From: Nymphaea colorata
Lineage: Eukaryota > Streptophyta > Magnoliopsida > Nymphaeales > Nymphaeaceae
DNA: 64,000 nucleotides
Assembly: GCF_008831285.2 (NCBI RefSeq)
Contig: NC_045145.1
Span: forward strand, 5,144,802 to 5,208,801
Direction of reading: 5' to 3'
Shown here: piece by piece, positions 1 to 64,000 of the stretch
How positions within the stretch are numbered: the stretch's first letter is position 1
Layout: each line of letters begins with the position of its first letter
Notes under the pieces: generated by a model
The model's input: only the letters and a program-made list of their open reading frames with translations
Told to the model about the DNA's origin: nothing
The model's database searches: none
Position numbers and translations under genes: made by a program

Positions 1-449
1 GTTTCATCTCAACCAACAGGTGCTCTTTGAGTTGTTAAGAGTGAACGCAATTGGGTTTGGATTGACACCCTTAAACGGAAGTTTTTTTGTCACCCTTCCC
101 CTGAACTAGTTTCATTTAAACGTCCTAGGGTGTTTAGATGAAGATGACACCCTTAAACGCCATTTTCAAGGTGAAAAACTCATTTCACCAATAAGAATGT
201 TTTATTAGGTTTGTGAATAACCCCAACCGACCCCGGATTTTCTATAGAAAACATCATTTTGGTCGATCCCGTTATTAAACCAGAAATGCAGGATCCAACT
301 TTCTAATTGATAATCAAATAAGTTCGACTCGTGAACATTTGTGATCTTATTCAGATATTTTTCTCACTTCCCCGAAAGCGTAAAGCCGGGGACGTCGAAT
401 CGCTTGAAGAGTATCAGGATAGCCTTTTTGATGAAACTTTCGGTTGGCA
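1..449. other. Upstream region of the mTERF gene
   Basis: No coding sequence is supported here. The motif GACACCCTTAAACG occurs twice, near 63 and 146, beside the partly inverted GGGTGTTTAG, which hints at a decayed small repeat. The last 100 bases or so should hold the mTERF promoter and 5' leader, but I see no convincing TATA box. Confidence 0.4.
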
Positions 450-3400
450 ATGGCTGCCACAGACGTCCTACATGCAAGCCACTGGGCCGAAGTCTGGTTC
501 TTCCCTCAGCTATCATCTTCTATCCTCACGAGACGGAGCCCTGCCTTCAATCTCAACCTCAAGCTGCTCCAGCTACCATCATTCACCAACACCCCTCGTT
601 CTCGTGCATCGTCGTCGTTGCTGTGCCGTCGTTACTCCGATTTCGACTCCCCGCTCGAAGCTCGAATCACTGGCGATGACGAATCGGCGGCTCTTCTCAG
701 GAAGCAGAACTCGAGGTCGTTGGCTGTGCTGCTCGACCCGCTTTCGCTTCCAGAAGCCGCAAGAGAAGAAGACCAAGATGGAGGCGGTTCTATCACAAGT
801 ATCAGCAGCAAAGACAGAATTGATGAAGAAGGACTTCGCTTAGCCCTTGGTGGGGACGACGAGTCGAGGGCACCCGTGTTTCCGGGCTCGATTTCCCTGT
901 CCAGACGTCCAACCATCGAAGAGCTTCTGCCCCGACACGGAGGCAAGGAGGAAAAGATGCTGAGGCAGGCCCTGGAGCTCAGGCGGCACGCCGCTCGCGA
1001 GGTCCTCATCGCATCCATGCGAGCTTCCAGGTTCAGCATCACCTACTCTACCAACCTTGTCTCCCATTTGGCGGAATTCGTCGACGGCTTGATTATGGAG
1101 GCTGCTTCCATGAAGATGACACCTCAGTTCTCGCATTCGACCTTCAATTCGCGGGTGAAGGCCTGTATCGAGAAGTGCGGAGTGGTTCCACTCATCAGGT
1201 GATCCTCTATCTTGTTCTATCAACGTTGGCAGCAAACGTAATTCAGAATTTTGTGGTAGGAGGTCGACCAAGCTCTTCCTCATGGACACCTGATTGAAAC
1301 AAAATGGACTGCTTCAACTGATCTCTTGGTGGCCGACATAATGCAGGTGGTTAAAACATAATTCATTGACGTACCCGCAGATCGGGAAGCTAATATGTTT
1401 GTCTGGTGGAGATCTGGAGGGTTTGAGACAGAGGGTTCGGTGGTTAACATATGTTCATGTTAAGGGAAGGAACATCGGGGTGGTACTCACAAGAGCAGAT
1501 TCTGCTTTAAACCGTAGCCTGCATGAATTGAATGATAATGTAGATTATCTGGAAGCGAATGGGGTTAAGAGGGATTGGATGGGATTTGTTATCGGCCGAT
1601 GCCCGCAGATTCTGACGTTGAACATGGACGAGCTTAAAGCCCGAGTTAACTTCTATCTAGATCTTGGAATGGATCAGAAGGACTTTGGCACCATGGTCTT
1701 TGATTATCCTAAGGCGATTGGCTTCTTCAGTTTGGAAGAAATGAATGAAAAGGTAAATGTTCCCATAGGACATGAGGAGATAATTCAGGAAAGTTTCATG
1801 GATCTGATTCATAAAAATTGCATGGCATGGACACCTTCATCCTCTTTGTATTGTGTGTTCATATGAACCAAATGAGATGTGAGAGTTCTAGGCTTTATGC
1901 CAGAAATTTAATAGTTCACAAGGTGGGACTGGAAAGTGATGATCCTAGTTTTGCTCCACTTGGAGATTTAATAAAACTACTTTCTGTTTCAAAAGCCATC
2001 ATCTCATAGGAATGGATAGAATGTCTATTACGTTTTTGATGAGTTTTAGCTAGCTGGTTAATAATTTCAATGCTGTTGTACTTCAGATGGCCCGATCATT
2101 GTTACCTTTAGATATTTCCTCTTTCAAAGTTTTCTTTTTGTTGTACCTGTTTACCTAAATGCAAGTATTTCGTCTACTGGACATGAGCGAGAACCCTAGG
2201 ATGGTGGCCTTAGTGAAACTGTGTTCACTAATATATACCATGGACAAGGATATCTCTGGTTTCACTGTTGTTTTAGAACATAACCGTTGCTATCTTGTAA
2301 CAGTTATTTGATTATGTCCTCTTTTTCTCTCTCTATCTAAGTTCCAACTGCAACTCTTATTTCTAGATGCTTTATTCTACTTACCGGGATGGTTCTGAAA
2401 TGATTATGTTGCCTACTTCATACTCATCACTCTACTATGTATTCTGATTCAACACTGAAATGATCTTTAATCTCAGGTTGGATACCTGAAGGAATTTGGG
2501 CTGGAAACGGAAGAACTTGGAAGATTATTGGCATTCAAACCACAACTGATGGGATGTAGCATTGAAGACAAGTGGAAGCCACTTGTTAAGTACTTCTATT
2601 ACTTGGGGATCAAACGTGATGGCATGAAAAGAATTCTTATGATGAAACCAATGATCTTTTGTGTTGATCTGGAGTCAACAATAGCGCCAAAGGTGCAAGA
2701 TTTAATTTTTCTTGTGCTTAGTCTTTAAAGTTTGGATTTCGTATATTGCTTATGTTTTATTTGGTTTATTAGAGATCTTTTACCCTGTTCAGATAAACAA
2801 CGTATTCAAATGCCATATAACAACTTAACTTTTATATGGTCTTTTGTTAGAGATTCATGGCTTCAGAAAATCTAGTAGGTGAGGAGAAGGGAAATTGTCC
2901 ATATTCCTCTTCTTCTTTGTTTGCTATAGTTTTCTCTTGTTCTTTTCATGTTTCCATTGATCTTGTCAACACATCAAAAAGTATACATAATACAAAAGAT
3001 ACTTTAAGCTTACCAATAGGTGATACATGTTCAAATTGAAGGTACGATTTTTGCGGGACATAGGTGTTGAAGAAGATGCTATAGGTGGTGTTATAGTCAG
3101 ATTCCCAGCGTTGCTGACATATAGCCTTTACAAGAAAATTCGGCCAGCAGTAAGCTCCTTATCCTCCAACTTTCTCTGTGTATACATTGCATTAGTCTCT
3201 CAATTTTGGTATTGCATTTTTCTTGATATTCCCTAAATTATCACCATTGAAATATAGAATGTAAGGCCGCAATTGTGCCAGTTGTGCTAGGTAATCATTC
3301 AGAGTTTGTTGTCTTACTATTGGATGTTATTCTGATTGGTTGACAAGTAGAGTATGGTTGCAAATATAGGGCTGATGCATGACTTCGGGAGGATATTCCC

Positions 3401-4106
3401 TAAATTGTCTCCTGAAGAGACACCTTTATGCTTTTATTCTCTTATTCAAGAGCGTCATTGAGTTTTACCTGGTCTACATTGTCCACAGGTTGTCTTCTTG
3501 ATTACCAAAGCTGGTGTGAGTAGGCAGGAGATTGGAAAAGTGATTGCTGTGGAGCCGCAACTTGTTGGCTGCAGTGTAGCTAATAAACTGGAAGTAAACG
3601 TGAAATATTTTCTGTCTTTAGGTATTCCGCTTAGATTGTTGGGAGAGATGATCATTGATTTCCCCATGCTGCTTAAATATAATCTGGATGTACTTCGTCC
3701 GAAATATCGCTACTTACGGCAAACAATGGTGCGGCCACTGCACGATCTCATTGAGTTCCCAAGGTATATAATAATAATGTGCTTACATGCATGTGCATCT
3801 AATCACAAACATGTATCATGAACATGCCCGTTCTCCTTTTCCTGCATCACTGAGTTTCGCTGAGAACTTACTATGGGCCATTGACATTATGTTCTGTCAT
3901 CCAGGTTCTTTAGCTATTCACTCGAGGGTCGTATAGTTCCCAGGCACAAGATTATGGTGGCAAATCGTATAACTTTCAAGTTGCGCTACATGCTTGCTAG
4001 TACAGATGAGGAATTCGATCGCAGAGTCGAGACTGCATTGGAAAAGCGCAGAAACTTTGAATCTGGGTTGGCTGGGGATGATGGTACAAATAACAAAGCA
4101 AATTAG
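450..4106 (+). CDS. MTERF2: mTERF family protein, mTERF2/EMB2219-like, six exons
   Basis: Predicted exons are 450-1198, 1347-1752, 2477-2692, 3042-3149, 3489-3763 and 3905-4106. They join in frame to give 651 residues, close to the length known for plant mTERF2. All introns are GT-AG. The first intron is only 148 bp, and its acceptor at 1346 restores VPLIR-WLKHN, whereas the later AG at 1380 would break the frame. The body is a run of about 30-residue helical mTERF repeats with leucine/proline motifs such as GRCPQIL, FDYPKAIGF, FKPQLMGCS, VRFPALLTYS and DFPMLLKYN. The C-terminus carries the conserved LIEFPRFFSYSLEGRIVPRH block. mTERF proteins bind nucleic acid in plastids or mitochondria and affect organelle transcription or RNA processing; Arabidopsis EMB2219 is embryo-essential. 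The Ser/Arg-rich N-terminus fits an organelle transit peptide. The start is the ATG at 450 in the context GGCAATGGCTGCC. Family is secure; the mTERF2 assignment rests on remembered similarity along the full length. Confidence 0.85.
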
Positions 4107-6480
4107 CTCATGTTGTTGGAACCATTTGCAGAGCTGACCTGTATAGTGGCAGTGGCATTTCTTTGACAGATAAGTCTACCAGTGGTTGGTAAGTTTCTAT
4201 ATTCTGATGAAATAGGTTAAGCAGTAAATTGCAAAACAGCATCAGGCATGTGGTCTAATGCTAAAGAGAACAAAGAAACAGAACGTGGCGATTCAAGACA
4301 GAAGGATGACTGCCTCATCAACCAAAGGCTGCAATGTCTTTCTGGGAAACCAGAAACAGAAATCATGATGTATAATTGCAGCTTCTTTGTTTTTCTTTTT
4401 TGAGATGGGAACTCTAGGAACTGTAATCCCGACCCTCAATGGAGGAGGGAATTGAGGCCTGGTCCTTGTTCCTTCAGAAGGGGCTTCATTTCTTGAACCC
4501 AGCTATTAAGTAAGAGGACAAGGTGGTCATGCTTCATTCAACCATCTTTAAAATTTCTCAAAGAAAATGGTAGGGAGAGATTTTTCAGAGATGATTTGGT
4601 CTCTCTACTTCTTCCCTGTTGAGGGAAATCCACTGAGCTAATGGGTGTTGCCAGCAATTTTCCTTTATCCAATGTGCCATAATTGCTTGCAAATGTGTCT
4701 CCCTGTCATGGATCATGATGCTTTCTGTCTGATCATCTTTTTCCTTTTGTTTCTTTGATTTTGTATGCATGATTCCTATTGATTACAAGGAGATGGGTAA
4801 AGAATTCGTGTACACAATTACCGAGAAAAGTTGTGTCTATTTATTCTAATTTAAATTGGTTTACGGTGTTGATTTTCAAACATGAATACTCAAAGTGCAT
4901 GTATATTGTGATGTTGTTTTATACAATACCTTTATTTCTTATTATTCATCTGCTTAAAAATTGGATGGCTACCTAATGTTGTCATAAATTAACAGTCATA
5001 GAACAGTTTACTGCAGCTGAGGTTTTCTGAGAAATAATTCATTTTCTTTTGGACAAACGACAGGAATCTTCTTAGTTCATTCTTGAGAGATCCTTTGCAC
5101 CAGAGCTTGACCTGCCTGCCTCTTTCTGCACGCTATCTTCTGGCAATATTTTTTCCTTTTCATCCTTTCGATGAATCAAGTGCTGTGCTGAATTGAATGG
5201 GATTGGATAAACAGAGAAGAGCTACGCTTAAAATGGCATACAAAGAAACTGAAGAATGAATCTTCTGACAGACAAATCTTCTGTGCTTTCAGGAAGCTGG
5301 ATGTCCTTGTTTGACCAGTAGCTCAAGACATCTTGAGTGTGCACAACTTATAGCTCTAGAATGCCAGTTTCCCCGCTTATCTTGTAATATGGATTATTAG
5401 TTTTGTTTTATTTGTTTTGTTTTATTTGTTTAGTACGGTGAACGATAGATGTGACCAGCAGGTAGCGTTTATTCATCAAATAGTCAAATTCAATTTGAAA
5501 TTGGGCCTATCAAAAGGGAACAAGAACCAAAGAAGGATCACGTGCCTCTAAACCTTTAGATTGCTTATGTAACTTCATTAGAAGTATGCATGAGATATAT
5601 TTTGTTAGTGGGCTTATTATTTCCTGGATCAGGGGATCTCTCCACCAACTACCTAGCATGGAATTCTAGTTCGACATGTTTGATGCAGAAGCTTTTTTGT
5701 GGCATAACGCTCACCTACAGAACCTTTGTTCCATCGTGCTTTTCTCGACAAACTGTCATCAAGATTGCTGAGGCACTGCTGCAACTAGTAAAGATGCTCA
5801 CATGGCTGATAGATGACTGTTCGTGGAGCCTGCCAATGGGAATAGGGAGACCCTCCTCTTTTATGCTTCTAAGCTATTCCCTTTCTTGGATCTGTCCCAT
5901 TGCAATGACCCCATCGATGTTTGTAAATAGTAATAGAGCTCCTTTTATGATTGAAATTGCTCTTCATTTACTTTTGTTCAATAATTGAAAATGCAACAGT
6001 GGTTAAAGTTTCAAGTTATGATTAGAACATGATTAACTGATAATTGGAACTGTTAACTGGTTACCAACTTCAACCTGCCCTAGCAACATAACCAAGGTTG
6101 CAAACGTAAATTGCTTCTATTTTAAAAGGTCAAGTCATGTTTATTTTAAACAACAGATATCATGCATCAAAATATGTCTCCTAGGTAGTGTTTGATGGTT
6201 TCAAGAATAGTTATCCACTGATGGTTTCAAAAAAAAAAATTGCATGTAAAGATTTTGAAAATTTTGCCCCTATCTAAATTTTGAAAGAATGAATGGGTGT
6301 TTATGAAAAAATTTCAAAAGTCTTATTCATTTTATTTTTTCACCATGCATGATTTCAGTTTTTAGACAAGTTTAGCTTTTAAAAGTTTTTTTTTTTTTGC
6401 AAGTTTTGTTAAGAGATAGAAAGTCGAGGGATATCCCAACCAACAATTCATGGAACATATAACGCATGTGTATTTCTGTT
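4107..6480. other. mTERF 3' flank and intergenic DNA
   Basis: This stretch holds the presumed 3' UTR of the mTERF gene, a SINE-like remnant at 4385-4540 and otherwise low-complexity, T-rich DNA. A 132-codon open frame at 5590-5988 has no recognisable domain, no good start context and no exon-like boundaries, so I do not call it a gene. Confidence 0.4.
4385..4540 (-). repeat. Possible tRNA-derived SINE remnant
   Basis: Read on the - strand this segment contains a B-box-like GGGTTCAAGAAAT followed by about 110 bases and ends in an A-rich tail (the T-rich run at 4385-4403 on the + strand). The A box is not clear. It resembles the better SINE candidate at 29929-30158 in general layout only. Confidence 0.3.
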
Positions 6481-6481
6481 A

Positions 6482-6757
6482 GTCAGCATCATCAAGCTCA
6501 ACAAAGAAGAGACCCCGAGGGATGTACAATAGCTGTTGGGCTGACAGGTTAGTGAGTGAGCGCTGCTCCTCTTGACCACACACGGTAGCAGCATTAATTC
6601 ACAGATGTACTAGAAGTCCTCCCAAGTCTCTAAGCAGCCTTGAACCCTAGGAGCAGTATGCTCTCGGAAAGGGATGAGGGTTTCGGCCCCTCTTTTAGCA
6701 GCTTCACGCACCAGACAGTCAACAAAGAAGACAACTTTTGAGATGTCTCCCTGAGAC
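6482..6757 (-). pseudogene. Broken 3' exon of an unrecognised gene
   Basis: On the - strand a pyrimidine-rich tract ending in CTTTGTCTCAG (a good splice acceptor) is followed by 46 protein-like codons, starting GDISKVVFFVDCLVREAA and ending LETWEDF, then a TAG. About 20 bases later a different frame opens (INAATVCGQEEQ) and ends PRGLFFVELDDAD and a stop at about 6482. Amino acid usage in both pieces looks protein-like, and the arrangement suggests a last exon broken by a frameshift. An intron between the pieces is an alternative. I do not recognise the family. A Lys-rich open frame at 6796-7104 on the same strand could be adjacent intron or an earlier exon. Confidence 0.35.
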
Positions 6758-6799
6758 AAAGGCAAACTAGTCCTTTAATTGGAACAGTTTTTTCATTAC

Positions 6800-8550
6800 T
6801 TTATAAATTCAGCCTCTTTGTTCATTTTATGTCCAACATGTTCCTTATAGCAATGTGAACTAGTCTTCAATTTTTTTCTTTTTTTTGGTTTTGGTTTGCT
6901 AACACTCCCTTTATATTTTGGTTTTCGTCCAAATCCATCCTTAACAAGGGGCAATAAAAATTCTCCAAACACAACTGAGATGCATAATCCGGCATACAGC
7001 ACTAAGCTGAAGATACTGTTTGTAATAACATAACGAGTGCTGTGAGTTGGATGAGTCGCTTCATTAAACATTTGAAGTTGGAAACAAGCAACAGACCAGC
7101 TCAAATATATTATAAAAGTGAAGCAATAATAACTCTGTTAAAAAGTGGAGCTAATAGCAAAAAAGGCAAGCATATAATGATTAAACCCCATTATACATAT
7201 ACGATGAAAAAGAACAATGTAAATAAAGTTCGTCTTTTGGCAAAAGAAATATTAGAATAATTATTTTTGAAACATATATCATACATGAATTTATGAAATA
7301 TTAGAATAAATTTAGTAAGGAGAAGCCTAATAACTAAAAACAAAATAGATTATAGCTCCAAAATAAGTAAGAGGAAAAACACTGGTAGATGTTCAACTCT
7401 CATGGTTAAGTGCGAGATGTTTGACTTAATGGTATGCTTCCTACCATCATGTGCATCATTCATGTAAGTAGTTGAACTATTGAGCCAGAAGGTACATTTC
7501 AGCAACCATCTAGCCCTTCTTTCACCTTCTTGCTTTCAACTCTGAACGTGGTATCTTGATTGCTTCTCCATAAAACAGAGAGGGCTTTGCTCGTGGCGTG
7601 ACGTTACACTGAAGTAGTGATTTGAACATGCAACTGAGTTTCAGCAGAAAAGGGGATGCTGCTGCAAACAACTTCTTCCCTTCTCCAACTATGCAACAGA
7701 TTCTTGTCCTCCTCTTTTCCATTTGAGCCCACTAAACACCTCCAAACAGGCTGTCTAGATCTCTGTCCCTTAGACATTCAAAGAGGCGGCATCATGGGCA
7801 ATTTGGTTTCTCCATCACCATATTTTCCATATTATAATTTGAAAACATCGGTTGACCAAGTGGTGGAGACACGTGTAGGCAGGTGTGGACAGTTGCCCAC
7901 ACCAGCCTCGTAAGAAGTCTTGTTTTTATATTGGTACTCTAAAAAAATTATCTATTTATGTATAGTGGTGCGCCTTAAAATTTGTAAGTTTTTAATTAGT
8001 GCCCCTCAGCCCAAAATTCCTCACAACACCATTCGATTGACCCAACATCCATCTCTGTTCCATGATTCCTTCTTCTTTTTCATATCTAGCCATGGAACTC
8101 ACGTTTGTCAAACTTTTTTGGCTGAGGGGCACTTTGAGTCACCAGCCCGGGACTACCATGGGCACCACATGTAGCTGATCCTATCTTCACTCTAATTGGA
8201 TTTTGTAAAAGCCGGTATAGGCACTAGCCCACACCAGCCACACTGTAGCTCCGCTACTAGCAGTTTATGAAAACCAGTATGCCTTTTGGGCCGCATATTA
8301 GTTCCAAGGACACATTTTCCAAGTTTCACACATTCCTCCATTTCTTACTGCAATCCACAATTACTAGTCAAAATTCCAGCCTCCTCTCCCCACCCATATT
8401 AGCATGTCCTCATCACTATTTGATGTCATATTTTGAAGATCATTCATTCTCTCATGAACAATATGCCTATAATTGATCAGGCAGGGCCTACTTCCAAACT
8501 GACTCTCCGAACATTGACTCAACTATCCCTTGCTCCACTCCACTTAGTGC
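6800..8550. other. Intergenic repeats, no gene seen
   Basis: The DNA is AT-rich with scattered short open frames that look random. Near 7872-8260 two similar segments containing GCCCACACCAGCC bracket about 350 bases, and the right one ends in TGTAGCTCCGCTACTA, which resembles the ends of hAT-type elements in plants. No coding sequence is supported. Confidence 0.35.
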
Positions 8551-8559
8551 TCTGAGCTA

Positions 8560-9660
8560 GTTCATGTTAACCACCTTGCATATTAGAGATGCTAGGAACA
8601 CGCCATTATGATCTATTAGTCTTTTGAGACCCACCCCTCCTTCCATTGTTGGCTTACATAGGATTGTCCAAGCAGCCAAATGCATTCTTCTCGCTTCGCC
8701 TGGTCCGCCCATGAAAACTTAACCATATTGGAAGCTTCAATATCTGCATGCAAAGTGTAGGCAGAGTGGCCAGATTGTGATAGAATTAGGTCTCCACAAT
8801 GTTCCACCTAGGGGATGTTTGATGATTTGGAATTTTGATTTGAAAATAAAAATTCTATAATCATAATTCCGACTCAAATTGCAATGTAATCAAAATTTTA
8901 GGCTTTAGTTTCCTAATTCTGGAAACAAAATACTTCCTTTGTTTAATAATTCTAATTTCTTAAAACATGAGCATTTTGATTCTAAAATTCTATGATTCGG
9001 GGTATATCAAACGCCCTAATGTGCCTACACAGAAAGGAATGCTCGAAGCACAAGATCGGCAAATTGCTGATCTGCCAGCCCAAAACACCTCTTAAACGAA
9101 TTCCTTTCTCATGCCCAACCCCAAAAGGGATTAATGACTGATTTAGCAACATTCCCCTTCAATCCCATTCCATCACTGGAAGGAAACATTTAACACATCT
9201 CAAGGATCTCAAAGTGGTTTTCCTAAAAGAAAGAACATCATTTGCAAAGGAGGAGGCAAGAGGCATATCATGGTGAGGGAAACGAGCTTATCTTGGGGAG
9301 GCAAGACGCGTATTATGGTGGGAAAAAACATCTCCATGATCAAGATCAAACAAGAACACACTTCATAACCAACCACATTCTCCTTCTCAAGAGGTCCACA
9401 GGACCATTGGAAAAGCTATCAGATCATGAAGCACCCAATTTTTAATTACCACTCTTTGCTCACCACACATGATTCGAGAGAGAACTCTTTGTATCCTCAC
9501 TACCATCACCTTGGATACAACTTTGTATATGGAGTTATGAAGAGCAATTAATTGAAAATCTTGAATCCTTGCACCTTTTGGCAATGAGCATCAAGTTCGT
9601 TAAGCAATATTGACGACCTGACTTGAAACAATAAAAAAACTGTCTTGATAACTTCCTTCT
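8560..9660 (-). mobile_element. Decayed LINE (non-LTR retrotransposon) fragment
   Basis: On the - strand the segment near 9387-9600 reads LPKGARIQDFQLIALHNSIY and then KVVSKVMVVRI, matching the start of plant L1-type reverse transcriptase (usual form PKxxxxxxxxDFRPISLCNxxYKxxSK). Downstream at about 8616-8720 another frame reads HLAAWTILCKPTMEGGVGL, the characteristic end of the LINE ORF2 before the zinc-binding region. Order and strand fit one element, but the distance is far shorter than normal, so the middle of the reverse transcriptase is deleted. Stops and frameshifts are frequent. A 206-bp MITE sits inside it. Confidence 0.75.
8811..9016. mobile_element. MITE inserted in the LINE fragment
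   Basis: The left end GGGGATGTTTGATGATTTGG and the inverted right end (GGGCGTTTGATATACCCCG) form imperfect terminal inverted repeats, and the interior is AT-rich and non-coding. The TIR core (GGG-x-GTTTGAT) resembles Tourist/Harbinger-type MITEs. Only a TA is shared at both flanks, so the target duplication is not decisive. LINE coding similarity resumes on both sides, which supports an insertion. Confidence 0.6.
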
Positions 9661-10640
9661 CTACTGCTGGTAAGCGGCCAGTCTTTCATTTTAATTGTCA
9701 AAGGCATCAAGTTCATGTGTTGTAAAAAGGTCACTGGAGTGAGGGTGATGCCTTTAAGCCTCAACAGCGTACCCTAATTAGATGGAAGCTTCCTGTGCAA
9801 AAAGAGGTCACTGATGTACAAATTGAAGCACAATGAATCTTTAAACATCAAAAGCAAACCTTAAACCTTAATTGGATGGAAGCTTCAACTCTAACAAGAG
9901 GTGGGTCTCCCCGCTCATCCATAACTTCTCACCGCACCTTTCCCCACATACCTTGGTAAAAGAAGCTAGGAAAACAACTTAGGTTAAGTTGGAGACGTCT
10001 TTCAACTACAAAATAAATGTGACCATGTGCGGCAAAAAGTTGCAAAAATAGAATGCTTGAGCGAACCTTTTTCTAAGACTTGAATAACTTTAAGAACCAT
10101 AGAGGCGGGGCCGTGAACAATCTTTCTCTCTTGATTCATATTTTCATTAAATAACTCATTAAAAGGAAAAAATTGTAAAGTTAAAAGCACGTATATGTCT
10201 CACCACTTAGTACCAACGTAACTCATGAACCATGGGGGCAAGAACTCGTTCATTCGGGCAGAGGGATAACCCTCCTGCTCACCCGAAAGATAAAAACACA
10301 GTTCGTAAGTCCTTCAGAATATCGTATGTTAGTTCAAACTTCATAAAACACACACTTGACAATTAACTAGGACGCTTTATTGATATTTTCACAAACAGCG
10401 CGACACAAACCAGATACCTCACATTCAAATAAACAAGGAGCAAAATAAACTTGTTCATATTCATCACAGATTCCCTTCAAAGACAAACAGGATGAAACTT
10501 TTTATAATAAATGTAGGAAAAATGTTAACAGCAGCAAAGGAGAAAAAGATCGTTATTCGTTGAAAACATCCTTGGATCAGGACTCTTACTATGCGACCTA
10601 GTGCGGGATCTGAACTATCGAAGATAATCTCGGCTGTTTT
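9660..10640. other. Intergenic DNA and 3' UTR of the RNA-binding protein gene
   Basis: No gene is visible. The part nearest 10640 should be the 3' UTR of the minus-strand glycine-rich protein. Two similar stretches containing GGATGGAAGCTTC and TTAGATGGAAGCTTC occur near 9783 and 9878. Confidence 0.35.
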
Positions 10641-10649
10641 TGGTGGATG

Positions 10650-13600
10650 TCATGCACTTCGCTTGTCAGCAAAGTCATCGGGCTCATTGTCATCGTCTCT
10701 GTCATTCCCTTCCAATGGCTCACCATCATCATCCTCATCAGAGCTTGCAGGTGAAACATTGTCGCCATCCTCGTCCACATTCTGGCTACCGTAGCTTCCT
10801 CCAGCTGAGCCACCATGGCCCAAACTATCACTTCCACCAAAGCTGCTGCTGCCACTAGCATAATTGTCAGGAGCACCACCACCACCTCCTGCCACACCAA
10901 CCTCACCATAGCTGCCAGCACCACTGCCGCCAGGCCCGCCACTGCCCCCATAACCACCTCCACCATACCCACCACCTCCACCACCGTAGCTACCTCCACC
11001 TCCACCTCCACGATAACCACCGCCACCACCATAGTTACCACCATCTCCACCATAGCCTCCACCTCCATATCCACCACCACCATAGCCACTGCCCCCACGA
11101 CCTCCATAGCCACCCCCACCATAGCCACCCCCACCACGGAATCCTCCCGTCTTTTCCATTGCATAGTTTACACGGATCATCCGCCCATGAAGATCCTGCA
11201 AGAAGTGCAAGAGCAATCAGAATTACCAGAAAGATGGAGACGCATGACAAGGGGAATGGCCATTTAATCTTTAAAGAAAAAAAGAACAAAACAAAAAAAC
11301 CAAAACAAAACGTTGGATAGATGGAAGACGCCAACTTAGGCCACAATAATAGCGAGGCAGCCTACAACCTCTAAGAAATGGTGGAAGGTTCAAACCCATG
11401 AGCGACCACCACTGCTGCATAAGCCACTTGGAGCAGCAGAAGCCACGTGAATACCCGCTAGAGAGGAACAATTTTGCTCAACCCAAAGTTCTGGTCTCCA
11501 CATGTAAAATCAGAAAAACACCAACTCTTCGAACAAGAACAACTACAAAAACTCCATTTAGGATTATATGTACAAAGCCCTCCAAAAACTCCATTTTTCT
11601 TCGGTTTTAGAAGGCCCCAACGATAGGGTCCGGAATGGATGATACAGTTCATTAGGCTCATCACAATCACCCAAAAGCATTTCTTCCATAAAAATAATTA
11701 AAGAAGAAGGATGCAGAAAATGAACCTTCCCATCCATGCTACTGATAGCAGATGCAGCTTCCTCGTTCGATGTAAAGCTTACAAAGCCAAAACCACGAGA
11801 TCTACCAGTTTCTCGATCCAGGATAACCCTAGCTGGAAGCAATAAAATAAAAAAATGAGGAGCTAAAGAAAACCTAAAGTTCAACAGACAAGACCAAAAT
11901 ATCTTTGCCAATCTGAGCTTTTCTGACGGAGGGCCCAAAACCTTTCAAAGATGTTCTGAAGGGCATTGTTAAGAGAACTAAACTTTTTTTACCTAAAGAG
12001 AATCACCACCAAGTGTCAAGGGTGGGGGACACATGCGCAAAATAAAGTCTTGCTCCGACTTAATACAATAAGATGCACAAAAAAAAGGAGCAACCCTCCA
12101 AAGCACAACAACAATCAACGCTCAGAAAAAAGTAAGGACAAAGTTCACAAGAGCTTACATATAGTTGGGCAAAAAGCATACGCCATTTCAGAATGTTCTA
12201 GTGGGATGCTTCTAACAGAGTTATATTTATCAGGAAAGTCTTGGGAAAAATGATGGACCTTTTATCAACTAAAAAGCATGGGTATGTCCTTAGTTCCTTT
12301 AGCAAGGAGTCACTGCAAAATGCTTGATATAAAATGCCTTTCACAGCTTTTAAACATACAATGATAAAGGAAAGAAGGTCCAATCATTAAAAGGCCTATT
12401 ACTCCTTCGCTGCTCCCGTGCCGTTAAAATGGCCAGACAGCTGCATTACGCGTTCCCATTTCAAGATTTTGCCTATTGTAATATTTGATCATTAACGCCA
12501 TGAATCATTGTGATCACAAGTTGAGAGAACTTCTTTCAAGGGTGTTTCGGATGAAATGATAAACAGTAACACTTTTATATCATGACAAACTAGATTGATA
12601 ATCATTTAACAATCTTGTGTTTAAAATTTTTTTTTTGTTGCAATTGTTAATCCGGCAAAAGCACACAAGCATACCCCAAACAAAAATTCATTCCTGGCGG
12701 GCCATAGAGGCACTAAAAAAGTAATTTTACCATGGTGTGAAAAATAGAAAAAGATTAAAACAAAAATGAAATGGAAAATCTGTCATATGGAGAATTGGAG
12801 ATGGCAATATGCCTGCAACAGATGCAGATGCAGGTGCTGCTTGTGAGCAACGGGACTACCCGCATTGATACTATACTCAGTTACACGTAAGATGTAACCC
12901 TCTTCTACAATTAAAAATTTGACAATTTTTTTTGTAAACTTTTACGTGCATGCCTGCACAGATGAGTGTGTGTGTGTGTGTGTGTGTTGGTGTGTGCTCT
13001 TTGGGACTGGTTTTTCCACACCCTTTATTTGGCAGCATTTTTTTAAAAAAATATTTATGCAGATGCGATATGAATGTCAAAAAAGAACATCAAAATCAAC
13101 ATAAAAGTAACATTTCCTGGACATGTAAGATGAGTTTGGAAGCCACATTCAGACCATTAATTTTAAATCTTATAAATATTTTTTTATTTTTAATATATAC
13201 TCATAATGCTATGAATGTAAAGATCACATCCATAACATAGATCATAAAGAAAATGAGCCCCCCCACTCCTCAGGTTCCACTAATCCTGCAGTAGGAAGAA
13301 TGGTTGTGAAGATGAAAAAAAATGGAGAGGAGAGAAAAAAAGCAGGTGAAAGAGAGAGAGAAAGAAAGGAGGGCTCAAAAACAGTCCTAGTCAAACCCAT
13401 TCCTCCTACGTGTTAGTGCCTGTGTATTATATATATATATATATATATATCTTAGGAAATGTTCCCACACCAGCACCCACGTTTTGTTCGGAAATGCTCC
13501 CACACTCATGTGATAACAGAAAATAGAGAAGCATATCCTCTTCCTTCTAAACAGACCCAAATTACCCTTAGGCTAGATTCAATTAGTAAGACAATAGTTC

Positions 13601-15242
13601 AGATTAAGGGTCACATGTCCAACCAATCTGAGTCCAACTAGTGACACTTTCTAAAAAAAATAAGAATCCAAAAAATTATTCAGTTTCAGTTTTGGTTTTC
13701 AAAAAAGTCATTTCGACACTTGCCATCTTGTGTCCTGTATACCCATGTCTAATGTCAATATGTAGGTTTTTATCCAACTTCAAGGTGGGACCAATATCAG
13801 ACCCATAACTAGCTGATCTCTGGCAGATGCGATTTTGGATATTTGATTATACAATAAAAGGATTACTACAAAAAAACAGATTATATACTACAGTAAAAGT
13901 ATAAAACAGATTATGTAAGCTAAAACAGGTTACCGGTTTCACAGCAAACAGATTAAAATTAAAAACAGACTATAGGACACTAGGATAGGTTAATACTTGT
14001 AACCAGATTTATGTTAATAAAAGTAAAACAGATTATACAATACGACAAACTAAAACCGATTATACAACAAAATATAACAGTAAAGCAGATTATATATGTC
14101 AGCTAGAACAGGTTTGCGCCAAACAGATTAATACTAAAATAAAATTAGATTACAAGTCATTAAGACAGGTTATACCTGTAAAGCAGAGTATATAGTAAAC
14201 TGGATCAGAACAAACAATACAATAAGGCAGAATATATAAAACAGATAAAACAGAAAAGTCGGCCTGCTGCCAGATTGTAGTGCATTTCCATTGAAGACAC
14301 CAATGGAAGGTGAGGAAGAGAGAGAGAGCATAAATAACATAATGCAGGGAAGGGGGAAAATGGGGAACTTCGAACCATAAATAACTTTCCATTTTTAAGA
14401 CAGCTAGCGGACGAAAATAAAGTGCAGCAGTGTTTGAAAGCATATGTTTTATCATTGACATGAATTGGGTGTGCACCTCCCTTTGGCAGAAATAGGCAGG
14501 TGTAGCTGATAGCAGTCCAACCTGCTTTAACTGAGTCAGGTGCCACACCCACACCAGCATCCAACCATGTCCACTTGGGTGCAGCGCCAGTTTAGAGAAA
14601 GTGCTAGCTAGAAATCTGTCTCTCTCTCTCTCTGTCTCCCTGTTTCACTCCAACACACACACACACACAAAAATGCACAAACAGTTAAACAAATACCTTC
14701 AATAACTTCCCCATAGCTAGAAAAAGCCTCTCGCAGACTAGTATCATCAGTACCATATGAAAGTCCTGAACCCCAAAAAACAAAAGGAAAAAGAAGATGT
14801 CAAAGTCATAAAACAGATTAAAATATGATAAGATTGAAATGCTCTCACTAAATCCTCATAGAAATGAGGGAGGTGCTTCTGGGTATGGCCTAACCACCTG
14901 AGACTTCCCCTACAATAGGCATTTGAAATGTGCTACCAAACAGGGCCAGGCCACTTGCTTGGACCCAAGCCAGTAAAGACTTGCCATATGGACGAGGCCA
15001 GGCTCTTGACTAAGCAAGTCTCAGGCATGCATCTCCAAAGATGGATGGCCAACCCCGTTCTTAATTCAAACTTCAAGAGGTTAAAGATGCAGCATACCTC
15101 CAACAAAAACTTTTGAAGAGGACATGCTACGTAAGGCTTGGAGCATAGCCATAGATGGATTAGCAGGGCCAGGCAGTTGAGATCCAATATTTCTGCTTAC
15201 AGTTTGTTTCAGAAGGTTGCCAAGCTTGCTAGCAAAAGCCAT
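10650..15242 (-). CDS. Glycine-rich RNA-binding protein with RRM, probably mitochondrial, four coding exons
   Basis: Exons on the - strand are 15242-15098, 14765-14697, 11832-11726 and 11195-10650, all with GT-AG junctions, and they join in frame to 288 residues. Residues 1-40 ([20 protein letters not shown], with basic and hydroxylated residues) resemble the mitochondrial presequence of plant GR-RBP3-type proteins. One RRM follows at about 43-118: RNP2 is KVFVGG at 43-48 and RNP1 is RGFGFVSF at 84-91, after LDRETGRS. The C-terminal half is an RGGYGG-type glycine-rich tail, then an acidic Ser/Asp/Glu end. Family members bind RNA through the RRM and act in organelle RNA processing and stress responses. 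The acidic C-terminus after the Gly tail is somewhat unusual. A 5' UTR intron probably joins a leader exon ending at 16599 to an acceptor near 15257. Intron 2 (14696-11833) is 2.9 kb and holds a striking short-motif cluster. Family secure; targeting inferred. Confidence 0.9.
10780..11160 (-). repeat. Degenerate GGY/GGG codon repeat within the Gly-rich tail
   Basis: Imperfect repeats of the coding unit GGYGG make up the C-terminal glycine-rich domain. On the + strand they appear as CCACCACCATAGCC-like units. The long open frames seen in other phases here are produced by this repeat and are not genes. Confidence 0.85.
12965..12995. repeat. (GT)n microsatellite in the RBP intron
   Basis: A run of TGTGTG with one interruption (TTGG) lies in intron 2 of the glycine-rich protein gene. 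An (AT)n run lies in the same intron near 13428-13450. Confidence 0.9.
13870..14260. repeat. Cluster of about 16 degenerate AACAGATTATA motifs
   Basis: The motif AAACAGATTATA and close variants (AAACAGGTTA, AAACCGATTATAC, AAAGCAGATTATA, AAACAGATTAA) recur about every 20-25 bases for nearly 400 bases. On the sense (-) strand of the host gene they read TATAATCTGTTT or TAACCTGTTT. The spacing is irregular, so it is not a simple tandem repeat. Another copy lies near 14813. It sits in intron 2 of the RNA-binding protein gene. Confidence 0.75.
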
Positions 15243-16598
15243 TGTTGGAAAACCTGCATCATATGCAATGACATACACAAATTAGTACTTTGTTTTATGC
15301 TTAACTATGTAAGCCTAAGAGCAACTGAAATACATCACACTATCTCTAGTAAATACAATGGCTACTCAAATAACTCCAAGACTCAGAATATCATCCGCAT
15401 CAATTGTTAATTATGTGAAAAGACAACCAGAATCTTAATTAATGTAATTCTTGGACGACATCTAAGTCACAAGCAACAACAGTGAAATATGAAAACAACA
15501 TGAAGCAAAAAAGAAGAGACTGTTTGTAGAACTTGCTACAAACGTCTACTAGTTGTAAATCGGTAAATTGGTAATGATAAGTAAGATACAAATGGAGCGA
15601 TACATATAAAATGCGTACAAAGATTCCACAAAGGCACTTCAAAGACAAGGCAAATCTCCACTTTATTAATTTGTGGTCGCTTATCTTCCCAAAAGGCAAT
15701 GAAAACTTCTTTGTGAACTTTTCTGAATTAGCTCTCAAAGTTCACTCGTGGGTGAAGACAACTCAAATTCAACCATAGAATCCTCAGCGTTCACTTAAGC
15801 AGCAAGCTCATCACTAATTGAATAATCTCACTCTCCAAGCAATAAAAAGAAATCCGTAGCAAAGATACACTGGGTAGGATCATCTACAGACCTTACCTGA
15901 AGGCATAAGATCACAATAAGTCCACAGTCCAAGTGCAGGTAAGGACAAGGGTTCAAAGCAATGGGATGCGTAGAGCCACACACATATACAATCGACCCAT
16001 TTATAACTCGAGTTACTTCTATTAAGAGAAAGTGTTCTGAGGATCACAATAGATCAATAAATCAAGGCAAGACTACAAGGGTCACACCAATCTTGTTACC
16101 GTTAAAAGCAAAAGAGAGGCAACAATATCCATTTAAGCTGCTACGATAAGGACGTTTCAAATAAAAATAAAAGAGAATGATCACTACAACGTAAATTTAC
16201 CTTCCGACAACTGGATCTTTAGCTGCAAAACACTGAACCAACACTACTCCGTCAATTACTTCCTGCACTAAAAGACTAAGACATCACTACCCAGAAAAGA
16301 TCAACAGTCAAACATATTCCCCTCAGAATCTGAAAGACACCTCCTGCGACACGAGAATCAAAAACCCCAAGGACGAAAAAAAAGAAAAACACCAAAACCT
16401 TCGCCTTTATATTGCAGCAAAAATTCCTAACCTCGAAGAAGAAAAAATAACCAGACGACTTAATTGATGAAAGTTCCTCGAAATAAAAAGCATCTCCAAG
16501 AATCCACGCTCTAAGAAATTAACACTTTCAACCTTACAATGAGCTAGCATGGAGAACTGAAAAAAAACCAGACAAAGAGAGCGGGGAAAGATTCGTAC

Positions 16599-16665
16599 CA
16601 GAAATGGAAGGACCCTTTGTCCCCCCAAAAACCCTCCTCCCTGAAGGGTTTAATTACAAGGCGCC
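16599..16665 (-). other. Probable non-coding leader exon of the RNA-binding protein gene
   Basis: Reading the - strand, about 25-30 bases after a TATA box there is a short CT-rich leader ending CATTTCTG|GTACGAATC, a reasonable donor. Splicing to the acceptor TGCAG just upstream of the ATG at 15242 would give a 5' UTR intron of about 1.3 kb. This is inferred from signals only. Confidence 0.5.
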
Positions 16666-16689
16666 GCGGAAGAGCGACGGGGAAAAACC

Positions 16690-16696
16690 TTTTATA
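16690..16696 (-). promoter_or_regulatory. TATA box, glycine-rich RNA-binding protein gene
   Basis: TATAAAA on the - strand within GACGATATAAAAGG, in a locally GC-rich context and correctly placed for the inferred leader exon. Confidence 0.6.
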
Positions 16697-16859
16697 TCGT
16701 CGCGCGGGCTGATCTAGACCGTAAAAACAATCATCAGGACCGTTTGTAGCTGTCAGATGGGGAGGAGGCGTTCGTCGGGCCGCCACCAACAGAGGTAACC
16801 GAAGATTCTCTTCGGACGGAGCACACGCTGAAATTCTCACTCTGGAAAGCATTTAACCA

Positions 16860-17780
16860 ACAAGCCCAACCGTTGAAAGAGGCCACGTTGACCGCAGCAA
16901 AATATCTTTTACACGTGGTACAAAATAACCGTGAACTTGATGTTTGAGTTGTTCACTAATGCATGTATGTCCAGTGCAAATGTATGCTCAAGATATTAAA
17001 CTAATTGAGTTCGAGCTTCATATTGTATTTTTGAGTCGAGTTGGAGCTTGATATTGTATTTTTGAGCCGAGATAAGAATTCGAATTCTATCGTGTTCTAC
17101 GTTTAGTATGGTTTCTTTTTCCGTTCCTAAATCATTTGGAATATTTTAAATTATCTTTGAATTTTTAAAAAACCACAAAACAGTAAAATAAGTTTATAAA
17201 GCGACTTAAAAATTTGATTGCTCGGATGGATGTGTCGATTAAACAAAAGGAAATGCCAAATTGAAACGCTACCCTTACCTTACTAGAGTTAGCGCAGTCA
17301 CTCCTTTGCAGATAAATAAGTTTATAAAGTTATTTTATTACATTTTTTCTGTCATTAAGATTTCTTATGGGTGATAGGTAAGAATTTTTCATTTCCGAAG
17401 CCAGACTATAATTTTAAAAATTTTGACAGGGGCCTAAAACATTTTTTTATTTTTTTTTTAAATTTACATACAAATTTTGGATTTTTAAAAACCAATTTTA
17501 ATGATATAATGGAATTAAAATTGAGAATTTTTACGTCATCTAGTTTCTTCCTTGAAACTAAGGCAGCGGAACAGTGTCAGCTAAACTCATATTCCACTTC
17601 AATTACTTGAGATTTTAAGGAGACTATTTTTCTTCAAATATAATTATATCGCATAAAAAAAATAAAATAAGTATCTAAACATAAATTCGACTATAAAGTA
17701 GTGTATCCTGTAATTTTCTTTTCTCTTTCTTTCCCTCTTAAAATGCTGGCGATATTAAATATCGAAGGATTGAGAGACCG
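16860..17780. other. Intergenic spacer between divergent genes
   Basis: AT-rich DNA without coding signal separates the minus-strand RNA-binding protein gene from the plus-strand plastid protein gene. A short direct repeat (GAGCTTCATATTGTATTTTTGAG and a variant) lies at about 17011-17067. Confidence 0.45.
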
Positions 17781-17939
17781 TAACCAACGGTCTTGGTGAG
17801 TCCCGTAGAGCTCAGAGCGGGTCCCCGCCAAGGCTTGTGTGGCTGCCGCCGGCCGGAAGGATTCTCGGTTGCGATTTTTCCGGCGATAAGGTAGAAGGAC
17901 GAAGTAAGCAGGAAAGAAGCGGAAGGATTCTCAGTCGTT

Positions 17940-18310
17940 ACTCTCCTCTCTCGTTGCCTCACCTCTCTCGCTCTCCAGATTCCTGCCTCACCTCTCTCGC
18001 TCTCTCGTTCCGCTCCTCTGTCGCTGCCTTACCTCTCTCGCTCTCTCGTTCCTCTCCTCCCTCGCTGCCTTTCCTCTCTCGCTCTCTCGTTCCTCTCCTC
18101 CCTCGCTGCCTTTCCTCTCTCGCTCTCTCGTTCTTCTCTTCTCTTGCTGTTCTTTCTTCTCTCGCTCTCTCGTTCTTCTCTTCTCTTGCTGTTCTTTCTT
18201 CTCTCGCTCTCTCGGTCCTCTCCTCCCTCGCTGTTCTCTTACTCTCTCGTTCCTCTCCTCTCTCGCTCTCTCGTTCCTCTCCTCTCTCGCTCTCTCCTTC
18301 CTCCCCTCTT
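17940..18310 (+). repeat. CT-rich minisatellite, 41-bp unit
   Basis: Tandem units of about 41 bp with the core CTCTCTCGCTCTCTCGTTC are clearest at 18031, 18072 and 18112, then decay into CTTCTCTTGCTGTTC versions. It lies just upstream of a strong donor (CCCCAG|GTGAGC at 18340) and so is probably inside the first non-coding exon of the downstream gene. The open frames across it are products of the repeat. Confidence 0.8.
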
Positions 18311-20187
18311 TTCCCAACGTCGCCCGCTTGCAGCCCCAGGTGAGCCCTATGCGTCTCTTTGTCGCTCTCTCACACGCACGTTCTGTCGATAACCCATCTC
18401 TCTTTACTCTCTCTTCACACGCAGGCCTTCATCTGCAACAGGAAATTTGGGTTTATCCCTCTTGGCTGCTCCTTACTCAGGTATGCCTCTGACAACAGGA
18501 AATTAGCTCTGCTCTTGCTTTTACTTTCTGTTTCCTTTCCCATATGATGGTTTTTTATGGTTTTCCCCTGTCTGGCTTGCAGTTTCTCTGTTTTTTCCGA
18601 CTTGATTGTCTCTGTAGGTGTTCAACTTTTTACCTTGTGCAAAATCGCCAATTGTTTGGTGAAACTACTTGTTCTGGTTCTCTTAGAGTGTTTGGTTCAC
18701 TGTTCTCAGAGCAGACGTCCTTTCCTGTTATGGCATGGCATGCTGCCTGACACATTCCATTCCTGTTATGCACATTCCATGCCTGTTGTCTGAATCCATT
18801 TTGGTGGAACTGAATACCTATGTGTCACACAGAATTATACAAACTGTTATCTTAGTGCAAATTTAAGCTTTTCTCCACAATGGTTTCTTTGACTCTTTCT
18901 TTTTCAGTTGCCTCGAAAGTGAATATCGGAGCTTCTTAAACCAGCAAATGAGCTGGTTTCTGAGCTGCATAACTTTCTTTTCTGATTTATCTATATGACA
19001 GTATAAATTTGAGCATAAAGAAACTTTCATTGGCCAGACATATTTCCTCACAGCAAATGTTTAATGTGCTTTGACAAGCAAAGATGACAAGAATTACACA
19101 CGATTGCAGCTTCTAGTTTTGAAAGTTTAACTGAGTTTAATTCTTATGTTCGTAAGATTCTTTAATCAATTTTAAAGGTTTTGTGCTGGATTTTGGTCAG
19201 CGTTTGGTATTCATACAAATCCAACTATTTAATGATCCTTTTTAATACTAAGAAGCAAAAACGATTCTTAGTTAATATCTTTATCTGTGCTGAACGTGCT
19301 TGGAAGATCGTGAAAAACAATATCAGAAAGCTTTTTTTTTTTCAGATACTGAAAATGATTAATGAAGCTACTAAGCTAGACTTTAGCAGACATTCATCCC
19401 ATTCTTTTATGGATACCAATCTCTCCAATGCGGATCACATCTAAGCAACATAGTTTTTCTGTTTCATGTGCCTCCAATTCATGATTAGTATGCTCGTAGC
19501 TCTGATCTCTATGGTCTTTTATCAGCCAAGGCTTTCAATGAATTAGGGGAAGTTTTGTTGGAATGTCGTTAATCTCAAGTGTTTCTGATATCTTCTTCTT
19601 CACATATTGCAAACGTTTTGCAGCAAGTTAAGACGTGCACATCTTTTAGTACTGTATCATGCTTGTGTAAGTGATATTTATGTTCAACACTTTCACCTGA
19701 ATGCACGTGTTGCACAAGAGTATTTGACTGTGATTTAAGGCTGCCAACATCCATTTTTTAGACTTTCTCAAAATCTGCTGCCATTTGCCTCAACTAGCAA
19801 TGGAAGGATATAATTTTTCTCAATAAAATGGGCATTACTATGTGTTGGTGTTCATCTTGTAACTTCTATCCTAACTTCAATTTTGTGTTATCTGAATTTC
19901 ACAACCGAATGCTCAATCCTTATTGTTTGGTGTTTATTTAGTGGTTTGTTGGTAAACTTATGCAATTTGTTGTGTTGGAAGATCATCTTCCAATTTGCCA
20001 CTCCCAGAGTCTTAGTATCCACCTCTAAAACACCATTCTGGCTTGTTGAGAACGTGAGGACATGACTTTGCCCACTCGTTGCTCCTTGAAACCATCTGAC
20101 TTGCAGAGGGCTTGTTGTTGACCTTCTTATATGCAGGTTTCTTGGTTTGAGTTTCTGATCAGGAGATAGAAAAACAAGGGGGGAGCA

Positions 20188-21156
20188 ATGGCTACAACTT
20201 CATCTTTCTGCATCTCCAGTCTAGTTGTCTATGCTACGCGGAGGTATGATCCAAGACCGGAGCCAAGTTTGTGGGTGAAATTCTCGGGCTCATTTTGCCA
20301 GTTGAAGCAAAGTAAACAAGGTCGTCTCAATCAGAGAGCTAGAAGGCGGACAGTCAGAATAATGGCAGTAACAGAAAGTTCAGGTAAACCAAAACAGACA
20401 GATGACAAGATCCCTTCTTGGGCAAGGCCTGATTCTGATGAACCCCCACCATGGGCTGTCGAGGAGACCAAAGCAGGATCGTCCTTTCAAAGCTTTGAGT
20501 TACCATTTTATGTTTATTTACTTGCATCAGCCGTCACGGCAATAGCTGCGGTATTTTCCTTTGATCTTCTTGTCCTTTCCATTGCCTATTTCCACAGTAA
20601 ATTTCTGTGGAGATGATAACTACTTGCTGAATTGATCATCCTGCAGATTGGCTCAATTTTCGAGTATGTGAACCAGAGACCTGTTTTTGGCATAATTAGT
20701 CCAGACAACGTGGTTTATGCCCCTTTGCTTGGGTTCTTTGTCTTCACTGGAGTACCCACATCTGTAAGTTAGGTTTGCTAATTTGATTTTCTTTTAGCTA
20801 ATTATTCTGCTAGGCAGGTAACAGATGTGCAAATTGATAGTAATCAATGTGTTGCAATTCGTTATATAGAACATGTCTGGATTTAATAATTTGTTTATCA
20901 AACTGAGTGTATCACATGATACCATTTAAACATCTCCTCTTGTAGGCTGTTCTTGGGTTAAAGTAGGATAGCTCACACCTTTCTTTTAAGTCCACTAGTA
21001 TCCCAGATCTTATGTAAGTCAAGTTGCAACTAAGGGTTTGCTCATTGCATATGTGGTTACTCATATATATTATTACAGGCTTTCCTATGGTTCAAGTCTG
21101 TTCAAGCTGCAAACAAGGAAGCAGAGGAGCAGGATAGGCGTGATGGTTACCGTTGA
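20188..21156 (+). CDS. Small plastid-type membrane protein of unknown function, three coding exons
   Basis: Exons 20188-20550, 20647-20763 and 21079-21156 join in phase 0 to 185 residues, with GT-AG introns of 96 and 315 bp. The ATG at 20188 follows a purine-rich GGGGGAGCA leader. Residues 1 to about 60 are rich in Ser, Arg and Thr with no acidic stretch, as in a chloroplast transit peptide. A Pro/Trp-rich linker (IPSWARPDSDEPPPWA) follows, then a hydrophobic helix near 108-126 (YLLASAVTAIAAIGSIFEYV), a short loop (NQRPVFG), and a second helix near 143-165 (APLLGFFVFTGVPTSAFLWF). The tail is charged, SVQAANKEAEEQDRRDGYR. I recognise this as a conserved plant protein type but know no function for it. 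A 5' UTR intron from 18341 to 20136 is likely (donor CAG|GTGAGC, acceptor ATGCAG). Thylakoid or envelope location is inference. Confidence 0.85.
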
Positions 21157-21239
21157 AAGGGAGTGCAAGTTCTTGTTGTACCATATTTACTTCGTTGCTC
21201 TCCCTAGTTCTTCTCTGTAACTGATAATTATGCAAACTT

Positions 21240-23040
21240 TTCTGTTCTGCCGTCCATTTCTCTTGATCACCTGTATAAAATGATTATGGTATTTTACGTC
21301 CGCTTGGTCAGGTTCATTGAGTTGTGTTGTAGAGCGCAAGGCGAATAAATCTTTGTTGATCCTCCTTTCCCAAACAAGCGAATGTCGATGGAATTTTTGG
21401 GTTTCTGCGAATCAGCTTAACATCGGACTCCTGAGGTTTTTCTGTTGAGGGCCATCTTGTTGCAAGAAAAGAAGGATCCCTTTTCTTTCTTGAGATCCTA
21501 AAAGCATAGAATGAAAAGCAGCAGATTTCTTTTAAGAAGAAATGAAGATTTAACATGCTGCGAAGTGCAGCGCAGATTTTTTTTTTTATGTGAAAACGAG
21601 AATCCCAGCAAATATCAGGCAACTTGTTGGTCTCATGCATAGTTGTAATCCGGATCTTGTTTAGATGGAATGCGAGACACTTTCGTCCCTTTTATGACGA
21701 AAATAGTCATTTTGTCTAGTTTAATGAGATTTGTGCATAAACCAAATGAGGCTTATTCATGCACTGAGAGATTTCACATGCGTAGAATTCTCATTGGACT
21801 TGATACATGTCTGGAAGAGCCAAACAAACATGGCTTGAAACATATTGCTTGTTCTCGACTTGACTATTATTATGTATATAACGAAGATTATTTCTGTCTC
21901 TCTCTCTCAAACTAGGAGACGTAGTGAAGGAAGTCTTCATTCATTGGGGATCTTTCCTGGCCAGAGACTAGAGCTAAGTGAGGATCTTGCACTTATTCAA
22001 ATTGCTTCTTTGGTTAAAGCATGGAGATTGATGTGTGGCTGCAAGCATTAAGGTGGAACTGACCATAGAGTGAAAATGCACTTTTTTGCAGAAGCTTGGT
22101 GTCTCCCACACCCGAGACTGACTTCCTGCTGTTTATTTTGCAGCATTCTGATTTTTCTAACAGCTCAAAAATTTTGATTTGCTCTAACAGATTTTGGCTA
22201 TCGTGGCTGAAGGCCAGACTGGAAGGAAGAGCAAGTTGTGGCAGATTTACTCTGACAATGCAGTTGTATTGGACTCATTTCCACGTCTCTTTCCCTAAAC
22301 CAAGCCTGATTTGCAGCTGTATTTGATGCTCCTCTTTGCTGCAATTTTTTTTAATGCAACCCAGATCCCATCAGCTAATTAGGATCCCAAACTACATCTT
22401 GCAAAGTTTAGATGGGATAATTTTAGTTTTTCAAACAGAACATAGCCCATTTGGCTAAGAGAATCTGATGCTACTTACCAAAACAAGACAAAGTACTCGT
22501 TGGAACATCCACCTAAATCAAGCATCATCTGTAAGGGAATCCTCTAACAATACTAACCTGTAAGATCTGCCAGTACCAAAGCCAAAAGATCCCAATTGCC
22601 AAACGAAGGTTAACAAGACCGTATAGCGAGCAAGCGCGTTAGACTGAGGCAATTCTTTCGACAAGGACAATCTCAGCCTCGAGAGACAAAATCAGGACTG
22701 GACTAGCGAGCGTTGAATATGCAAGCACCAACCTGTAGCATGTAAATGAAACGAATACGAGAGACAAATAACATCCATAAAACGGAAGATATTTCCTGCA
22801 AAGGAAGGGCATTTCCAATTTATTCATCCAAAAACAACGAAAGCATCATGCCTGACCTGCAACGGCGGCAAAAGGGTGGAAGCTATCCTTAGCTTGGCAA
22901 AGCAGTGAAGCTTCGATATTCCACTCATTTTACTAAGGCATGGCTTTTCTATACATATATTACAACATCGTAAAGCGGGCAGTAGACTAAACATGGGGTT
23001 CATAACAATTTGGTGACCGATACAGCAGCTCTTGATCTTT
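21240..23040. other. Convergent 3' flanks, no gene seen
   Basis: This interval lies between the 3' ends of the plus-strand membrane protein gene and the minus-strand EXO70 gene. It should contain both 3' UTRs. Short open frames here (for example 22639-22827 on the - strand) show no domain. I see no RNA gene or mobile element. Confidence 0.45.
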
Positions 23041-23048
23041 TGATGAAG

Positions 23049-24998
23049 TCACCTTCTACCGCGCTGGCTGTTCAACGACCGAGGAGAACCTTCAAAGAGG
23101 TCCAAGAGAAGAGTTTCTAGATCCTCAGCTGTATACTTCATGTATTTGTCTGCACTTCTTGTGCCGTCCAAATAACTTCCTAACCGGCCTGTGAATGTGC
23201 GGTAACCCTGAACAACCTTAAGCGAGATTGAGATCTGCAGGTCTTCCCGAAGTCCAGGGTCTGGGACGATCCAAGACGTCTGATTCTTATATATCTCTTC
23301 AAATGAGAAGTTAAAGCCCTTCAATCTCTCTTTGACTGCCTTTGAACCACCTGAACCAATGCCATCATCTTTCAACCAGGCGAGCACTGTGTTCCAGGAG
23401 GCTCTCTCGTAGTTCGTCGCATGCACTTGTACTTTCCGGTTGTGTCTTCTTATCCAGTCCTCACCAAGAAGACACAGGTCAGAACTTTTTACTTTCTGAA
23501 CCATGTAATGGATGTTATTCATTAGAAAGAAGTGTTGCAGTGCATCATCCCTGTACAATCTGGACCTCATATCAAGATTGGACTCCAACATGGAGACCAC
23601 TTCTAAGAGATTGTGCACAGTAGGCGAGAGATTTTTTGAGAAACTTCCGTTACTACCTTCAGGGGAAGCCGTGGTCGAAGAAGACACTGTAGGACTTTCA
23701 TGCCCACCTTCTTTGATCTCAAGAAGAAGATCGAGTGCGTCCTTAAAAGCAGTAAGCGTCTTTATGTAATTCATCACGTACTTTGTCAAGGGATGGATGC
23801 CCCCTCTAGCAAACGGAGTGCTTGAAACATTTCTTTCAATAGCATTCTCAAATTCCATAAAGGTACCTCTTACTGATTCACCCAATCTCAAAAGAACTTC
23901 GTGTGCCTCGACGCTAACAGAAGAACCATTTTCTTCAGAGAACAAAGTTTCTATATCTGTAAGCAGGTCCTGCAACACATCATGCATGCCAAGTATCCCA
24001 AACAGCTTTTCTGGAGACCGGCGGCCGATAGCAATAGCATCACCAAAGTTAAGGAGTTGGAGCATTGCACCTTTTGCAGTGTCAACAAAGCAAATGTTGC
24101 CAAGTGAGCTCAACTCTCCGAAGATCTGATTGCACAGGCGTTTTTCACTGGCAAGAAGGACCCTGACAAATATCTTTATCGCACGGATCCATTTCTTTAT
24201 ATAAGAATCAAGTATCTCCCACTCCATCTTCTCCACTTCCTCAATACTAAGCTTCTGAATTCCGAGGATGAAAAGGCCTTCATCCAGTGCATCTCTTCTG
24301 ATGCTGCTGTAAGCTTGACAGCATTCCAGATCATGATCTGACTGAATCATAAGGTCTGCAATGCATTTCAAGTTTTGAATCACACTTGGATTAATCAAAT
24401 CAACTGTGAATTCATCGAACTTGTTGGCAATTCCCTCAAGCTTAACCTGACTGTCATCAATTGAGTCATCATCAAAGCAGCCGGAGAAATCCTCTTCTGT
24501 AACATAACCTTCACTTGACCTGAAAGACGAAAGTTCCAGCTCCAAAGGCTGCCTACTCTGAACCAGCATATAACTAAATTCTTCCTCAAGCCTAACCATG
24601 GCAGTCTGAAGTACGCTATCAGCACGCTGAAGGATGTCAGTCCCTTCTTGATCGGATGTAATTGACAGGCTTTCTAAGCTTTCTATCAACTTCTGAATGT
24701 CGTCAACAGCCTGGAGATACTCACCAGCTTCCTCTGCTCCACATTCCCATAACATGGACTGACCAGCGGCTACAGAAGCAGCAGTACCCCAGCCCCACAC
24801 TTTTTCCTCAGCGAAAGCGAGTTTTTCTTCCATCTCACCAACTACCCCTTTCTTTTGCATGAATTGGTTGACAACTGAAAGATAACTACCAGAGTCTGGG
24901 GCAACTTTTGTCATGTTCATCTTCATCTCCAGATCGCTCACCATTTCAGGAGTCTGTAGTGATCGTTCTTCTTTGTCACCCTGGTCGAGCATCAACAA
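23049..24998 (-). CDS. EXO70: Exocyst complex subunit EXO70 family protein
   Basis: A single open frame of 649 codons, in the usual plant EXO70 range. EXO70 is a peripheral exocyst subunit that binds plasma-membrane phosphoinositides and helps tether secretory vesicles. The N-terminus has the family motif AAGQSMLWECGAEEAGEYLQ (near 80-98), where plant paralogues have a MIWE..EA.EYL block. The Exo70 domain spans about 265-635, with IRRDALDEGLFILGIQKLS, WIRAIKIFVRVLLASEKRLC, LHGMHDV-like helical segments, LTKYVMNYIKTL and the C-terminal YMKYTAEDLETLLLDLFEG. The intronless body is typical of the expanded plant EXO70 families. I cannot assign the clade with confidence, though an E- or D-like member is possible. 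The first ATG may lie in an intron: an acceptor-like GACCAG|GGTGAC follows it, in which case the ATG of MVSDLEMKM (residue 19) would be the start. Upstream leader sequence probably extends to about 27,050. Confidence 0.9.
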   Translation of the reverse strand: MLMLDQGDKEERSLQTPEMVSDLEMKMNMTKVAPDSGSYLSVVNQFMQKKGVVGEMEEKLAFAEEKVWGWGTAASVAAGQSMLWECGAEEAGEYLQAVDDIQKLIESLESLSITSDQEGTDILQRADSVLQTAMVRLEEEFSYMLVQSRQPLELELSSFRSSEGYVTEEDFSGCFDDDSIDDSQVKLEGIANKFDEFTVDLINPSVIQNLKCIADLMIQSDHDLECCQAYSSIRRDALDEGLFILGIQKLSIEEVEKMEWEILDSYIKKWIRAIKIFVRVLLASEKRLCNQIFGELSSLGNICFVDTAKGAMLQLLNFGDAIAIGRRSPEKLFGILGMHDVLQDLLTDIETLFSEENGSSVSVEAHEVLLRLGESVRGTFMEFENAIERNVSSTPFARGGIHPLTKYVMNYIKTLTAFKDALDLLLEIKEGGHESPTVSSSTTASPEGSNGSFSKNLSPTVHNLLEVVSMLESNLDMRSRLYRDDALQHFFLMNNIHYMVQKVKSSDLCLLGEDWIRRHNRKVQVHATNYERASWNTVLAWLKDDGIGSGGSKAVKERLKGFNFSFEEIYKNQTSWIVPDPGLREDLQISISLKVVQGYRTFTGRLGSYLDGTRSADKYMKYTAEDLETLLLDLFEGSPRSLNSQRGRR

Positions 24999-24999
24999 C

Positions 25000-27080
25000 T
25001 AACTTTCAATAAGTAGATGCAATTTTTTTAGTCAAAACCAGATCTTGGAATAGGAACTAGTAAAATCATGGATCCCCCGGAAACCATATTCCAAATCAAG
25101 AAACCATAAACAAAGTAAAACTCATCATCCTTGTCCTACAAAATTATATTTTTTCCTTCCGCCGCCAACCCTGATGTTTCCGAGGTTACAATAACATTTT
25201 TTCTTTTTGCCGCAGAATTTCAGACGAGAGAACTTTAGACTGATGCAAGATCGAAACAAATGAGGTGGACATGGTGATGACGTGCAGGACGATTCACTTG
25301 ATATTCAAAAATCACGAAAAAAAAAAAGGTAAAAAGCTAACCCCAGTTGAATCTTAGGTTTGAAATGTAGGAAATAAAGTTTCCCTTTTAGAATATGAAT
25401 GCAACCTTATAGCAATCTTCCCACCTGACCAAGGTATACCCAACCAAAGCAATTTACCTAATTAATATACACATAAACACTCACAGAAAGAATACTCTAC
25501 CAAAGTAATCTATACATTACATATTAATAATAAATGCTTCGACCAAAATCATGGAGAATTGTTTCTGCTCAACTAAATCCGTTTCTGACGATACATCAGC
25601 AGGAGAGAAAAAATTGAAACTTCTGACCATTGAAAATCAGGTCACGGCTTTGGTATATCTCCAACCGAATAAACATCAAAACTGCCTCAAGAAATTAAGA
25701 ATGCCAAAAGCATGTGTGGCATCTAGAAGGCTGACATGGTTAAAGAAGCTTTCTCAACTTTAATTAGCAGCAGCAAATGTGACAAAAGGCATGATAAGCA
25801 GGAACATAGATTGGAGACCAACCTTTCAACATGTAGCCAAACATCATCATCGCCAATCTCAGAATCAAGGAAAGCAAGCATCAGAAATAATATTTTCAAG
25901 GCAAAGCGTCTTGAAGATGTACGACTGCATTCGCAGCAAGATGACCTTCAGTCCACAACATCCGTACCGATTTTCAGGAATAAATTCACCGGAAATGAAA
26001 TCGATCACACCGACACCAAAAAAATTGCAGCAGAAAAGCACTGAAAGGATCGACGAATATGATAAGGGTTGAAGAAAAGGAAACCCCACTTCCAATCTCA
26101 AACTCAACCTCCCAATTTATAAGGAAGCGAATGAACAAAAGCAAGAAAAACAAAAAGGAGACATCAAGAAGCGAAACTACACCGGCCACCTGGAGGGACA
26201 GAATTACTTGAAAAGAACTGTTGCACAACTGAAATTCTTAGTGAAGCTTTAAAAAAGTGAAGTTTTAGGCACCGTACAGGAGAAAAACGAAGGCTAGCAA
26301 AACCACATGATCTTCACAATTTCATGAGTTCACCAAGACTAAAAAGAGGTAAAACTGCAGAAATCACCACTATAAGCTTTTTCAACGAATAATCCTGCCT
26401 TCAATTTTTTCCTTTCAACTAAGTGAATAAAAAAAAACGATCAGGAGAAATAACAGCACGATTTTTTTAAAAAAGGAAAGCGACAACAACAAAGCGATCG
26501 AAGAGACTCTAACCTACAGGAGAAACCACCAGACCTCAAACCAAAGTGCAGAACCTCGGTTATTTTCAAAATCCCAGCATCCCCAAAACGACAGAAAAAA
26601 GGACGTAAGTTACCACTGAAATCAAACTTCTGATGGAAAGAAAAGGAAACCAAACCCCGAGATAAACAAGCAACACCTTCCAGAGTCGAGTTCCAGTTAT
26701 TCCAATCTCGTACTAGCTCCCCCAAATTCCTAATTATAGTAAAAGAATAAAAATTGATCAGGGAAGCACCACAAATTCATTGACTTCTCCAAATTTCCAC
26801 CTTCCAGAAAACAAAAAATTCCAAAGGAAGAAGAAGACAACGACGACGAAGAAGAAGAAGAAGGAAGTCTATCAAGGGCACTAAGAAGCACTAAGCCAGA
26901 CACCCGCAAGGGAAGACAATGGTGGCGCGAACCAGGAAACACACACACACACACACACACAAAGAAGGTTGCCTCTGGAAGCTTCGGAGGAAGAAAGAGG
27001 GGCTCCCTCCGCTAGAATTCCCCCCCTAGGGCTGCCGCTCTGCAATTTCCTCGCCGAGAAATTAGAGCTTCGGAAAGGGA
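25000..27080 (-). other. Probable 5' leader and introns of the EXO70 gene
   Basis: No separate gene is seen. The - strand reads toward EXO70, with a GC-richer block at 26960-27060 that looks like a promoter or first exon and an (AC)n run at 26940-26961. Exon limits cannot be fixed without transcripts. Confidence 0.4.
26940..26961. repeat. (AC)n microsatellite
   Basis: An uninterrupted CA dinucleotide run lies in the probable EXO70 leader. Confidence 0.9.
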
Positions 27081-27519
27081 AATCTGTGGCTTTGAATAAA
27101 AGATGTTAAAATATCTTTTATTTAAAATTATAAAAAAAAATTGGTATTTTAATTGAGAATTTTTTGAAAATTAAGTTGTTTTAATTAAAAAGAAGTGGAA
27201 AGAAGTCGGTGTTTCGGATACAAGGTTAGATTTGGCTCTGATATTAATTCTGGATTTATTTGGCTTCCAATTTAAATGACAAAATAAAAAATTACAGCTC
27301 ATTAGCAGTTTAATTCGATAATCCAACCATTTTTTAAATTGTTTAGGTATAATTTGTACATTTTTCTTTATTAAATTTCAAATCGGACTCTTGAATTGGA
27401 TCGGGCAATATATGGTTATCGGGTTGGTGAGTACAAATTATAGTTTTCAATTCAAATCAGTTATATTGTGACATCGACCCTGACTCTGCGTAGTGACGTA
27501 GGCATTAGGTGAGTCTCTT

Positions 27520-27570
<51 letters not shown>

Positions 27571-29925
27571 GCAAAGCTTCTAAATTATTGTCAAAAATGT
27601 ATTAAGACAACAGGTAAGCATTCGTTTATGTTTGTAAATACCAATCCAATATAAAACATCTTTTATTTCAAGTTGCTTTTAAGAAAAAAATAATATGAAA
27701 AACTCGATGTAATAAGAGTTGTTCATTTCTTTATTATTAGGAAAACAAGTAAAACTCAAAAAATGACTGGTTTAGTGCATGATTGTCCTTAAAACTTTAT
27801 TAAGATTAGATTTATACGGCTAAATTATATAAACTACTCTAAAAATCAATTTTTAATGGTCTGATTTTGTTCTTGACCTAGTGATCTAGGATCCACCAAT
27901 TACTCTCTCTCTCTCTCTCTCTATCCCTCTCTCTCTCTATATATATAAGGTAATTTTCATTTAAGAAAATGAAGTTCCTAATTAATTTTGTATTTATAGT
28001 AGTCGTTGTGGATTAGCTTCTTTTTTTTCTATCACCTTTTCACGTGCATTTTGTTTATACCCATAGTTTATATACCAATTTAAAAGTGATTTGAAGGGAG
28101 TTGTTGGATAATTTTTCCAATAAATATTTTATAGTCTTAACATAAAGTTCCAAATTAAAGCAAAAGACTCAATATTGTTGGGTTATATATATATATATAT
28201 ATATATATTAGGTCTGTAAGTTTTATGTATCAAGTTAAAATCCTTTTAGAGTGACGGCATGACGTAAGGTTTTTTTTTTAAATAAACATATTATATACAT
28301 TTTGCAATTACAAGGTATACCATCAACATGTATCAATAAAATAATAACAATAAATAACATTAACATAATAATCATAAAAGGTGTTGTTCAATTCTTCTAT
28401 TTCCATGTGATGTTGCTTGGTAAAACTTGGTTCTCAAGATTCATTCCATCAAATATTTTAAACATGAGAAATTTTAAATATCTTATATTCAACTTAAAGG
28501 AAAAAAAGAGCATTTGATTGCAAATTTTAAGTTAGAACAAGACAATTTAGGAGCCATTTGATAAAAATTTAATATCTTCAATAGTTTTTTTTTTAAGACT
28601 AAATCTACAAAAAAAAAAAAATTGGAACTGGGTCGTCGTACAGAAGTGAATGCAAATTATTTTTGATGGCAACGTTTGCCTGCCGACATACGGCAGTACG
28701 GTGTGGATACGAAGAATCGGGTCGCACTTCTTTTCATCACCGTGGTTTTCTTTTTCTTGGTTGGCAGACTTGGGACTCACATTGATTTGGATCCGCAGAA
28801 GACTAGGTCACCATCTTAATAAGTGGACTCGGTCAAGTTTTAAAATAACATGAATCGAGCAAGTCAGGTTAAGTTGGGGCACATCGACGCAGGCCAACCA
28901 GGTCAAGGTGAGGCACATGACTTGGTCGAGTTTTAAAATAACACGAGTCAGGTCAAGTTGGTGCGCATCAACCCAGGCCAACCTTGATTCCTAGCCAGAT
29001 TGTTCGAATGATTCAAGCCGACTCCGGTGATTCCCAAGCCAACTATGTTTTTTTATTACTTTTTTGGATTAAAGAGAAACAAAAATCTTCAAACCATCGG
29101 TTGCTCGAGTGGATTGTGAGAGGTTGGAAAATTTTTCTATCTCAATTTCAATGGAAAAATACACAAATCTGTATATATATATATATATATATAGACAAAG
29201 AAAGAGAGAGAAAGATATAGATAGATATATATATATAGAGAGAGAGAGAGAACTTGGTGAAAACCAGAAAGCATTCTAATATGTCTATATAAAATTGTTT
29301 ATAAAATTTCTTGATTCAAGTTGTTTTTATGAAAAAAATAGATCTTTCTATGTTGATGCTATAGGAGCCGTTGAATTTTGCTTATTACAAACACCTTATT
29401 AAAGTTCAAAAAAAGATAACCTTAATATAGGTTTTGCATCAATTTATTTTTAAAATGTTAAATTGCAAAAAAAAAAAACAGTTTAAACGTCACATTTCAA
29501 TGATCTTGTTTTTGTTTGACTACCCAATCTATATCAATTTTCATATATATATATATAAACTCAAAAGGAAAGGCAAACCTTACCAAATTATGGCAGCCGT
29601 AAAATATTAAAATGTTGAACCCTTTTACCTTTTTTCTTCATGTCAACTCATGTAAATACAAAAAGACAATTCATCTTTTCAAATTTGTAGATTATAAAGT
29701 CTGAAACAAGCTTTTATTCATGTGCATCACTCGGCGACTTGGTTTCCAAGTCTCACTCATCGGCACATCGCCATCAATAAGTCACACGGACCTCAAATTT
29801 CCATAAAATATTTCTTTTGACCTTGTGAACAAGTGGGAAAAAGTTGCATTTTTATTTTATGTCTCCTTCAAGTTAGCACGGGACATATTGAATCTCGTGT
29901 TTGAATGAGATATGTTAGCATATTA
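27080..29925. other. AT-rich intergenic DNA with microsatellites
   Basis: No gene is visible. There are TA runs at 27523-27569, 28185-28208 and 29169-29191, CT runs near 27902-27940, and a diverged direct repeat (AGTTTTAAAATAACA with flanking AGGTCAAG) with a period of about 94 bp at 28830-28985. Confidence 0.6.
27523..27569. repeat. (TA)n microsatellite
   Basis: A nearly pure TA dinucleotide run of about 47 bases. Confidence 0.95.
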
Positions 29926-29928
29926 GGC

Positions 29929-30158
29929 TTTTTTTTTTCTTTTTTTTTCCTTTTTAAAAGTAATTAATGGGGACTAAACCCCTTGTCCTAATTAGGAGAC
30001 CTGAGGGCGAGAGCTCCCCCTCCTCCATGAAATATAGGTAGACCCATGATACACTCTTAATTATAGTGTCACGCTACCATCATTTATAGAGAAGTATAGT
30101 GAGAATCAAACTAACCATTGACCTCTCACCTACTTGCAAGCCTGACCAGTTATGATAT
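29929..30158 (-). repeat. tRNA-derived SINE with A-rich tail
   Basis: On the - strand an A-box-like AACTGGTCAGGCT (30139-30154) is followed about 35 bases later by a B-box-like GTTTGATTCTC (30101-30112). The unit ends 170 bases downstream in an A-rich tail, seen as the T run at 29929-29957. This is the layout of plant pol III SINEs. No flanking duplication was identified. Confidence 0.6.
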
Positions 30159-30161
30159 GCC

Positions 30162-30345
30162 TAGAGGCGGAGCTAAGGTGGGGACCGCATGGGTCCTGGC
30201 CCCACCTAAAAATAAAAATTCTTAAAATTTTATACGTAAATTTTAAAGATTTCTATATAAAAACTTTTAAAAAATGATATTTCAACTTTAGTCAAAATTT
30301 AAAAGCTTTAATTCGGTCCCATGTGCCTAGCTATGTCCATTGGGA
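30162..30345. mobile_element. hAT-like MITE
   Basis: The left end AGAGGCGGAGCTAAGGTGGGG resembles the common plant hAT terminus GGGGCGGAGCCAGG, also found on the 5.75-kb hAT element in this window. The interior is AT-rich, and a GGTCCCATG-CCTAGCTATG end faces it on the right. The right terminus is poorly conserved, so limits are approximate. Confidence 0.45.
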
Positions 30346-30732
30346 TATTTGAGTTAAAAGATGGAGTTTTCTTCTTGATTTTTTTTTTTTCAATGTGATA
30401 TGTTTGAAAACAAGACTTGGGATGAGACAATTTAGACAATGAATTTCATTAGACCTACCAAATCATTCAGGTGGATCATTTTGTGGGCTCCTTTTTCATG
30501 AGGATGTCTTTGAAACTCCTGAAAGAAAATTGGTTGTCTCGTAGAAATGATGAGCAAGGAAGGTGAATTCTAGGCCCCTCTTTCATTGAGAAGGGATGCG
30601 CTCTTGTCCATTTGATTTTACAAGAAACACTGTTATCGTTTCAACTAGAAAATAGTCAATTGCAAGATATTTATTTAGACAGCACGAAAGAATGAACAAA
30701 ACAATGCAAAAAAAAAAAAAACAAACTTTGTT

Positions 30733-33700
30733 TTTCAAAAGCGTTGTTTTATGCACCACCACCATACACATTGAAACGACGTTGTGTTGCAAAGCTTGAG
30801 TGAAAACCAGGTTTTCATGAAATTAGGTTTTTCAAGAACACTGTTTTATGTACAACCAAACACACTGAAATGACATTGTATTGCAAAACTCGAGTGAAAA
30901 CGAGGTTTTTCAAACACATTGTTGTATGCACAGCCAAACATTCTGAAACGATGTTTTACTACAAAACTTGAGTGAAAACCAAGTTTTCATGGAGCCAGGT
31001 TTTTCAAAAACATTGTTTTATGTATAGCCAAACACACGGAAACGACATTTGTTGCAAAACTTGAGTGAAAAGCAGGTTTTCATGAAACCAAATTTTTCAA
31101 AACACTGTTTTACACAAAGGCAAACAAACTGAAACGACATTTTGCTGCAAAACTTGAGTAAACCATGTTTTTATGAAACCAGGTTTTTCAAAAACACTAT
31201 TTTATGCACAGCCAAACACATTGAAACGAAGTTTTATTGCAAAACTTGAATGAAAACGAAGTTTTCATGAAATCGGGCTTTTCAAAAACATTGTTTATGC
31301 ATAGTGAAACACATTGAAACGATATTTTCTTGTAAAACTTGAGTGAAAACCAGGTTTTTATGAAATCTATTTTCTCAAAAACACTATTTTATGCACAGCC
31401 AAACACATTGAAACAATGTTTTATTGCAAAACTTGAGCCAAAACCAGGTTTTAAAGATTTCTTTATGCACAGCCAAACAAACTGAAACGACATATTGTCG
31501 CAAAACTTGAGTAAAAACCAGGTTTTCAGGAAACTAGGATGTTCAAAAACATTGTTTTATGTACAACCAAACACACTAAAATGATATTTTGTTGCAAAAC
31601 TTGAACGAAAACTAGGTTTTTCAAAAACATTGTTTTATGCAAAGCAAAACAAACTAAAACGATGTTTTCTAGAAAAACTTGAGTGAAAACCATTTTTTCA
31701 TGAAACCAGGATTTTCAAAAACACTGTTTTATACAGAGCCAAACACACTGAAACAGCATTTTGTTGCAAAACTTGAGTGAAAACCAGGTTTTTATGAAAC
31801 AAAGTTCCTCAATAACACTATTTTATGTACAATCAAACACACTGAAACAACTCTTTGTTGCAAAATTTGAGTAAAACCAAACTTTCATGAAACTAGGTTT
31901 TCATCAAACAAGGTTTTTCAAAAATACTGTTTTATGCACAACCAAACAAACTGAAACAATGTTTTGTTGCAAAACTTGATTGAAAACCATGTTTTTATGA
32001 AACCAAGTTTTTCAAAAACACTGCTATATGCACAACCAAACACACTAAAACAATGTTTTGTTGCAAAACTTGAGTAAAACCTAGGTTTTCAGGAAATCAG
32101 GTTTTCAGGAAACCAGGTTTTTCAACAACATGGTTTTATGCACAGCCAAACAAATTGAAACGACGTTTTGTTGCAAAAATTGAACAAAAACCAAGTTTTC
32201 ATAAAACCAGGTTTTTTAAAAACATTATGTTATGCACAACCAAACAAATTAAAAACGACGTTTTATTGAAAAACTTGAACGAAAATCATGTTTTCAGGAA
32301 AATCAGGTTTTTCAAAAATACAATTTTATGCACAACCAAACGCACTGAAATGATGTTTTGTTGTAAAACTTGAACGAAAACAAGGTTTCATAAAATCGGG
32401 TTTTTTAAAAATACAGTTTTATGCACAGCCAAACAAACTGAAACAACATTTTGTTGCAAAACTTGAGTGAAAACCAAATTTTCATGAAACCAGGTTTTTC
32501 AAAAACACTATTTAATGCACACCCAAACACAATGAAACAATGTTTTATTACAAAAGTTGAGTGAAAACAAGGTTTTCATGAAACTAGGTTTTTCAAAAAA
32601 CAATGTTTTGTTGCAAAAGTTGAGTGAAAAAGATGTTTTCATGAAATCGGGTTTTTCAAAAACAGTGTTTTATACATAGCCAAACAAACTAAAACGATGT
32701 TTTGTTGCAAAAGTTGAGTGAAAACCTGGTTTTCATGAGACGAGGTTTTTCAAAAAAACATTGTTTTATACATAGCCAAACAAACTGAAACGATGTTTTG
32801 TTGCAAAACTTGAGCGAAAACTAGGTTTCATGAAACCAGGTTTTTCAAATACACTATTTTATGCATGGCCAAACACACAGAAACGATGTTTTGTTGTAAA
32901 ACTTGAGTGAAAACCACATTTTTCAAAAACACTGATTTATGAATGGACAAACACACTGAAACGACGTTTTATTGCAAAAGTTGAATAAAAACCAAGTTTT
33001 CATTAAACCTGGTTTGTCAAAAACACTATTTTATGTCTAGCCAAATAAACTGAAATGACGTTTTGTTGCAAAACTTGAGTAAAAGCTAAGTTTCTCAAAA
33101 ACACTATTTTATGCACAGCCAAACATACTGAAACGACATTTTGTTGCAAAAGTTGAGTGAAAACAACGTTTTTCAAAAACACTATTTTATGCACAGCCAA
33201 ACATACTGAAACGACGTTTTGTTGCAAAAGTTGAGTGAAAACAACATTTTTCAAAAACACTATTTTATGCATAGCCAAACACACTGAAACAACGTTTTAT
33301 TGCAAAAGTTAAGTGAAAATCATGTTTTCATGAAACCAGACTTTCAAAAACACTATTTTATGTACATCCAAACACACTGAAACTACGTTTTGTTGCAGAA
33401 CTTGAGCGAAAACGAGGTTTTCATGAAAGCAGGCTTTTCAAAAACACTTTTTTATGCACAACCAAACACACTGAAAAACGATATTTTGCAGGAAAACTTG
33501 AGTGAAAGTGAGGTTTTCATAAAACCAGGTTCTTCAAAAACACTTTTTTATGCACAGCCAAACACATTGAAAATACTTTTTGTTGCAAAAGTTGAGCTAA
33601 AACCAGGTTTTCATGAAACCAGGCTTTTCAAAAACACTGTTGTATGCACAGCCAAACACACTGAAAAATGATATTTTGCAGGAAAACTTGAGTGAAAGCT

Positions 33701-34148
33701 AGGTTTTCATAAAACCAGGTTCTTCAAAAACATTGTTTTATGCACAGCCAAACACACTGAAAAGACGTTTTGTTGCAAAAGTTGAGCAAAAACCAGGTTT
33801 TCATGAAACCAGATTTTTAAAATACACTGCTTTGTGGAGAGCGAAACACTTTGAAATGATGTTTGTTGTAGAAGTTGAGTGAAAACCAGGTTTTCATGAA
33901 ACCAGGTTCTTAAAATACACTGCTTTATGCAGAGCCAAACACATTGAAATGACTTTTTTGTGTTATAAAAGTTGAGTGAAAACCAAGTTTTATTGAAACC
34001 ATTTTTTTCAAAAACATTGTTTTATGCACAGCGAAACACACTGAAACGGCGTTTTGTTGCAAAATTTGAGTTGCAAAAGTTGAGTGAAAACCAAGTTTCT
34101 CAAAAACACTTTTTTATGCTCTCCTAAACACAAAGAACTTCGTTTTGC
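30733..34148. repeat. Tandem array of a ~94-bp unit, about 36 copies
   Basis: Diverged head-to-tail units fill about 3.4 kb. A typical unit has CAAAACTTGAGTGAAAACC, then AGGTTTTCATGAAACCAGG, then TTTTTCAAAAACACTG, then TTTTATGCACAGCCAAACAC and ACTGAAACGACGTTTTGTTG. Most units are about 94 bp, and some near 33060-33300 are about 77 bp because the TTTTCATGAAACCAGG part is missing. Each long unit has the near-palindrome GAAAACCAGGTTTTC. Stops interrupt every frame in most copies, so it is not protein-coding. It is neither a CRISPR array nor a known telomere or rDNA repeat. Copies differ by many substitutions, so the array is not recent. Confidence 0.9.
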
Positions 34149-34264
34149 GTGGCCTTAAGGTTATTAAGCATATCCCGTAATTAATAATATGCATAAAATT
34201 TGTGGCAATGTCTTTGTATAAAATTTGTGGCAATGTCTTTGTATAATCCAAAACAGAATTTAAA

Positions 34265-34400
34265 GCCATAGAGGCATAGCCTAGTTAGTTGGACTAGGGA
34301 ATCGATGAAAGTGCAGTTATCAGTTCGACTACTATGTGCACTACTCCCTTGGACGAAGAATGGTAGATGTGTTATGATGAAGCTAGAAATTTTTTATTAG
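34265..34400 (+). repeat. Possible tRNA-derived SINE head
   Basis: TAGCCTAGTTAGTTGG at 34277-34292 resembles a pol III A box, and AGTTCGACTAC at about 34322 resembles a B box at a normal distance. The tail is not clear because another repeat fragment (GTGGCGCTGAAC, 34400) follows. Confidence 0.4.
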
Positions 34401-34559
34401 TGGCGCTGAACTATATTTTCAAAAGGGGCTGAAATAAATTTTTTCAAAATTTCTCTATAGGGTAAGAGAAATTTTGAGAAAATTACATGTATTTTTTTTT
34501 TTTTTTGAGAAAATTTTGAGGGGGGCGGCCGCTAAAGCCTATGTTCACCCTTGTTTGAC

Positions 34560-37255
34560 AGGTGTACTGTAGTCTACCAATGAGAAAAAGAAAGAGGACC
34601 TTCAGCAGTATCTCTCCTACAAAATGAAATTAAAGAAAGTTTCTTATGATCTGAAATTCCCAAAATCACATATTTCTGACTTTTGGATGAAATCTTGTAG
34701 TTCTGCAAGAATGACGACATGAGATTTAAGGATAAGTTTTCACTTTGATTTTTTTTGAGGGATCTCGTTCGCGGCATGGCAGTGCTTCGGTCAAGAAATT
34801 AAATTAGCCGGAACGCATGGTGCTGAAGTCCCGGATTTTGACCCTTCCTTAGTAGAATCGACCGGGGAAGGTGGCCGGTGACCTACCATAGGTTGACTGC
34901 CTTTTGAATTGAAAGATTTTTTATTCACCGGCCGGGCAAAGGTCCCAACACGTCATTCACCATTCATTTTTATTAGATTATATTATATTTCTTTCTGACA
35001 TCGAAACTGAAAGAAATGCAACTTGTGGCTTATTAAAATTTTGATATACTGCATTTTTAATGACCTAAGTTTTTATTAAATGTTATGTTCCCTTGTAGGT
35101 GAGCAGGAGGATTACAATTTAAGCCGAACTGTTTTTTTTTTTTTTTTTTTTGGGTCTTCATTCATCTTATGTGTGTTATTAGCAATTTCAATTGCTGTAA
35201 CTTAAAAAAACGTTAAAAAAGAAAAAAGTTTTGTTTTCATTTTTTACGTGTTTTTTCATCTTTATTAACGTTTTTTTTTTGCATTTTTTTATTTTTTAAC
35301 AACTATTTTTTTATTTTTTATTTTTATTTGTTGCAAATCTACTTATCTTTTGATGTATTTGTTATAAGTTTATCTCTTATTTTTTTATTTTTTAAAAATT
35401 TATTGTATTTTTTTCGTTTTTTTCAAGCTCGCTGTATTATATTCGAGAAAAACCTTGCCGTTTAAAACTCCAAAACGTTATTTGTGACTATGGCAAAAAA
35501 ATCGATATGAAAGAAATTTAGTATCTGATTAAGAAATCGAATTGCATTCAGATTTACGAAATGGACATCCGATTGGATTCCGATAAAAAAATATTCGACC
35601 GGATTTGGATATGGGTTCAGATCAAATTTATTTTAAATAGATGTTATACATCTAATGCTCTTACATTTTGAAAATCGGCTAAATTTGATTCAAAATTAGG
35701 ATTTAAATATAGTTTTTTTTTTTTTTATTCGTATTTGAATCCAAATTCCAATCGAAATATGTGAATATCTGAAAAGCAGATACGCCGGTTAAAGACATAT
35801 TCAATTCAAATTGTTGTCATCCTTATCTATTACTGTTATATGAGAGAGGTCAGAGTACCAAAAAGTCGATCATTTCGATCATAGATGAGAATGTAAAAAG
35901 GGAAGGATTTAAATGCTTGATGAATCAATGGTTAGATATTTCCTGTCCCTTGGTTCATGCTTGTGGGCTTGGACCTTATAATAAGAGACACACTTATGAA
36001 AAGGTATTTAATAAGAAGAATACTATGTTTATGTTTTTGGAATACATGTTCTTAAACCCAGAAAAATGTTTCACATGCCAAAAATTGTGTTATCTTAAAC
36101 ATGAATTTTAAAAAAAATTAAATTATTTTAAAATACCATGCACGAATTTGCATCTATCATTTTAAACTACTTTCAAAATTGGCGTGGGGCCAGCCTGAGC
36201 CTGACAAGTAATCGAGCCGGGTTGACATCGGGCCAGGCTGGGCCTGATAAAAGTATTTTTATTAAACTTGAATCAAGCTGGACTTAGTCTGAGCCCAGTC
36301 CATGTAGCTCGGGCCTGGGTCGGCTGGCGCCATGCCACTCTAGTCTCTAGAGTAAAAAATTTTGACAAAAATGCATGAAACTTAGAACTTTGAATTCTCT
36401 AAGTCCCGTCATTGATTCCTTGTTTTTAGCTGCGAGAGACTTGAAACTTAATGTCAAATGGTCAAATGGATGTCTGCTTTTGTCACAAGGTCAATTGGTC
36501 AGGAGATCTCCAAAGTTTTGACTGCATGGAGATTCGACACCATTTTCAACCCAAAGGAAAAAGTCGGCAACCACTGGCGGAGGTCAGATATTTTTTTTAA
36601 AATATAAAATTACTATATAGGAAATTTTTTTTTAGAAATTTAAATGATAAACTTAAATAAAAGGCAACATGGTGAAAATTTCTTTATTTTTAAGTGAGCA
36701 TTTTTAAACATTTGTCTTTATATATATTACACTAAAAAACCCTATTTAACTCAACAAATTTATTTGATGGTTTAAAGTAGGGATGTCAATATATTCTATT
36801 AGGATCTGATATCCGACCGAACCGAACCGAAAATATCAAATATGAATTTAATATCGGATTAAAAAATCAGATCAGATTCATATTCGAATGTGGATTTGGA
36901 TTGAATTTATTGTTAGTCAAAAATTCTATATCTAATGCTATTACAATTTGAAAATTGTTAAAATCTGGTTACAAATTTGGGTTTGGATTTGGATTTGGAT
37001 TTGGATATGAATATAAAAAATGAATTCGGATTTGACTTTTTTTTTATTCCTATTCAAATCCGAAGTTGAATCCAAAATATGTGAATATCCAAAAAAGTGG
37101 ATATGATTAAGGATACATTCAATCAAAGGGATAAGTTCGACACTTGTCCACTGGCATAGGGAACGCGGCGGCAGCCGACTTCATTTTTTGTTTCTTTTAT
37201 TTATAAAAAGTTGAGGTATGGGAGGCCAGTGCCTATGAGACGTGACCACCTCCCC
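34560..37255. other. Intergenic DNA with two copies of a ~350-bp dispersed repeat
   Basis: No gene is visible. Copy one is at about 35480-35825 and copy two at about 36790-37130, in the same orientation. Shared landmarks are TCTAATGCT, ATTTGAAAAT, ATTTGGATAT and AATATGTGAATATC, ending in an ATTCAAT motif. Copy two contains a short GGATTT hexamer run near 36977-37005. Confidence 0.5.
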
Positions 37256-37259
37256 ATGG

Positions 37260-37683
37260 GAATGTTCAACTAGCAAATCGAGCCAAGCTGAGCCAGCTCG
37301 AACTCGAATCTACTCACATATTACTTGGCTACAGCTCGACTTAAGCTCGAGCCGGGCTGTATGAGGCAAGCTCGAGCTCGACTCGGTTAACCAAAAGTGA
37401 GCTCGAGCTCGACTCCTTTAATCTTGTCAATAAATAATGATCCTCATCTTCTTCAGGCTACGAGAAAAAAGAAACAGTTGCAATATTATAACATTGTTCT
37501 TCTCTAAAACATAAAAACAATGTGTGAAGAGTACAAACCTAAATTTTACTGCTTACATCAAAATTCAATTTACACCGATTCATACAACCTATCATTCAAA
37601 CCAAAAAAACTATTACCTGATTTGTGGTTGCATAGCTCGATAGAAAGAGGAGGTGGGAGGGAAAATAAGAAGAAAACGAAGTA

Positions 37684-37734
<51 letters not shown>

Positions 37735-37927
37735 AAATGAAAATAAAAAGAGGGACATAGCATGACAAATGAAAAACAAACGAGCTAAGGTTAGCTTAAA
37801 CAAGTTGAACTCTTTTAACTAGAATTTGACTCGAGCTCGAAATCAATAAATGAGTCGAGCTCGAGCCGAACTGTTACGAGTGAGTTCGAGTCGAGCCCAA
37901 GCTAGCTCGACTCATTGTACATTCCTA
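37260..37927. mobile_element. Non-autonomous element with GAGCTCGAG-rich ends
   Basis: Both termini are crowded with AGCTCGAG/CTCGAGCT motifs and are inverted relative to each other: GGAATGTTCAACTAGC on the left faces GAATGTACAATGAG (reverse complement of the right). The middle is AT-rich, non-coding and holds a (GA)n run at 37688-37727. This layout is typical of short non-autonomous DNA transposons with subterminal transposase-binding motifs. No clean target duplication was found. Confidence 0.6.
37688..37727. repeat. (GA)n microsatellite
   Basis: A pure GA dinucleotide run of about 40 bases lies inside the GAGCTCGAG-rich element. Confidence 0.95.
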
Positions 37928-37929
37928 CC

Positions 37930-40900
37930 ACCCCAGCCTCAACTTCATTTGAAAAATGAAGGAAAGGAAAACGAAAAAAAAAACATATGAACATTATATA
38001 TATATAGTGATTGGTAGGTACCATACCACTTATGTAGGGAATAAAAACCAGACTTCTTAAATTCACGTTAAAAGGTGTTTTAAACAAAATATGAACATTA
38101 TAACTTTTTTTATAAACATTAATTCAATATAAATCAGTTCTAGTCACTTTTGTTAAAAATTTGATATTTATACTACCAACATTTTGATGTTATAAGAGCA
38201 GTTTATTTTTAGACTATTACAAAAACATACTTTAAGTAGAGAAAGAACTAAGTTGATGTATATTTCTCATCAAATCATTCTTTAGATCATATCCATAAGG
38301 TTGCATTTCAAAAAAATATTTTAATAATTAATTTTAATAGGTTTAGTTTCTAAGCCACTAGGTTAGGTAACAAAACCACTAAATCCCTTAAAAATTATTT
38401 GTTAAAACACTTTTCTACATAATTCACTCTTAAGGGATATGATCTTAGGACTATTATTGTGATAAATATATATCAAGTTAATCCTTTTCAAGTTTAATAA
38501 TGTTTTTTTGTATCATTTGAACATTGAGATGGTTTTTATATATGTTTCACAGATTCAACTTCTAAACTCCGAGCAGCATACAGTGTCTTTAGAGACTGTT
38601 TGGCAATAGTAATAGATAAGTGTTCCATGAATCTGCTCTATTTTTTGAGGACAGTAACTATTAGTTACTGTTGTCAAACGGCTTTTTAGCATCATCACGG
38701 CACTTTTCAGCTAGTTTTTATTTATTTTATTCTTAAATGGTAATAATATAGAAATAGTATCTTAGAATAAAAGTTAAAGGTTTCATATAGTTTTTCAAAG
38801 CACAATCTAAAACTCATTTTTTGCCGTCCAAACAAAAACTAGATTTTAGAAAGTAAAAACCTGGTTTTTGTCATCTCATCCGTACACACAAAAGTTTTCA
38901 AAACTTACTACAAAAATTAGTTTTCACAAAAACCATTTTTTCAGTCAACTGAAGACTCTGATAATATTGGAGATGGGTGCACCTTCTTCTTTGTTCACCT
39001 GTCAAGAGCACCATTCTTTTTATTGTTGGTGACGACCATTTGTTCTCCATCAATGTTAATGTAAATATATGAGATTTCCCACCGTATAAATCACTTTAAA
39101 ATTCAATGCATATAACCACCACACATGGCATGGGGCCATATTGGACTGTATGAGCCACAAAAAATAACTAGAACTAGAAGCGATATTTTCGTGTTATTTG
39201 ATTAATATATCGGCCGACATTATTAAATGGGCCATACTCCCCTTGTTTTCAGATGAAGTAAGAAAACTGCCCCCAGATTTGTCAATGACATTGAAGTGGG
39301 AATGCATGTGCCAACTACTAGGGCTGCATTCCGGGATGAATGTGAACAAATCCAAACACAAGGCAGACCTGAGATTTTCAATTAAGTTTCTTCTCTTCTT
39401 GTTTTGCCCAAAGTTGTTCATGACTTGACAAGTCCATGGTCAAGGCACACCACTAGGCCCATGTTAGCATCGATCACATTTTTTTGAAGAATGGGTTGCT
39501 GAAGATGTGGAACACAAGATCAAGACCACCTGATAGCGCCCGCCATATTTGGTCGTCTCCAATCTTTGGCCTACCATTGCGACGACAACGTTCCCTCTGA
39601 CAGCTCCAACTTGCAGGCTTTTCCGGCAAGTCTTCCGGCCGTAGACCCAGGTCAAGTGAACTTGCAAAGTAATAGTAACAGATAGTCGTAATCAAGAGCC
39701 GAAAAGTCTATGGTTGCCAGCCATCCTCAAATCACAATCACAACCTGAATTGTCTCATGTTTGTTGCGTGCAAACAAAGTTTTTGAAAAATTTGCCCCAA
39801 GAGGCATATAGCATAAATGGTGGTATTGAGTTTTCAAGCATCACAATCGGAAGGAAGGAGAGTGGCTTCACCCTCTGTGAACCGCTAGTGTTGGAGAAAT
39901 TCAAAAGCAATATGGCACCGAGATGAAAGCTCCATCAAAGATGATTTTTTGCCGACATGCCCTTAGGCAGGGTTGGAATAATGTTCTCACCAGAAAATTC
40001 ATTCTCCCCTCAGACACTGCCTAGGACGACCTGTAAACGTTGAACTCAATTCATCTGGAAAGGATTACAATCGAAGATTCTAAAATAAAACCATCCTCAA
40101 ATTAAGTGTACTTCAGATTCTTGGGCATTCATCTCCAAGGATTCAACCCTACTCGGGTTTGATGCCCACCATGTTTGAGTTTTACATTGAAAAAATTGGA
40201 CTTGAGAGACAGGGAGAGAGAGAGAGTTGAGGATCTCAAATTCGATAATTTTTCTACTGGACCAGGCAGGATTTTATCAAAAAACTACTTCAACACAACA
40301 TTTGTTTCACATTTAGTTATCTTAGTTTCTTGGGGATTTCTCCATCAGCAGAACACAACGCAAAACCAGCAAAAGGTCGATCCGCTCGGTTCAGAGAGTC
40401 GTAGTGGATCTTAAAAAAATCAACATCTAGGGTGCATATTGTGGCATATACTGTAATAGGCGTCTGCCTAACCCCAAAATACTTATCAAAAGAAGAAGAC
40501 AAATCAGAAAGTGGCAGGAACACTACAAAAAAAACACGAGCCAGCAACGCAAGCCAGTAATAGAGACGGGCCTTTTCCGGCTCGAGAACAAGTGAAACAT
40601 TCTCACTGATCGTCAACATGCTGCGCGCACTCTGCCATCACCTCACCATGGCCTTCAGGATGCGCTGAACTTTAATATATTGATAAGGTCAGTTGATAAT
40701 AACATGATAAGTAATGTGAACCCAATTTCCACATAACTGTTTCAAGTCAGACTCTCAGCCCACAACTCAGAGAGAGAGAGAGAGAGAGAGATGGTAGATT
40801 ACATTCCATATTTGAAAAGCATGCATAGTTCTTATGAACATAGGGCAAGAGTCTCGAGACATGTACTTGAAGGTCGAAGCCCTGAGAATATTACAAAGAA

Positions 40901-41370
40901 AAACACATGGATACAAACACCAGTCCTGCAGCCAAGACAAACTTCTCAAACCCCAGCAGCTGGGCCAACCTAGCCCCCGGACCAGCCAAAACTAAGGCCA
41001 GAGAAAGAACAAAGTACATCAGGTATACTGCTGTCCAAGGTGAAACCAAGCCCCCGACCAGGCCCACCTCCTCCTATCCCACCATGATGAAAGTATAGAA
41101 ACCAGGTTCAGGACTCCATCCTAAGATTAAACTCGTGTGATCAGGCTTTACTCTAGAAATACAAAGCCACTCACGAGGCCTATTTCTTTGTTTTATGATT
41201 TAAGGATCCCAGACATGGATTACATCACAAAGCAAACAAATGAACCAGACCTAGAGCAGAAGTCTTAGAAGCTCAATTAGGCTTTGGCTAAGACTGGTCT
41301 ACGAAGTGTGTTTTATGAGCCCCATAGTAGCATCCACCCTTGAGTATCTACCCACTTCGATGCCACCAAT
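37930..41370. other. Intergenic DNA downstream of the RS-rich gene
   Basis: No gene is supported. A MITE-like inverted pair (GTTTGGCAATAGTAATAGAT facing GTTTGACAACAGTAACTAAT) lies at about 38598-38685. A CACTA-like terminus (CACTACAAAAAAAAC) occurs at 40521 without a partner end. A (GA)n run lies at 40769-40791. Open frames near 39200-39930 and 40317-40619 show no domain. Confidence 0.4.
38598..38685. repeat. Short hAT-type MITE or solo hairpin
   Basis: ACTGTTTGGCAATAGTAAT at the left is inverted and imperfectly repeated as ATTAGTTACTGTTGTCAAAC at the right, about 50 bases apart. Too short and diverged to classify further. Confidence 0.4.
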
Positions 41371-41372
41371 AG

Positions 41373-44300
41373 TTATCTATTTTGAAGCTTCCGTGCACGA
41401 TCACGCCATGAACCTCCTTGCAGTGCAAGAACCTGTGAATAGGAATATTTTACCAAATGAACTTCATTTATCACAAAAACATACACGGTGAGGGGCAAAT
41501 GAAATTCTTGCTCACTTTTTCGTTCACGACAGAGAACAGGTTGCTTTTATCCTCATCCTTTGACACGCTGTTGTCCCTGTCCTCTTCAGAAATACTGCTG
41601 TTAAGGCCCCTCACTTCCCCTTCAGGAGCAGAGGCAGCTGTTGGCACCCCAAAAATGGCATTGTCGTGAGCAGCCTGGATATCAGCCTCGCGATTTGCCT
41701 TCAGAATCAACACAAAAAGGAATAAGAGAGTGAACGAGAAAGAGAGAGGAGAGAGGGGGGAGAGAGGGAGACGGGGAGAGAGAGCGAGAGAGAGAGACCT
41801 CCACAGCAGCAAATCGAAAATTTCGCCCCACATCTTTTAGCAATCCTGAATCATCTTCTTCAGCTGAAGCTTTAACCCAACAGGTAGGAAGGAAAAAAAG
41901 AAAGTTAAAGAGAGACAAGAACAATTTCTCTATCATAAGCAGACTGCATAATTCATGGGACAAAGTCATGCAGATACCAGAAAAGGTTTTTCTTAAGCAT
42001 CGTCACATGGACATGACCAAAGGAACATGGTACAGAACATTTTTGCGTCCCCAATTAACAGTAGTCTTAGGACAGTCAGAGATGAGATGGATATAAGATT
42101 AAGCATCCCTATTGCATGGACCTCAGCTAAGCCAATAAGATATAAAGAGATTTTTCTTTTCTGGTGAATGCTGCTAGGACATAAACAAGGCATCTAGCAA
42201 CAATAAATGTCTAAAACATGCTAAAGAAAATCAAACAACGTGTGACTTCAAAAAATCCCAGCCAATGGTACCAAGCTGATCTATAAGCAGGAAGTATATC
42301 AGCCATACTAGAAATTGTGCAAGTCAAGCTGAACATCAAACTTAAGAGTTGAGTGAACTTGTGCTCTACATAAATAACAACCTCTAGGCATGGTCAACAC
42401 CATAAAAACAAACCTTCCAAATTCTCATCATCCAATGGTGCGTCCTTGTTGAAGTCAAATCGTTCCCACTCCTTGCTCATCCCCTTTGTAGAATCTTTTG
42501 AAACTGCAAAATAATAGCATAAAGTTCACTAACATGCACGCTACATCTGATCCAGCGCATAAAAGCCTAAGAAGAGCCCTGAAGACCATAGTAAAACTTG
42601 AATACCAGTTTGTGACAGTTGAAGCCTCATCTTTGCTTTCACTCTTTCCGCTGGGGCCTAATAAGAATGACCAAGCCACCAAAGTCATTGAATTGAAGAC
42701 AGGTTAATAAATAAGGCAAACAAAGTAGACTGCAGAATCCTACACAGACAATGTGAAACAATAGATAGCGTAATAGGGAGCGAAGTGCAGACAGATGGAA
42801 AAGATATAAAGCAATTGAATACAAGGAAAAATAAAGCAATTAATTAATAAACCACTCCGGTTAACTCCATAGTACCACACCAATCCACCCTTGGGAGGTT
42901 CTCTTAACGGTTTTTCTAGATCTTATTTTTGTCAGAAAGATCTCAGCAAAATCTCAGCGATTCAAAATTTTAAAAATATAGAAGATAACTGAAAAGATTA
43001 TCAAATGATGAGTTCTCTACAATTTTTTCTTACAAGAACATTGACAAACATCCATAAAACTTCTTAAATTTATTTTAAAAATAAAAATAAAAATACATTT
43101 TAAATTTACACTTCTTAAAAAAACAATATCTTGATACCTGCAATATCAACAAAGTATTTGATTTCTGGCGATAAAAAGTTGAAAACATTGCAGGATTTCT
43201 GCCAGTAACATCAGCCAGCTTCACAATGCCAAAAGTATCGAAATACATTAAAGAATACCTTACAAAAAGAATAACGAGATTGAGTAATTTTCTCCATATT
43301 TAAACATGTTGCCATGTATAGTTTCAATAAGAGCTAAATGTGATTAAAACATATATGACTAGGTTTTGGAAAAGAAAACTAAAGAAACAAGCATGCTCTT
43401 CCAAACATCTCAAGAGCCTTTAAAAGAAGGAACCCTTTAATATGCTGAACCGCTTCAAGAAGTTCATAGACAACATAATCTTCTCAACAATGTGGCTGGG
43501 GGTGCAAATGGATTCTTTTAAGTTCAATATTTCCAACTCTTTTCAGTTTGTTATTGGATTTTTTATTCAGATTCAGAGTGACAATCAAATGTTGGGTCCA
43601 AACTCCAAAGTCAAATTTGACTTAAACTTTGAATAGATGATAATATGCATTCAGACCTCTTTTCTATAGACAATTAGAATAAAGTGCACAAAGAGACCTT
43701 GAATGGTGAACCTTACCAAAAGTTTGTGACTGGAAGGCAGCGCCCTAACCAGATAGTCAATATAACATTTGTAATCATAATATCTACCAAATTTACTTTA
43801 AGAATAAGAGAGAACCATCTGCCAAATAGTAACCTCCAACTAATCGTTTTTTCGTTTAAAGCCTCATTAAAACTCTTGCTACCATAAAATCTATCAAATT
43901 TACTCTAGGAATAAGAACATGCCTCCAATACTAACCTCCCACTACCATATTTTTCATTTAAAGCACTTAAGATGGGCACGATGCTCATTATTATTCTTTA
44001 GCGATTCAAATCTTTAATCTTTACCTAATTGAATCTTGATTTAATGTTGAATATCCAATTAGTTTTTTATTCTTTTAACTCTCTCATATATGGGTTTTAC
44101 TTTTACTACAAAATAAATATTTCAATTTCATTCTTTGCTCATGACTTTAGTTGTTCTTTTTTCTAATTTTAGGTAGACTGTATTGACTTGAAGATGTTTA
44201 ACATATAGTGGTTATAATTGCTTTACGAACAATTAATTTTAATATGCAATGACATATACACATCTTCATTTTTTATTATCCCTTTTACTATATAATGTTA

Positions 44301-47300
44301 CATAGGGAGGTCACCTTATGGAAATATCATAGTTTTCTTTATTTTGAAATAGTTTTGTCCTACTTTATTTTACAGAAAATGATAATGTGCGTAAACCCTG
44401 ATCAAATACAGAATGCTAATGGTTTCAATCTTTATCATTGAGTTCCTAACCTCAACCGCCTTTCAGGATTTTGAGGTCTAACTCAAAATATAGTTATGTT
44501 GGATTGGCTTCAGGGTTTACATCACAGCACATGTTTTTGTCATATTTAGACTTGGATTGTAAGTGGAAAAAGAAAAAAGAAAGAAAGAAATGGGTTTGGC
44601 TTGGATGTACCAAGTGGGTGCTACGAGTCCCCAAAATGTACAAACCTCCTTATTTTCTTAACTAACCTCTAAACAGAAAAGGATACGGCCATGGGCATAG
44701 CCATGCTCCACACATGCTGATATTGTAAAGGCCCTGCAACCTTCCACAATCATAAAATGATAACAGTTGACAATTCCAAAATTCCAGTAGGAACTCGCTA
44801 ATTCTTTTAAGTCCAAAACTAGAATATAATTTTTAAGTGCCTCTATCTCCATCCTTTATTTCATATATTAGTATTCTATTTTCTCAAAAATATGATAGAA
44901 GTCTGGCACATTGCTTGGAAATTGGAATCCCGATTTCAGAAGATTTGTGGCCTACTTTTTTTTTTCCCTTTAGAAGGACAGCTATTTGCCACATACACAA
45001 GTGTTTGCAGTTGACTATACGTGAGAAACAAAAAAAAACAACGTAAAATAGGAATTAATCTTCAAAATTCATAAAAAGGCATCCCCCACCAAACTATCAG
45101 CAGGTAACAAAGACACCTTAACCATCACTCCTGCATAAGTTCCACCCTCCACCAGCTGCCTCCAAACCCAACTGAAGGGTCATCAGGGTCCTTCTCTTTT
45201 GTCACTTAAAATAATTGATCACCAGAATGGCAGAATCTCATGTTGTTGAAGTTTATCACAAGCCAGTGTGTTCGTTTTAAGTCTCAGCCTTCATTTTCAT
45301 CAATTGCATCTATGCTGGTCATTTAAACATGTTTGCTACTCTTAGCTTTCAAGTTTGATATGCACAACCCCTGACATTATATTTTAGTGGCTCCATTAGT
45401 AGTGATGAGTATAAACTATTGTATTCCAGTAATCCATCTCTCTGAAACCAATCAACACCATCAGCTTCTAGAAATTGTGGTGAATTATTGAAGTATTATG
45501 TACTCAACAAGCCACTAGCTTATGAGTAGCATATCATAATATAGCAGTTACAATTTCACTCTTAGAACTTGCTGAATACTGCAAACTGATACTTAGTGGC
45601 TTTGCTGCACTTCTTGTATGTGCTCTGAGACACAACATTGTTTCCCTTGCTCATCCAAAAAAGTAACTAATAATAAATTCCTTATCAACATTTTTCTTGA
45701 TGAGACCCATCTCACCATCTACAGCCTCCAAGAATTTCATAATATTCAGCAGTTTAGAATCTTTAGATACCTACCGACAGAGAGATGACAATTTACTTTT
45801 TCAGTTGAAATACTCTGTACGTGTCCTGATAAAAAGAGTTCTAGATCTCATGAATAATGAGCATGAGTGATCCTCTTAATTGTTAGGATCAGGCTAAATT
45901 ACTGTAGGTACTATCACCAAGATCCTCCGACTATTTGAAAACCACAGTAATATTATAAGAATAGATTAGATCCCAAAGATCTGCATGCTCTCTATAGCTT
46001 CGGCATCCATGCTTTCTATGAGACCTTGATCCCTATGGACGTTGTCCTTCTATGTAATTACGGATGAGATTGGATCTCGACATGTCATAGAAAACCCTTT
46101 CTAAGTTTTTTTCACGTGTTCACTGATATGAAAAGTACAAACCATTGCGCGTATCGTACCAAGGAAATACCACTTTGCAGTACCAAAGTGTTCCAATCCA
46201 CATAAGTTTAAGTTTCTAACATATACCTGTCGGTGTAAAGTACACTTCATACAACATCGTCCTGTTGTGGAGTAAAAGTCGCCGCAATATGTAAGCACCA
46301 TACTATATACACCAACACAATCCGCAGGAGCCAAAATAAAAGGAGACTAGTTTGCTAACCTCACGATGGGTGGAATTGGCCCTCTGTTGGGATGCACTTA
46401 AATGGAGACACATAATGGCATCAGACAAGGTGACAAAGACTAGCAGCAAGAGCCAAGCACAACAAAAGAATCTAATTATATCGTAACAGCAGAAAGACTG
46501 AACATAACGATCCTCAATTTGAAGATTGTTTGCTTTGTGTTCCAAAAGATTGGTATGCTTGCGGACAAATAACTATAAGTCTATAACACTGGGACCTGGT
46601 GTCTGGGAACTTTATGGTACACATGCATAAGAGTACGCACGTGAAAAGCACGCTGAAAACCAACAGAAGCTTCTTCAGGAGTTACTTACCATCTTATCGT
46701 AGCCCTCGATCAATCGTGAATAATCAATATCGGCCTTTCCATCAACTTTTCTGGTTTCTGACCTCTTCTTTTCCCTGGGAGAACAACTCCGACTTCCCCG
46801 CCGCCTTCCTCTATAAGCAGAATCATCACGGCTCCTGCGATAAGACTCTGAACTACCATTTGTACGGCGGTAATCTGATCTATGGCGGCTGCTCCCTCTA
46901 TCTGGGGAGTAACTTCTCGACCGACTTGTCCTCCTCCTCCGCCTTCTTGCTTCATCCGGACTCTGCTCCCTTTCCGTCCTCCGATCTTCTGAAGCCCTAT
47001 AACCGGAACGATGCCGATGACCAGACCTCCCACGACCGCTCTCTTCCCCAGACGAGTAACTCCTCGACCGACTCCTCCTCCTCTGCCTTCTCGACTCCCC
47101 AAAATTACGCTCATCCGAGTCCCGCGACCCCGACAGACGCTGACGCTCCGCAAATCCGCGGCCCTTGTCGGAAGCCGAATCCTTCCGCCTGAGTTTGTCT
47201 TGAATCCTCTCAATCCGGCATTCCTTCTCGATATCAGCCTCGGTTTCGCGGGTCGACGCGGACACAAAGTTGCTCAAAGAGAATGAACCGGAGGCTTTGA

Positions 47301-47418
47301 CAAACGATGGGGAGGAGGAGGATCCGGCGGAGTATCCCAAACCCTGCTTGAACCTCGCCGCTCCCTCACCTCTCCGGGTGAGATCATCGAAGTACGCCGC
47401 TGCTTTTTCTTCCTCCAT
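41373..47418 (-). CDS. Arginine/serine-rich protein, putative pre-mRNA splicing factor, six exons
   Basis: Exons on the - strand are 47418-46690, 42657-42606, 42503-42414, 41869-41799, 41698-41516 and 41432-41373, joining in frame to 394 residues. Residues 1-30 (MEEEKAAAYFDDLTRRGEG, then ARFKQGLGYSA) are a conserved plant start. Residues 100-215 are an RS-type domain with RRRSRSRSYSSGEESG and TSRSRSYSPDRG. A helical segment (YDKMAPAERVKAKMRLQL) spans the exon 1-2 join, followed by KEWERFDFNKDAPLDDE and an acidic linker, and the protein ends GGSWRDRARKLQNR. The RS domain suggests a nuclear role in splicing. I recall similar plant proteins annotated as pre-mRNA splicing factors but no characterised function. 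Intron 1 is 4.0 kb (46689-42658). Exon 4 has two in-phase acceptors, six bases apart, after AAAG (41870) or TTCAG (41864). Confidence 0.85.
41720..41797. repeat. GA-rich low-complexity tract next to exon 4
   Basis: On the sense (-) strand this is a CT-rich tract beginning right after the exon 4 donor (GTGGAG|GTCTCTCTC). It lies inside the short intron before exon 5 and leaves a strongly pyrimidine-biased intron. Confidence 0.75.
45560..45800 (-). mobile_element. Possible Copia RNase H remnant in intron 1
   Basis: A minus-strand frame reads WMSKGNNVVSQSTYKKCSKA, which loosely matches the Copia RNase H motif SWxSKKQxxVSxSSxEAEY. An upstream frame reads VGRYLKIL, like the Copia VLRYLKGT block. 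Both are in the right order but full of stops. Tentative. Confidence 0.25.
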
Positions 47419-47429
47419 GAAAACGTCAG

Positions 47430-48610
47430 GAACTGACAGGAGGAAGCAGCAAGAACCCTAGAAGCCCATGGCGCAGGAAACCCCGAAATCTGGCGCCAAA
47501 TTTGGAGACAATTCAGATCTTTGGAACTCCAAGTTGAGGAGATTCGATGGGTGGCTAAAAAACCCCATAGATCTCACGGGAAAACTTTTCTCCGGTCGTT
47601 CGTCTTAGGAAAATTTTTCCATTTTACCCGCCCATCTTCTGGAAATTTACGGGTAGGTGCTCAATTTTTAATGAAATTTAACTAATACACATCCAGTTTT
47701 TTTTATAGAAATCACCAAAGTTCACAATAATTTTTTATATAAACCAACAAAAATATTATTACTAAGGGAAAAGAATATTTTCCATCATCCAAGAAAGAGT
47801 GGTTCTTTACGAAGTGAAGATAATACACTTGGTGCTTTCCTTTTTACTATTTCTTTTTGTCATTTTTATACAAAAAATCGAAATTTCTTGCAAATTAGTT
47901 AGTTCCATAGAAATCCCTCTCAAAAGTTCAATTTCTTTATTAGCTTTTAAAATAAAACGTTGATTTATTATTTGCTCGACTATTAAACACCATTTTTTGT
48001 AATTCTTATTAGTCATATATTTATTAGTTTTATATTTATAATTGATAAAAAATGAAGAGATCACCAATTCTTGCAACTACTACAACTATGTCTCGGACGT
48101 ATCTAATTCCCGTTCCCATTTTAAGTCAGTCAGTTGGACCTAGTGTAAAACTTTCAATACATTTACTGAACACACTCAGACGTTGTATGTAATTTCCAAC
48201 CGGATCTGAACCTAGGTCGGATATCTGCCCAGGACCCCACCAAGGTCTGACCGCATTCATATGAAAGTCCGGTCTTATGTCAGTGAAATCCAAATTTATA
48301 GTAAGAACCTGATTACACAAAATCTGATCAAGTCGTGTTCGATAAAGAATAGATAGAGATCCAAACTGAAACATTAACCTCCCTTATTTATACATTGATA
48401 TTGATCAAAGAAAAAGGTCAGTAATTTAAACAATGAACGTAAAATTTTCCCAGGCTAAGAAGAAGGTCGCTGTATATATATACATGAATACAGTTAAACC
48501 CACCTTGCCTCTCTATGTATATACGTATTTGGGATACTTTAGAGAAGCTGCCAAGCTCCAAATAACATAACATATGAAGTCACAAGGCAAAACCACCATC
48601 CTGATCTGAA
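47430..48610. other. Promoter side of the RS-rich gene and intergenic DNA
   Basis: About 150 bases upstream of the ATG are GC-richer and should hold the leader and promoter. Beyond 47,640 the DNA is AT-rich with no coding signal. Confidence 0.45.
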
Positions 48611-48612
48611 CC

Positions 48613-48768
48613 AGTCCTGCGGCGGAGCTAGGATTTTTTTTTACTAAAGGGCACTCGAGTCGAGTCTGTGAAAGTCCCATGTAATTTTGAATTTCTCCTA
48701 TGAAACTTTTAATGGGCTGGGGCCGACAGCTGCTCACACCAACCTCCATGTATGTATCTCTGCCACTA
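48613..48768. repeat. Possible hAT-like MITE
   Basis: GCGGCGGAGCTAGGATTT on the left resembles the hAT terminus, and GTGGCAGAGATACATAC (reverse complement of the right end) is a partial inverted match. No target duplication seen. Confidence 0.35.
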
Positions 48769-49099
48769 AACGAGTCACTAGCTTTTCTAAGGGTGCAGCA
48801 CCAATCGAATCATGGCCGAGGGTGCCTATGAATCCAAGGAGATACGAGAAAAAAGTGGGAAACTTCACCTCATTTCAGTTAGTTCAACAAGAACCATTGC
48901 TGATCGATCTTTCTTTGCTTCTAAAAGGTAACATTAGATGTAAATAAAGAAGCAGCATATTGGAGTTGGTTCACCTTTCATGAGGCTGAGAACACCGCAT
49001 TTAGGTCGCTATGGCTATTCCTATGCAAACACCTGCATGGAGTATTGGCCTCCCTTTACCATTTTATAAAAAAAAAAAATGGAGCTATACACAAAATTA

Positions 49100-50241
49100 C
49101 AGAAGCAGTTGAGGCAATATTACACTCCAAATAAACAAAACGAGTGTACATATGCTATACAGTAGAAAAACATCAAAAATAAGCTCCAGCAAGGGAAACC
49201 AGCACACAGCTCCTTGCTTCGGAAGAATAATCTTTTCCAAAATCTGGAGAGAAATGTTATCGTATTATTTGTCATCTGAAGGCCATGGGCCACATTGGAT
49301 TCCAAAGTTAATCCAAAAATCAATCTCCTTAGAGAGGTCTTTCTGATCAATGGATAGAATGTGCTCCACGCAGGTCGACCACAACAGCTTGGTGAAAAGG
49401 GGAATGGAGAAAGTGCGCCCGAGATGTAGCCCCATTTCTAAGATGTTGTGTAATACCATGAGTTCACGTAAGGCATCAGGCCAAGAAATACCATCAGAGC
49501 TCAATAGACAGATGGGAGTGTTAAGATTCAGTAAGATCTGGCCCAGGTGCTCAGCAGAGGTCTCCTCTATAAAAATGGAGGGGCCCCATTATCCATCCAG
49601 AATTGGGCCTTGCTCCCATTGCGAATGCACCAAAGCCCATCATCCTTGACCTCAGCCCAACATTTGAGCAAGTTCTTCTATAGCCAGGAGTGACGACTTT
49701 TCTAAACCTCCATATCTATGATGAACAGATAATGGGACAAAGGATCTCCCTGACGCAGTCCCCTAGAAATAAGAAGGAAGTTGCTACAAGCACCATTGAT
49801 CAAAACCGAGAAAGACATAGTGGAGACACAATAATGATCCTCTGAACCCAGCAAGTGCATGCGGCTCAAGCGCCGAATGGTCTCATGAGCAATAACAACG
49901 TTGCCCCGAATTGTCTACCTTTAAGAAAAACACTTTTGAGTCGAAGAAATAATCGTCGGAAGAATTATTTGCATCATGTTGGCAATGATTTTGGTAATGT
50001 ACTTGCAAGAATAGTTACACAAAACAATGGGTCTGAAGTTCTCCGATTTAGAAACTTCCTCTTACTTACAGCAATGAGAGAACGATTAAAAATCTTGACC
50101 AACTTGCTGGATTGGAAAAAATTGATAATGGTAGTAATAGCATACTTACCAAAAGATACTTCAATGATGTTGATAAAAACCCAAGAGATCAGGGTCAGGG
50201 GCACTAAATTTATCCACTGAGAAGACCACCTGCCTAACTTC
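49100..50241 (-). pseudogene. LINE ORF2 reverse transcriptase, broken
   Basis: Minus-strand frames read EEEVRQVVFSVDKFSAPDPD at the start of the RT region, then GNVVIAHETIRRL and GLRQGDPLSHYLF, the canonical LINE RT motif. Further on WCIRNGSKAQFWMDN corresponds to the region after RT (usual W.IGNG..V.FW.DxW). Several stops and frame changes separate them, and the YxDD catalytic block appears to be deleted. Confidence 0.75.
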
Positions 50242-50478
50242 AGGGGTGGGCATCGGGTCGGCCCGGCCCGATCCGGCACGGGTCGACCCGTTTAAGAAAA
50301 AAAACATTTTTTAATCATAAAATAATGTTTTTAAGTATAAAATATATTTATTGATAATAAATATATATTATTAAAACAAATATATATATATATATTTTAA
50401 ACATAAACGGGTCGAACCAGGCCGGGCCGGCCTATCGGGCCCGGGCCCAGCGGCGGCCCGGCCTGACGCCCACCCTTA
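50242..50478. mobile_element. 237-bp MITE with 9-bp target duplication
   Basis: CCTAACTTC occurs at 50233-50241 and again at 50479-50487. Between them the ends are inverted: AGGGGTGGGCATCGGGTCGG on the left and TAAGGGTGGGCGTCAGGCCGG (reverse complement) on the right, with an AT-rich centre. A 9-bp duplication suggests a Mutator-type element; reading it as 8 bp would suggest hAT. Removing the element and one copy of the duplication restores the LINE reading frame across the site. Confidence 0.9.
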
Positions 50479-51025
50479 CCTAACTTCCTCCTCAGAGACA
50501 GGAGTCATGAGGTGACAATTTTCCTCCTTTGAAACAAATCGTCTTCTCCAAGGCTGCATTTGATTGCAGGGGTAAAAGTTGAGGAGCGGTTGAAAACTGT
50601 ACCACAGTGAGAAATTTCAACCGGTTTGAAGTGAGCACATCAAACATTGAAAATTTTAACGTGAAAAAAGTGTACGAACGGGTGAAGTTTACCCCTCAAA
50701 AAAATCTGACCTGTGGAGGTCAGATTTTTTCACGCGGATTTTTTTGAGACCCGTTAGCTCTCTCTTTTTTCCCTCTTTTCCCTGCGTCGACGCCCTTCTT
50801 CCCCTCTCCTCTCTCGTTGCCTCACCTCTCTCGCTTCTCATTCCTCTCCTCTCTTGCTGCATCACCTCTCTCACTCTGTTCGTGCCTTCACTCTCTCTTT
50901 CTTCCCCAATGCATCCATTGGAGATCCCCTCTGCTGTTGCTGGTTTTCCCTCCGGTTGAAGCCCCCTCTTTGCTGGTTTCCCTTCTCGTTGAAGCCCATC
51001 TTCCCCTCTTTGATGGTTTTCACTC

Positions 51026-51240
51026 CCATTGAAGTTCATCTTCCCATCTTTGCTGGTTTCGCCTCCTGTGGATGGCATCTGCCCCTCTATTGCTGCTTTC
51101 CCCTCTCGTGGACGCCATCTTCCCCCTCCCCTCCCATTGAAGTTCATCTTCCCCTCTTTGCTGGTTTCGCCTCCCGTGGATGGCATCTGCCCCTCTATTG
51201 CTGCTTTCCCCTCTCGTGGACGCCATCTTCCCCATCTGAT
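51026..51240. repeat. 108-bp direct tandem duplication
   Basis: Two copies begin at 51026 and 51134 with CCATTGAAGTTCATCTTCCC and are nearly identical for their full length. They create a 36-residue repeat in long minus-strand and plus-strand open frames, which I regard as products of the repeat and not genes. Confidence 0.85.
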
Positions 51241-52319
51241 TGTGTACGTTTCGCCCGTTTGAAAAAGAAGTGCAGCATTCAGTATCTCTCTCGCCTGTGA
51301 ATTTCTGCCTTTGCTAGTCTGCATTTCTGTAAATCTCTGCCTCGTGAGTCTCTCAATATCTCTCTCGCTTCTCCTCCTTCGTGTTTTTCTTCCATTTCCT
51401 GCTTGTTTTTTTGCCTTGCCTGTTTCGCTTTCGCTATCGTGGATGCCTGTTAACCCTCTCTCTCTCTTTTCTTCTTCTTTTTGATTTGGGAGTTTGATTT
51501 GCTCTTTTTGATTGCTGATTTGGTCAGCACTAGAAGATGTTAACTATGGCCTTCGCTGTTAGCTCTTTCACCAAGTTCATGTTCATGTGCATTATGATTT
51601 ACATGAAAGTTTGCAAAGAATGTATATCTTTTGTTCATTAAGTAATCGTGGGTTTAACTTCTAATGTTTTGCTGTTACCATTTTCAACCTTATCAACAAA
51701 AAATCACTAACCTCTCTGTTGTTAGGAACAGTTGATCAGTAATTGGAATTCTTCCTTTTTCTTTTGTTTGATCATGTCTTTGCATGGGTTTTACACAATT
51801 TAAGACACTATATTTCTAGATAATGTCATCCAACGTTTATGATTAATGTCATTGCTAGATAATTTTGTTGTTATGTTTCTGTTATTTACTGAGGTTGCAG
51901 TCACTAGACTGACCACATGCTGCTTTGTAAAAGGGAATAGTATTGTTAAGCAATTTATAACCCTGCTGCCAAGAGTGAGGTGTCTGCAGCAACCTCATTT
52001 TCTGTTTGAGTGTGCATTATTTCTTGTTTGGTAATTGTGCAGTGCTACTTGTATATCATGATTTCTGTTTGTTGTAACATTGATCTTTCCCTGCTCCCTG
52101 TTATGCAAGATTGTTCGAACTCAAATTTGATGATGATGATGCACCTTCAAATGATAATTTTTTCGTAAGTGAACCGGAAATTGCAAGCCAAACACATGAA
52201 GCAACAATTCCATAAGAAGAACTATAACAATCAAATGTTTACAGATTATCAATTGAATAGTAAGTTTATTTTATCAATTGACTATTGTTGCATGTGGTTG
52301 TTTGACATTTGTTTTGTTT

Positions 52320-52662
52320 TGAATAGGACAACGAAGATGATGCATCGCCAAAAGTACTATGTCGTGTTCGAGGGTAGGTCGCGAGGCATATATACAGTTG
52401 GGAGCAGTGCCAACCATTAGTGTATTGATACAAGGGCGCCCTCTTCAGATTGTTCCATACCTTCGAAGCAGCTGAATATCACATGAATGAATATCTCCAC
52501 AACAAGTATGGTGTGCAATTACGTAGGTCATTGGACATTGACTATGTCAACGCAACGCAAGAGGAAGAAGTGATGCAGAGGAATAAATGGAAGTGCAGAC
52601 AGAAACGTTTGATTGCTTGTTTTGTTACTACTTGTTTTCTTTGTTGGATCTGTACTCGTTAA
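52320..52662 (+). pseudogene. Viroplasmin-like (RNase H N-terminal) domain, broken
   Basis: The frame from about 52337 reads KYYVVFEGRSRGIYT, the start of the Cauli_VI / RNase H1 N-terminal domain (usual YYVVxxGRxxGIYxxWxEC). The match continues in another frame as SWEQCQPLVY, meets a stop, then YKGALFRLFHTFEAAEY, which fits the rest of the domain (YKGAxxxxFxxxEEAxxY). So there is one frameshift and one stop within about 45 codons. In host proteins this domain binds RNA-DNA hybrids; in plants it also turns up in transposon-borne genes. An acidic exon-like stretch (FELKFDDDDAPSNDNFF) lies just upstream at about 52110. It lies inside the TIR element. Confidence 0.65.
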
Positions 52663-52896
52663 ACTTATGTACTGGATGGGACAACACGCTTGGGTTAATA
52701 GTTTTTAACTTTCATACAAGTTTCAGTGTGCTACGATTCTATTTTGTAATTAATCATGACCAATTGAACTCGTGGATGTGATGGACTACTTTTACACCTT
52801 ATTTTTTTTTTTTTATGAAATCAGGTTGGATGAATATCAGTTCTTTATCACATGAATGAATATCTAGATGTATCTTACTTTCTTGGATGCATGAAT

Positions 52897-52904
52897 GTTG
52901 TGGG
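52897..52904. repeat. 8-bp target site duplication, left copy (hAT)
   Basis: GTTGTGGG directly before the hAT left terminus. The identical 8 bases follow the right terminus at 58657-58664. Confidence 0.95.
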
Positions 52905-54244
52905 CAGTGGCGGAGGGAGGGCGGGGCCTGCCTGGGCCATGGCCCCACCCCAGGCCGATGAAAAAAAAAATTAATTATAAAAATTTAAAAATTTTATTAC
53001 TTCTATGTAGTATTTGGATCTGGGTTCAATTTGGCCCTACCCAAATCCAACTCCAACCCCCATGGCCCGCCCCGCTTTTGTTTGCCCTATTTCAATTAGT
53101 TTTCAAAAAAAGGGAAAACCCACGCACCAGGGAGAGAAAACGAGAGACAAAGAGAGAGGGAGAGGGTTTGACAGAGAAAACGAGTGAGAACGAAAGGGAG
53201 CACCAAGCACTGGATCAGGTCTGCAGCCTGCAGGAGAGACCAAGAGATGACAGGCGCTTAGCACGAACACCCTGCTGGCTTCAAGAAGAGGTGGGGCCAT
53301 TTCCTCACTTTCTTCCATTCTTTATTATAATGGTCTTCATTTTTGTTGCTTAGTGAAATATGGTGGGGCCGTTTTCTTCATTCTTTAGTTTTTATGTTTC
53401 TTTTTTCTTAACCTTTTCTGTCATTTTCTTTTTCTCTATGGTGGATGAAATATTGGACCATCTGAATTTGCCTAAAAGATTTTGTAATTTGTATATTTTA
53501 GAAAATACATTCTACATTTAAGATTTGCATATCAATAGCACCAAACACCTGGAACTAACTGATCTAGTAAATCCCGGTTAAGGCCTGCAATTAGTTTTCA
53601 ATTTCGGTCATGCCATGTGAGATTAGTAGATCATTAAAGCCATAAGCTACAGAAGATACAGAGCTAGAGCTGCTGCTATGCTATTTTGTGTGTGAAGTTA
53701 CAGAGTTTGGACAGAGCCTAGATTATAGTGGTTCCAAAACTTGTGGTCTCCTGGTTCAGCTGAATGGTAACAATAGCCATGCCTCAGTTCACTTTTTTGG
53801 GGGTGGCTCCACCTTTTCCTTAGTTGCCATGACGAGCGTAATTGGCTCTTTCACTTATGTGTAACACATTTACTGATTGACTGACTCTATCTGAATCCAA
53901 ACAATTGTCCTTTTTAACCAAGCTTAAGAAACATGTTGTAAGAATTAGTTGAATAAATTATATTCTACTTAGAATAGGAAGGGTCGCCTTCTTAACTAAT
54001 GGCTAACCAGTACCAAGTGCATTGACCTGTTCAACAGGCCTGTAAGTATAATGGATCCACAGATTCTGTGTCACATTTTTAGAAGCAATTTTGCTCATAG
54101 GTGAACGACATATGCCACATAATACTTGATTCTTTGTCACCTGGTTTACTGGAAGCCACAATCTTTGGTATTTTTCATCAATGCCATGTCTATTAAAATG
54201 ACAAGATGACATCTTTTATAAATGCAGAACAATGTGAGAAGTAC

Positions 54245-54604
54245 CTGTGGTTTGAATCCATGAATATTGCAATATTCTCAGTATTGCAAAGTCATGTATC
54301 ATGACTGGTGCAGATAACATTATAGGTACAGGATCAAGCATGAAACCTTCTTTTGTAATAACTCGGTAAGTGAGGTAAGGTGGGGTTCTATAGTACCCAA
54401 GAGTGAACGTTCATCTGGTACCAAAGGCAAGGCTGTCAGATCTTACAATGTATATGAACAATCAATTTGATTACTTAGGTCGAGTTTAATTACCAGTAAA
54501 TGGGTTAATCTTTGGGTGAGCAGTAAAAGAATGTGCTAGCCTCTTGTCATAGTCCATGAGTCCAAGAGTTTGTAGGTCCCCATCTTCAGGGACCTTAAAA
54601 GCAT
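54245..54604 (-). pseudogene. CCD1: Carotenoid cleavage dioxygenase (CCD1-like) gene fragment, two exons
   Basis: On the - strand, after TATTTAATAG, exon 54604-54494 reads [18 protein letters not shown] and [13 protein letters not shown], ending in a GT donor. After a short intron-like gap a second exon (about 54416-54245) reads [18 protein letters not shown] and PVMIHDFAI, then in another frame TENIAIFMD, ending CACAG|GTAC. These are consecutive conserved blocks of CCD1-type 9,10 carotenoid cleavage dioxygenases, including the iron-ligand His segments (SFTAHPK and MIHDFAIT). Frame breaks at the start and end of exon two show that it is not functional. It lies inside the hAT element on the strand opposite to the transposase, so it looks like a captured host fragment. 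Confidence 0.85.
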
Positions 54605-55487
54605 CTATTAAATACAACAAGAAAGAATTCTGAATTACAAAAGATGGAGGGATAGAAATGCATTTTAGATGGAGGGATAGAAATGCATTTTTCATGTGCA
54701 GAGATTAGCTATCAAATATTAGCTGAAAGCCTGAAAGCAAAGTGAAATCAAAGGTGTATGTTTCCTAAGGAAAATTTGTCATTCTTAGGAGCTCAGAAGA
54801 CATAGTTTTTAGCTTTTGATCTAATACAAACACTTATGACTATTGTAATGAGTAGTCAAGCCTCTTGGGCAAACCCATGTCATTACAAGGACAAATGGGA
54901 CATATAAAAATTGGTTGACATCTTTGTTTGAAGTGAGCTGTTTCTGTGATCTACTCTTCCAAACTCAACTATCCAGCAAAAAAATCACAAATTTTGTGAG
55001 TTCACAATTTAACTCTCTCATGCTTGCTAAAGAGAAAGCTGAGGTACTTGATCCACACAGTTTCCACCTTCTGAGGTCTGTGACTCTGGGGAACATCTTA
55101 ATGTATCAAATGCTCCAGAGATTACTGCAACAAGATAATGTCTTCATAAACTCTGAAGAAACAAACTTCAACTCAATGGTCTGTTAGTGAAATTTATAAA
55201 GTAGCTTCATAAAGGCCTAAAATCATTCTCTGTTTCATTTTTCAGACTTCACTCCACTCGTGGTAATTCGAAAAGCAAGTTAGCGAGGAGAGAAAACAAC
55301 TCTTCGTTGTTCTACATAGTGCAAGAGGTTCAACAGGTAAATGTTGTCTTCTTTATCTGCTGATTATAAGGTGGTTGGTTCTAAATTCTTGCTTTTCATA
55401 AGTTAAAATTTTAGTACTTTCTTTGATGTGTATAAATGTTATTGTCTATTTTCAATTTCAGTTTTTTTGTGTTAGCTTATTGAGAAG

Positions 55488-57895
55488 ATGAAGAAAAATA
55501 TTCAAGATTATTTCAAAAAGAAACAAGTTATTGATCAATTGAGAGAAAACCAAGAGGGAGAAAACCAAGAGGGAGAAGACCAAAATGTTGGTTGTTCTAG
55601 TCCAAAAGCTCTTGATGTTGTTCTTTTTTACTCAGATTTTCCACCTTTTAAGTATTCAAAAATTGAAACTGTAGAAAGCATCGTGCGTGATCCAGGGTTG
55701 CGGCGTCCTATATGGGAGATACCAATAATTAAGAGAGATGAAGTTAGGCAAGCATATATCAATTATGGTTCATACTAACATAAGCTTCATAGATATCCAG
55801 TGTCAAGGTTCTTCAAGTCATCCTCGTAAATTTCAAGCTTCTTGGTTTCAAAGATTTTCATGGTTAAAATATTCTCAAAGACAGATAGTGCATATTGTTT
55901 ACCATGTTATCTTTTCAGTACTCCACATTCAAATGACAGTCCATTTATTACTGAAAGATTCAGAGCTTGGAAGAATGTGAGTGGTAGTATGAAAACATGT
56001 GTTTTCCGTAGTCATGAAGGGACAAGTCAAAATTCACCTCATAATATGAATGTGCAAGCATCTTAAGTCGTAAGCATACACATAGATAAAATGATTAAAA
56101 AGCAAAGTTCAGAGCTTGTTTACAACAATCGCTTGAGATTGAAGGCATCTATGGACGCAGTTCGTTGGTTGGCATTCCAAGCTTGTGCTTTTAGAGGCCA
56201 TGATGAAAGTTCAAGTTCATTAAATCAATATAACTTTATTGAGTTCATTAAAACTTTACCTAATTATAATGACAGAGTTGCACAAGTTGTTTTGGATAAT
56301 GCCCCAAAAAATGCTAAATATACATCACCAACAGTTTAGAAAGAAATTTTACATGTTTTTGCAAGTAAAGTGAGAGCTAGAATTATAGAAGAAATTGGTG
56401 ATGCTAAATATTGTATTATTATTTATGAAGCTCGAAATGAGTCCAAGAGAGAGTAAATGACTGTTGTTCTTAGATTTGTTAATAAGCAGGGTCAAGTTCA
56501 AGAGCGATTTTTAGATGGTGTGCATGTGATGGATACTACAGCAGTTACATTGAAGAACGCAGTTTTCACTTTGTTGTCTCAACATAATCTTAGTATTCAA
56601 GTTATACGGGGTCAAGGATATGATGGTGCTAGTAATGTGCAAGGTGAATGGAATGAATTGCAAGCATTAATTTTGAATGAATGTCCTTATGCATATTATG
56701 TTCATTGTTTTGCTCATAGATTACAACTTGCACTTGTTGTAGCTTCAAGAAAAGTTGTTGATGTTCATAGCTTTTTTGAACAGTTGACATGTAATTAATG
56801 TTGTTAGTGCAAGCAGTAAATGCAATGATGAATTGCGCAAAGCTCAAGCAAACAAAATTGCATTTAGAATTGCTATAGATGAACTTCTAACCGGAATAGG
56901 ACTTAATCAAATTGGATCACTCCAGCGGTCTGGTTATACTAGATGGGGATCCCATTTTTCGTCTGTGTGCAGTTTGATAAAAATGTTCTATGCAACATGT
57001 GCAGTATTGGAAATTTTAAGAGGCAATGGATCAACATATCAAATACGGGGTGAAGGTAATTCGGCTTACAAAATGATAATATCATTTGACTTTGTATTTA
57101 TTTTGCATTTGGTACAAGAAATTTTGGGACAGAGTGATATTCTTTGTCAATCATTGCAGAGGGAAAGACAAGACATTCTAAATGCAATGGTTTTGGTTTG
57201 TAATTCAAAAAAGTTTCTACAAGAACTTAGATAGACTGATTGGGATTCATTTATAGATACTGTGGGAGCATTTTGTATGACACATGATATCTCTATTCCA
57301 GATATAGATGCTCAATATTTTGTAAGAGAATCACGTTCTCGTCGTGAACGTAATTTCATTACAGTGAGACATCACTATCATGTTGTTATTTTTATTGCTG
57401 CCATTGATTCTCAACTGGTAGAGTTGAATAGTAGATTTAATGAGAATTTTATGGAAATACTTCGTTTGATGTCGACATTTAACTCTAGAGATCAATATGA
57501 GTCGTTTAATGCATACACTCTTGCACAGAAGTTTTATCCTGAAGATTTTTTAGACTCAGATTTTATGAGTTTAAATTATCAGTTGAGACATTACAAGAAT
57601 GATATTTGTCATCATCCAAGTTTTCAAAATTTGGGTACATTATCAGATGTATGTGAACTATTATGTATACATGTTGCTTAGTCTCATTCTAACACTTCAT
57701 GTCTCCACTGCAACCACAGGAAGGGCATTCTCTGCTATGAAACTTATTAAAACAAGGTTGCTTAACAAAATGGAGGATGAATTCTTTGCAGATTGTCTAC
57801 TTTTGTATATTGAGAAATAAATTACTCAAATGTTTGATTCGGATGATATTATTGATGTCTTTTATAAGATGAAAAACAGTAGAGCACAATTATAA
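55488..57895 (+). pseudogene. ZMYM/TTF-type hAT transposase, broken
   Basis: Successive frames match a plant TTF-type zinc-finger protein with hAT dimerisation region. The N-terminus reads MKKNIQDYFKKK and DPGLRRPIWE; the TTF finger region has DSAYCLPCYLFS; the DUF4371/RNase H-like core has GQGYDGASNVQGEW and YAYYVHCFAHRLQLA; the C-terminal hAT dimerisation block has VSTATTGRAFSAMKLIKTRL and ADCLLLYIE. It is broken by frame changes near 55775, 56040 and 56795 and by in-frame stops at about 56336, 56454 and 57232. An intron with acceptor near 55480 probably preceded it. As it stands it cannot make a transposase. Confidence 0.88.
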
Positions 57896-58191
57896 TAGGT
57901 AAAGTATTTTGTTGCATCCTTTTTATGTTAATGTTTATTTGAGTTATTATTTAGTTGCAATAACAAATGATATATTTTTTATTTATATTTTATTGTGTAG
58001 GTGAATGAATGATGATATGGAACTATTTTCAATAAAAATAAAGGCAAAAACTGATTGTATTGTATAGAAAGAATGCAAAATTTCTTGTTTTAGGTAAGTA
58101 ATATATATTTTGGTTTTCTAGTTTGTAGATGTTTTGTTTACTATATTTTTTGTTGTGATATGTGTATGTCCACTTTATGTTCACATTTATG

Positions 58192-58425
58192 TCATTGTAA
58201 TAGAAATAGAACACCTTATCTGTTTAGGACAGATCGTGTTTTGTGCTAATGACACAAACAATTATTAAAATGTGTCGTAGGACAAGTCGCGCTTCACATT
58301 TATCTATATCATTGTAATAGAAATAGAGCACCTTATCTGTTTAGGACAGATCGTCTTTTGTGCTAATGACACAAACAATTATTAAAATGTGTCGTAGGAC
58401 AAGTCGCGCTTCACATTTATGACGT
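58192..58425. repeat. 117-bp direct tandem duplication at the hAT 3' end
   Basis: Two near-identical units start at 58192 and 58309. Each includes GGACAGATCGT, then CTAATGACACAAACAATTA, then AAATGTGTCGTAGGACAAG; TGACACA and TGTGTCG are inverted to each other. The position just inside the right terminus fits a subterminal transposase-binding region. Confidence 0.8.
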
Positions 58426-58486
58426 GGGCAATTATATACGACATATGTTCACTACACTATGGTTTGCAAATATTTAAAGTGTGTGA

Positions 58487-58488
<2 letters not shown>

Positions 58489-58582
<94 letters not shown>

Positions 58583-58604
58583 GTATGTATATATATATAT
58601 TACA
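58489..58604. repeat. (TA)n and (GTAT)n microsatellite
   Basis: A pure TA run from 58489 to about 58570 passes into GTAT repeats and a second short TA run, close to the hAT right end. Confidence 0.95.
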
Positions 58605-58664
58605 GTTCGTTGGACCGTTCGGCCCACCCTGAGAAAAAATCCTGGCTCCGCCCCTGGTTGTGGG

Positions 58665-59004
58665 GTTTCAAGTTTTTAGAATTGTGTTAATGGTATTTGT
58701 TTACATCATCTTTCAATTTGTACCCTCTTCTGATTTGAGGAGAACCAATCAAACAACAAGTTCTAACTGTCAGGAAAAAAGTTTCTCCTCTTTTTTACCA
58801 TGTGCACTTTCACAGTTAAATTTACCATGCAAAAAACTACCTTGTGCATCAAACACAGTTAATTTTACCTTGCAAAAAACTTCCTTGCAATCAAACAGGG
58901 CCTCAAATCGGAAGAGGGTTAAATTTCATCCTGTTTTTTTTTTCAGAAAAATTTACCGTGGTAAATTTACCACATTAAATTCTTCCTTACAATCAAACAG
59001 GGCC
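58665..59004. repeat. Right end of the TIR element, with internal repeats
   Basis: The motif AAATTTACC-xxx-TTAAATTCTTCC with ATCAAACA recurs about three times and ends at AATCAAACAGGGCC. The same arrangement ends both copies of the HSP17-promoter duplication (60540-60757 and 61700-61918), which shows a shared element family. Confidence 0.7.
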
Positions 59005-59049
59005 TAAGGTCCGGCAGCAAATTACTTGTGGAGGCATTTGCATCAAGTA

Positions 59050-59930
59050 AGACAGAAAAATAATCCTCACCAATTATGTGAATGGTAGATGAATCTCAGG
59101 TAAGACCATTAGGACAAGTCATGCAAGAGATGCAGTTACCATGATCTCTGCCTTTAACAACTTCATGAAAATATTTAGTATTCTGATCTCCTTCTCTCAC
59201 ACATTTCTCCTTGGACTTCTGCTTCCAAATCAACTCTTCGTCATTCAAAGTCTCTACAAGGTCTCGTACTCGGAATCATGCTGACCATTACGTTTCGATA
59301 TGCCGTGTATTGCTTCTAGCTCACTCATTAAACTCATGACCTTTCTAGAGATGTTGCCACAGTGTAATCTATTCCATTTAGCAAGAGCCTTCCTGATTGC
59401 TTCCAGCTTCCAGATTCCATTTCTCAGCAACAATCTGACAGCACACATCCTTCGAGCCCCAGAATAGCATATATATGAACAATTTTCTTTTAACAAAATT
59501 GTAGCTAGAAGCATCACATGCAGTCATGGTCAGAGATAGTTCTGGGAAAGATATACAGGGAAGAACGTTCCTGAAACACCTCACACCACTGAGAGTGAAC
59601 CAATCAATCTTACAAATAACTTAGCTTGTCTTGCTTTATCGCTGGACCAGTTGTAGTGGACATCTATCATCTGCAAGAATAGTACGATGGCAGTCCAAAT
59701 GAAAGGGGTTGAAATAAGAACAAGAGTTCAAATTTGGGGGCCGGCCATTGTCAGAACAGTTTCTGAGTGCATTGAAGTCACCGATCAAGACACAAGGAAG
59801 GTCACATTGTTGGTAATCTGACGAAGTACAATGAACTGCTGAGCTCTGAGCAATGGATTAGGACTCAAGTAAATCTCCACAACATATAGAAAGGTATCGG
59901 CTTTCCTTCCAAACTCACATACTGAACAAA
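59050..59930 (-). pseudogene. LINE ORF2 endonuclease and linker, broken
   Basis: A minus-strand frame reads VVEIYLSPNPLLRAQ, then after a frame change CVLIGDFNALRN (59769-59783 for GDFNA), the diagnostic motif of the AP-type endonuclease of L1-like elements. Further along ALAKWNRLHCGNIS matches the linker before RT (usual LxxWNxxxFGNI). Several stops are present. Confidence 0.75.
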
Positions 59931-60087
59931 AAACAAAAAGAAAAACTGATGCGAAATGAAAACAGAACCAAATCCTGTAAATGGATCCAGATCCGTTGGT
60001 TTATTTTGTAGACGGTCAATCACTTGAAAGAAATGAAATGCAAGTTGTTTTCTTAGTCTTTTCTGTTCTTCCAATTAGTTTAGTCAT

Positions 60088-60760
60088 TTGTTCATGGGGG
60101 AAGCACAAGTGCATCGGCCCAATTTATAAGGGAATCGAAGAGGTTATAGAGAGAACTAGAAGGTGCCCGATGGAGGGAGACGGTGATTTCCCGAAGCTTC
60201 TTTCTTGCCTCTCGAGATTTTTAGAGCATTCCGTATTGCTTGGACGCAGCAAAAGAATCTTCTGGAGGGTTTGCTTGAATTGATTCCGCTATATTTACAT
60301 TTAATAAATTAAGATAAGATCCATAGTTTTCCAATTTGAGTTCAATCTGATCTGTTATATGTTTATAATTGATAAACCAAGCTAAGATCCAAATATGCAT
60401 TCCGTGTGTGCTCTCCTGTCATGGATCTCTTTTAGGGCCTCGTAGTGTTATATCTGATTTTCCAGGATCTATATGGTTGAGCACTCTTGGAATTCCATGA
60501 TTTCTGGGTTTTGTCGTAGTTAACCATGTTACGTGGATGTTCCATTAAAAAGTTATCTTTCAATGGTCACCTAAAAAGTCTCTCATTCATTTTACCATGT
60601 CTATCAAACACAGTTAAATTTACCAGGTTAAATTCTTCCTGTGCATCAAACATGACTTCAAATCGGAAGAGGGTTAAATTTTATCCTGTATTTTTACAGA
60701 AAAAATTTCTAGAAAAATTTACCACGTTAAATTCTTCCCTGTGCATCAAACGCCCCCTCA
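60088..60760. repeat. Segmental duplicate A: HSP17 promoter plus repeat end
   Basis: About 672 bases are nearly identical to 61251-61921 and in the same orientation. The copy begins at the HSP17 leader position, contains the TATA and heat-shock element region, and ends in the terminus GCATCAAACGCCCCCTCA. No HSP coding sequence follows its leader; instead the sequence to its left is unrelated. Confidence 0.92.
60188..60200 (-). promoter_or_regulatory. Heat-shock element, duplicate A
   Basis: TTCCCGAAGCTTC is a perfect three-unit heat-shock element (TTCnnGAAnnTTC). The same sequence occurs in the promoter of the truncated HSP17 gene. Here it has no coding region in front of it. Confidence 0.7.
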
Positions 60761-60884
60761 AGACCAACGCTCGACACCCTCCCCCCTCGCACCTCGCCTT
60801 CTCACTGTCGCACCAGAGGCCGCTCTCACCACTGCCGGTCCACCGTCGTTCCGCACTCACCATCGCCGGTCCGCCGTCGCATCA

Positions 60885-61130
60885 GAGCTTCAATCGCCTG
60901 TCCTCCTCGATCTGGACCCTGATGTCGCCGGATTTGAGCCCCGGCATGTCGAGGACGAAGACGTAGGAGGAAGGGTAATCCTTGACGTCGGCAGGCGTTG
61001 AGGCCATGGCCTTGGTGTCGCGCACGTAGCTGCGGGTGGGCGCATTCAGCAGCTTCTCCATCTCCTTCGGGACACTCATCAGTTGGTTGAGCGTCGACAA
61101 CAGCGGCTGCTCCACCATCACCACATCCAT
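60885..61130 (-). pseudogene. Truncated class II small heat-shock protein (HSP17-type)
   Basis: From the ATG at 61130 the frame reads [18 protein letters not shown], then [40 protein letters not shown] and DIRVQIEED, close to plant cytosolic class II HSP17 proteins. Similarity stops at about 60900 after the first strands of the alpha-crystallin domain, and five unrelated residues precede a stop. The missing part includes most of the alpha-crystallin domain and the C-terminal extension, so the product would not be a normal chaperone. Small HSPs bind unfolding proteins as oligomers. The promoter in front is well preserved, with a TATA box and heat-shock elements. The sequence replacing the 3' half contains two similar GC-rich stretches (CGCCGGTCCGCCGTCGC and TGCCGGTCCACCGTCG). 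It lies in the LINE-splitting insertion. Confidence 0.88.
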
Positions 61131-61285
61131 TTTCCTACACCTTTTGCTTTTCCCCTTCTTGGTGGTGCGGAATTGGTTTCTGCGTCTGCAAATGGAGATT
61201 CGAGAGCGCGATCGCGGTGTGTTTTTTGCTCTTGGGGTTTGATCGAACGATTGTTGATGGGGGAACCACAAGTGCATCGGCCCAA

Positions 61286-61291
61286 TTTATA
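61286..61291 (-). promoter_or_regulatory. TATA box of the truncated HSP17 gene
   Basis: TATAAA on the - strand within CCCTTATAAATTGGG, about 155 bases upstream of the ATG and about 60 bases downstream of the heat-shock element. Duplicate A has the same box. Confidence 0.65.
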
Positions 61292-61350
61292 AGGGAATCG
61301 AAGAGGTTATAGAGAGAACTAGAAGGTGCCCGATGGAGGGAGACGGTGAT

Positions 61351-61363
61351 TTCCCGAAGCTTC
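61351..61363 (-). promoter_or_regulatory. Heat-shock element of the truncated HSP17 gene
   Basis: TTCCCGAAGCTTC matches the three-unit consensus TTCnnGAAnnTTC exactly. A second two-unit site GAATCTTC lies at 61416-61423. Binding by heat-shock factors is expected from the family, not shown. Confidence 0.75.
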
Positions 61364-61921
61364 TTTCTTGCCTCTCGAGTTTTAGAGCATTCAGTATTGC
61401 TTAGACGCAGCAAAAGAATCTTCTGGAGGGTTTGCTTGAATTGATTCCGCTATCTTTACATTTAACAAATTAAGATAAGATCCATAGTTTTCCAATTTGA
61501 GTTCAATCTGATCTGTTATATGTTTATAATTGATAAACCAAGCTATGATCCAAATATGCATTCCGTGTGTGCTCTCCTGTCATGGATCTCTTTTAGGGCC
61601 TCGTAGTGTTATATCTGATTTTCCAGGATCTATATGGTTGAGCACTCTTGGAATTCCATGATTTCTGGGTTTTGTCGTAGTTAACCATGTTACGTGGATG
61701 TTCCATTAAAAAGTTATCTTTCAATGGTCACCTAAAAAGTCTCTCATTCATTTTACCATGTCCATCAAACACAGTTAAATTTACCAGGTTAAATTCTTCC
61801 TGTGTATCAAACATGACTTCAAATCGGAAGAGGGTTAAATTTTATCTTGTTTTTTTTCAGAAAAGTTTTCTAGAAAAATTTACCACATTAAATTCTTCCC
61901 TGTGCACCAAACGCCCCCTCA

Positions 61922-62013
61922 GGGACATCATCAGAAAGAAAGTTCTGAAGTGCACACCTAGCCGCTGGTCGAACCAATCCTTCGATGTTCCAAGTTGCGA
62001 TCCTCATCCTCAT
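61922..62013 (-). pseudogene. Start of LINE ORF2 (endonuclease N-terminus)
   Basis: From the ATG at 62013 the frame reads MRMRIATWNIEGLVRPAARC and ALQNFLSDD, the canonical beginning of plant L1-type ORF2 (usual MKILSWNxRGLGRPxKR). It is cut at 61922 by the terminus of the HSP17-bearing segment, so only about 30 codons remain before the break. Confidence 0.8.
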
Positions 62014-62439
62014 GCGAACGAAGGGAGGGTGGGGGGACAAACAGAGGAGGAGACTCCTCTGCAAGAAACTCTGGCTGGGATAAACCAGTAGCATTCTCCT
62101 TTCTGATACTCTGAATACCTGGACCATCTCCCTCTTTGATGTTTTTTTCACTCTTCCTCTTGACCACAAATTCATGTTGCGATGAGAGGAGACAACATTA
62201 TGTATGTCAGTTACAGAGCGAAGCTCAGCCGACGCAGGGGGTTTGTATAACTCCTTGAAACGAAAGGTTTTGTTCCGACCGTGCCGAGGCTTCTGACTTC
62301 TGAGCGCCTATAGAGGCCTCAATCGAAACACCATCAAGAGAATTTGAGTCAGACTTCTTTGTTGCTTCAAAGAAGAAAATCCGGGCGGTTTGTTGTCAAT
62401 GTCTTGGAACATGTGCGCATCAGACGGAGAGAGGATGTT

Positions 62440-63720
62440 AGTTGAGAAAGGGTTCAGTCATGCCTTCTTGTAAGGACCAGATAGGGGATGATCCACCATA
62501 TCTACGACCGGAGATTCCGATAGGAGTCGGGGTTGGTAAAGAGGGAATTGCCTTCAGTTTCCTTTTGTGTTCTTCCAAATTCCTCTTCGCCTGATGAAAA
62601 GAGATAGTTTCGTTCTCCTTCACAGGAGTAGTGGAGGCCACCTTCGACTGAGTTGGAGGGGAGACCGGATGCTACAGAGGATAATCAGAAGAGGCACCTT
62701 CATCTCCTTCATTGACTAGAGTGCTGAAGCGGTTGGGTTATCTGCCACCTTTTAAGGCCCGACAATTAAGGGATCGTCCGAGTCCTCACCCTTGGCTAGC
62801 TTGAGGACATTTTTCAGGAAGGTGCTGATTCGAACTACATTTAGGGTAGTATCTAATCCTCCCCTTGTAGTGAATCTCTTGGATCAAGATCTCCCCTTCC
62901 TCGAGACAGAGTTCCACCGTCTTGCTAGGCTGAAAATTTGGGGCAACTTCCACACAAATGCGAGCATAGTCAGCCCTTTGTATGTTGGCTATGAAGGGGA
63001 TCCACCAAGACTAGGTTGCCCTTCATCGCTTTTGCAATTGCCTTAGAGATTTCCTCATTCCTTATATGAGGAAGTTGAACCCAAACAGGAATTGTGCGGC
63101 CGATTCAACAATGCCCATATCTAGAGAATGAGTCTCATCTATGGACAACAACGAAATTTTTCCCCAGAAGTCTCCAAGATCGTTGTTTCAAAGGCACCCA
63201 CATATAGTTCGATTGCATAAACCGAGTCAGAACACCCCCCCCCCTTCCCCAATGCAGAAAATTTGGGAGACTCAGTAGTTTTTAAAGCTTTTCCTCGGAG
63301 CTTCAATGGCGGATTGTGTTTCTACACTGGCATGCTCAGTCCCGTGGAAGAAGCAACCCATGATGGACCACTGAATGTCTAGGGAACCCTCTTCGTTGGT
63401 TGCCGATCCATCGACAATGCCAATCCAAAAGAGGGGGGAGGAGATTCGCTGCCCAAAGAAGAATGGGGAGAGAGCACAGGGCAAGTCACCTCTCAACTTC
63501 ATTGAAGGGGAACCGGGAGGGCCACCCGAGGCTACAGTTTCACCAACATCGACCTCCATGGAGACCCCGAACGCAGACAGGCGGTGGGTAACCTGAGCGC
63601 AATCTCCCCAGCGGAACAGCAGGTCTTCATCGAGCCTGATGTCTCTTTGTACGGTCGAATCAGAAGGGTGAGAGCCGGCGGCCATAACCAGATTTGGAGA
63701 TCTCAAGTCGAGAGTCACAG
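62440..63720 (-). pseudogene. LINE ORF1 (gag-like, DUF4283 and zinc-knuckle type), broken
   Basis: Minus-strand frames include a 148-codon piece (63718-63272) and then PVWVQLPHIRNEEISKAIAK in one frame and RADYARICVEVAPNF with KGRIRYYPKCSSNQHLPEKC in another. These match the DUF4283 and CCHC region of plant LINE ORF1 proteins (usual ARVCVExD, then YExLPxxCxxCxxxGHxxxxC). A Gly/Pro-rich C-terminal part lies at 62641-62438. ORF1 proteins bind the element's RNA. Frameshifts and stops break it in several places. Confidence 0.65.
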
Positions 63721-63789
63721 AAGCCCTAACAGACTCCCATCAAGACCTTGTCGCTATGGAGCCTACTCGCTGAGGCAAATGAAGACTAA

Positions 63790-64000
63790 GAAAGATTTGC
63801 TCTCTTACATAGAAAGATATCTCACTTGAGATATCAGCATCATGAGATTTAGAAGTTCATGTTGCTGAAGTTCAAATCTATTTTATTTTTCACTAGTTCA
63901 ATCAATTCGTATAGAACAAGAGGTTAACATCCCACCACCTCTTTAAAAGAGGCCTGGGGGGCCTCCTTTCCCCTGCTTCCAAGGTCATAACTGTACCTGT
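63790..64000. other. Flank of the LINE, nothing recognised
   Basis: Probable LINE 5' leader running into unassigned sequence. No coding signal. Confidence 0.35.

Follow-up and report, generated by a model that had tools for sequence, protein, structure and literature searches.

We found that a hAT element in the Nymphaea colorata genome, which bears a transposase of its own, very probably took host DNA into a putative intron of its transposase unit twice, first from a phytoene desaturase (PDS) gene and then from a carotenoid cleavage dioxygenase (CCD1) gene. The element lies on contig C8 in a 64-kb stretch of DNA (C8:5144802-5208801), which we refer to as the window and to whose first letter all positions without a contig name are counted. 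The evidence is drawn from one genome of one species, with an assembly of 407.8 Mb in 783 contigs.

The element occupies positions 52905 to 58656 on the plus strand (5752 bp) and shows the features of the hAT superfamily. The 8-bp target-site duplication GTTGTGGG is found at both of its ends (52897-52904 on the left and 58657-58664 on the right), its short, imperfect terminal inverted repeats (TIRs) are alike at 13 of 16 bp, and a transposase with a C-terminal dimerisation domain is recognised both in the window and in a relative, L028. The transposase region in the window (55488-57820, plus strand) is decayed, its frame being broken by stops and frameshifts. With scores of 64.7 and 67.8 bits, pieces of it exceed the DUF4371 cutoff of 32.1; Dimer_Tnp_hAT is matched at 21.3 bits, just below the cutoff of 21.4. 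The transposase domains of L028 score 39.6 and 222.2 bits, and L028 and a second relative, L029, each hold an 834-aa transposase frame without interruption. The 120 best protein matches of the relatives' transposase are TTF-type or ZMYM1-like proteins, the named ones coming from plants; a search of the hAT transposase against the PDB gave no match. L028 and L029 lie about 4.4 kb apart (C11:14.443-14.451 Mb), and their DNA is identical over 1343 bp, including the upstream part. Close to the 3' end of the window element are two 117-bp tandem units that are 97% alike (58188-58420), where the matches to family copies are shifted by about one unit.

Two consecutive CCD1 exons lie upstream of the transposase on the minus strand, namely, exon 9 (54245-54414) and exon 8 (54494-54604), with intron 8 retained between them (54415-54493). 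An AG acceptor and a GT donor are present on both exons, at all four borders. Exon 8 has the same length as in the host gene (111 bp), and exon 9 has been altered by indels (170 bp versus 185 bp). The exons match adjoining stretches of the Pfam RPE65 profile (134-163 and 165-208), each at 19.3 bits, where the cutoff for the whole protein is 27. The solved structures that match the exons best are carotenoid 9,10-dioxygenases (E-values 7.5e-16 and 9.8e-15), and NCED structures are much weaker (6.8e-5 and 0.012). All of the best 120 plant CCD1 proteins listed match the region 54245-54604, at 105-122 bits. However, the CCD1-derived DNA is not limited to these exons: it comprises 1379 bp (53772-55150, minus strand), made up of part of intron 9, exon 9, intron 8, exon 8 and part of intron 7, with intron DNA thus flanking the exons on both sides. 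When the majority base of three CCD1-bearing copies was compared with the host gene, using exon blocks displaced by a few bases from the final exon limits, 5-39% of the sites in each 60-column stretch of 53772-55150 mismatched, with one stretch at 49%; beyond 53772 and 55150 the mismatch leapt from about 0.2 to 0.5-0.64, as between unrelated DNA. All the captured DNA together, including an older layer described below, extends from about 53446 to 55195. A previous reading of this DNA from its letters alone (the sequence-only reading) had described two consecutive CCD1 exons with intron-like spacing and splice signals kept, antisense to the transposase, inside an element with clear ends and an 8-bp target duplication. 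Our analysis bears out each of these points, and the exonic core that it delimited (54245-54604) is exact to the base; as the extent of the capture, that interval is too short.

The genome search with the fragment returned five matches, all of which were scored: the window itself, two loci on C9 and two on C6. The C6 locus at 25.417-25.432 Mb is a CCD1 gene, whose spliced alignment to the Nelumbo CCD1 protein P0026 begins at residue 4 and yields a model of 15 pieces without frameshift or stop and with one GC donor. We call the model 14 exons, the last piece (21 bp, at the end of the aligned stretch) being doubtful; since the first piece (31 bp) is uncertain as well, the exon numbers taken from this model may shift by one. 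The fragment corresponds to pieces 8 (111 bp) and 9 (185 bp) of this gene with identical intron phases. The second C6 locus has only some exons well kept and requires a frameshift, so it looks like a pseudogene. Capture at the RNA level was ruled out by the retained intron. Donor introns are kept in the element as in transduplication, namely, CCD1 intron 8, parts of introns 7 and 9, and PDS intron DNA. The true exon-intron order is preserved in the fragment, as it would be if the window held an ordinary CCD1 locus split by separate insertions. However, this explanation has a negligible probability, as no further CCD1 exon was detected in the 64-kb window with 120 CCD1 proteins (best score elsewhere 28.9 bits), the copies on another contig have the same fragment ends, and the full-length CCD1 gene is located elsewhere.

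The CCD1 segment is nested inside the remnants of another host gene. On its left lies PDS intron DNA (53446-53773, minus strand), and on its right a short stretch of PDS DNA (55148-55195, minus strand). Immediately to the left of the CCD1 piece, a 323-bp stretch (53446-53768) matches eight places in the genome, the query itself included; two of these are at C9:1.85 Mb and C7:22.96 Mb, and two more are hAT copies on C7 (type II, L047 and L048). The locus at C7:6.39 Mb is a PDS gene. Four pieces of it match TIGR02731 (E-values 6.4e-30, 2.1e-26, 9.7e-15 and 1.7e-4), with bit scores far below the full-length cutoff as these are gene pieces, and it matches the PDB entry 5mog with E-values of 2.9e-33 and 5.5e-32. 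The kilobase that follows these pieces contains a further exon of the amine-oxidase family (Amino_oxidase, 49.9 bits), which we take to be the next PDS exon. We considered whether C7:6.39 Mb might be an element copy with PDS cargo, and rejected this, since the junctions relative to type I elements identify it as the PDS gene itself; apart from the shared parts, no element match was found in the gene and the following kilobase. In a comparison with the type I elements, which do not have the PDS layer, the sequence common to the elements ends at 53445 and begins again at 55191; the window DNA adjoining it at these points is PDS, mostly or wholly intron. Judged by these alignments, the source of the older layer is probably the PDS gene at C7:6.39 Mb, specifically its introns. 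Because the CCD1 piece is nested inside the PDS remnants, the PDS capture came first and the CCD1 capture later. Elsewhere in the genome, two PDS-like stretches (94-97% identity) abut without intervening DNA at C5:12181340-12181617 and have the appearance of a processed fragment of PDS.

Plant genomes often contain nested insertions, and the CCD1 piece could have been delivered by another transposon, such as a Helitron or a Pack-MULE, that inserted into the hAT element. However, the ends of the CCD1 segment, inspected by eye, are without inverted repeats and with a flanking duplication of at most 2-3 bp, which argues against its being the cargo of a nested transposon, and the segment replaces about 2.67 kb of the PDS piece and is not merely added to it. 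Furthermore, the segment was not found with other transposon ends at any of its five genome matches, which are three hAT copies and two CCD1 loci. We therefore consider such delivery very improbable, and favor two captures by the hAT element itself.

We first assumed that the C6 gene was the direct donor of the CCD1 segment. It is the best match in the genome outside the elements (89% over two exons and the intron), and the substitutions on the branch of the copies, about nine nonsynonymous versus four to seven synonymous changes in addition to a shared 1-bp deletion, fit neutral decay since a capture from it. These counts are based on the majority base of the three copies, were polarised with a CCD1 pseudogene, and include three ties, all synonymous, as well as one nonsynonymous change that is private to the window copy. 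From this pattern, the copied exons appear to decay neutrally, without constraint. However, we dropped the assumption after comparing the divergence of the introns with that of the PDS layer (MAFFT alignments, gaps ignored, again with slightly displaced exon blocks). The CCD1 introns in the window differ from those of the C6 gene at 93 of 439, 14 of 77 and 154 of 514 sites (18-30%), whereas the older PDS intron differs from the host PDS gene at 24 of 320 sites (7.5%; Fisher p = 1.4e-7, 0.008 and 6e-16, respectively). The PDS part of the C9 copies (19/189 and 17/188 sites) also differs less than the CCD1 introns, and that of the type II copies differs from the host gene at 21/320 and 23/320 sites. 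On the other hand, the CCD1 exons differ from the C6 gene at 19 of 263 sites, no more than the PDS intron does (p = 1.0), as if most of the differences had arisen in a donor gene that was still working. Since the CCD1 capture is younger by nesting and yet its introns look older than the PDS layer, the C6 gene is unlikely to be the direct donor; we retain a modest chance for it, because intron rates differ and the right-hand intron aligns poorly. Most likely, given these divergences, the donor would be another CCD1 gene that had diverged from the C6 gene while under selection and is now missing. Outside the elements, the genome search with the fragment found no match in the assembly closer than the C6 gene.

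With the whole element as the query, we found the CCD1 part in 3 of the 39 scored copies, namely, the window and two copies on C9 (C9a and C9b); 30 of the 39 could be read as loci, and again three of them have the CCD1 part. As the 39 were scored out of 1006 first-look candidates, these copy numbers are lower bounds; alignments shorter than 40 bp and pairs totalling less than 120 bp were left out of the family comparison. The three CCD1-bearing copies have identical capture ends and a common 1-bp deletion in exon 9. By eye, C9a is flanked by the target-site duplication TACACACA/TACATACA (7 of 8 bp alike), and C9b is without the first ~140 bp of the element. The flanks of C9a and C9b are homologous, including similar 3' flanking sequences, which rules out two independent insertions on C9 and indicates one duplicated segment. 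The same capture ends at two independent insertions, that is, in the window and on C9, thus imply a single capture, after which the element transposed at least once. The proposal of the sequence-only reading that a hAT element had captured a gene fragment at the DNA level is therefore upheld, by a host CCD1 gene that agrees with the fragment in exons, intron and phases and by the C9 copies with the same ends; it had suggested searching for a parent locus and for further copies. A host locus with the intron of the fragment thus exists on C6, and the window is not an ordinary CCD1 locus with insertions, holding no other CCD1 exon. That proposal has to be amended in three respects: the capture is nested in a PDS layer, the C6 gene is probably not the direct donor, and capture by hAT elements had already been published.

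Both captures sit within intron 1 of the transposase unit, if that intron is used. The putative intron extends from 53291 to 55245 on the plus strand (GT at 53291, AG at 55244-55245), and is followed by a putative second 5'UTR exon (55246-55336, plus strand) suggested by the family alignment. Of the 30 family loci, 14 contain the acceptor string and 6 the donor string; the 16 lacking the acceptor string are mostly type III copies, which are more distant, and many loci stop short of the donor. The donor GT is preserved in all six copies aligned there, one type II copy reading GTCGGG instead of GTGGGG.

Some other members of the family carry other host DNA in the same slot. The type II copies L047 and L048 match the window as far as 53773 and from 55148 onward, and between these points, which are the two limits of the CCD1 piece in the window, hold 1.4 kb of DNA from C3:24.73 Mb (89-94% identity), for which no gene identity was found. 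The type I cargo includes 648 bp matching C3:6.296 Mb at 89%, a source preceded, about 0.7 kb upstream, by an open frame in which one stretch is kinase-like (PDB kinases, E-value 2e-13; Pfam 22.3 bits, just below the cutoff). It also includes 296 bp matching C1 DNA at 89%, upstream of replication factor C exons (Rep_fac_C, 24.5 bits versus a cutoff of 23.6; no match in the PDB), where the source is probably an intron; since part of these 296 bp recurs on C12 and C13, a single source is less clear. The type III copies have different DNA again upstream of the transposase. The replication factor C region is represented more fully at a further locus, L046 (C12:9048900-9050600), than in the type I elements; this locus also has 89 bp of the element slot and is possibly another family member. 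We tentatively suggest, as a possible though doubtful extension, that intron 1 serves as an exchangeable slot into which host DNA is repeatedly copied and swapped while mobility is kept, and that the CCD1 cargo is a fossil of a gene that was lost or came from another water-lily lineage through hybridisation or transposon transfer. That both nested cargoes come from carotenoid genes might also be no coincidence, but a result of capture from co-active loci.

The joins suggest how the captures may have proceeded. The PDS gene would first have contributed about 3 kb, which entered in antisense orientation between element positions ~53445 and ~55191. In the line leading to the window and C9 copies, the PDS interior would afterwards have been exchanged for the 1379-bp CCD1 segment. 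A simple insertion does not fit, because the PDS sequence between the two ends is gone; rather, a break inside the element would most likely have been repaired by copying unrelated templates. Microhomology is observed at the outer joins (GGA at 53443-53445 and AATTT at 55191-55195) as well as at the inner joins (AA, and AAA at 55148-55150), with joins spanning 2-5 bp. These matches would fit such copying, although microhomologies as short as this also arise by chance. Cargo that is removed by splicing need not have harmed transposition, and the composite element would have moved at least once, after which the captured exons would have decayed as a pseudogene, most likely functionless.

As the fragment is antisense to the transposase and shares 41 exonic 21-mers with the C6 CCD1 gene (longest identical runs 42 and 38 nt), an antisense effect on CCD1 is chemically possible. 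However, that the fragment yields antisense or small RNA lowering the expression of the host gene seems highly unlikely, since it would lie within the putative intron, and since the copies have decayed, with the exon 9 acceptor lost in both C9 copies. Neutral decay of the cargo is the reading that we prefer.

The window contains several other features. An mTERF domain frame is located at 1342-1866 (52.9 bits versus a cutoff of 23.1), and an intronless EXO70 frame at 23052-24998, which is 97% identical to its counterpart in Nymphaea thermarum and 87% to that in Victoria cruziana. A satellite-like array of ~94-bp units that are about 75-80% alike extends over 30723-34147. At 50243-50477 lies a short element with TIR-like ends starting with CAGGGGTGGGCA, by eye a non-autonomous hAT. 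A direct repeat with 97.3% identity (60088-60760 and 61251-61921) surrounds about 490 bp, and the frame at 60882-61286 resembles by eye the start of a small heat-shock protein, with no Pfam match.

Gene capture by hAT elements is already known, and nested replacement inside an element bearing a transposase is an uncommon, well-resolved variant of it. In maize, the CCD1 copies of the White cap locus are associated with a hAT-like element; a search of the open-licence literature found no paper on the particular element described here. The maize hAT element Ds2-22, as described, has acquired by DNA-level copying two consecutive exons and an intron of ILR1-like3, a host gene on another chromosome (PMC3260210), and our element resembles it in having two consecutive host exons with an intron. 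However, Ds2 elements are described as Ac elements that were shortened by deletions and contain filler DNA (PMC3260210), whereas the window element has a full-length, though decayed, transposase region and, unlike Ds2-22, two nested captures. Copies of grapevine Hatvine-6 share the transposase and TIRs around a variable region that matches host exons, introns and non-genic DNA (PMC2528002), an organization that is also found here; however, the account given of Hatvine-6 describes no serial replacement in one slot, junction analysis or capture in a transposase intron (PMC2528002). In Pack-TYPE elements of the hAT kind (Pack-hAT), fragments of host genes lie between hAT TIRs with an 8-bp target-site duplication; these elements are defined as non-autonomous, and the pipeline that finds them labels elements matching a transposase as autonomous (PMC8903248). 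With CCD1 and PDS fragments between its TIRs, the window element works like a Pack-hAT, but it is not classed as one because of its transposase pieces at 55488-57820, and that pipeline would put elements of this sort aside. Of metazoan Pack-TIRs, 67.6% are reported to have microhomology at one or both breakpoints, with a median of 2 bp, and the models put forward for them are gap filling or template switching at stalled forks (FoSTeST; PMC8277862). Breakpoint microhomology, internal breakpoints and the likely mechanism are similar in our element; however, Pack-TIRs come from animal genomes and 56.9% of them are within 15 kb of their parents, whereas the CCD1 relative and the PDS gene of the window element are on other contigs (PMC8277862). 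Moreover, a fungal hAT with histone H3 is known (PMC6710886).

Nested captures provide an internal clock, since the outer cargo is the older one and divergence from the donors can be compared within one element; in the window element this clock points to a missing donor gene. Surveys that drop transposase-bearing elements at the outset would miss such cases, and hence counts of genes captured by hAT elements may be too low. With the window element, one can also test whether introns act as safe harbours in which autonomous elements are able to carry genes of the host.
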